Virus record (IMG/VR): IMGVR_UViG_3300047462_000344
Location: 64,001-89,377 of that record
DNA from: a virus
Strand: one strand, 5' to 3'
Length of the DNA stretch: 25,377 nt
This document shows positions 1 through 25,377 of this stretch, piece after piece. Both the position numbers and the translations under genes were made by a program. Numbering within the stretch: the first letter of the stretch is position 1; the number at the start of each line of letters is the position of its first letter. Under the pieces are notes generated by a model. It did no database searches and had not been told where the DNA came from. It saw only the letters and a list, made by a program, of their open reading frames with translations.

Positions 1-884
1 AGCGCCCGTTTCTCGGCCTCTTTTCTGGCGTTCTTCTCAGCAATCTCGGCGTCGATAATTTTATTTCGTGCCACGACCGCATCAACCACAAATTTTACGT
101 CCTCATCACTGAGTTTTCCTGGGTTGCCGCCAACCGCGAAAGCGAACCGTCTCACCAGCGCGTCTATTTTCTCCGGTTTACGCATGTCTCGCGGGAGCCA
201 TGGCTGAGAAAGCAGTTCGCCAACTGAATTTATCGTTACTCCCTTACCGGTCAAAGGCCGCAGCTTGGCACCAGAAGGCAAAGTCCATCCGCCGCTCCGC
301 GCATCCATTTGTGCGGGTTTCCTAATATCCTCATGCGCCGCCACGACTGTCCCATCCTGCTTTGTGTAGCCGGATATATGCGCTTTTAGGAACAATATGG
401 GAAGGGCCTTGATCAGCGTAGGCTTGCCGGCCGTGGCCAAGACCTTCGCCTTGAACGCGGTGAACGGCATCGATGTCATGGACCGGAAGAACCGCTTGTC
501 CGTGTAATTGGCGAGGAACGCCGCCTTGGCAGCGGCGGCCGAGCGGAACCCGAGCATGCATTTCTGCTCGTCGATTTCCTTGAAGTCGGGCACCTTGTTC
601 GTGGTGATGACATACACGTCGGGCGCGGCCTGGTCGGGGCCGAGAAACACATCGACGGGATCCCCATCGACCCCCTCCGTCCCCTCTATCTCTCCATAGG
701 GGCATGACATGGTGATTTCCCACGACACGCCGGCCCGGCTCCGGCCCCGCCGCACCTCACCCTTTTCAGTTTCGATGGCGATGGGTAGGCCGCGCCAGGT
801 CAGCTTGCGTTTCGGGTAGCGCCCCGCCCGCGCCTGTGCAGGCGTGGGTTCCGTTTTGGCGAAGAACAGCACGGGGCGGGTCAT
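1..884 (-). CDS. Phage protein with N-terminal inorganic-pyrophosphatase-like (InPase) domain, partial
   Basis: The reading frame starts at ATG 884 and is still open at the window edge, so the C-terminus is missing. Residues about 30-150 resemble the InPase domain of phage polyvalent and head-associated proteins. The block PYGEIEGTEGVDGDPVDVFL (62-81) contains DGDPVDV, which fits the soluble pyrophosphatase metal-binding signature. It is followed by a YVIT strand and a MLGF segment typical of the phage family. After residue about 170 comes a segment with no recognised domain, ending in a charged, probably coiled-coil stretch. Pyrophosphatases hydrolyse PPi; whether this copy does so is unproven. 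It is the last visible gene of the accessory operon. No strong ribosome site precedes ATG 884, but a stop lies just upstream in the same frame, so no earlier start exists. The InPase fold assignment is fairly sure; the role is unknown. Confidence 0.75.
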   Translation of the reverse strand, partial: MTRPVLFFAKTEPTPAQARAGRYPKRKLTWRGLPIAIETEKGEVRRGRSRAGVSWEITMSCPYGEIEGTEGVDGDPVDVFLGPDQAAPDVYVITTNKVPDFKEIDEQKCMLGFRSAAAAKAAFLANYTDKRFFRSMTSMPFTAFKAKVLATAGKPTLIKALPILFLKAHISGYTKQDGTVVAAHEDIRKPAQMDARSGGWTLPSGAKLRPLTGKGVTINSVGELLSQPWLPRDMRKPEKIDALVRRFAFAVGGNPGKLSDEDVKFVVDAVVARNKIIDAEIAEKNARKEAEKRA

Positions 885-888
885 GGCG

Positions 889-1044
889 TTATGCTGCCAT
901 CACGACAGAGGTGTGGGGCGGCCCTGACACGACAGCGACCGCCCCTTCTCTCTCTGGGTTGTAGGTTTGCCCCGGGGGGAGCGCCGGTGTTCGCGGCTTA
1001 CGACGGCCTGCCCCAACACCGCCTCTGCCGTCCCCGGGACGCAT
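889..1044 (-). CDS. Possible 51-residue hypothetical protein
   Basis: A short frame fills most of the gap between the Mom-like gene (ends 1074) and the InPase gene (starts 884). The protein is rich in Gly, Arg and Pro in its first half and matches nothing I recognise. ATG 1044 avoids overlap with the upstream gene; the frame is open back to another start at 1125, which would overlap that gene by about 50 bases. Third-position GC is only moderately biased and no good ribosome site is visible, so this could be non-coding. Confidence 0.3.
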   Translation of the reverse strand: MRPGDGRGGVGAGRRKPRTPALPPGQTYNPEREGAVAVVSGPPHTSVVMAA

Positions 1045-1073
1045 CAGCACCGTAATCAGGTGTTCGGCAGGTG

Positions 1074-1664
1074 TCAACACGGTTCTATGCGCACAAATTT
1101 GAATTTCGGGAACGATCCGACGCATTCCGCGCCCAGCGCCAGCATTTCGGCATGCGTCCTGGTCCGCCCGCCCGCCTTACGCGCCACCATGCGGCCGTTG
1201 CGCACATAGACGCGCTCCGACTTGGTCAGGCCGACCGGCGTCCAGTTATCGCCCAGATAGATCGCGCCGGTATGGCCCCGCCATTGATCGGCATACGTGA
1301 CAAGTGCCGGCCAGATAATGCGGTTGATGAGCCGACGCGAGCGGGCCAGCAGAAACGTGCACGCGTTGCGCGGCACGCCGGGCGCGATGACGAGGCGGGA
1401 CAGCGCCAGCACGCCCTGCCACCTTGCGGGATAGGTCGCCTCCGCCGCCGACCTGGTTGGCGGTATCCACCACGCCACGCCGAGGCATTGCTCGTCGAAA
1501 ATATCGCCGGCCCGGAACAGGCCATGCAGATAGGTCGCGGTGTTCGACGCGCCGCGCGCGTAATGGTGCGCGACGACCAGCCGCCGCGCCACGTCGATCG
1601 CTACCGGCCGCACCTCATAATCCGCCCGTCGAAGACGCGCCTCCGGATGGCCCGATGCGCTCAT
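1074..1664 (-). CDS. Mom-like GNAT-fold protein, putative DNA base modification
   Basis: The 196-residue protein carries the pattern of the phage Mu Mom family: HHY (33-35), a variable Gly-rich loop, ALSRLV (87-92), an Asn (100), LVTYAD (121-126) and GHTGAIYLGDNW (130-141). Mom proteins have an acetyltransferase (GNAT) fold, and Mu Mom converts adenine to a methylcarbamoyl form that resists restriction. The same chemistry here is inference from fold and motif resemblance. ATG 1664 overlaps the stop of the upstream 26-residue ORF as ATGA, which fixes the start. A longer in-frame extension would run into the PAPS-reductase gene and is implausible. Third in a coupled PAPS-reductase / membrane peptide / Mom-like set. 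Mu controls mom through Com and Dam; no Com-like gene sits next to this one. Confidence 0.72.
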   Translation of the reverse strand: MSASGHPEARLRRADYEVRPVAIDVARRLVVAHHYARGASNTATYLHGLFRAGDIFDEQCLGVAWWIPPTRSAAEATYPARWQGVLALSRLVIAPGVPRNACTFLLARSRRLINRIIWPALVTYADQWRGHTGAIYLGDNWTPVGLTKSERVYVRNGRMVARKAGGRTRTHAEMLALGAECVGSFPKFKFVRIEPC

Positions 1665-1741
1665 GTGAAGCGCCGGCGCCCCCAAATGATCAGCGCGAGG
1701 GCGACGATGCACATCATGAGGACGCGCTGTTCCCAGGTCAT
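1661..1741 (-). CDS. 26-residue single-helix membrane peptide
   Basis: A tiny frame overlaps both neighbours by four bases: its ATG (1741-1739) overlaps the TGA of the PAPS-reductase gene, and its TGA (1663-1661) overlaps the ATG of the Mom-like gene. Two ATGA junctions around one short frame are strong evidence for translation by coupling. The peptide starts MTWEQRVLMMC, continues as a hydrophobic helix (IVALALIIW) and ends with a basic WGRRRFT tail. This fits one membrane span with the basic end inside the cell (positive-inside rule). No family is recognised. It could be a real small membrane protein, or mainly a coupler that carries ribosomes into the Mom-like gene. Confidence 0.6.
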   Translation of the reverse strand: MTWEQRVLMMCIVALALIIWGRRRFT

Positions 1742-2694
1742 TCGCACAACCCATACAAAGACGAGCACCCCGCCGGTTCGGCCTTTTCCGCCCAGGCGTC
1801 CAGCCCGTATTGCCGTCCCCCGCGCGTGGTGCGGGACCATTCCACGACGCGGCGGATATCCGCATACCCGTCCTTCTTGTCCGGATCGTCGCCATCCAGA
1901 GGGTCAGTGTCGCCGGCGAAAAACGTAGCCAGCCCCCGCTTGGAAACTGCCGCGACAATGCTTTCCCATTCCGCGATCTTATCTATGTGCTCTGGAAACC
2001 GCCGAGCGATCTGCCGCATTTCATTTTTGCCGCAGTCGATGCAGGGCATGCAGCCGACCCGCTTCATGCCGAGGCGATAGAGCGGATTCGGCGTCACACC
2101 GTTCTTGCGCAAATACGCAAATACGTCATCGGCCGACCAATGGCGGATCGGATACCATTTCATATTGCGCGGCAGATCATCCCGTCGATACAGCGGCGTG
2201 TCCGCCCGCCGCAGACTTTCGTCGCGCCGCACCCCAATCCATTGCAGCACAGGCCCGTTGCGCAGCGCCGGGCCTACAAGCTGGCGCATCGCGGGCAGGT
2301 ATTTCAGCTCCTCGGTGCAGAACCGGGCCTTGGTGGACGGAAACCGCCCCTTCATCATGCACAGGTCCAGGAACGGGTTGCCCGTGGGGTGCAGCAGGGC
2401 GATGGCGCGATCTACCGTCGCTTGCGGCACGCCTTTCGCCGGCCAGTGCTCGGCCATATATTTCCGCTTCCGCGCCATGTCCGCGGTGAAATCAGCCCGG
2501 AAGGTCTCGATCGGCGCGCCACCGATGCGGGCCTGCATCGTGGCGATGTGCTCCAGCGTCAGTTCATGCTCGTTGCCCGTGTCAAAAAACGCTGCGCGCC
2601 ACGCGCCGAGGCGATTACCCATCCGTGTCGCCATGACGTAGGTAGCTTCGCTATCCTTGCCGCCGGACACATTGACGATGTGCTGCACCGTCAC
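1738..2694 (-). CDS. Phosphoadenosine phosphosulfate (PAPS) reductase-family protein
   Basis: The product belongs to the PP-loop/PAPS-reductase superfamily. With GTG 2694 as start the protein is 318 residues and opens TVQHIVNVSGGKDS, placing the PP-loop SGGKDS at residues 10-15 as in many phage homologues. An ATG at 2730 would add 12 residues and overlap the previous gene. A C-terminal block VGCMPCIDCGKNEM gives a CxxCxxC cluster also seen in phage homologues. Cellular members reduce PAPS or activate sulfate; PP-loop relatives also modify nucleic acids. Phage copies have no settled function. The position beside the Mom-like gene, with two ATGA couplings between them, suggests a shared task such as DNA modification rather than sulfur assimilation. 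The family call is firm; the function is inferred. Confidence 0.85.
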   Translation of the reverse strand: MTVQHIVNVSGGKDSEATYVMATRMGNRLGAWRAAFFDTGNEHELTLEHIATMQARIGGAPIETFRADFTADMARKRKYMAEHWPAKGVPQATVDRAIALLHPTGNPFLDLCMMKGRFPSTKARFCTEELKYLPAMRQLVGPALRNGPVLQWIGVRRDESLRRADTPLYRRDDLPRNMKWYPIRHWSADDVFAYLRKNGVTPNPLYRLGMKRVGCMPCIDCGKNEMRQIARRFPEHIDKIAEWESIVAAVSKRGLATFFAGDTDPLDGDDPDKKDGYADIRRVVEWSRTTRGGRQYGLDAWAEKAEPAGCSSLYGLCE

Positions 2695-2696
2695 GA

Positions 2697-3029
2697 TCAG
2701 CCCCAGGCCTGCAGCGTCGCCTTGTCCCATTTCTGAACCGGCACCAGCACGGCTCGCGGCAACTGACGCCGGTAGCGATAGGCTATGCGGATCGCCGCGT
2801 TGCGCTGCGCCGGCGACAATTCGGCCGCCTCCTTTGCCGCAATCGCTTCCACGATCCTGGCCGCGGAACGGTTCATCCCGAAAGACACCGCCGGCGAGGT
2901 CAGGGCGCGAACCAGGGCGGATATCTCGGAATCTGGCAGGTCGAGCAGCACGGGTGCCTCAGCTTGCGCCTTCGCAACCACATGCGCCGGCATCACCATC
3001 AGCGGGAATAAATGCTGCATTCCGTCCAT
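2697..3029 (-). CDS. Hypothetical protein, 110 aa
   Basis: ATG 3029 is preceded by GAAGGTGA at good spacing, which decides this start even though it lies inside the 3' end of the gene above. The protein begins MDGMQHLFPLMVMPAHVV, then shows an acidic helix (PDSEISALVRAL), an Ala-rich helix and a basic C-terminus (IRIAYRYRRQLPRAV). No domain is recognised. It ends two bases before the GTG of the PAPS-reductase-like gene, so the two are probably co-translated. A helical, possibly nucleic-acid-binding protein would fit, but nothing proves it. Confidence 0.65.
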   Translation of the reverse strand: MDGMQHLFPLMVMPAHVVAKAQAEAPVLLDLPDSEISALVRALTSPAVSFGMNRSAARIVEAIAAKEAAELSPAQRNAAIRIAYRYRRQLPRAVLVPVQKWDKATLQAWG

Positions 3030-3198
3030 CAGACTTCACCTTCCGCAGTGCGTTTCGGCTCGTTACGACCTTATACCCATCACTCGTGAATGCGATCAAG
3101 CAACTATTCATCGCACCACGCACCAGCACGCGATAGGTCTCGCCATATCGCTCGGGCAGCCGCTTCCGCCAGCGCCACAGGTAGAGTTGGTCAGCCAC
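2959..3198 (-). CDS. Small basic hypothetical protein, 79 aa
   Basis: GTG 3198 overlaps the stop of a tiny upstream ORF by eight bases. The N-terminal 50 residues (WRWRKRLPERYGETYRVLVR, then a SCLIAFTSDGYKVVTSR stretch) look like a compact, basic, beta-rich domain of a kind common in phage genomes but without a named function. The last 28 residues are Gly/Ala/Asp rich and overlap the start of the next gene by about 70 bases, so the conserved part is probably only the front. No membrane segment or signal peptide is seen. Confidence 0.6.
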   Translation of the reverse strand: MADQLYLWRWRKRLPERYGETYRVLVRGAMNSCLIAFTSDGYKVVTSRNALRKVKSDGRNAAFIPADGDAGACGCEGAS

Positions 3199-3262
3199 AC
3201 AACAAAGCCAGCATGGCCAGGAACGCGAGCAACGGCGCCAGCGCGCACAGACACGGATTCAA
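3191..3262 (-). CDS. Possible 23-residue hydrophobic peptide
   Basis: A TTG codon at 3262-3260 overlaps the stop of the preceding gene as TTGA, and the frame ends in TGA overlapping the GTG of the next gene by eight bases. The predicted peptide is almost wholly hydrophobic (LCALAPLLAFLAMLALLCG) and would span a membrane once. The arrangement mirrors the 26-residue peptide at 1661-1741. The rare start codon and absence of a separate ribosome site make it less certain. It could also be only a re-initiation bridge. Confidence 0.38.
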   Translation of the reverse strand: MNPCLCALAPLLAFLAMLALLCG

Positions 3263-3654
3263 TGCCGCACCAAACGCACGCGCTGAAAGAGGTGCACGTT
3301 GAAGTTGCCGTCCAACTGCCTGTAGCGTCGGTGCGCCGTCTCGCCACATCCCTTCCCCGCGAACACCTCCGCAGGGTGCGAATCGTCATCATACCAGATC
3401 AGCCAAACCCCTTCCCCATCATCGGGCAGGTTCGGCGCCGCCGGCTTGAACTTGCCGGCCCGCACGAGCTGGACCAAAGCCGCATCCCGCTCCTCCGTGG
3501 TTTCATCAGCGATCCGCCGCAGATGCAGAAACGCCGCGCGCATTTTCTCGTAATCCAGCCGCGCCTTCCTCGCCTGGACGATCCAGAGGAACAGGACAGA
3601 CACCAGCAGGGCCAGCCAACGCCAATCGAAGGGCGGTATATCGATTGTTGCCAT
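3259..3654 (-). CDS. Membrane-anchored coiled-coil protein, 131 aa
   Basis: ATG 3654 overlaps the stop of the cupin gene by one base (TGATG), the likely coupled start; another ATG nine bases earlier (3663) is possible. One membrane helix (WLALLVSVLFLWIV) lies near the N-terminus. It is followed by a charged helix, probably a coiled coil (RKARLDYEKMRAAFLHLRR through ERDAALVQLV), then a C-terminal soluble part with a WLIWYDDD strand. This is a type of N-anchored phage protein with no assigned family that I can name. It may be attached to the inner membrane with its bulk in the cytoplasm or periplasm. Confidence 0.65.
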   Translation of the reverse strand: MATIDIPPFDWRWLALLVSVLFLWIVQARKARLDYEKMRAAFLHLRRIADETTEERDAALVQLVRAGKFKPAAPNLPDDGEGVWLIWYDDDSHPAEVFAGKGCGETAHRRYRQLDGNFNVHLFQRVRLVRH

Positions 3655-4169
3655 CAGTCGCACCCCCTGCCCACTTCGTTATGCTTCCCGCTTTTCCGCG
3701 AAAAGATTTTCCAGTGCACCCAACCCCGCGGGCAATGAAAACCCCATTCCCGCAGTTTTGGTCCCGTGATGAACAGGGTCCAGGCCTGCGTCTTGGCGCC
3801 CATCGGGCCGTCGAACAGCTCGATCCGGTGCGCATGGCGCGCGCCGCGCAGGATCACGGCCGGCGCGTGCAGCGTCCGGCGCCGGAATCCGCCGGCAGGG
3901 CCGCGGCCAGGCTCGACGAACGTCCACTCGAACATGCCGCCAGCGAACAGGAAGCTGATGCTGGGCCAGGGATGGTCATGCAGCGCCCGGTCGTCGTCGC
4001 TATTCATCCACTGGTGCAGATACACATTGCAGAACCGGTTTTTCGGCACGATGAACCAGCGGTTCCACTTCACCAGGGCAGGCGACCCGATGATTTCGTC
4101 CGGCTCCCGCGTATGCGCCGTCTCGGTGAGGTGCGCTACGACGCGTTTGGGTAGGGTGATGGTCAGCAT
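3654..4169 (-). CDS. Phage cupin-like protein, 171 aa
   Basis: The protein shows the pattern of small phage cupin-fold proteins: a YLHQWMNSDDDRALHDHPW block with clustered His/Asp, a FLFAGGMFEW strand, a second HAHRIEL strand, then WTLFITGPKLREWGFHC and a GWVHW motif. The HDH and HRI histidines are candidate metal ligands. Cupins bind metals or small molecules; no substrate can be named. ATG 4169 overlaps the DUF5131 stop by seven bases, and the longer upstream frame lies inside that gene and is not used. It is second in the operon from the promoter at about 5000. Pairing with DUF5131 hints at a joint metal-dependent step, which is inference. Confidence 0.75.
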   Translation of the reverse strand: MLTITLPKRVVAHLTETAHTREPDEIIGSPALVKWNRWFIVPKNRFCNVYLHQWMNSDDDRALHDHPWPSISFLFAGGMFEWTFVEPGRGPAGGFRRRTLHAPAVILRGARHAHRIELFDGPMGAKTQAWTLFITGPKLREWGFHCPRGWVHWKIFSRKSGKHNEVGRGCD

Positions 4170-4960
4170 GCAGGGAACTCCCGTATCATCAGATCGTCCG
4201 GGATGGCGTGGAGCTGCGCCTGCGTCCGGCCCGACATTTGTTTCATGAAGAATGCGGTGCCGGCGGCGGCACAGTGATCGCGCAGCGCGCGGGCCCAGTC
4301 CGGGTCCATCCATTGCGGTGTCCGCCCCGACCCCCCGCCGCATATCACCAAGGCAATGCCGTCGAGACATGGCTTGATCGGCTCCAGCAACGGCTCGGCG
4401 GAGAGAAAATGCACGGCCGCCGGCACAGCGACGAGAGGCCCCTGCCGCCGCTCACATTCGCGCTGGTCCTCCGCCGTGGCGCCAAGCCAGACATTCTCGG
4501 GATATTCACCATCCAGCCAGGCCACAATCCACTCGGACAGATCGCGCATACCCATGGCGCGCGCGTCGCGCATCAGGTCATGCAGCATCTGTTCGGTATT
4601 TTGCGGCCGTTTCGTCAGCAACTGCCATATCAGCAGCGGCGTGGTGCGGATGAGGTCGAGGAAATCGAGGCGCCACATCACTTCGATGCTGCGATGGTTG
4701 TCCCACGGATCGCACATCGAGGGAAACACCATGACGCATTCCTCGGCGCGCAGCGCGGCCCGGTTCCAGGCGAACGGCTTTTGCCAGTAATCGACCGAGG
4801 TGCGCGCACGCTTGCCGTGCGGCCCCCACCGATCGCCTTTCCCGAACCGCTTATCGAGTGCTTCCGCGTAACAGAAGCGACACGCTTCGGAAACGGACTG
4901 GCAGCCCGTCCAGGGTGACCACGTCTTATCCGTCCACTGAATGCCGGTTTTCTCAGCCAT
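4163..4960 (-). CDS. DUF5131 (phage Gp37/Gp68) family protein
   Basis: The 265-residue protein begins with the family hallmark TGIQWTDKTWSPWTGC (5-20), followed by SEACRFCYAE, giving Cys at 20, 27 and 30 in a pattern similar to a radical-SAM iron-sulfur site. Later family blocks are PLLIWQLLTKRP, the WLGATAEDQ segment, FLSAEPLLEPI, LVICGGGSGRTP and FFMKQM. Family members are common in phages and mobile elements and lack a proven activity; radical-SAM-like chemistry on DNA or nucleotides is often suspected. ATG 4960 follows an AGGTAGG ribosome site. It is the first gene after the palindromic promoter and leads the accessory operon. Confidence 0.88.
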   Translation of the reverse strand: MAEKTGIQWTDKTWSPWTGCQSVSEACRFCYAEALDKRFGKGDRWGPHGKRARTSVDYWQKPFAWNRAALRAEECVMVFPSMCDPWDNHRSIEVMWRLDFLDLIRTTPLLIWQLLTKRPQNTEQMLHDLMRDARAMGMRDLSEWIVAWLDGEYPENVWLGATAEDQRECERRQGPLVAVPAAVHFLSAEPLLEPIKPCLDGIALVICGGGSGRTPQWMDPDWARALRDHCAAAGTAFFMKQMSGRTQAQLHAIPDDLMIREFPAC

Positions 4961-4987
4961 TGGCCTACCTGCTTGCGTAACAGGAAC

Positions 4988-5017
4988 GACATAGGTGCGT
5001 CACCGCACCAGTGTCAA
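4988..5017 (-). promoter_or_regulatory. Promoter with palindromic operator for the accessory operon
   Basis: On the minus strand a perfect TTGACA -35 hexamer (5017-5012) is followed after 18 bases by TATGTC as a weak -10. The spacer holds a perfect inverted repeat GGTGCG-GTGA-CGCACC (4994-5009). A repressor bound there would cover the promoter core. Transcription would start close to ATG 4960. The same palindrome recurs at 11036-11051. A separate 7-bp inverted repeat (CGCGGTA 5029-5035 with TACCGCG 5066-5072) lies between this promoter and the end of the head gene. Confidence 0.6.
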
Positions 5018-5072
5018 CGGGTCATTCTCGCGGTAGTGGCGGAAAAGCAACGGACGGGAGGAATTTACCGCG

Positions 5073-6776
5073 TCAGTCCCATTCATCATCCTCTTCCGGC
5101 GGGGGCGGTTTGGGAATCACCTTCGCCAGTTCCGCCTCCGTAAAGTCCCATAGGGCCTGGCTGACCTGGGGTGGTTTCGCCATCACACCAACCCACGATC
5201 CGCGGCAGTTGTGCACCACGAAGCCGCCGGCCACGTAGCTTTCGTCTTCGGCCACAGCGAAATTATAGAGCTTGGCGTTCGTCACCTTGCGGCGCGTTAG
5301 TGCCACCACGTCGAGATGGCCAAACACGTACGCGCCGTCGTGGTTCATGGCCACGGAGCAGTATCGAACGTCCTGAAATTTGAGATTGATGAACGGCCGC
5401 TCGCACGTCGGGCAGACCTTGGCCAGCGCGGCGATCTTGTCGCCCACGACAAGCTGGCCAGACGGAACCCACCCACGCGCGGTCATGACGGGGTGTTCGC
5501 CCGTCGTGGCCGGAAGCGTCGCTTTGTTTCGACCGTTGAATGTAGCCCGGGCGCCATGCACGACGCCGGTATGGCTCACGCCTTTCAACACCCATGTGAC
5601 GGGCCGAAAATGCCCACGGTGCGTAAGCACCGAATCGCCGACAGCAATCTCCGAAATGGGTTTCCATCCACCCGAGGTGTAGATCGGGATATGCGCATCG
5701 ACGAAGCAATGGGGGTGCTGCACCCCGGCGGCGGGCCACCACAACTCGGCGGGATCCCGGGGGACAAGCCCGGCCGCGGTCCGCTTCATCGGGGCGGCGA
5801 ACCGGCCCACATTGGTTTTCCCCTCCCACACCTCGGTATCGCCGTCGGGGAAGGGTTTGGTCGGGCTGACCACGGTGAAAATCTTGCCGTTGATTCGGGC
5901 GCAGAACGGGCACGCGCCCCGGTACGCCTCCATGCGCTTTACCTGCTGGCCAGGATTGATGGTGGAGATGAACCCTTGGTTCATCGCCTCCCCACATTCC
6001 GTCACGGCGATGCGCCGGCAGTCCCGGTTGAACTGGCCGAAATTATCGAACAGCCTGGTTTTCAGCCGTTCCGGGCTGCCTTCGCGCTGGCCCAGCACCA
6101 TGGCCTGGACATGCTCCAGCACGATGCCCCGCATCCGGCCCTTCATCCCCTCCGTGGCCTGCGTCACGGCCGATGCGGCGCGGGCCCGGGCGATGCGCAC
6201 CGTGGCGATTTCAACCGGCGTCAGAACGCGCGGCGGCACGGCCGCGAAGGTCGTCGGCACGAATTCGGCCAGGGCATTCATCTGGTCCGGCCGCAGCGGC
6301 GTCGCCACGGACGCGGCCTGGATTTTGCCGAGCAGGGCAGCCCGCACCACCATGTATTCGGCTTCCGTCTGGATCACGCCGTCGGGCAGATACCGCTGCA
6401 CGATATATTCGGCGGCGAGGAGCCAGTCATCGAGGCTCCAGGCCTCATGCGGCTTGGCGCGGAGATATTTCACCACCTCCTCAAACCGCATCACATCCCA
6501 GCGATGCCAGGGTTCGGTATCCTCCGCCTTGCGCAGCTCGCCGATCGGTTCGCCGAGGAGGAGCCGGGCGAACGCGTCCTGTAGCTTTTGAATGATGGCC
6601 TGGAGCCGCCTCGTAACGGCCTCAACGTGGCCGGCTATCCACGGGTTTTCATGGCGCGACCAAATCGTATCGTCATGGGCACCAGGCTCGGCCAGCGCCT
6701 TGACCATGTCCTCCAGGCACCCCTCGCAGTGCTCCTCAGGCACGCCAGACAGATCGATCAGGGCCGGCCGGATCAT
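5073..6776 (-). CDS. MuF/SPP1 gp7-type head morphogenesis protein containing an intein
   Basis: This 567-residue precursor has a MuF (SPP1 gp7) minor head protein as extein. The family segment runs from about residue 240: RIAVTECGEAMNQGF, then EAYRGACPFCARINGKIFTV, then LWWPAAGVQHPH, continuing after the intein as CRGSWVGV. Joining the exteins restores the conserved HPxCRGxW motif. The intein is residues 357-523 and is described separately. The spliced protein would be about 400 residues. MuF proteins sit at the portal and assist head assembly or DNA delivery. ATG 6776 overlaps the previous stop (ATGA). Portal and zeta-domain genes lie directly upstream, the usual late order. The C-terminus is acidic and proline rich (PPPPEEDDEWD). 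Confidence 0.88.
   Translation of the reverse strand: MIRPALIDLSGVPEEHCEGCLEDMVKALAEPGAHDDTIWSRHENPWIAGHVEAVTRRLQAIIQKLQDAFARLLLGEPIGELRKAEDTEPWHRWDVMRFEEVVKYLRAKPHEAWSLDDWLLAAEYIVQRYLPDGVIQTEAEYMVVRAALLGKIQAASVATPLRPDQMNALAEFVPTTFAAVPPRVLTPVEIATVRIARARAASAVTQATEGMKGRMRGIVLEHVQAMVLGQREGSPERLKTRLFDNFGQFNRDCRRIAVTECGEAMNQGFISTINPGQQVKRMEAYRGACPFCARINGKIFTVVSPTKPFPDGDTEVWEGKTNVGRFAAPMKRTAAGLVPRDPAELWWPAAGVQHPHCFVDAHIPIYTSGGWKPISEIAVGDSVLTHRGHFRPVTWVLKGVSHTGVVHGARATFNGRNKATLPATTGEHPVMTARGWVPSGQLVVGDKIAALAKVCPTCERPFINLKFQDVRYCSVAMNHDGAYVFGHLDVVALTRRKVTNAKLYNFAVAEDESYVAGGFVVHNCRGSWVGVMAKPPQVSQALWDFTEAELAKVIPKPPPPEEDDEWD
5208..5708 (-). other. Mini-intein (167 aa, Hint fold) inside the MuF protein
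   Basis: The insert starts with Cys (codon at 5708) in CFVDAHIPIYTSGGWKPISE, followed by a GDSVLTHRGHFRPVTWV block typical of Hint N-terminal motifs. It has TGEHPVMT, which fits the conserved block-B His, then a KLYNFAVAEDESYVAGGFVV block, and ends in HN before Cys+1 of the C-extein. There is no LAGLIDADG endonuclease. Between the two Hint halves lies VCPTCERPFINLKFQDVRYC, a CxxC pair plus a further Cys resembling a zinc knuckle. The insertion splits the conserved HPxC motif of the head protein, so splicing should be needed for a functional product. Confidence 0.85.
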
Positions 6777-6874
6777 TTCCGAGTGTCGATCGCCTTGGCG
6801 AACAGGATCAGCGGTTCACCGCTGATGGTGTCTGGCGCTTGCGCGCCCGTGAAAACGATGCGCGCCGCAGCCAT
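6773..6874 (-). CDS. Possible separately started 33-residue ORF at the 3' end of the zeta frame
   Basis: Within the 3' end of the long zeta-domain frame, ATG 6874 is preceded by GAAGGGA at ideal spacing, much better than expected by chance. The frame encodes MAAARIVFTGAQAPDTISGE and ends ILFAKAIDTRK, with a stop that overlaps the MuF start as ATGA. The composition looks like real protein. It may be a separate small gene coupled to MuF, or simply the tail of the larger protein. Confidence 0.4.
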   Translation of the reverse strand: MAAARIVFTGAQAPDTISGEPLILFAKAIDTRK

Positions 6875-8803
6875 GTCGGTCCCTTCGGTTAGATTGCCGT
6901 CTCCGGCGCCTTCCGCCTTTTCCATGTCGCGCGCCGGTTCGTAGGCGCCTCGGTATCCGGGGGGGAACCCGCCGCTTCCATGCGTGCCCAGCGTGCGCGG
7001 ATATGGTCCGGTACCAGTTCGTCCCGGCCTGTCTCGATCAGCGGCCGGCAATCCTGATAGTCCGCGTTCTCCTCCGTCAGCTTCATTCTTCTTCTCCGAA
7101 ATCAGGCGAGGCTCAGCCCCCTTGGCGACATTATTGTCGCGGAATGACCAAGCGTCAACCATGGGTTTTATGGCGTCGAAATTGGCCTCGTTCGCGGTGT
7201 TCGACAAGATCACGGCTGGCGGCACGTACCGCTTCGTCTTCCCCAGGAAGCGGCCCACCGCCCGCTTCGCCTTCGTCTTCCCCAGGAAGCGGCCCACCGC
7301 CCGCTTCGCCGCTTCTTGTCTGGGTAGATGCATGTAGTGCGCTTCCACCCTGTATCCGGATTCCTTGAATTTTTTGACCAGTGCCGTCGCCTTGGCGCCG
7401 GTTTTCAGCGTCGCGTCATGCACGATATTCAAACCCGCTTTGTGGGCGATGCGGGTGATTTCGTCGAATATATCCCCCGATTCCTCGTGCACTTGGGCTG
7501 CGTTCCACCCCTTGTATTCGGGCAGCATCTGCTTGATTTCGTCGGCGTCCAGCACGATCGCCTTCGCGGGATCGTACACCTTACCGGCAAACCAACTCTT
7601 ACCAGACCCTCCGCGGCCACCCAGAATCGTGAATGTCGGCCTTTGACCCTTCGCAGGGGTGGCGGCGGCGACCGCCTTTTCGGACAGAATGTGTCCAACG
7701 ATTTTCTGGTGCAGTTTGACGCGTTCCGGCGTCCACTTCCCGTCTTTCTTATGAGCATCAATGGTCTGGTCGAGCTTGGCAATGTCGGCCTCGACGTCAC
7801 GTATCCTATCCGCCGTATCTGGCGGGAAAGACGCCAGAACCGATTCGGGAGATACCGCGGCATCATCGTGGCCCCTCGCAAAACTGGCTGCGGAGAACTG
7901 CTCGGGGTCCACCGGTCCTGTCGGCGCGGCCCCGCCGGGCGTTGCGGGCGGCGCTTCCGGCGGTGCGGCGGCCGGCACCGGCTCGCCTTCCGCGCCAGGC
8001 ACAGGGCCGGTGAGGTGTTCGTGCCGCACGGCCTGCTCGGTGCCATCTGGCTTGCGCAGCGTCACGCCATGCAGGCCGGAGGCGACGATATGCCCCTCCC
8101 CCTGGACCAAGCCATGCTGATACCCAACCTTGTCGCCATGCTTCATCGGCGAGCCTGGCCCGCCCGTCGTCGGGTTTTCCGGCGTCGGCTTTTGCTCCCC
8201 GGGCACTCCCTTGTCAGTCCGCTCCCATCGCTTCGTCTGGTGGCCGAGCTTGTCCGTCACAGGTTCCAGCGCCAGACCGGGCCGGTTCGCTATGCCGCCG
8301 GCGCCCGCTGCCGCATCCGCCTTGAAGAACATGGCGCGTGCCAGGACAGGCATGCGGGGCGGCGGCGCATCCAGGTCGGCCAGGACGGCACCCAGCGCCT
8401 TGCGCATCTCCTTCAACCCGCCGAGCAGCGGATCGTCGGTTTTCCGATCGGGCAGGTTCGGCGAGCCTTCATAGTCCTGGGCGGCCGTGACGTAGGTCTC
8501 GCCGGCGCCACCCTTCCCCTCTTTCTCGACCGTGGCGAGGTAGCGGGTCGCGCCGGTATGGTCCCGCACCAGCATGCCGTCGGCGCCGGTGTCGAGCACG
8601 TCAACACCACGATCGACCCGGGCTTTGTGGCCCAGATAGGACGCGGTGGGGAAGCCATGCGCGGTCTTCCCGTCATGGCCCATGAACCCGTCCTTACCCT
8701 TCGCCACGACCCGCACCGCGACGGGTCCGCGCTCGGGATGCGTCGCAAAGACATGGTCCCCGATTTCGATGCCGGAGCCGGCCTGCTTATCCTTGGCACC
8801 CAT
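6773..8803 (-). CDS. Head-associated protein with zeta-toxin kinase domain
   Basis: The 676-residue frame has an SH3-like N-terminal segment (IEIGDHVFATHPERGPVAVR), a second similar segment near 222-266 (KHGDKVGYQHG ... HEHLTG), a Pro/Ala-rich linker (270-300), a helical stretch and a zeta-type P-loop kinase domain from about 385 to 570. Walker A is GGRGGSGKS (395-403), followed by VLDADEIKQMLPEY and a VHDATLKTG strand. Zeta toxins phosphorylate UDP-N-acetylglucosamine; phage head-linked versions have no proven substrate. There is no epsilon antitoxin gene beside it, and it sits between portal and MuF, so a virion or delivery role is more likely than a toxin-antitoxin pair. The start overlaps the portal stop (TGATG). 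A 13-residue tandem duplication lies at 499-524, and the tail after residue 572 conflicts with a better coding frame. Confidence 0.8.
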   Translation of the reverse strand: MGAKDKQAGSGIEIGDHVFATHPERGPVAVRVVAKGKDGFMGHDGKTAHGFPTASYLGHKARVDRGVDVLDTGADGMLVRDHTGATRYLATVEKEGKGGAGETYVTAAQDYEGSPNLPDRKTDDPLLGGLKEMRKALGAVLADLDAPPPRMPVLARAMFFKADAAAGAGGIANRPGLALEPVTDKLGHQTKRWERTDKGVPGEQKPTPENPTTGGPGSPMKHGDKVGYQHGLVQGEGHIVASGLHGVTLRKPDGTEQAVRHEHLTGPVPGAEGEPVPAAAPPEAPPATPGGAAPTGPVDPEQFSAASFARGHDDAAVSPESVLASFPPDTADRIRDVEADIAKLDQTIDAHKKDGKWTPERVKLHQKIVGHILSEKAVAAATPAKGQRPTFTILGGRGGSGKSWFAGKVYDPAKAIVLDADEIKQMLPEYKGWNAAQVHEESGDIFDEITRIAHKAGLNIVHDATLKTGAKATALVKKFKESGYRVEAHYMHLPRQEAAKRAVGRFLGKTKAKRAVGRFLGKTKRYVPPAVILSNTANEANFDAIKPMVDAWSFRDNNVAKGAEPRLISEKKNEADGGERGLSGLPAADRDRPGRTGTGPYPRTLGTHGSGGFPPGYRGAYEPARDMEKAEGAGDGNLTEGTDMAAARIVFTGAQAPDTISGEPLILFAKAIDTRK
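6889..7086 (-). CDS. 65-residue ORF nested in the 3' end of the zeta gene
   Basis: ATG 7086 follows a purine-rich GAGAAGAAGA. The protein begins MKLTEENADYQDCRPLIETG and continues with a charged helix (DELVPDHIRARWARMEA). Over the first 20 codons, third positions are G or C in 17 of 20 in this frame, but in only 7 of 20 codons of the overlapping zeta frame, so this is the better coding frame there. It ends 14 bases before the next ATG. Its last 20 residues, after a run of seven Cs, look less natural. No family is recognised. Confidence 0.5.
   Translation of the reverse strand: MKLTEENADYQDCRPLIETGRDELVPDHIRARWARMEAAGSPPDTEAPTNRRATWKRRKAPETAI
7232..7309 (-). repeat. 39-bp perfect tandem duplication in the zeta gene
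   Basis: Two identical 39-base units (7232-7270 and 7271-7309) repeat the 13 residues AKRAVGRFLGKTK. The length keeps the frame. Perfect identity, including silent positions, points to a recent event, or to an assembly artefact. Confidence 0.95.
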
Positions 8804-10593
8804 CAGCCCGGCGCCCCAACCGACCAGATCACCGCCGCCTCGCTCAGCGCCTTACCGAAATCCTGTTGCGGGGGCTGCTCCGCACCCGGACCAGCGCCCG
8901 GGTTGTCCTGTGCGTCTTCGCCAGAATCGCCATTTTCGCCACCGGCATCCCCGCCCGGTTCATCGCCGCCACCAACTCCATCGCCTTGCGGTTTGGCGGC
9001 CCGGCCGAACCCTTCATCCCCGCCACCCTGGCCGTAATCGGGCTGTTGCTGGGGCGGGGGTTGCTGCGATGCCTGCCACGCCGCCATCAGCGACGGGTTG
9101 AGCGGGGCAGACCCCAGCGCCGGAACAGGGAATGGCGGGTCGCCACGGCGGAGCCGCAACTCATCCACGGTGAGGCAGAGCTTGTCCTCCTCCCATTTCT
9201 GCTTCGGGTCCTGCTCATCCAGTCCAACCCAGCGGAAGCAGAGGCGCGGATCGAAGCCGGATATGATGAAATCCGATATCGTCGCCTCATAGAACGAGAG
9301 CAGCGGGCGCAACCCCTTGTCATGGGATTCCGACAGTTTCTCCTCGGTATCGGACCCGGACAGGCCGGATTTCTGGGCGGCGAAACTCTCGAAATTCACC
9401 TCGTCAGGCGCCATGCCGTAGATTGCGCAGACGATAGACGTCAGAAACGTCATCCATTTCGAGAACGCCATCTCGCTGAACTCGATGCCGAACCGCTCGA
9501 AACTGGCCTTGCTTTGCTCATCTTTGCTGACCATGACGGGCAGGGACCAAGCATTGTTGATGCCCTTCACCATCATGTTCCAGTAGCGCCGGAACGCGAC
9601 CAAATCCTCCTCGGAATAGTCGCCGGTGAGGTGCAGCAACCCCTTCGGGATGGCGTTCTGGTCGAAGCCGGCGATATTATACTGCATCGCGTTCAGGATG
9701 CCGGTGATCACCCGGATCATCAGTTCCGGCTCACCCATGCCGTAGCCGGCGCGCACCACCTCGGTTTGCGGGTTGCGCACCTCGTAAATGAGCTGCTCGT
9801 ACGTGTAGGAGCAGGCGATGCGGCCCTGGACCAACTGTATGGCGTAGATCGCGTCATCGCCCTCGTAGCCCTGCTCGGTGCAGAGCCGGATCGTGGCGCC
9901 GTCCGGGGCGTAGAACCCATCTATGCCCAGCGCCCGGTTGCGCTTCATCTCGGTTTCGATCGGGCTGGCATCCATGGACAGGGAGTCGGCGACGGACTTC
10001 GCCATGAACTGGGTGAAGTTGTCCCGGCGCATCGCCTTCCGGCGCCGCGGGTCGAACTCCATGCCGCAATTCTGAATGAACCTGGTGAGCAGCTTGGCGC
10101 CTTCCGCCTCGTCCCCCTCCAGCTTCGTTTTCCGGTCCTGGTGGCGAATCTCGAACCCCATCCCGCCATCCTCGGACGGCGAGCAGAACCGGCTGACCTG
10201 CCGCACCCTGGTCATGACGACGGCGGACAGGATCGGCGTGGCCCGGACCAGGTTGCGCAGCCCGTCGAAATCCAGGTCGCACGGCTTCTCGTAATAGTCG
10301 CCGGACTGGTAGATTTGCTGCTCATCGAGATAGACGGACCGCATCCCGTCCCGCGGCGGATTGTTCATCCGGCCAGGGAACTGAATGACCTGCCCGCTCG
10401 CCTTCATCATGGCCGCGTCGGCTTGCTGGTTCTCGATGAACCGGATGATCGGCATGATATCGGCCGACGGGATCAGGCCGCTATTCGTGGGGCGGTGCGC
10501 GCGTTGCAATTCCGCCTGGGCGTCGAAGCGTTCCGATGCCGGCGCGGAAGGATTGAACGCGACGGAGCGAGCATCATCTGGCATACCAGTCAC
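8803..10593 (-). CDS. Phage portal protein
   Basis: The protein (596 residues) matches phage portals in length, order and motif. RNLVRATPILSAVVMTRVRQ is the usual N-terminal helix region, SYTYEQLIYEVRNP and GMGEPELMIRVITG mark the body, and FLTSIVCAIYGMAPDEVNFE is the conserved C-terminal block. Portals form the dodecameric ring through which DNA enters and leaves the head. From about residue 515 the tail is rich in Gln, Pro, Gly and Asp. The first possible start is GTG 10593 with ATG 10584 three codons later; neither has a clear ribosome site. An inverted repeat CCAGTC/GACTGG (10586-10591 and 10605-10610) overlaps the start region. The zeta-domain gene follows with a TGATG overlap. The gene diverges from the plus-strand cassette. 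Confidence 0.93.
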   Translation of the reverse strand: MTGMPDDARSVAFNPSAPASERFDAQAELQRAHRPTNSGLIPSADIMPIIRFIENQQADAAMMKASGQVIQFPGRMNNPPRDGMRSVYLDEQQIYQSGDYYEKPCDLDFDGLRNLVRATPILSAVVMTRVRQVSRFCSPSEDGGMGFEIRHQDRKTKLEGDEAEGAKLLTRFIQNCGMEFDPRRRKAMRRDNFTQFMAKSVADSLSMDASPIETEMKRNRALGIDGFYAPDGATIRLCTEQGYEGDDAIYAIQLVQGRIACSYTYEQLIYEVRNPQTEVVRAGYGMGEPELMIRVITGILNAMQYNIAGFDQNAIPKGLLHLTGDYSEEDLVAFRRYWNMMVKGINNAWSLPVMVSKDEQSKASFERFGIEFSEMAFSKWMTFLTSIVCAIYGMAPDEVNFESFAAQKSGLSGSDTEEKLSESHDKGLRPLLSFYEATISDFIISGFDPRLCFRWVGLDEQDPKQKWEEDKLCLTVDELRLRRGDPPFPVPALGSAPLNPSLMAAWQASQQPPPQQQPDYGQGGGDEGFGRAAKPQGDGVGGGDEPGGDAGGENGDSGEDAQDNPGAGPGAEQPPQQDFGKALSEAAVIWSVGAPG

Positions 10594-10636
10594 GATGGCG
10601 TCACGACTGGCGTGGCGCCCCGAGGAGCAGTTAACG

Positions 10637-11008
10637 ATGTGGACCTATTCCCAGACGACCGGCAATTTGGCTAGAGATGGCGTGTTCAAAGGGAAAGGCT
10701 ATTCAGGTAATGGCCGCGGCCTGAATAACCCCATCGCCCAGAACATCCACGGCATCGGGCCTATCCCACGCGGCACGTATCAGATCGGACAGCCACACCA
10801 GCCACATACACACATGGGTATTCTTGTTTTCCCCCTTTACCCGGCGGAATCCAACGCCATGGCCGGCCGGACCGGGTTTTTTATCAAAGACCCGGGGGAT
10901 GATGCACCATTGTCGTATCAGAATGGCGCGGACGGTATTGCGCTCACCCTTGCGTTACGCGAGCAAATCCTGGCCAGCGGTGATTTCGCCATCGAAGTGA
11001 CAGAATAG
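10637..11008 (+). CDS. DUF2778 (tlde1-like) domain protein, apparently without its catalytic residues
   Basis: The 123-residue plus-strand protein shows the front half of a DUF2778 domain clearly: FKGKGYSGNGRGLNNP, then GPIPRGTY (41-48), then a GILVFPLYP strand and AGRTGFFI. Family enzymes cut or exchange peptidoglycan peptide bonds and need a His after this strand (usually IHGD) and a Cys in an S/A-x-GC motif. Here the positions read IKDP (83-86) and NGADGIAL (97-103), so both the His and the Cys look absent. ATG 10637 follows GAGGAG. It is the first gene of a two-gene cassette running against the late operon. A binding or inhibitory protein, for example one blocking superinfection or cell-wall enzymes, is possible. 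The fold call is good; loss of activity is judged by eye without an alignment. Confidence 0.65.
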   Translation: MWTYSQTTGNLARDGVFKGKGYSGNGRGLNNPIAQNIHGIGPIPRGTYQIGQPHQPHTHMGILVFPLYPAESNAMAGRTGFFIKDPGDDAPLSYQNGADGIALTLALREQILASGDFAIEVTE

Positions 11009-11035
11009 GCTTTTCTCCGATGCGCTTCCGTGATA

Positions 11036-11051
11036 GGTGCGCTGCCGCACC
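11036..11051. promoter_or_regulatory. 16-bp palindrome, second copy of the operator-like site
   Basis: GGTGCG-CTGC-CGCACC lies in the short gap between the two plus-strand genes, just before the ribosome site of the second. It has the same half-sites and spacing as 4994-5009, and both copies are preceded by ATA on the plus strand (ATAGGTGCG, three variable bases, CCGCACC). In RNA it would also form a 6-bp hairpin upstream of the GAGGAG site. Confidence 0.55.
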
Positions 11052-11065
11052 CTGAGGAGCGTGAT

Positions 11066-11653
11066 ATGCCTATTCCTACACCCACCCCAGGGCTAGACCC
11101 TTGGCGTCTCATCGAATTGTTGCTTGACCAGGAGGAAACTCTCCTCCGCCAGCAGGCGCAGCTCGTCGAGACGATCCGGCAGTTGATCGGCCAGCCGGGC
11201 AAACCAGTGTCGATCGTGCTTATCAACCCCAAAACCGGAGAGGTTTTTCCACCCATGGCGAACTTTGAACTTCTGAATGACGGCTCGACGGCGATTCCGA
11301 TCGGCGAAGCCAATGCCGGCGGCGTGGTCGTCCCGATCGAAACGGGCGACACGTTCCAGGCCTCCAACACATCGACCCTTGGTCTCGTATCGACGATCGG
11401 CCTGATGGCCGACGGTGTTACCCCTGCCCTGATCCTGACCCCAGCCGCCGGCGAACTCGAAACCGGCGTCGTGGTGACTGTTACCGATACCGACAAGCTG
11501 AAATCGGCCACGCTGACCGTGGACGTCGTCGCCGACCTGACCCCCGTCGCCGTGGTGCTGAATACCGCCGGCGCCGTGTTCACGCCGAACGCGCAGAGCC
11601 AGGCCGAGGTGGCCAAGGCGAAACCCGAACCGGCCACCACCGCCAAAGCATAA
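11066..11653 (+). CDS. Hypothetical protein with N-terminal coiled coil and Ig-like beta domain
   Basis: ATG 11066 follows GAGGAG. The 195-residue protein starts with a Pro/Thr-rich leader, then a Gln/Leu/Glu-rich helix (LIELLLDQEETLLRQQAQLV) likely to form a coiled coil. From about residue 50 there is a beta-rich region with Gly/Thr/Val repeats (LNDGSTAIPIGEAN, ATLTVDVVADLTPVAV) resembling bacterial Ig-like folds of virion or surface proteins. The Ala/Lys/Pro-rich tail is unstructured. No signal peptide is visible. It is the second and last gene of the plus-strand cassette and is followed closely by a strong terminator. It might be a decoration or attachment protein, but no family match is claimed. 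Confidence 0.7.
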   Translation: MPIPTPTPGLDPWRLIELLLDQEETLLRQQAQLVETIRQLIGQPGKPVSIVLINPKTGEVFPPMANFELLNDGSTAIPIGEANAGGVVVPIETGDTFQASNTSTLGLVSTIGLMADGVTPALILTPAAGELETGVVVTVTDTDKLKSATLTVDVVADLTPVAVVLNTAGAVFTPNAQSQAEVAKAKPEPATTAKA

Positions 11654-11681
11654 GCAGCAGCAGCGAGACAAACGACGATCA

Positions 11682-11710
11682 GGCCCGGGGAGCGATCCCC
11701 GGGCCTTTTT
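11682..11710 (+). terminator. Rho-independent terminator of the plus-strand cassette
   Basis: A perfect 9-bp stem GGCCCGGGG / CCCCGGGCC encloses a six-base loop and is followed directly by TTTTT. It lies 29 bases after the stop at 11653 and closes the two-gene cassette. In the minus direction the stem lacks a T-run. Confidence 0.9.
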
Positions 11711-11789
11711 CGTTTCGCGCTATTCAGTGATTTGGGCGGCCCGACCGTCGGCTGATCGGCCTGATATGTGCGGCACACCCCGCCGCGAA

Positions 11790-11930
11790 TCAGAACTGAA
11801 GTGCTAGTGGGCCAGAAGCTATCGGTGGACCTGCCACCCCATCCCAGCTATTGAGCGTCCCATCTTGCCCACCGCACAGTCGGTTCGTCGTCGCATTGGG
11901 GTTGGTCAGTATGATGCCCCGACCAACCAA
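11790..11930 (-). CDS. Possible 46-residue beta-rich protein
   Basis: A TTG start at 11930 has AAGGGA about ten bases upstream and lies seven bases after the stop of the small membrane gene. The peptide (GIILTNPNATTNRLCGG, then SWDGVAGPPIASGPLALQF) resembles the C-terminal beta segment of small phage decoration-type proteins that end in a PIxxGxxLxL strand. It could be a small intact gene, or the remnant of a longer one that lost its front. It sits at the tail of the minus-strand unit facing the plus-strand terminator. Confidence 0.4.
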   Translation of the reverse strand: MVGRGIILTNPNATTNRLCGGQDGTLNSWDGVAGPPIASGPLALQF

Positions 11931-11937
11931 GGCACGC

Positions 11938-12105
11938 TTATCCCTTGCGTGGCTTTACCTGTCTCCAGACAAGGTAGCCGATCATCACGAATTCTACCGC
12001 AATCAGTGTGTGCCCCCCTACGTAAACCGCCCATGCGCAAAGGCTTAGCGGGCCGCACGACGGCGGGGGCATGTATGGTGCGAAGGGTGGTGGCGTCATC
12101 GTCAT
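11938..12105 (-). CDS. Small membrane protein, 55 aa
   Basis: ATG 12105 is preceded by GGAAGGAAACGCT, a strong ribosome site that decides the start; the same frame is open upstream to 12228 but has no such site there. The protein has a Pro/Met-rich N-terminus (MTMTPPPFAPYMPPPS), a hydrophobic region of about 30 residues (LCAWAVYVGGHTLIAVEF, then VMIGYLVW) and a basic end. One or two membrane spans are likely. It lies 159 bases after the terminase gene; that gap holds no feature I can support. Confidence 0.6.
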   Translation of the reverse strand: MTMTPPPFAPYMPPPSCGPLSLCAWAVYVGGHTLIAVEFVMIGYLVWRQVKPRKG

Positions 12106-12264
12106 AGCGTTTCCTTCCCAAAAGTCGAGACCGGACCCGTTGCGATCCGGGGGCGGGTGGGGACGCCGCCTACACTCCATGCAATCCATGGCTTCGCTAA
12201 CCAAGGATTTTCCCGTGTAACGCCCCACGCTTGGCGTCCTACCGGTCTCAAAACGACCATATAC

Positions 12265-14313
12265 TCATTTCGGCGCAGCATGGAAGAGGATGCAGCCAAT
12301 ATCTTTTGCTCTCACCCTCAGGCCGCGCTCGGCGCAGTTTCCTCCCCCGAAATGCTGGCACGCACCGCATGTCCCCACGACAGGCTCCTCCATCATGCGC
12401 AGGATGTGGCTTGGTACGCCGTGCATGGCTTTCTCGACCCGCTCCGCCAACGTGCCGGGGCCGCGGCGATCCAGCTTCGGGTCACTGGGCAAAATAACCA
12501 ACCCCGTCCCGTGCGCGCGCGCCCACGCCACATCGCACAGCATATTGGCGTAGGAGGTGTGCGGGTCGATACCGACCTTGACGACGCGCCGCCGAAACTT
12601 TTTCTGCTCGGGGTCCCGCTCCGCGATCAGTGCGGTGCGTTGGAAGTGCAGGAAGGCCACGTCCTTCAAGACAGCCGAAGGGCGCATGATTCCCTTCTCC
12701 ATCACTTCCTGCACCCGGCCGGCCGGGTCGGGCATCAGCAGAATCGGTGGGTTGGCCGTGATGCGCTTCATGGCCACGTCCATGGCCTTGTATTGGTCGA
12801 TCGATACGGTCCATCTGTCCCGGTCCTCCTCAGTGGTGTGTTTCTCGTTGGCGTCCATCTTGCGGCCGTCGTTCCAGCGGATCATGCCGTCCGTGATGTC
12901 CACATACGACCCTACGGTGAAGACGCGGCGGGGGTGCCGGCCCGCGAACCGCTTCGCGTCATTATAGTTCGGCAATTGCTCAACGACGCAGATATCGACC
13001 CCATACAGGTCCATCAGCACCGAGCAGCGCGCGAATGGGTCCGGGTCGTAGATGTATTCGAGGTGGATCAGGGCCTGCCGGTTATCGGGCAGCCGTTCCT
13101 TGATCACCACCACGTTGAACGCACCCATCTGGTCGATGCCCATGAAGGTATGCGCGGCCCGGTCCTTCCACTTCACCCCCGCCTCCGCGCCGGCGGCGAC
13201 GCACCGGTTCAACGCGGCTTGGTCAACCGGAATCTGGGACGGGTCCATGAAGGGCTTGCCCAGCTTGCGGTTGTAGAAATTCATCATGTCCTCGGCGTTG
13301 AGGTACGCCTCCATGATTTCGCGCGGGCTGATCGACGGGGACAGGAATTGGGTGAAGTGAATCGACTCGATCCGCGCGTCCGGGAATTTGGCGATCCATT
13401 CCCCATCCTGCGCATCGTCTATCCAGGCCCCGCAGCCGACACATACATACCGGTAATCGCCCTGCCGCCCGTCATAGGTGACCGCCTCCTCATCGAAGCC
13501 GATGCATTTCGGGAACACCTCATCCATGATCTGCGAGGCGCCGCAGGCCCGGCAGGCGGTGTGAAACTGCCAGCACTTCCCCTTTTTGTAGAAGAAATGA
13601 ATATCGGAATCTGGCCATTTCGCCGTGCTGCCCATCAGGGTGAACTTGATACGTGACGCGGAGACGCGCTCCATCGTCTTTTCCATATCCTTGATTTTCA
13701 TTTCCTGGACTTCGTCGAAGCTCAACGCGTCCATGGGGTGCGATTCGGTCGTTATCCGGCCCGTGGTGTGCAGGAAGTAGAACAGTGACCCGCCCATGCG
13801 CCGCGTCATCACGTTGCCCTCGCCGCCCCGCTTGCCAGATGGCGTGGCGGCGGACAGGGCGGCCGACGCGAGCAGGCGGTTATAGGCCTGAGGGATCGAC
13901 CGGATGATGGGTAGAAATCGCTCGCTCGATTTGAGCTGCGCCACGTCTTGGCCTGGCAGATACATTCCGATTTTGCAGGGGTCGAATTTCAGGGCGAGGT
14001 AGATCATGGCGAGCATCTCCATGACCGTGAACCCGACCTGGCTGCATTTCATCAGGACGACGGTTTTCTTGAAGGCTTCCTCCAGGGTCGAAGGAATCAT
14101 GTCGTAGATGAAGTGCATCGCTGGCCGATCGTCGAGTTGGAACGGCAGCCCATCCACTTTCAGCCCATCGGCGGCGAGTTGCTCGCACCACTGCCGGAAC
14201 GTCACCCCATCCGGAATCGCGGACGTTTCCGCCACGCCGAGCCTGTCCCGCATTGCGGCAAGGCGGGCCGCCAGCTTTTCCAGCGCGCGGGGCAGCAGGG
14301 GGAGTTTTGCCAC
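12265..14313 (-). CDS. Terminase large subunit, GpA-like
   Basis: The 682-residue protein is the motor-nuclease that cuts and pumps phage DNA into heads. The ATPase part shows a non-classical Walker A KCSQVGFT (89-96), as in lambda GpA-like terminases, and a Walker B with the acidic pair in MDALSFDEVQEM (194-205). A zinc-binding insertion has CRAC (254-257) and CVGC (291-294). The nuclease domain begins around MGIDQMGAFNVVVIKE. The last 40 residues carry another cysteine group (GTCGACQHF, then NCAERG and GCILF). ATG 14313 lies three bases after the stop of the probable small subunit. It is the late-operon gene upstream of the membrane gene and the plus-strand cassette. Confidence 0.93.
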   Translation of the reverse strand: MAKLPLLPRALEKLAARLAAMRDRLGVAETSAIPDGVTFRQWCEQLAADGLKVDGLPFQLDDRPAMHFIYDMIPSTLEEAFKKTVVLMKCSQVGFTVMEMLAMIYLALKFDPCKIGMYLPGQDVAQLKSSERFLPIIRSIPQAYNRLLASAALSAATPSGKRGGEGNVMTRRMGGSLFYFLHTTGRITTESHPMDALSFDEVQEMKIKDMEKTMERVSASRIKFTLMGSTAKWPDSDIHFFYKKGKCWQFHTACRACGASQIMDEVFPKCIGFDEEAVTYDGRQGDYRYVCVGCGAWIDDAQDGEWIAKFPDARIESIHFTQFLSPSISPREIMEAYLNAEDMMNFYNRKLGKPFMDPSQIPVDQAALNRCVAAGAEAGVKWKDRAAHTFMGIDQMGAFNVVVIKERLPDNRQALIHLEYIYDPDPFARCSVLMDLYGVDICVVEQLPNYNDAKRFAGRHPRRVFTVGSYVDITDGMIRWNDGRKMDANEKHTTEEDRDRWTVSIDQYKAMDVAMKRITANPPILLMPDPAGRVQEVMEKGIMRPSAVLKDVAFLHFQRTALIAERDPEQKKFRRRVVKVGIDPHTSYANMLCDVAWARAHGTGLVILPSDPKLDRRGPGTLAERVEKAMHGVPSHILRMMEEPVVGTCGACQHFGGGNCAERGLRVRAKDIGCILFHAAPK

Positions 14314-14316
14314 GCG

Positions 14317-14907
14317 CTACGCCCGCGCGTCCGCCACCATGGCAGACCAGCGCCGTAGCACCTCATCACGCGCGCCTGGCTGAAACTCATCCAGCACGGC
14401 CAACATGGCGTCGTGGAAACTGTCCAACTCCTCCTTTTCCAGCAATTGCTCATTGATGCGCCGCGCCTCGCCGATGCACTGGCGCAAATTGTTGCTGGCC
14501 TGGAGCAGAATCTTAGCGTTGCGGACGGCGCCATCAGGGTTGCGCGCGAACTTCATCACGTCGTTTATGGCCTGGATCGTTTCCAAGATTTTCTCGTACA
14601 CCGGCACCACGGCCGCCCGGCTGACCCGCCGCCCCGTCGGGGGCGCGACCCGGCGCGGCAGCTCCGCCACCGCCTCTTCCACCGCCGCGACGGGATCGAT
14701 GTTGGCGGAACCCGGGCCGAAGAAGTTCTCCCGCTCCAGCCGCGCCTTCACCGCCGCGATTCGCCGACGACATGTCGTATCGCTCACCCCCTTGCGGATG
14801 AACCTCTCCTTGAGGCGCGCCTGATTGAAGTCGGGCCCGTTGGTCCGAATCTCTTTCTCAATCGCTTCGTCAACCTCAGCGACGAGGGGGTGTGGCGCTT
14901 GCGGCAT
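14317..14907 (-). CDS. Probable terminase small subunit, 196 aa
   Basis: ATG 14907 overlaps the metallopeptidase stop by one base (TAATG). The N-terminal half has a helix-turn-helix-like stretch (NQARLKERFIRKGVSDTTCR, then RRIAAVKARLERE). A Pro/Arg linker follows, then a long helical segment (YEKILETIQAINDVMKFARN) and a charged helix (ARRINEQLLEKEELDSF) suited to oligomer formation. Small terminase subunits recognise packaging DNA and usually precede the large subunit, as here with three bases between. The sequence is not one I can assign to a named family, so the call rests on position, size and architecture. Confidence 0.6.
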   Translation of the reverse strand: MPQAPHPLVAEVDEAIEKEIRTNGPDFNQARLKERFIRKGVSDTTCRRRIAAVKARLERENFFGPGSANIDPVAAVEEAVAELPRRVAPPTGRRVSRAAVVPVYEKILETIQAINDVMKFARNPDGAVRNAKILLQASNNLRQCIGEARRINEQLLEKEELDSFHDAMLAVLDEFQPGARDEVLRRWSAMVADARA

Positions 14908-15458
14908 TACAGCGCGCCGCCCTCGCGCAGCGCGTCGGCAAACATTTTCACGTCGGGCAGCCATGCGCCGAACCGGCGCACCGTGTCGCCGAACTCCTCC
15001 AGGTCATGCGCGACCAGCTCGTAAACCGGGTCGCCCTCCTCGGTGAATTTTTCGTCGCCCTCGGCATCCAGTTTGTGCCGGATGTGCTTGAGCTCATGAT
15101 GCACCAGGGCGATCCGCTGGTGCGGCGCGGCGCCGTCCCAGAATTGCCGGTCCAGGGTCATGATGAAATCCGGCAACTCGCCCCCGCACGCCATGGCGAG
15201 CAGCCACACCCCCAGCTTGCCGTTCGGACCACCGAACGATGGCAAAGCGATCTGGCCGAGCTGGCGCTTCTGCCCCATGATTTTCGGGTCCGACCGGAAC
15301 ATGAACATAATCACCGGCTCGCCCAGCTTGAGGTGTGCGAATTCGGGGCAAGTCTGGACGAGGCGATCAGCGATCGGGCCAGGATCGAGGTCACCCCGGC
15401 CGTCCCCCAGGGTGAACAGTTCCGTCGGGACGAACGGCTCCCCATCACCAGCGGACAT
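14907..15458 (-). CDS. Putative phage metallopeptidase
   Basis: The 183-residue protein carries HELKH (121-125), an HExxH zinc-protease motif, within RIALVHHELKHIRHKL, and an acidic helix further on (YELVAHDLEEF) that could supply a third ligand. Length and layout fit the small phage metallopeptidase family found beside terminase genes. Substrate is unknown; virion protein maturation or host targets are possible. ATG 15458 overlaps the end of the upstream gene by 14 bases. The stop overlaps the next start as TAATG. There is no signal peptide, so it acts in the cytoplasm or inside virions. Confidence 0.75.
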   Translation of the reverse strand: MSAGDGEPFVPTELFTLGDGRGDLDPGPIADRLVQTCPEFAHLKLGEPVIMFMFRSDPKIMGQKRQLGQIALPSFGGPNGKLGVWLLAMACGGELPDFIMTLDRQFWDGAAPHQRIALVHHELKHIRHKLDAEGDEKFTEEGDPVYELVAHDLEEFGDTVRRFGAWLPDVKMFADALREGGAL

Positions 15459-15714
15459 CGTGGCTTATCCTTGGCCGGTAGCAGGCCGGCTCGCGCAGTT
15501 TGGTGATGGACAAGGTCAGCCCGTCGATGGCCAGCGTGATGCCGCGCAGGGTGGGCAGGCGGGGCCTGCGGATGTGCAGCCAGGGCAGCGGCGCTGCGGC
15601 GCCCATCCACCGCCGGCGGGGCGTGTGGCCGTCATCGCGGTGCCACGAATAGAACAGCGCCCAGCCGCGCCACAATCGCACGACGCGAACATTGCTTTTC
15701 TGCATCGTGATCAC
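15445..15714 (-). CDS. Hypothetical protein, 89 aa, Trp/Arg rich
   Basis: GTG 15714 overlaps the stop of the previous gene as GTGA; an ATG three codons later is an alternative. The protein has aromatic and basic clusters (VRVVRLWRGWALFYSWHRDD), then RRPRLPTLRGITLAIDG and a short beta-like end. Composition and tight coupling support a real gene. No domain is recognised and no membrane segment is convincing. Confidence 0.55.
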   Translation of the reverse strand: MITMQKSNVRVVRLWRGWALFYSWHRDDGHTPRRRWMGAAAPLPWLHIRRPRLPTLRGITLAIDGLTLSITKLREPACYRPRISHDVRW

Positions 15715-15980
15715 AGCCCGGGCAGGCGCGCCGCGGCCGGCGGTGCCGGCTCCGCAGCAGCAGTAGGTTCAGGCCGCACCCCGGCCAAGTATTCCTGTGC
15801 CGCCCGCGCCGCCGCGACATAGGCCGCACTGGGGTTCTTGTCCCGCTCCTGGCCGGGTCGGTAGTGCCGCCAGATCGCGTCGCGGAGGTGTTTGGGCAGG
15901 CTGAACCAGTGCGCCTTGCAGGCGAACAGTTTCGGGGGAACGGGAACGTCGCATCCCGGCGCGTGGCAGGTATGGCTCAT
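15711..15980 (-). CDS. Small zinc-finger-like phage protein, 89 aa
   Basis: ATG 15980 is preceded by GGAGGCGAG, and the stop of the previous gene overlaps the start (ATGA). The front reads CHAPGCDVPVPPKLFACKAH, giving Cys 5, Cys 10, Cys 21 and His 24 as likely zinc ligands. It is followed by WFSLPKHLRDAIWRHYRPGQ. This is a recurring small phage family without known function. The tail is Pro/Ala rich. The longer upstream in-frame extension overlaps the neighbour and is not used. Confidence 0.72.
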   Translation of the reverse strand: MSHTCHAPGCDVPVPPKLFACKAHWFSLPKHLRDAIWRHYRPGQERDKNPSAAYVAAARAAQEYLAGVRPEPTAAAEPAPPAAARLPGL

Positions 15981-16414
15981 CTCGCCTCCAGGGGGAGTTG
16001 GGGGTTGCGTGGTTTTCTCGGCTGCCGGCGCGGCTTGGCCCGACGCGCGCCGCGCTCCCGCGTCGTGCCGGCCCCGGCCACGGCTGGCGCCGGCGCGGGG
16101 GGCGCATCGCTGCGCAGCACCCTCTCGCCGAAAAAGATCACGATTTCGGCGGGAGACACGGCGGAGATGTCCGGGTTTGGCCCGCACCGGAATTCTTGCG
16201 GCGCATGAAGCAACGCAGATTTTGCGGCTTTTGATCCACGCGGGATCCCGCCGAGATGCGTGCCGCACCCGCATATCCCGATCGCGGCGCCCCTCGTCCG
16301 GGCCGAACAGGACGAGCAGGCGAATTCCTCCCCGCCTCGCACCAGCACGCGCGCACCACAGAAACGGCACGCATGCAGGGTCTTCTCCCATCCCGATGCA
16401 GACTCATCCGTCAC
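15977..16414 (-). CDS. Zinc-ribbon protein, 145 aa
   Basis: GTG 16414 overlaps the previous stop as GTGA. The N-terminal part has CRFCGARVLVRGGEEFACSSC, a four-cysteine zinc ribbon, followed by a GICGCG pair. The middle shows a PAEIVIFFGERV strand. The end is a strongly basic, Pro/Arg-rich tail (RERGARRAKPRRQPRKPRN), suggesting contact with nucleic acid. Function is unknown; it is part of a series of cysteine-pair proteins. Confidence 0.65.
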   Translation of the reverse strand: MTDESASGWEKTLHACRFCGARVLVRGGEEFACSSCSARTRGAAIGICGCGTHLGGIPRGSKAAKSALLHAPQEFRCGPNPDISAVSPAEIVIFFGERVLRSDAPPAPAPAVAGAGTTRERGARRAKPRRQPRKPRNPQLPLEAR

Positions 16415-16983
16415 AGGGCGAGGTGAAGCTGTTGCGCGTAGGCGCGTGGTGCGATGTGCCAGATCATGGCTGGCAGGCCAGGCCGGAACGCACGCGGCAG
16501 CGGGCAGGCCAAGCCGATCGTGATGGGGCCGGACGCGCGGCGGGCGGCAAGCAGCGCCACCTCGGTTGCCGATGTCACCGCAGTATAGGCGGCGACTGTG
16601 GCGCCCTCGCCGCCGACACAGATGGCGCGATGCACCGTGCCTGTCGGCGCGGCGAGGCTTGGCGGGGCACCCTTGCCGTTACGGCCGCGTTCCACCTCGC
16701 GTTTGCGGTTGTAGCATGAGGGGCAGAACGTGCCGAGGATGATGCGGTCCGTCTGCTTGGCACACCGGACGCACACCTTCCGCAGCCGTTCCACCGCCCC
16801 GACGAAGGGATCGACCTGGACGCCGCGATGAGCAGCGCCCACAGGGCATTGGTAGCAGGCGAACCGCCCCTCCCACGGCTCCGGCCGCTTTCCGATCTGG
16901 TTCGCCGATTTGTGCAGCGTGACACACCCCGGCACGGACAGGGTCATGTCGCGCTTGTCGCATCGCATCATTTCCAGGGTCAT
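16411..16983 (-). CDS. Cysteine-rich hypothetical protein, 190 aa
   Basis: ATG 16983 is taken as start because the residues before it in this frame overlap the upstream gene. The protein contains FACYQCPVG, then KVCVRCAKQTDRI and GTFCPSCYNR, so three CxxC pairs likely bind zinc. A basic stretch (NRKREVERGRNGKG) follows, then an Ala/Val-rich region. The layout resembles small phage proteins that bind nucleic acid, but no name is justified. No strong ribosome site is seen; coupling to a tiny upstream frame ending in ATGA may supply ribosomes. Confidence 0.65.
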   Translation of the reverse strand: MTLEMMRCDKRDMTLSVPGCVTLHKSANQIGKRPEPWEGRFACYQCPVGAAHRGVQVDPFVGAVERLRKVCVRCAKQTDRIILGTFCPSCYNRKREVERGRNGKGAPPSLAAPTGTVHRAICVGGEGATVAAYTAVTSATEVALLAARRASGPITIGLACPLPRAFRPGLPAMIWHIAPRAYAQQLHLAL

Positions 16984-17042
16984 GTCAGTAACCACACGCA
17001 GTTCCGATGCGGCACCGTATCCACGACATAGTTGCGCCGCAA
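16980..17042 (-). CDS. Possible 20-residue coupling peptide
   Basis: A short frame with a TTG codon at 17042 begins after the stop at 17054 and ends in TGA overlapping the next ATG as ATGA. The peptide (RRNYVVDTVPHRNCVWLLT) has plausible composition. The start is weak and no ribosome site is clear, so it is listed only because it bridges a 70-base gap with the junction type used throughout the operon. Confidence 0.22.
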   Translation of the reverse strand: MRRNYVVDTVPHRNCVWLLT

Positions 17043-17053
17043 GATGTGCTTCG

Positions 17054-17434
17054 CTACCCGAACGGTGCGTGCCGCACCATTTCCACGCTGTCCGGTATGT
17101 CCGGCATCTCGACGTGCTGGCCGGCCATGGCGTGACTGCAATCGGCCTGGAACTCAATCACGCCGGCGCGTAGGAAGTAATGGCACCGGAATGTATGGCC
17201 AGGGTCGGCTGATTTGCACCCGATATTCATCGACGGCATCATGGTCGGCCGGTCGGTATCGCCGTTCCAGTGCCACTTCGACCCATTACGGAACGGGATA
17301 TCCGTAGCGAAATGGTGCATCAGCCTGCAAGCCGGGCACCAATGCGCAATCGTAGGGACGTGGACAACGTTTCCAGGCCGGAAATACTCATCCGGGCACC
17401 GCGCCAGTTTGGCGCTGATCCTGTAGAGCGTCAT
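17054..17434 (-). CDS. DUF6527 family protein
   Basis: The 126-residue protein matches the phage DUF6527 pattern: HWCPACRLMHHF, WHWNGDTDRPTMMPSMNI, CHYFLRAGVIEFQADCSHA, then a closing VEMPDIPD. The CPAC pair and later Cys/His residues could bind a metal. ATG 17434 overlaps the upstream stop as ATGA. The function of the family is not known; it is common among lysis- and packaging-adjacent genes of phages. Confidence 0.85.
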   Translation of the reverse strand: MTLYRISAKLARCPDEYFRPGNVVHVPTIAHWCPACRLMHHFATDIPFRNGSKWHWNGDTDRPTMMPSMNIGCKSADPGHTFRCHYFLRAGVIEFQADCSHAMAGQHVEMPDIPDSVEMVRHAPFG

Positions 17435-17649
17435 GCGCGCCTCTCAATCTGGCGCCACGTCCGCCCGTCCACGCATTCCCACTTCCCCTCGGGCAAGGTG
17501 AATCCCGGGTTTTGGGCCAGCCATTGCTGCTCGACGACCTGGACGGTCGCGGTGGACATGCAGGCCTGCGGCGGGAAATAGACGCCGAGGGAGAGTGGGC
17601 GTACCCACATGCACGCCGCGCCTTTGCAGGCCCAGAGCAGCAGGATCAT
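17431..17649 (-). CDS. Small protein with hydrophobic N-terminus, downstream of holin
   Basis: ATG 17649 overlaps the holin stop (ATGA). The 72-residue product opens with MILLLWACKGAACMWVRPLS, short for a full membrane helix but possibly a signal or anchor, and goes on to VEQQWLAQNPGFTLPEGKWECVDG, a motif seen in small phage proteins near lysis genes. A spanin role is conceivable from position, yet there is no long coiled coil and no clear lipobox. The function is left open. Confidence 0.6.
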   Translation of the reverse strand: MILLLWACKGAACMWVRPLSLGVYFPPQACMSTATVQVVEQQWLAQNPGFTLPEGKWECVDGRTWRQIERRA

Positions 17650-18203
17650 GGCTTGCCTCCCATAACGGCTGTTTTCGCGGCCGTAATCTTGGTCATCATC
17701 GGGCCAGCCACGCCGGCGACCTTTTCGACGGTCCGATACGCACCCAGGCCGAGCATGGGGACGAGCAGCGAGGTCAGGGTGGACGTGTCGAAGGCGGGCA
17801 GCGCGGCCGTCACGCCAGCGAAACGCGCCACATAGGACACCAGCGGCGCCACCATGCAGTTCCAGGCCAGGCCGGCGCCGCATACCCAGCCAACGAAGGG
17901 GCGCCAGCCGGATACGAACGCGCTTTCGCTGGCAACCTCCTTTGCGTCGATCGCCGACTGCGATGCTTCCATCTGCGCATCGAGCATTGCGGCCTTGTCA
18001 GCCGCGGCCTGGGCAGCAGCGGCGGCAGCAGCCTTGTCAGGAATCAGATCGACCAGGCGCGCCACCACGGGCCCGAGCACGGCAGATGCCGCCCCTGACA
18101 CGCCGCCCGTGAAGAAATTGGCAAGATCGTCGAGTATGCCGGCCATGGGATACACTCCTTTGGGTTGAGGTGTAGTTACGATATCGTCGAGTATGCCGGC
18201 CAT
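17646..18203 (-). CDS. Three-helix GTA-type holin with two tandem starts
   Basis: The protein resembles the 3TM holin family of phages and gene-transfer agents: an Ala-rich helix (DKAAAAAAAQAAADKAAM), then SGWRPFVGWVCGAGLAWNCM, a second hydrophobic stretch (APLVSYVARFAG) and a third (LTSLLVPMLGLGAY). Holins open the inner membrane to time lysis. A 57-bp tandem duplication supplies two identical AGGAG-ATG modules. ATG 18203 gives 185 residues beginning MAGILDDIVTTPQPKGVYPM; ATG 18146 gives 166 residues beginning MAGILDDLANFFTGG, the ancestral form. The gene follows the GH19 endolysin. The two forms differ by a polar 19-residue extension with Asp, Asp and Lys. Confidence 0.85.
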   Translation of the reverse strand: MAGILDDIVTTPQPKGVYPMAGILDDLANFFTGGVSGAASAVLGPVVARLVDLIPDKAAAAAAAQAAADKAAMLDAQMEASQSAIDAKEVASESAFVSGWRPFVGWVCGAGLAWNCMVAPLVSYVARFAGVTAALPAFDTSTLTSLLVPMLGLGAYRTVEKVAGVAGPMMTKITAAKTAVMGGKP

Positions 18204-18239
18204 GGGATACACTCCTTTGGGTTGAGGTGTAGTTACGAT
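18126..18239 (-). repeat. 57-bp perfect tandem duplication over the holin start
   Basis: Units 18126-18182 and 18183-18239 are identical. Each contains the end of the endolysin-holin gap, an AGGAG ribosome site, ATG and the first holin codons. The length is 19 codons, so both starts are in frame. The endolysin stop (18235-18233) lies in the upstream copy. Perfect identity indicates a recent duplication or an assembly artefact. Confidence 0.95.
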
Positions 18240-18907
18240 ACCGCAGTAGCGGCCTGGAGGATGGGGAGGAGCTTGTTGGCGTAGGCGATGCGGTCGGCGT
18301 TACCGAGCATGGCCGGCCCGTTGATGCGCCGTGTGATTTCGGAGATCGACCATTGGTCGGCCAGATCGTTTAAGCCGCCCCGGTCGGACCAGAACCAACA
18401 CGCCGACGCAGCGGCACCCGGGATCGTTCTCACCCAGTCGGGTGTGCTGGCGATGTCATGACCGGACGCGGCAGCGAAAGCGGTGTAGGATGATCGACCC
18501 GTCATCTGGATGGCGCCACCGCCCCGGTACAGCCAGCCGTCGCCGCTAGACTCATCCCCGTTGCCGAGCCGGTCGGCATAGACATGGTTGGCCAGCTTCA
18601 CAGGGTTGCGTGTGTATTGCGCTGCATCGTCTAGCGACGCGAATTGATGCGGATACACGGCGAAGAGATGCGCGGCCTGCGAATAGAACAGGTTCTCCGC
18701 CAATGCCGTGAACAGCCCGCTCTCCTCCGCCACGTTGGCGATGAACGCCGCGGCCCGTTTCGGGGTGGTGATGCCGGCCGACATCATCGGACCGACCAGA
18801 TTAGTGGCCCAGGCCATTGAGTCGGCATGCGGCGCGATGGCCTGGATTGCAGGGATGATCGCACGCACCGGCACAAAGGCGATGGGAGTTTGTGCGGTAT
18901 CAGACAT
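18233..18907 (-). CDS. Endolysin, glycoside hydrolase family 19
   Basis: The 224-residue protein has the GH19 layout of phage endolysins: an N-terminal helical part, AAAFIANVAEESGLFTALAENLFYS (55-77, shown here in two parts: AFIANVAEESG and ALAENLFYS), LANHVYADRLGNGD, then DGWLYRGGGAIQMTGRSSY. The Glu of the usual HESG is kept (62), while the preceding His is Glu here. The second conserved Glu is in AENL (71). GH19 enzymes cut the glycan strands of peptidoglycan. ATG 18907 overlaps the previous stop by eight bases. There is no signal peptide, so export would rely on the holin that follows directly. Confidence 0.9.
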   Translation of the reverse strand: MSDTAQTPIAFVPVRAIIPAIQAIAPHADSMAWATNLVGPMMSAGITTPKRAAAFIANVAEESGLFTALAENLFYSQAAHLFAVYPHQFASLDDAAQYTRNPVKLANHVYADRLGNGDESSGDGWLYRGGGAIQMTGRSSYTAFAAASGHDIASTPDWVRTIPGAAASACWFWSDRGGLNDLADQWSISEITRRINGPAMLGNADRIAYANKLLPILQAATAVS

Positions 18908-19946
18908 GACCGGACCACTCCATCCGGCCGCGCATCTGCTCCTCCATCTTGTCGAGCAGACTGAGGACACATTCGGTGCGCGATACCGACGGCGGCAGGC
19001 TCTGCACCGCCTTAATTTCGGCGGCGAGGCACGCCACGATGTCGAGCGTCTCCGGCATCACTTCGATGCGCCCCACGGTATGCGGATCGCCCCCCCCCAC
19101 TTTCAGGTCAGGACCGGAATTTGGAGCGACCCCGATTCGGAATGCTGCCTCGCCCCGCTCCCCGCAGGTTCGGGAGCAGAACAACGTGCCGCCCGCGATT
19201 TTCCATGTCTCGGCACCGTTCGGGTTGAACATCTGCCCGCAGGTCATGCACTTCATCGCGGCGGCTGGGTGTTTGGGCGGCGCGGCGCCGCGCGCAGCAT
19301 CCGCCACCGGAGCAGGTTTGGGGTCTAGCTTGGCCCCTTCCTGGAATGTGACCTTGGGGTAATGAAGTCTGTAGCACGTCACGGAACAATACTCCTTCCC
19401 GTTTTTCCCACAGAACTTCTGCGCGGGGTCAATGGTAAAGGACTGGTCGCAGGCCCAGCAAATGGTGCGCGTCATGGGTGGAGCAGCCGGTGGATCGATC
19501 TTGACAACCCCGTCAGGCGCAGCGGCAGCCACGGGTGCGGCCGGCTTTTCTGGGATCGATGTGACGCGAGGGAACGGGTCCACTTTTGCTGGTGGCGTCT
19601 TAGCGGGCGGTGTTGGCGCTGGAGGTGCCGGCGAGGGTTTTGAGCCAATACCGCTGAATACCGTTGGCGGCTCAGGTAATTTTTCCAGATCGGCGAAAAT
19701 GGCGAGTCGTGGCGCCTGCTCCGATGTAGTCGGTGGCGGCCTTGTTGTCTCGCCACGGCGCGCGGCGGGTGGCGCCAGTTCGGCAGACGACAGGCGTTTT
19801 GCCCGCGCATCTATCACAAATGGGGGCAAGCCCATGCCGACCCGCACAATGTTGATGTCGCCAACCTTGCCATAGGCTTTCAGCGGCACGTCATTGGCCT
19901 CCGCCCAAGCCATGGCGTCGTCGTGAGTTACGCGAACGGTTTCCAT
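18900..19946 (-). CDS. Pro/Ala-rich protein with two C-terminal zinc modules
   Basis: ATG 19946 follows AAAGGAACC. The 348-residue protein has an N-terminal 50-residue domain (THDDAMAWAEANDVPLKAYG then INIVRVGMGLPPFVI), a long Pro/Ala/Lys linker (70-150) and two similar cysteine modules: CWACDQSFTIDPAQKFCGKN with YCSVTCYRLH, and CMTCGQMFNPNG with LFCSRTCGERG. Both follow a CxxC...CxxxC layout like treble-clef fingers. The last part is a helix (VLSLLDKMEEQMRGRMEW). Its stop overlaps the endolysin start. A nucleic-acid or protein scaffold role is possible; no family is named. Confidence 0.68.
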   Translation of the reverse strand: METVRVTHDDAMAWAEANDVPLKAYGKVGDINIVRVGMGLPPFVIDARAKRLSSAELAPPAARRGETTRPPPTTSEQAPRLAIFADLEKLPEPPTVFSGIGSKPSPAPPAPTPPAKTPPAKVDPFPRVTSIPEKPAAPVAAAAPDGVVKIDPPAAPPMTRTICWACDQSFTIDPAQKFCGKNGKEYCSVTCYRLHYPKVTFQEGAKLDPKPAPVADAARGAAPPKHPAAAMKCMTCGQMFNPNGAETWKIAGGTLFCSRTCGERGEAAFRIGVAPNSGPDLKVGGGDPHTVGRIEVMPETLDIVACLAAEIKAVQSLPPSVSRTECVLSLLDKMEEQMRGRMEWSGHV

Positions 19947-20013
19947 GCGCGCGGTTCCTTTCCATACGGCCCCGCATCGTTACTGCACCGATTGGACGTT
20001 GCGCAATACCTTT

Positions 20014-20580
20014 TCACAAATTCGGGGTAAATTTCTCCGTGTCATTCCCCCACGCCTCCCAACCAGGCGCACGTGCCCGCGCGAACAGCTCCAGGTATGG
20101 GCCGCGGAACTGCTTCTCAATGTTATCCCGCATCTCATCAGGCTTGCGCGAATGCTCCCGCACCGGCGCCACGATCAGGTTGCGGATGGACTTGCTAAGG
20201 TATTCGGGCTTGCCAATCGTCCCGAGCAGGAACAGTTCGGCGGCCGAGCGGTAGCAATAACCTGGCCCGAATGCCCATTTCTGCCCCGTGGTAGTTTGTT
20301 TCGCCCAGGTGCCGCCTGACTTATAGGTGAATCCCCACGCCGCCATCGTGGCCAAGGCCTGGGGCAGCATAGGGAAGGTGGCCCACATCACACATACAGC
20401 GTCGCGCTGGCAGAGCTGCGACACGGGCAGCGCCTGGATATCGGCCAGTTCCATGCAGGGGTAGTGGCTGACCGGGTTCTTCCCCTCGCCCTTCGCCGAT
20501 CGGTTCTTAAAATACCACGGGGGATCGGCCAGGATCGTCGCGAAGGAAAGCGGGGGCAGGTCGCCGAACGGCCAGTCCAT
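20014..20580 (-). CDS. MT-A70 family adenine methyltransferase
   Basis: The 188-residue protein begins MDWPFGDLPPLSFATILADPPW; the DPPW motif (19-22) is the catalytic motif of MT-A70 N6-adenine methyltransferases. The AVCVMWATFPMLPQAL and AAWGFTYKSGGTWAKQ blocks, RSAAELFLLGTIGKP and REHSRKPDEM follow in family order. It would transfer a methyl group from S-adenosylmethionine to adenine, most likely in DNA. ATG 20580 lies seven bases after the previous stop. No restriction enzyme gene is adjacent, so it is an orphan methyltransferase that may protect phage DNA. Confidence 0.9.
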   Translation of the reverse strand: MDWPFGDLPPLSFATILADPPWYFKNRSAKGEGKNPVSHYPCMELADIQALPVSQLCQRDAVCVMWATFPMLPQALATMAAWGFTYKSGGTWAKQTTTGQKWAFGPGYCYRSAAELFLLGTIGKPEYLSKSIRNLIVAPVREHSRKPDEMRDNIEKQFRGPYLELFARARAPGWEAWGNDTEKFTPNL

Positions 20581-20587
20581 CGCGCCC

Positions 20588-21163
20588 TCAGTGCATCGTA
20601 TGCTGCGGCGCCGGCTTGGCACCACCACCAAGCGCCTCGGGCAGTGTGCCAGCGGCCCGATCGGTGATCAGCCGTTCCGTCATGGCGAGGATGCATTCCG
20701 CCAGCGCACAACCAGCATCGCGCAGCGCATCGTCATCAGACCCGAATTGCGAAGCCAGATACGGCACCACGCCGCCGGCCAAGCACGCCACCGCCGCCCC
20801 GGCCATCATGCCATCCAGAGATTTTTCGCAGGCGTTTCGGATCACAGTGGCCCGCTGGCCCAAATCCTCCAGCGATATCTGGGGATGGTTGTTTTCTGTC
20901 GAAAACCGACTGCCGAACGCCTTCATGTTGTTCCAGAACTGCATGTCGAAGAGCAGTATGAAATGGCGTGCCTTATCGTTTGCCTCCCGCCGCGTCGCCG
21001 ATTTCTGCACCGCCAGAGCGGCCACACCAGCCGCCATGGCCATGAGCACGGATACCATGCAGCCGTCATCTTTCAGATATGGCAGAACGATGTCGTTCAT
21101 GATGCGCATACCGATTTCTTGCGATTCCTTGTCGCAGTCGTGGGCAGCCGCTTCGTCCGTCAT
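20588..21163 (-). CDS. Hypothetical protein with two hydrophobic segments, 191 aa
   Basis: ATG 21163 overlaps the previous stop (ATGA) and has AAAGGA upstream. The N-terminus is acidic and Cys/His containing (MTDEAAAHDCDKESQEIG). Two stretches could cross a membrane: CMVSVLMAMAAGVAALAV and MMAGAAVACLAGGVVPYLA. Between them lies a polar helical part (FILLFDMQFWNNMKAFGSR). It resembles Ala/Gly-rich regions of small gene 22577-22945 in style (both have a Met-rich helix and end polar) but no homology is claimed. Function unknown. Confidence 0.6.
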   Translation of the reverse strand: MTDEAAAHDCDKESQEIGMRIMNDIVLPYLKDDGCMVSVLMAMAAGVAALAVQKSATRREANDKARHFILLFDMQFWNNMKAFGSRFSTENNHPQISLEDLGQRATVIRNACEKSLDGMMAGAAVACLAGGVVPYLASQFGSDDDALRDAGCALAECILAMTERLITDRAAGTLPEALGGGAKPAPQHTMH

Positions 21164-22185
21164 GTCGTGTCCTTTCTCTCTCGTTTTGGTGGTAAATTCT
21201 TCCCGCGTTGCATGCCGTGCCCGATGAACGCGATGGGCTGGCCCACCATTTCGGGCGACCAGCACAACGCGCACGTCACGCACGCCGCCGTGGCGCCGTT
21301 TTCGTTGGGACAGATCAAGCCCTCAGGCTGTATCCCGCGCGCCCCGGGCCGCTCCCATATCGTGGTGGCCTGCCACCCCGCCGCCGCCTCCTCAGGCGAG
21401 ACAGAGAACCTGACGACCCAGCGCGACCGGTATTTCATGTTGAGCCGGCGCACCTCCGCCCCGATCGCGCTATCACGCGGCCAGGCTGTGTAGCCCCAGA
21501 CATGCAGGCGGGGGTGGCGCAGCAGCAGCCTCTCCCAGAACCCGACATAATCCGGTGAATAGAAATCCCCCAGTATGTGCAGCCGCACCGCGATGCCGGC
21601 CCGGTTACGCCGCGACGCGAGCAGTTCGTCGATCTCCCACGCAACAGCCGCTTCCAGTGCCGGCCCGTGCCTGTATCGCTCCGGGGCCGGCATGGCGTTG
21701 CCGTAACACTCGCGGAGCAGCGGGCACGCCGCAGGGCATGTCGCGCGCTCCTCCAGGGTCAGGGTATAGACGTGCAGCCCGCGCCACGGCCCCTTTTCGA
21801 TCAGGTCGCCTATCTTGGCTTGGTGAAACCCACGTTTCAGGACGCGATCGGCTTGCGCGGGATCCTTGACCCGGGTGGGGAACAAGGTGCGGGATTCCGT
21901 GATCGCGGGATGGTGCGCCGGCAACGCCGCCAGGGCACGCACCGCATGATTGATGCGGGATGCGAACCTGGACCGCGTCCCGCCGCAGTCTCGATCGGCG
22001 CCGCCGAAAACGAACTTATTGCCGGCGCCGTTTACCTTGCGTGGACGCCCCCGCTTTCGCGGCACCTCCCCCTGGCCCACATGCTGCGAGACCAACCCAG
22101 AGGCGCGCTCAGGGACGCGGGTAACGCCGCGCGTGGCGATGAAGCGGGCGACCAAATCATCGATGTCGCCCGCCCCGCCGTCCAT
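21160..22185 (-). CDS. GP88-like phage protein with cysteine cluster
   Basis: ATG 22185 overlaps the MarR-type gene stop by one base (TGATG); the longer frame upstream is the shadow of that gene. The 341-residue product has a basic AT-hook-like patch RKRGRPRK (43-50), then VYTLTLEERATCPAACPLLR and ECYGNAMP, giving Cys 150, 154 and 160. It continues RLHILGDFYSPDYVGFWERL, HVWGYTAWPRDSAIG and a C-terminal CVTCALCWSPEMVG. This order matches the phage gene product 88 family. The C..C..CYxxAx motif parallels DUF5131 at 4163-4960. The activity is unknown; DNA binding through the AT-hook is inferred. Confidence 0.75.
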   Translation of the reverse strand: MDGGAGDIDDLVARFIATRGVTRVPERASGLVSQHVGQGEVPRKRGRPRKVNGAGNKFVFGGADRDCGGTRSRFASRINHAVRALAALPAHHPAITESRTLFPTRVKDPAQADRVLKRGFHQAKIGDLIEKGPWRGLHVYTLTLEERATCPAACPLLRECYGNAMPAPERYRHGPALEAAVAWEIDELLASRRNRAGIAVRLHILGDFYSPDYVGFWERLLLRHPRLHVWGYTAWPRDSAIGAEVRRLNMKYRSRWVVRFSVSPEEAAAGWQATTIWERPGARGIQPEGLICPNENGATAACVTCALCWSPEMVGQPIAFIGHGMQRGKNLPPKRERKDTT

Positions 22186-22580
22186 CACGCCGCCTCGGCT
22201 ACCGGTGCGGTTGCCGCCACCCGTTTCAGTGACGCCACCGCCACACCTTCCAGCAGCTTCGTGCCAGCCGGCCGGATTGAGACCAGTACGGACCGCTGAT
22301 CGTCCGGGTCCCGCTTGCGCACGACCAAGTCGAACTCGGAGAGCCGATCGACCGCCCTGGTGATGGCGGGCTTGTTCAGTTGCAGCGCCGCCGCCATGCC
22401 GCGGATCGTGTCGGTCTGTTCCGCGACGCGCAGCAGCACCGCGAGTTGGCGCAGCGACACATCCTCTTTCACCGAAGCGGCGAGGTGACGCACCGCGCCG
22501 ACCAGGGCGGCGAGGTCTCCAGCCACAATGGCTTGGGCCGCCTGGGCTGCCTGAGCAGCCTTCTTCGCCGGGGCGCTCAT
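22185..22580 (-). CDS. MarR-type winged-helix transcription regulator
   Basis: The 131-residue protein has an Ala/Gln-rich N-terminus, then a MarR-like winged helix: LRQLAVLLRVAEQTDTIRGM, AAALQLNKPAITRAVDRLSE (recognition helix), and a wing LVVRKRDPDDQRSVLVSIRP ending TKLLEGV. MarR proteins bind palindromic operators as dimers. ATG 22580 overlaps the preceding stop (ATGA). In a phage operon it may set early/late balance. The palindromes at 4994 and 11036 are possible targets, but nothing in the sequence proves it. Confidence 0.85.
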   Translation of the reverse strand: MSAPAKKAAQAAQAAQAIVAGDLAALVGAVRHLAASVKEDVSLRQLAVLLRVAEQTDTIRGMAAALQLNKPAITRAVDRLSEFDLVVRKRDPDDQRSVLVSIRPAGTKLLEGVAVASLKRVAATAPVAEAA

Positions 22581-22945
22581 GCCCGGCTCGCCGCTGGGGT
22601 GCCCAGCAATTCCCCACCAGGCGTTTCCGCCCGGCAGAGTGTTTCAGTGTCTCGTATCAACATACCAAAAGCCTCCATGATAAAGGGTGCATCAGCCGCT
22701 TCCATCGTTGCCAGGACGTATCCGAGCATCTGGGTTGCGATGACAGTCATCTCGCAGGTTCCAAGGCCGAGACCGTTGATTGCGGCCAAGCCTTGTTCTA
22801 CCTGGATATCGTTCGCGTTCGTTACAAGTGTATTTCGTGCGATCACACCTCCTTTAGTTACATTTTTCAGGCCATCCGCCCGGGCGAGCGCATCACGCTC
22901 CGCCCGGGCGGCCGCCGCATAGCCAGTGTCGGTTTTCTCAACCAC
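22577..22945 (-). CDS. Hypothetical protein, 122 aa
   Basis: GTG 22945 lies four bases after the DUF2303 stop and is the first usable start not inside that gene. The protein is acidic, with EKTDTGYAAAARAERDAL, then NDIQVEQGLAAINGLGL and a Met-rich helical region (MTVIATQMLGYVLATMEAAD and FIMEAFGMLI). The helix might pack in a membrane or a core. No family is recognised. Its stop is coupled to the MarR-type gene. Confidence 0.65.
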   Translation of the reverse strand: MVEKTDTGYAAAARAERDALARADGLKNVTKGGVIARNTLVTNANDIQVEQGLAAINGLGLGTCEMTVIATQMLGYVLATMEAADAPFIMEAFGMLIRDTETLCRAETPGGELLGTPAASRA

Positions 22946-22949
22946 CGGC

Positions 22950-23972
22950 TTATTTCTCAGGCGCGCCGACGAGCAGCGGCAGGCCGGTCGCGTTGGCGGC
23001 GAACTTGATCGCCTCGCCATACGCCACATCGAAGATCGTCTCCGTGCGGTACAGGTCATAGTTCCAGACCAGGGACTGTTCCTTTTTGCGGTAGCGCAAC
23101 CGCACCGCGACCCGGAACCGCTCCTCCGCCGACTTGAAGACCGGGATGGCCAGCATGAACAGGTTCGGCACCGTAACCGGCGCGCCCTGCTCGTCGCGGT
23201 GCTCCTCCTCGAAGACGATTTGCGACACGCCGGACGAGATGTTCGTCGCGTTCTTGACCTTGGCCGACGAATGAATTGTCAGGCCGCGCGACAGCTCCAG
23301 CAGCTTTTGCGGGTTGGCGAAGGTGCCACCGAGCAGCCTGGCAAGTTGGGAGAACTGGTCGGTAACAGCCTGGTCGGCCCCGCCCAGCGCCGTTCCGTCG
23401 GGCGGGTCCGTCACGTCGGCGAGCCGATCCTCCAGGAATTCGGCAAACTCCGTCTGCGTCATCTGCTTCTTGTTCCTGGCATGCCACGCCACCCACTCAT
23501 CGGAGAGCGGGAAATTGTAGAGGGTGCGGTGCTTCCCGAAGCGCGGCAGGGGGCCGGGTTGCGCGACCAGGGTGACAGGATTCACCACGTCGCCATCCTC
23601 GTCGGCGGAATAGGGCTGCGCCACCACGTTCAGCCTGTCGTGGTAATCGAGCACAGCCAGGATGGCCGGCGCGGTCCGGTCGCCATTGGCGAACAAGGCG
23701 GATTCCGGGGTCTGGAACCGGTTTACATGGGCGACGAAACTGTTCAGGTCCACCATCACGGCCGTGCCCGTGCGGAACTGCGGCCGGGTCCGCCACGGCT
23801 CCTGGAACGGCCGCAAATCATGCAGCGTGGTCTCGCCATTGGCGCCGACGCCCCGGTAAATCTCGAACTGGCCATTCCCCTCGGGATCGAGGACGAGGAG
23901 CTTCTCTCCAGGGTCGATATGCTTGCGCGTCCATTCGGCCAAGGCCGCGCCGTCCGTATTCTCTATGCTCAC
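22950..23972 (-). CDS. DUF2303 (YfdQ) family protein
   Basis: GTG 23972 is preceded by GAGAGGT at good spacing; an ATG 13 codons earlier lacks a site. The 340-residue protein has the order of the prophage YfdQ/DUF2303 family: FRTGTAVMVDLNSFVAHVNR, ILAVLDYHDRLN, then KKQMTQTEFAEFLEDRLADV, the VKNATNISSGVSQIVFEEEH block and FMLAIPVFKSAEERFRVAVR. The family is frequent in phages near recombination and replication genes; its function is unknown. The partner gene at 24017 precedes it, as in other phages. Confidence 0.9.
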   Translation of the reverse strand: MSIENTDGAALAEWTRKHIDPGEKLLVLDPEGNGQFEIYRGVGANGETTLHDLRPFQEPWRTRPQFRTGTAVMVDLNSFVAHVNRFQTPESALFANGDRTAPAILAVLDYHDRLNVVAQPYSADEDGDVVNPVTLVAQPGPLPRFGKHRTLYNFPLSDEWVAWHARNKKQMTQTEFAEFLEDRLADVTDPPDGTALGGADQAVTDQFSQLARLLGGTFANPQKLLELSRGLTIHSSAKVKNATNISSGVSQIVFEEEHRDEQGAPVTVPNLFMLAIPVFKSAEERFRVAVRLRYRKKEQSLVWNYDLYRTETIFDVAYGEAIKFAANATGLPLLVGAPEK

Positions 23973-24016
23973 GTAACTACCTCTCTGTAGGGTGTGGTGG
24001 ATTGGGGTCATTCAGG

Positions 24017-24397
24017 TCAGGCGGTGCGGATCACGCCCGGGCCGCCGGCGTCACGCAGGGGCAGGTCGCCCTGACGTGGGTTGCGGGTCATCAGCCGGTT
24101 GTTCGGCGTGGTCCACAGCACGGTGCGCATCCGCACTGGCTTCGGTTCGGTGGTGGTGAAGCTGCCCGTGATATCCACGGTCTCCCCCTCCAGCTTGAAC
24201 CCGATCTTGAGCGTGATCGTGGCCTTGGGACATCCGCCCACGGCCGCACGCGTGTCATTGAGCAGTTCGACGATGTGCTCAATCTTCTCCGTCAACTCCT
24301 GGTGGAGCTGCCCCTCCTCCAATTTCTGGAGGAGTATTCCAAATGTCGCGACCTCGGCGGGGTCTCGGGCGACGGCGTCGCCTTTGCTGATTGCCAT
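24017..24397 (-). CDS. Hypothetical protein, frequent partner of DUF2303
   Basis: ATG 24397 follows AAGAAGGAAAC. The 126-residue protein has a helical N-terminus (MAISKGDAVARDPAEVATFG, QELTEKIEHIVELLND) and a beta-rich second half (CPKATITLKIGFKLEGETVD, ITGSFTTTEPKPV). Proteins of this shape commonly sit before DUF2303 genes in phages. That is recollection of synteny rather than an alignment. Role unknown. Confidence 0.72.
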   Translation of the reverse strand: MAISKGDAVARDPAEVATFGILLQKLEEGQLHQELTEKIEHIVELLNDTRAAVGGCPKATITLKIGFKLEGETVDITGSFTTTEPKPVRMRTVLWTTPNNRLMTRNPRQGDLPLRDAGGPGVIRTA

Positions 24398-24398
24398 G

Positions 24399-24560
24399 TC
24401 AGTTTGTTTCCTTCTTACTTGGTGCGAGAGTGACGCGGTCGCGGAGGACGGCGGCAGCCCGCTTCCGCGTTGCTTCCGACATCCACGGCACCACTGCGGT
24501 TACACGCAATGATGTGTGCAAGGCCGTTGTGCGCATATAGTGCTGCTTTCTGTTGCGCAT
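24399..24560 (-). CDS. Small basic protein, 53 aa
   Basis: ATG 24560 has GGAGG five bases upstream, a strong site that decides the start. The peptide MRNRKQHYMRTTALHTSLRV, then VVPWMSEATRKRAAAVLRDR, is strongly basic with a helical second half, suitable for nucleic-acid contact. Its TGA lies one base before the next ATG. It is the first gene after the promoter at about 24620. Confidence 0.6.
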   Translation of the reverse strand: MRNRKQHYMRTTALHTSLRVTAVVPWMSEATRKRAAAVLRDRVTLAPSKKETN

Positions 24561-24597
24561 GTTGCCTCCATTTGTTGCGGCGTCGAGTTGGCTGTGG

Positions 24598-24627
24598 AGA
24601 ATGGCTCTCATGCCAATATCGTGTCAA
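24598..24627 (-). promoter_or_regulatory. Promoter with inverted repeat over the -35
   Basis: A perfect TTGACA (24627-24622) is followed after 18 bases by CATTCT (24603-24598), a weak -10. An inverted repeat ATCGT-N6-ACGAT (24618-24633) is centred on the -35, so a bound protein would block polymerase. The site lies after the terminator at 24641-24675 and before the small basic gene, and would start the long minus-strand unit. Confidence 0.5.
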
Positions 24628-24640
24628 TACGATTTTGCAC

Positions 24641-24675
24641 AAAAAAATGGCCCGCGCCGGATGGGGCAACGGGCC
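24641..24675 (-). terminator. Rho-independent terminator
   Basis: On the minus strand, GGCCCG (24675-24670) pairs with CGGGCC (24654-24649); a small inner GCC/GGC pairing lies in the 15-base loop, and a run of seven Ts (24647-24641) follows after one base. It ends transcription from the gene at 24755-25030 or from the promoter just below it. Confidence 0.8.
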
Positions 24676-24717
24676 AAGTGAAGGGAGAAAACGCCGATGC
24701 GGCAGCGAACTGCCGCG
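24641..24717 (-). ncRNA. Candidate small RNA, about 77 nt
   Basis: A promoter-like pair (TTGCGT, 17 bases, TATAAT) ends at 24723, placing the first base near 24717. The transcript would open with a 7-bp hairpin GCGGCAG-UUCG-CUGCCGC (24716-24699), a very stable UUCG tetraloop. It continues with an unpaired linker containing CUCCCUUC (24687-24680), which is complementary to ribosome-binding sites, and ends in the terminator hairpin plus U-run. Hairpin, open seed, terminator is the usual layout of bacterial regulatory RNAs. No known family is matched. Confidence 0.45.
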
Positions 24718-24722
24718 CCGGT

Positions 24723-24751
24723 ATTATAGCGTCATTGGTTCGGGCACGCAA
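24723..24751 (-). promoter_or_regulatory. Sigma-70-like promoter for the candidate RNA
   Basis: TTGCGT (24751-24746, three of six consensus bases) is 17 bases from a perfect TATAAT (24728-24723). It lies immediately after the stop of gene 24755-25030 and before the UUCG hairpin. Confidence 0.5.
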
Positions 24752-24754
24752 CCA

Positions 24755-25030
24755 CTATGTTTCGTACCGGCCCCGCTCACATGCTACATATTGGATCAGC
24801 GTATCGGCCACCCCGTCCATATAGCCGAACTGGTATTCCAGGAACGCGGCCCGCTCCCGCCCCCAGGGGCCAGTCTCCAGGCAGCGGCTATACAACTGAT
24901 AGAGGAGGCGTAAGCGCCCAGCATCGGCGAAGTTTAGGCAGTCCAGGGTGGCTTGAGCGTGCCCTTGTGCCCAATAGTCCGCTCGGGGCGGGCTGGGGAT
25001 TGGTGGTAGTGTCGGCTCAATTCGTGGCAT
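24755..25030 (-). CDS. Hypothetical protein, 91 aa
   Basis: ATG 25030 has AAGGGGAT upstream; a longer form from 25075 lacks a site. The protein opens with a Pro-rich leader (MPRIEPTLPPIPSPPRADYW), then two helices (ATLDCLNFADAGRLRLLYQL and REROAAFLEYQFGYMDG written here only approximately; the second starts after GPWGRE). There are several Tyr and Leu and no membrane span. Function unknown. The gene is followed by the RNA promoter and terminator region, which would end its transcript. Confidence 0.6.
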   Translation of the reverse strand: MPRIEPTLPPIPSPPRADYWAQGHAQATLDCLNFADAGRLRLLYQLYSRCLETGPWGRERAAFLEYQFGYMDGVADTLIQYVACERGRYET

Positions 25031-25118
25031 GTCGATCCCCTTATCGTTGGGACGGCTGACAGCGCACCCAGCCATCCAGTTTGCTCCGCAGCGTCGCCGT
25101 CGCGCGCGCTTTCCTCAA

Positions 25119-25140
25119 GGTAGGCCCTCTGGCGCCTACC
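25119..25140. repeat. Inverted repeat at a gene end
   Basis: GGTAGGC (25119-25125) and GCCTACC (25134-25140) form a 7-bp stem with an eight-base loop. It overlaps the stop codon of the right-edge gene. No T-run follows on either strand, so it is not a standard terminator. It may slow ribosomes or protect RNA ends. Confidence 0.5.
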
Positions 25141-25377
25141 AGCCGCGCATGGAGGATTTCAGCTCCGCCACCTGCGCCCTGCTCAATCGCTCGAACCCCG
25201 TGTGCGGCGGTGGCTCATTGCAACCAATGGCGGCGACCGCCGCCGCCTCCTCCGCACGCCCGGTATGGCGCAGATACTCGGCGATGATTTGCCGGCTCGG
25301 GTCATAATAGTCCCGCCCCACCGAGCCGATATTGCCGGCCGCCAGAAAGCCCATCTGCTGCCAGATGATGCCCGACG
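25136..25377 (-). CDS. C-terminal part of an unknown protein, 5' end cut by window
   Basis: The frame is open to the right edge and ends in TAG at 25136. The visible part reads IIWQQMGFLAAGNIGSVGRD, then YYDPSRQIIAEYLRHTGRAE and a helical end (RLSRAQVAELKSSMRGW). An internal ATG at 25354 is possible but the frame before it looks coding, so a longer protein is likely. No domain can be named from 80 residues. Confidence 0.55.
   Translation of the reverse strand, partial: SGIIWQQMGFLAAGNIGSVGRDYYDPSRQIIAEYLRHTGRAEEAAAVAAIGCNEPPPHTGFERLSRAQVAELKSSMRGW

Follow-up and report, generated by a model that had tools for sequence, protein, structure and literature searches.

The closest described counterpart of the locus studied here is the Mom system of phage Mu. 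As described in passages of the two sources cited, Mom acylates adenine at N6 (PMC7824862) and Mom modification shields phage DNA against restriction (PMC6483171); the latter source also describes the mom start as kept in an inhibitory RNA structure, which is opened by Com. Two further groups of proteins are relevant. The phage family phrog_424 includes gp30 of Stenotrophomonas phage S1 and Orf84 of phage 186, and the PP-loop proteins DndC, SspD and BrxP belong to phosphorothioation and BREX systems.

We analysed a stretch of 25,377 nt (the window) from an uncultured phage, which spans positions 64001-89377 of a virus record 89,377 bases long. Three adjacent minus-strand genes were examined: a 318-aa PP-loop protein with a PAPS-reductase domain and a GTG start (2694-1738, hereafter PAPSR-like), a 26-codon ORF predicted to encode a single-span hydrophobic peptide (1741-1661) and a 196-aa Mom-family protein with a GNAT fold, a putative DNA adenine-modification enzyme (1664-1074). 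An earlier sequence-only reading had described the three genes as coupled by two ATGA overlaps. The ORFs, their strand and both 4-bp ATGA junctions (PAPSR-like/peptide and peptide/Mom) were confirmed in the sequence. A gene for a hypothetical protein of 110 aa without Pfam or PHROG match (2697-3029, minus strand) ends only 2 nt from the PAPSR-like start, and the packed block therefore comprises at least four genes. The listed minus-strand gene pairs of the window include three more ATGA overlaps and, in a loose test, an ATGA overlap with some upstream ORF of at least 40 codons was present in 39 of 109 distinct Mom loci. Since such overlaps are common both in the window and at other Mom loci, they do not mark out one system. 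No match to window bases 1-25000 was obtained by megablast against 50,697 phage records, and portal relatives were recovered from just 2 loci, with 51% and 30% identity.

The product of 1074-1664 is a genuine Mom-family GNAT protein. It matched PF25680 with 66.3 bits (E 4e-18), above the curated cut-off of 27.1 bits, and phrog_1384 with an E value of 7.7e-24. Mu Mom (8bv8) was retrieved from the PDB with the single sequence (E 3.3e-5) and with a 28-sequence Mom profile (E 6.5e-12). The AlphaFold model (pLDDT 92.7) placed 8bv8 at rank 1 in Foldseek (E 6e-12, TM 0.69) and at the top in VIA (Z 17.5 over 179 residues, rmsd 3.3 Å), where the next entry, a GNAT protein, reached Z 14.1. Thus, in the comparison with Mu Mom that the sequence-only reading had proposed, the solved Mu structure is the best fold match, and its description of the protein as a Mom-like GNAT is upheld by Pfam, PHROG, the PDB sequence match and the predicted fold alike.

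At the residue level, R90, N100 and D126 are invariant among Mom relatives. T103 aligns with S124 of Mu Mom, the residue mutated in the inactive S124A structure; this mapping is our own, taken from an alignment with a 9-residue numbering offset. The position is occupied by S or T in 28/28 relatives (T in 12, S in 16), and we accepted T103 in place of the serine because the two residues alternate there. The protein therefore resembles Mu Mom in its GNAT fold, in its full-length match and in keeping the S124 position as T103. It differs by its low identity to the Mu protein (about 18-20%) and by its placement after a hydrophobic 26-codon ORF. The translational activator Mu Com (PF10122) had no match in the record, in a search run without positive control. 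By analogy with the chemistry and protection described for Mu, the phage Mom most likely modifies adenine in phage DNA and blocks restriction: adenine would be momylated and host restriction enzymes would fail to cut. In Mu, the product is carbamoylmethyl-adenine. The sequence-only reading had suggested an unusual adenine or sulfur-based modification. Membership in the Mom family makes the adenine part likely, whereas no evidence for a sulfur-based one was obtained.

The 26-aa peptide MTWEQRVLMMCIVALALIIWGRRRFT encoded at 1661-1741 has a best 15-residue Kyte-Doolittle mean of 2.79. This value was matched neither by the window's 115 small ORFs of 20-40 aa, a count which excluded the peptide's own frame (59 aa from its first start codon), nor in any of 20 mononucleotide shuffles. 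A membrane peptide is therefore plausible; the probable product is a small peptide with a single membrane span, expressed through translational coupling. Neither Pfam nor PHROG gave a match, and the best NCBIfam score was 13.2 bits, below the cut-off of 27, in agreement with the earlier description of a membrane peptide with no known counterpart. A hydrophobic short frame (15-residue mean of at least 2.5) ending just upstream of Mom was found in 4 of 109 distinct Mom loci, the window included; these four peptides were unlike one another by eye, and no clear counterpart was present 5′ of the other Mom genes in this set. Separately, five loci (L178, L186, L187, L204 and L243) carry a similar short ORF with a hydrophobic N-terminus which ends 46 bases before the Mom match begins.

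The PAPSR-like protein (1738-2694) carries a PF01507 domain (89.8 bits, E 2.7e-25, cut-off 22.5) and, as judged by its match to phrog_424 over residues 4-317 (E 6.9e-62), is a full-length member of this widespread phage family. It is 50% identical to S1 gp30 over 318 residues and shares its PP loop and cysteine pattern with the family; the difference lies in the surroundings, where Mom adjoins the gene here and DNA methylases are found nearby in S1 and Agrobacterium phage Rivra instead. The PP loop SGGKDS was present in 10/10 aligned relatives and in 88/88 PAPSR-like sequences; SGGKDS was itself part of one scan pattern, which makes the larger count partly circular and leaves the 10-sequence alignment as the less biased set. 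Cys 126, 215 and 218 were found in 88/88 sequences and Cys 112, 310 and 317 in 87. The CxxCxxC cluster noted in the sequence-only reading is present as C215, C218 and C221, but its third cysteine, C221, is not conserved (65/88).

The solved CysH (6vpu) has SSSFG where this protein has SGGKDS. This ATP-type loop differs from the altered one found in true PAPS reductases, which suggests that ‘PAPS reductase’ is probably a misleading name. Scores also fell far under the curated cut-offs of the set covering CysH and APS reductases: 58.9 bits against 154 for NF002537 (phosphoadenylyl-sulfate reductase), 46.2 against 165.1 for TIGR00434 and 55 against 235.3 for TIGR02055. The predicted structure was of fair quality (pLDDT 73.6). 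It shares the overall PP-loop fold with CysH and APS reductases. In the PDB, PAPS/APS reductases and ATP sulfurylase were matched at similar strength (Z 14.4-15.7): the ATP sulfurylase subunit 1zun, at Z 15.5, tied with the reductases (CysH and APS types, Z about 15). We conclude that the protein is probably a PP-loop enzyme which uses ATP and bears a cysteine cluster; our best guess is that it performs a nucleic-acid modification step.

Likeness to DndC, SspD and BrxP is restricted to the PP-loop core. Partial HMM matches to these proteins scored 29.9-61.5 bits over about 80-137 residues only, and the DndC model TIGR03183 gave 29.1 bits, far below its cut-off of 290.4. No partner of the DndD, DndE, SspB or SspC type was named among the matches listed for 10 scanned proteins. 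These results lend no support to the sulfur-based DNA modification raised in the sequence-only reading.

We then asked how often Mom and the PAPSR-like gene occur together. In a close set of 30 Mom relatives, the nearest ones found in viral contigs, a PAPSR-like gene was present on one contig only (L014, which is the same contig as L002), about 2 kb from Mom and on the opposite strand; the remaining 29 Mom loci of the set had none. The gene preceding Mom differed in most of the neighbourhoods shown, with repeats in a few near-identical contigs. At the level of whole records, PF01507 was detected in 1 of 29 Mom records and PF25680 in 0 of 50 PAPSR records; in the positive control of the PF25680 search, Mom was found in 10/10 known Mom records, this phage included. 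In a broader comparison, the PAPSR-like HMM matched in 3 of 119 Mom loci found by a DNA pattern (1.0 Mb) versus 1 of 88 random viral loci, sampled with an arbitrary 14-mer (0.75 Mb); one of the three positives, L227, resembles L014 and may be the same contig. A scan of genome_contigs for Mom returned only 5 loci, one of them (L131) with a PAPSR-like gene, and of the 5 loci obtained with a second Mom seed alignment, at least two lay on contigs found before. By tblastn, Mom matched 154 of the 50,697 phage records and the PAPSR-like protein 51.

Several individual pairs were nevertheless found against this low background. L131, a contig from a Bacillota MAG, has a PP-loop/PAPS_reduct gene of 430 aa (864-2156) immediately upstream of a Mom gene (2277-2906) that shares its strand. 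In L190 a PAPSR-like gene lies about 0.7 kb upstream of Mom on the same strand; L202 has such a gene 4.8 kb from Mom. For Psychrobacter phage Y8A, PMC10434257 gives PAPSR at 1959-2720 and Mom at 39393-40157 of 40226, as separate entries; the two would be about 2 kb apart if that record were closed into a circle. No description of a Mom/PAPS-reductase cassette as a unit was found in searches of the open-access PMC literature. The pairing thus recurs but rarely, at a rate which is not distinguishable from background, although a modest enrichment may exist (3/119 against 1/88).

Other arrangements were noted at Mom loci. In L014 (4051-6703), Mom overlaps by 4 bp with an ORF on either side; these two flanking ORFs, neither of which matches PHROG, look like a large terminase split into its ATPase and nuclease parts. 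A radical SAM gene (phrog_9298) follows Mom on two MAG contigs (L130, 1117-2097; L132, 1418-2341), and L157 and L197 each contain two Mom-like genes.

A different association emerged for the PAPSR-like family. C5 methylases (PF00145 over cut-off) were present in 20 of the 50 PAPSR records searched, out of 87 loci (L005-L011 and L050-L129). In 14 of these 20 records the methylase gene was within 1.5 kb of the PAPSR gene, versus 2.1 expected by random placement, a statistic which ignores kinship among partly related phages. With a methylase HMM built from two methylases of PAPSR loci, a C5 methylase was found within 1 kb in 13 of the 87 loci, in all 13 on the same strand; the corresponding controls (0/88 and 3/119) are biased because the seeds came from PAPSR loci, and we therefore rely on PF00145. 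MT-A70 was found in 3 of the 50 records. The phage studied here has a C5 methylase of its own (G000, 32939-33217), about 33 kb from the cassette. The linkage may reflect a DNA-modification function or a shared insertion hotspot. As a separate observation, at least one of these methylases, that of L125, reads SPDC at the motif which is usually PPC.

The sequence-only reading had also listed MT-A70, DUF5131 and GP88-like genes elsewhere in the window, and Pfam confirmed all three domains, each on the minus strand. The MT-A70 DNA methyltransferase (20014-20631) matched PF05063 (E 9.6e-25) and phrog_359 (E 1.9e-70), and its start is probably inside the listed ORF. The GP88-like domain (PF17338, E 3.8e-7; phrog_2554, E 1.9e-23) occupies the C-terminal half of an ORF at 21160-22617, for which the listed start is provisional. 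The DUF5131 protein (4163-4960; PF07505, E 9e-60) also matches the PADLOC candidate defence models PDC-M41B and PDC-M30B. Near the cassette, 3654-4370 (minus strand) matches phrog_4786, annotated as cysteine dioxygenase (E 2e-43). On the same strand, a head-protein-like ORF (5073-6776) seems by eye to contain a small intein, with an insert running from CFVDAHIPIY to VVHN before CRGSW, and a kinase/ATPase-like ORF (6773-8803) carries an exact short tandem repeat, KRAVGRFLGKTK, in two copies.

The reading that we consider likely treats the genes of the locus as accessory genes independent of one another, packed head to tail in a long minus-strand array, with Mom as the functional core and the PAPSR-like gene as separate cargo. 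The ATGA overlaps would then reflect tight phage gene packing and not one pathway. How the 26-codon ORF fits into this array may be seen differently: it could be a leader which brings ribosomes to the Mom start and yields no functional peptide. ATGA at both of its ends, a Mom start inside a predicted hairpin and the Com-controlled mom start of Mu, as reported in part of PMC6483171, are all consistent with such a leader. We regard it as possible but doubtful, given a peptide hydrophobicity above that of every other small ORF tested and a hairpin not stronger than those of shuffled sequences (z -0.29 and 0.70). As the folds were no stabler than shuffles, a Mu-like RNA hairpin lock on the Mom start was rejected as well. 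For the PAPSR-like family, one could propose a DNA-modification enzyme which works with C5 methylases elsewhere and lies beside Mom here through a shared placement of modification genes. The frequency, proximity and common strand of the C5 methylases, the methylase carried by this phage and the partial matches to SspD, BrxP and DndC point in this direction. However, the HMM controls are biased by their seeds, related phages are not independent, the phage's own methylase is distant, and early accessory genes cluster anyway: in Burkholderia prophages, according to part of PMC2920897, a PAPS reductase gene sits at an insertion hotspot where related prophages have other morons. We hold this explanation to be unlikely.

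A true assimilatory PAPS reductase, acting as an AMG that boosts host cysteine synthesis, seems quite improbable. The PF01507 domain and top fold matches of the model which include CysH and APS reductases would suit it, and phage papers label such genes sulfate-reduction AMGs or morons (in parts of PMC10434257, PMC8879888 and PMC9144972). It is opposed by the SGGKDS loop, by the wide margin under every CysH/APS-reductase cut-off, by the tie with ATP sulfurylase and by a passage of PMC5463345 according to which these enzymes have not been linked to phage metabolism in any study. The sequence-only reading had favoured a joint system, in which the PP-loop protein and Mom would together produce a single hypermodified adenine, which perhaps contains sulfur, and the peptide would act as a partner. 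The two ATGA overlaps suggest it, as do the cases in which a PAPSR-like gene adjoins Mom or lies in its vicinity (L131, L190, L202, L014 and phage Y8A). We judge it very improbable, since the pairing shows no clear excess over random viral loci and is nearly absent from both the close set and the record-level searches, the latter with a working positive control. Mu Mom is not known to require a PP-loop protein. A joint or a sulfur-based modification is thus not supported. An extended version gives the PAPSR-like family an ATP-dependent sulfur-transfer or adenylating activity on DNA bases, with C5 methylases as usual partners and Mom as an occasional one; this phage, L131 and Y8A would form a rare Mom-linked branch building a new, possibly sulfur-bearing hypermodified adenine. 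To this we give the slenderest chance of all.

Under the preferred reading of independent accessory genes, the PAPSR-like protein would be a cargo gene moving on its own and working without Mom, and the outcome is a new member of the Mom family with other phage cargo next to it. A well-supported Mom is thereby added to an uncultured phage, while a tempting three-gene system loses support. Beyond this locus, a common phage family annotated as a sulfur-assimilation AMG does not have the PP loop seen in PAPS reductases, and its genes cluster with those for C5 DNA methylases; the loop mismatch and this clustering bring the ‘cysH AMG’ claims for the family into question. The clustering with C5 methylases is a testable lead, and a more useful one than the cassette itself.

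Follow-up and report, generated by a model that had tools for sequence, protein, structure and literature searches.

Tlde1a is an L,D-transpeptidase effector of type VI secretion (PDB 7UMA). The enzyme carries the motif HX(14-17)(S/T)HGC, with H121, S128, H129 and C131 as the motif residues; R115 forms a salt bridge with the carboxylate of a bound D-amino acid, and G130 is the bottom of the pocket (PMC9638812). The corresponding domain, also designated DUF2778, occurs in phages. In Burkholderia phage JC1, the DUF2778 gene (gp41) is located two genes before the terminase gene and near the portal gene, and it is not among the moron genes named by the authors in the accessible text of that study (PMC9144972). 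Microviruses have been treated in PMC6030365 and PMC9239249; the latter, in its available part, considers peptidase genes located between VP1 and VP4 lysis-linked and does not mention DUF2778. We found no report of a catalytically dead Tlde1-family protein in the open-licence literature.

In this study, we analyzed a stretch of 25,377 nucleotides (the window), which spans bases 64001-89377 of a virus record 89,377 bases long (IMGVR_UViG_3300047462_000344). It contains a unit of two plus-strand open reading frames and a terminator, which is opposed to the minus-strand portal and terminase genes between which it sits. The features of this region are as follows.

8803-10593, minus strand: portal protein, flank (PHROG 12, E 4.9e-32)
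10622-10627, plus strand: ribosome-binding site GAGGAG of the Tlde1-domain gene, 9 nt 5' of the ATG (read from the sequence)
10637-11008, plus strand: Tlde1-domain (DUF2778) pseudoenzyme, 123 aa, no Cys (open reading frame, Pfam, PHROG, alignment, AlphaFold)
10886-10945, plus strand: rewritten active-site loop, codons 84-103, IKDPGD...NGADGIAL (conserved-column count, regional identity)
11054-11059, plus strand: ribosome-binding site GAGGAG of the second gene, 6 nt 5' of the ATG (read from the sequence)
11066-11653, plus strand: 195-aa orphan protein (open reading frame; relatives not found)
11681-11711, plus strand: intrinsic terminator at the end of the unit (stem 11681-11706, then a T run)
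12265-14313, minus strand: terminase large subunit, flank (PHROG 675, E 8e-84)

The terminator stem has 11 perfect pairs and a GCGA loop. Its fold over 11670-11720 has an energy of -30.4 kcal/mol (z = -4.65), and in a sequence scan it was the sole perfect stem of at least 10 pairs with a T run within the window. A scan of 10000-12500 revealed no sigma-70-like promoter, and Rfam gave no named RNA in 8000-14500. The codon score of the Tlde1-domain gene is positive; its GC content (55.9%) and GC3 (63.7, versus about 82 in portal and terminase) are low, which suggests a foreign source. Its neighbors, checked for type VI immunity and secretion genes, are the portal, terminase and orphan genes, and PADLOC detected no defence family. 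Comparison of the unit and its flanks with the DNA of relatives returned weak or chance-level matches only. The roughly 550 bases that separate the terminator from the terminase gene (11712-12264) contain no called gene, are not matched by Rfam and show no clear similarity to relatives. A perfect direct repeat (GTCACGA-4-GTCACGA, 10589-10606), which was picked post hoc, overlaps the portal start between the divergent genes; looser copies of it occur in the window no more often than expected by chance.

The first protein of the unit scored 32.1 bits with Pfam Tlde1_dom (PF10908; cut-off 30.1), in an alignment covering residues 20-57 only, whereas PHROG 24118 aligned across residues 1-121 (E 8.6e-20). 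A search of the virus record itself with the Tlde1 domain gave this protein 30.8 bits and found no second Tlde1 domain in the whole record, so there is no active one for it to counter. An AlphaFold model based on an 18-row alignment has an L,D-transpeptidase fold (pLDDT 85.8, pTM 0.81); it is weakest at residues 95-97, and the rewritten loop is its least confident part. When this model was compared with the PDB by Foldseek, Tlde1a and L,D-transpeptidases topped the list (E about 0.005-0.02; TM 0.70 for Tlde1a), and a second structural comparison placed Tlde1a (7UMA) first (Z 12.4, rmsd 2.2 over 113 residues, 20% identity). The best match among viral models was a Tlde1 domain-containing phage protein (TM 0.87), and a phmmer search against solved structures gave nothing credible. 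With a score above the Pfam cut-off and Tlde1a as the nearest solved structure, the protein belongs to the PF10908 family by descent. It has no signal peptide or membrane segment (maximum 19-residue Kyte-Doolittle mean, 1.15).

Homologues of this protein were collected with peptide patterns and alignments. All 40 translated homologue loci (35 distinct proteins from phages and bacteria, near-copies included) carry the motif HGD...S.GC. The scan patterns come from the N-terminal part, and for alignment A1 from the C-terminal helix as well; none lies in the catalytic loop, so the sample was not selected for intact active sites. Of the 50,697 records in the phage collection, 58 matched at E <=0.01; these came from jumbo phages of Erwinia, Dickeya and Yersinia and from a single Citromicrobium microvirus. 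From viral contigs, 23 loci were obtained with alignment A1, 11 with A10 and 13 with A12 (two of them new), and genome contigs yielded 3; no relative emerged from the first viral scan, which used only the window protein, or from the one based on alignment A3. The Tlde1 domain is present in 40 of 299 Pseudomonadota genomes. Thirty loci from these genomes were inspected: 28 matched the profile, all 28 with the Cys motif, and 2 had no profile match. The 32 plasmid records with Tlde1-domain genes are mostly from Pantoea, and in two plasmid matches (H182, H183) the match also overlaps a hypothetical-protein gene. In the microvirus (L006), the intact gene at 1328-1738 is annotated as hypothetical and is a candidate lysis gene.

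The genomic setting of the active phage relatives is no more than suggestive of a lysis-type neighborhood. Small hydrophobic genes account for 8 of 52 of their neighbors, as opposed to 3 of 98 other genes (in 5 of 19 loci; p 0.009, with some near-copies among them), and Pfam analysis of 31 neighbor genes of the relatives detected one lysozyme and no holin. This placement fits a wall-acting role of the active form. At an Acidobacteriaceae genome locus (L117, 4998-6019), an intact Tlde1-domain gene is followed by a phage-type lysozyme gene.

In the window protein alone, the family motif HGD...S.GC is replaced by IKDPGD...NGADGIAL. The protein is devoid of Cys and has His only at positions 38, 54, 57 and 59; different alignments place either Gly or Ala in the Cys column. 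The sequence I-H-G-D of the nearest bacterial relative aligns to I-K-(DP)-G-D, i.e., His is changed to Lys and two residues are inserted. The first-pass annotation, made from the sequence without database searches, had described a recognisable DUF2778 fold whose IHGD had become IKDP and whose catalytic His and Cys were gone. Pfam, PHROG, AlphaFold, Foldseek and the Z score to Tlde1a agree on the fold, and alignment with DUF2778/Tlde1 proteins confirms the loss of both residues; the IKDP detail needs correction, as DP is an insertion that accompanies the change of His to Lys, and G-D is retained. An intact His/Cys pair elsewhere was ruled out by the complete lack of Cys. A frameshift or a mis-start behind the motif loss was likewise ruled out: its alignment register with the family is kept on both sides of the loop (on the C-terminal side, over residues 104-123), and the other frames contain no motif. 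Judging by the residues lost, Cys-dependent L,D-carboxypeptidase or L,D-transpeptidase chemistry is excluded for this protein, and it is therefore not classed as a Tlde1 enzyme despite its descent. Codons 54-59 (10796-10813) encode HQPHTH, a run nearly private to this protein that, with the Asp residues gained in the loop, might form a metal site.

The loss does not extend beyond the loop. Columns at least 90% conserved (29 columns) were defined with 27 of 32 homologues, 5 having been removed at 95% identity. The window protein keeps 17 of 18 of these columns in residues 1-83 and 3 of 3 in residues 104-123, but 2 of 8 in residues 84-103 (20/21 outside the loop versus 2/8 inside; Fisher p = 0.0004), and the other homologue rows lose at most one of the eight loop columns. 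Identity between the window protein and L117 by region, with the loop as the third value, is 31/53, 12/29, 3/18 and 8/20. The corresponding values for pairs of intact-motif relatives are 30/53, 13/29, 9/18 and 8/20 (L117 and L130) and 33/53, 19/29, 12/16 and 9/20 (L117 and L129). By this measure, the core has drifted about as far as in the intact-motif relatives while the loop was rewritten. These data point to a pseudoenzyme and not to a gene in general decay. The end branch of the window protein is the longest in the tree (3.28; median, 0.27). With the loop omitted it is 2.03, near that of L028 (1.99) and below that of the microvirus protein L006 (3.72), a length that still leaves room for somewhat relaxed constraint. 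Arg78, six residues before the lost His, is invariant in the family; by its spacing in the sequence, rather than by superposition, it probably corresponds to R115 of Tlde1a.

The virus record encodes a phage integrase, RecT and contractile-tail genes (Baseplate_J, sheath initiator), and a GH108 gene and a GTA-type holin gene are located elsewhere in it. These genes suggest a temperate phage with a contractile tail, whose lysis-type genes lie away from the unit. The Tlde1-domain gene does not qualify as a phage lysis (endolysin) gene, because its catalytic residues are lost and the holin gene lies elsewhere, and the window copy has left the lysis-type setting of its active relatives. Other genes of the window include a Mom-family protein of DNA-modification type (1077-1664, E 4e-18) and a minor-head-type protein (6773-8803) with additional matches to P-loop ATPase and polynucleotide-kinase families. 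In the gene set that includes 6773-8803, Pfam gave one match each to Zeta_toxin and AAA_33, and Intein or Hint domain matches (best E 2.4e-07) belong to one gene among the window genes or L122:9779-16588.

Relatives of the phage were examined at the same genomic position. No Tlde1-domain relative occurred at the best 80 of 98 terminase loci taken from viral contigs or in 50 related phage records (0/50) drawn from 82 terminase/portal loci. The junction between terminase and portal was compared in 51 loci with both genes on the same strand (near-copies included; 3 of 54 loci with the genes on opposite strands were dropped), and genes in it were called with a simple caller. The distance between terminase and portal ranges from about 31 bp to 9.4 kb and is 31-89 bp in 11 of the 51 loci. 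Junction genes were called in 35 of 51 loci, with at least one opposed to the late strand in 29; altogether, 168 of 223 such genes run against the late strand and 55 along it. Pfam analysis of 192 of the 223 gave names mostly from DNA metabolism and regulation (25 of the 28 families of the second set being listed), including RdgC (8 members), SSB, HU-like proteins, dUTPase, DNA polymerase III beta, RtcB and AraC-type regulators. Records of this junction-variable phage group (L035-L114) reach about 98 kb. The junction is thus hypervariable, and the unit in the window is one of many fillings. An inverted two-gene cassette with ribosome sites and a perfect terminator, of the moron type, had been proposed in the first-pass annotation; both GAGGAG sites and the 11-pair stem are in place, and the unit's own terminator, odd GC content, absence from relatives and an integrase gene in the genome are in keeping with an accessory (moron-like) unit.

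The second gene of the unit has no relatives among phages, viral contigs, family libraries or the loci of relatives (best chance-level E 0.58-0.69). A conserved pairing of the Tlde1-domain gene with this orphan was considered and is unsupported, as orphan relatives were found nowhere searched. The single-sequence model of the orphan is poor (pLDDT 35), with a helix at 12-41; by eye, and with no tool in support, its C-terminal half resembles an immunoglobulin-type beta domain.

We propose that the Tlde1-domain protein is a pseudoenzyme kept for binding, and give this reading a probability of roughly 0.55. In this proposal, the fold of a Tlde1-type L,D-transpeptidase domain would still be constrained while the catalytic loop 84-103 was rewritten, the unit would be expressed apart from the late operon, and the protein would act by binding and not by cutting, binding being the simplest function for a retained fold. 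The likeliest ligand would be that of the ancestral pocket, a peptidoglycan stem peptide or D-amino-acid carboxylate, because Arg78 keeps the spacing of Tlde1a Arg115; alternatively, the protein may bind a partner such as the adjacent orphan. As no signal peptide is present, its action would take place in the cytoplasm, within virions, or once lysis has opened the membrane. Peptidoglycan would be met only after lysis, and precursors and proteins in the cytoplasm. The first-pass annotation had suggested that a dead wall enzyme could be a decoy, an immunity factor or a superinfection blocker. A periplasmic role in superinfection block or immunity in the lysogen would require export, and this reading is weakened by the missing signal peptide. 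It seems unlikely that the protein acts as a genuine decoy for, or competitor of, wall enzymes that are active. Still more doubtful is a reading in which the phage converted an antibacterial-type Tlde1 wall enzyme into a protein that no longer cuts but covers stem peptides or inhibits active Tlde1-like enzymes; such a decoy would be aimed at lysis enzymes of rival phages or type VI effectors of neighbors, be released at lysis or remain cytoplasmic, and have the orphan as its partner. Several points count against the binder reading: it concerns a single sequence, with no close relative showing selection after motif loss; the longest end branch and low GC3 would also be expected of a gene that was acquired recently and is loosely constrained; the Pfam alignment covers part of the protein; and a promoter was not found.

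In a different history, an active Tlde1-domain gene would have been recently acquired, would have been harmful or useless, and would have lost its active site first, the remainder not having decayed yet. Its low GC and GC3 relative to its neighbors, its branch length and its absence from the 50 relatives' records would all be expected of such a relic. However, six of eight loop columns are lost and two residues inserted while 20 of 21 core columns are kept, the core identity equals that of working pairs, the frame is open, and the ribosome site and terminator are intact. Moreover, relief from toxicity needs one inactivating change, and rewriting of the whole loop is more than that. We regard decay as improbable. 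An artifact of assembly or sequencing that made an active gene look dead could be imagined for a single record, but the frame is kept on both sides of many separate substitutions and an in-frame insertion, and no other frame holds the motif, which makes an error extremely improbable.

Two further explanations grant the protein a function of another kind. The loop might have become a new active or metal site, built from the gained K84, D85, D88, D89 and D99 together with H54-x-x-H57-x-H59 in a preceding loop, and could then bind a metal and acquire new chemistry. In the alignment, K84 and D85 occur in 0 of 32 relatives, and few or none of these have H57 and H59. Yet short runs of His and Asp occur by chance, and the rewritten loop is where the model is least confident; we consider a new site very doubtful. 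A scaffold or binding partner of the orphan, for example in an accessory virion or surface complex independent of peptidoglycan, would agree with the placement of both genes in one unit behind identical ribosome-binding sequences and with the N-terminal helix in the poor orphan model. Nevertheless, the orphan lacks relatives in any library or scan, so the pair is not seen elsewhere, and nothing ties either protein to virions; such a complex has little likelihood.

Pseudoenzymes derived from wall-active effectors would offer a simple route to immunity or sensing. Binding of muropeptides by the window protein is directly testable, because the protein is small, Cys-free and well predicted. Other accessory genes can be drawn from the terminase-portal junction, which is hypervariable in this phage group.

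Among the described systems, Tlde1a resembles the window protein in its fold over nearly the full length and in an Arg six residues before the position of the catalytic His. The window protein differs from it in lacking the catalytic His and Cys, in its 20% identity, and in being encoded by a phage gene between portal and terminase. The phage DUF2778 proteins (Erwinia, Dickeya and Yersinia jumbo phages and metagenomic phages, PHROG 24118) are of similar length, show about 33-45% identity and share with the window protein a core comprising the N-terminal W.Y.Q..G, GYSG.G, GP.P.G and GR..F, but all those examined have HGD...S.GC intact, and some of their genes are beside small hydrophobic open reading frames or a lysozyme gene. 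In gpB of the Citromicrobium microvirus vB_Cib_ssDNA_P1, the same domain occurs at 29% identity with an intact motif, although in a 4.4-kb ssDNA phage and beside a capsid gene. Finally, gp41 of JC1, compared by position, lies near terminase and portal like the gene in the window, but on the strand of the terminase.

Follow-up and report, generated by a model that had tools for sequence, protein, structure and literature searches.

Does the holin gene of this uncultured virus, whose beginning is present twice in tandem, code for two proteins of different length, and would such a pair of products set the time of lysis? The question was raised by an earlier note, which described a duplicated ribosome site and start codon and saw in them a possible equivalent of the dual-start system of lambda S. 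The window analysed is a stretch of 25,377 nucleotides (bases 64001–89377 of a virus record of 89,377 bases in total), and the genes and repeats discussed below are read on its minus strand.

The repeat itself is exact. Tandem Repeats Finder identifies 2.0 copies of a 57-bp unit at 18126–18240, with 100% match and zero indels. The copies occupy 18126–18182 and 18183–18239, and one more base matches, which brings the shared exact string to 58 bp, a length for which chance matching cannot account. Each copy, read on the minus strand, is ATCGTAACTACACCTCAACCCAAAGGAGTGTATCCCATGGCCGGCATACTCGACGAT and contains the last endolysin bases ATCGTAA, then AAAGGAG and, after an 8-nt spacer, ATGGCCGGCATACTCGACGAT. 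The duplication covers the endolysin gene's end, the AGGAG Shine–Dalgarno (SD) site, the ATG and holin codons 1–7, and the AGGAG-to-ATG spacing is 8 nt in both copies. The upstream copy (18183–18239) carries the endolysin TAA (18235–18233), AGGAG at 18216–18212, ATG at 18203–18201 and the first codons of a long holin form. The downstream copy (18126–18182) carries AGGAG at 18159–18155, ATG at 18146–18144 and the first codons of a short form. The earlier description of a perfect, in-frame duplication with the endolysin stop inside its upstream copy is thus borne out, noting that a random duplication is in frame in about 1 in 3 cases by chance. The junction between the copies is a 10-bp palindrome, ACGATATCGT, at 18178–18187, because the ends of the 57-bp unit are short inverted repeats.

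The assignment of the gene as a holin, likewise proposed from the letters, is confirmed by profile searches: it matches PF11351 (GTA_holin_3TM) with 50.7 bits (curated cut-off 24.8, E 3.2e-13) and the holin family phrog_3427 (E 1.1e-22). By family, it is a gene-transfer-agent holin of the 3TM type. Candidates for its three membrane segments are hydropathy peaks at residues ~30–56 and 103–138, with a weak one at 133–151, and the helices of its structural model (pTM 0.43) at 36–52, 97–128 and 140–162. The preceding gene codes for an endolysin (phrog_181, 18233–18907), whose frame is untouched by the duplication. The terminase places the phage near the ~90-kb Aeromonas phage ST4, Pseudomonas phage Dolphis and Bordetella phage PHB04 (43–60% identity). 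Elsewhere in the window, a minor-capsid-like gene (5073–6776), tentatively assigned by a weak match to SPP1 gp7 below the cut-off, carries a putative intein (TIGR01443 intein C-terminal region above the cut-off, Hint_2 weak). Its predicted splicing would join PH to CRGSW, a junction that we take to be the conserved HPxCRG motif of this minor-capsid-like family.

With a unit of 19 codons (57 bp) and no stop in frame, the coding capacity comprises a protein of 185 residues from ATG 18203 (17646–18203) and one of 166 residues from ATG 18146 (17646–18146), in agreement with the second complete SD–ATG module that had been noticed. SD, spacing and start codon are identical at both ATGs, and the folding prediction gives similar accessibility of the SD in the two copies (unpaired 0.35 and 0.39–0.40). 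The distance from the endolysin stop is 29 nt for the upstream ATG and 86 nt for the downstream one. A promoter and terminator scan of positions 17000–20000 gave no signal exceeding chance. Both holin starts are probably in use. The 19-residue N-terminal extension of the long form, MAGILDDIVTTPQPKGVYP, has a net charge of −1 and is modelled by AlphaFold2 as a short helix followed by coil at low confidence (pLDDT 56–64), from an alignment in which six rows from annotated phage records were left out.

Which of the two starts is ancestral was addressed with 160 further loci from viral and bacterial collections, a few annotated phages and four earlier loci. The measure used was the number of codons that separate the start from the conserved GWRP motif, with an unrestricted list of candidate starts kept alongside. 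PF11351 proteins, known from gene transfer agents and many proteobacterial phages, share with this holin the conserved core GWRPxxGW ... LGxGxxR, and their starts lie 55–80 codons ahead of GWRP (mean 65) in all 159 relatives with assigned starts, within a search limited to 55–82 codons. The same distance is 79 codons for the short form and 98 for the long form; therefore, the short form is ancestral-like and the long form derived. By this measure the 166-residue product has the normal length of the family and the 185-residue product is a derived extension. The extension has no aligned counterpart in the relatives shown in the alignment, save for stray first residues. An origin in one step by duplication, as had been suggested, fits this polarity.

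The two-unit arrangement is not shared. The relatives were to be searched for variants carrying it, and none of the 159 has a comparable duplication of the start; the longest exact direct repeats near their holin starts measure 16, 12 and 11 bp versus 58 bp here. The exact SD–ATG module is absent from the IMG/VR records searched, its own record aside, and from all other collected loci. The SD followed by MAGILDD has six matches in IMG/VR, all in unrelated proteins, MAGILDD being the beginning of other proteins too. A single-protein search of IMG/VR yielded no close holin relatives, DNA-level relatives in phage records are confined to short endolysin stretches, and a plasmid search returned two distant holins. 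No similar holin is present in the portions of DNA taken from the 80 terminase-related IMG/VR stretches and the two annotated records. Since the closest holin relatives found are only ~30–45% identical, the one-unit ancestor is deduced from the start positions of the family. Note that in some of the relatives (for example L205, L227 and L317) two starts with SD-like sites lie close together; lambda-like tandem starts may therefore exist among PF11351 relatives, in no case through a duplicated module.

Known dual-start holins provide the frame in which a function can be considered. In lambda S (S105/S107) and phage 21 S (S68/S71), as in the gene described here, a single holin gene has two in-frame starts, here ATG 18203 and ATG 18146 with their ribosome sites, and codes for products that differ at the amino terminus. 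In those systems the longer product (S107, S21-71) has an added positive N-terminal residue that alters its topology (PMC9636201), whereas the present extension has a net negative charge. Their starts are 2–3 codons apart, in contrast to the 19 codons introduced here by perfect duplication of the whole SD–ATG module, and the holin belongs to PF11351 and not to the lambda S family. Presence in the relatives, which would support rather than strictly define a lambda S-type system, is not observed either. The suggested equivalence with lambda S is thus not upheld, and the antiholin analogy is possible but weak. TcdE of Clostridioides difficile (M1/M25/M27) is a nearer functional analogue for a 19-residue extension: its 24-residue M1 extension is non-lytic and inhibitory for lysis, it is absent from phage relatives, and a second SD initiates the shorter isoforms (PMC6200909). 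Therefore, a long extension can inhibit without copying the lambda mechanism. TcdE differs in that its M1 start is described as introduced and later improved through changes of start codon and SD, without duplication, in a different holin with a different role.

A working dual-start holin, with the 185-residue form as antiholin or as an isoform that delays lysis and with lysis timed by the relative use of the two starts, on the model of lambda S, phage 21 S or TcdE, could draw on the equal quality of both initiation sites and on the TcdE precedent for long non-lytic extensions. We consider it unlikely given the charge of the extension, the lack of comparable duplications in the relatives and the identity of the two copies, which gives no indication of retention. 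A further argument against it comes from another duplication, unrelated to this one, elsewhere in the contig, a perfect 39-bp tandem repeat (13 codons, in frame) at 7232–7310 within a zeta-toxin-like gene (8803–6773), whose unit is single copy in six relatives; a mutational or assembly by-product is therefore at least as likely an origin for the 57-bp repeat. The latter may belong to a series of recent duplications, or it may have been introduced in assembly. Doubling of a single-copy phage stretch during assembly of the metagenomic contig, by a process that also generated the repeat at 7232, is somewhat more credible than a dedicated lysis device, if still doubtful. It is favoured by the presence of two perfect duplications within 11 kb when the remaining 64 kb have no perfect tandem repeat of at least 18 bp, by the junction homology of just 1 bp at both (exact matches of 58 and 40 bp at periods of 57 and 39) and by the occurrence of the feature in one uncultured virus record only; the duplication may be absent from the natural phage population. 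Against it, both lengths are multiples of three, for which chance is ~1 in 9, and the repeat inside a coding gene preserves the frame; the lengths slightly favour real duplications. Moreover, 57/58 and 39/40 match no single k, which dismisses a k-mer-size origin common to both, and short tandem repeats are collapsed by assemblers more often than they are created. The 1-bp junctions also disfavour slippage at short direct repeats for either duplication. We do not count two duplications in one contig as exceptional: the excess over all collected loci is weak (P ~0.07), most repeats in those loci being low-complexity arrays.

Two other readings have far lower standing. Only one start might matter: re-initiation past the endolysin could make the long form the predominant product, or the long form might not be made at all. 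The shorter distance of the upstream ATG from the endolysin stop is in line with the former, yet the downstream SD–ATG is intact and its predicted accessibility is no lower, which renders an exclusive start highly improbable. Hardly better placed is a reversible switch, in which the repeat would lose or gain units in replication, so that genomes with one, two or three units would coexist in the population with differing ratios of short to extended holin and a single slippage-prone site would provide heritable variation in lysis timing.

The explanation that we retain, to which we give about an even chance, is a recent, probably near-neutral tandem duplication able to yield both holin forms. 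In one event, the endolysin gene's end would have been duplicated in tandem along with the ribosome-binding site, the start codon and the first seven codons of the holin. The ancestral SD and ATG would be retained in the downstream copy, from which the normal 166-residue holin would still be made, while the extra in-frame copy would add a second initiation site from which the 185-residue isoform is probably made as well. Because the upstream start is now closer to the endolysin stop, ribosomes re-initiating past the endolysin may favour the long form, which could even dominate if holin translation needs such re-initiation. The most likely net result would be a small effect or a slight shift in the time of lysis; an antiholin evolved for the purpose would not be involved. 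As the copies are undiverged, the event is recent (or an artefact) and gives no indication of selection, and we infer near-neutrality as well as recency, although zero divergence between copies is equally expected of a young, selected change. Neither selection nor function can be deduced from undiverged copies of a feature present in no second genome. On balance the repeat is probably either a mutation of the ordinary kind, whose potential consequence is interesting, or an error of assembly; that it works as a lysis clock is possible, but the evidence does not support it.

If the repeat is an artefact or neutral, it calls for caution against inferring regulation from young tandem duplications in metagenomic contigs. 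Should it exist in the phage and be expressed, it would capture the origin of a two-product holin gene at a stage at which the ribosome-site and start module has been duplicated whole but has not diverged, and it would imply that dual-start regulation need not arise codon by codon.
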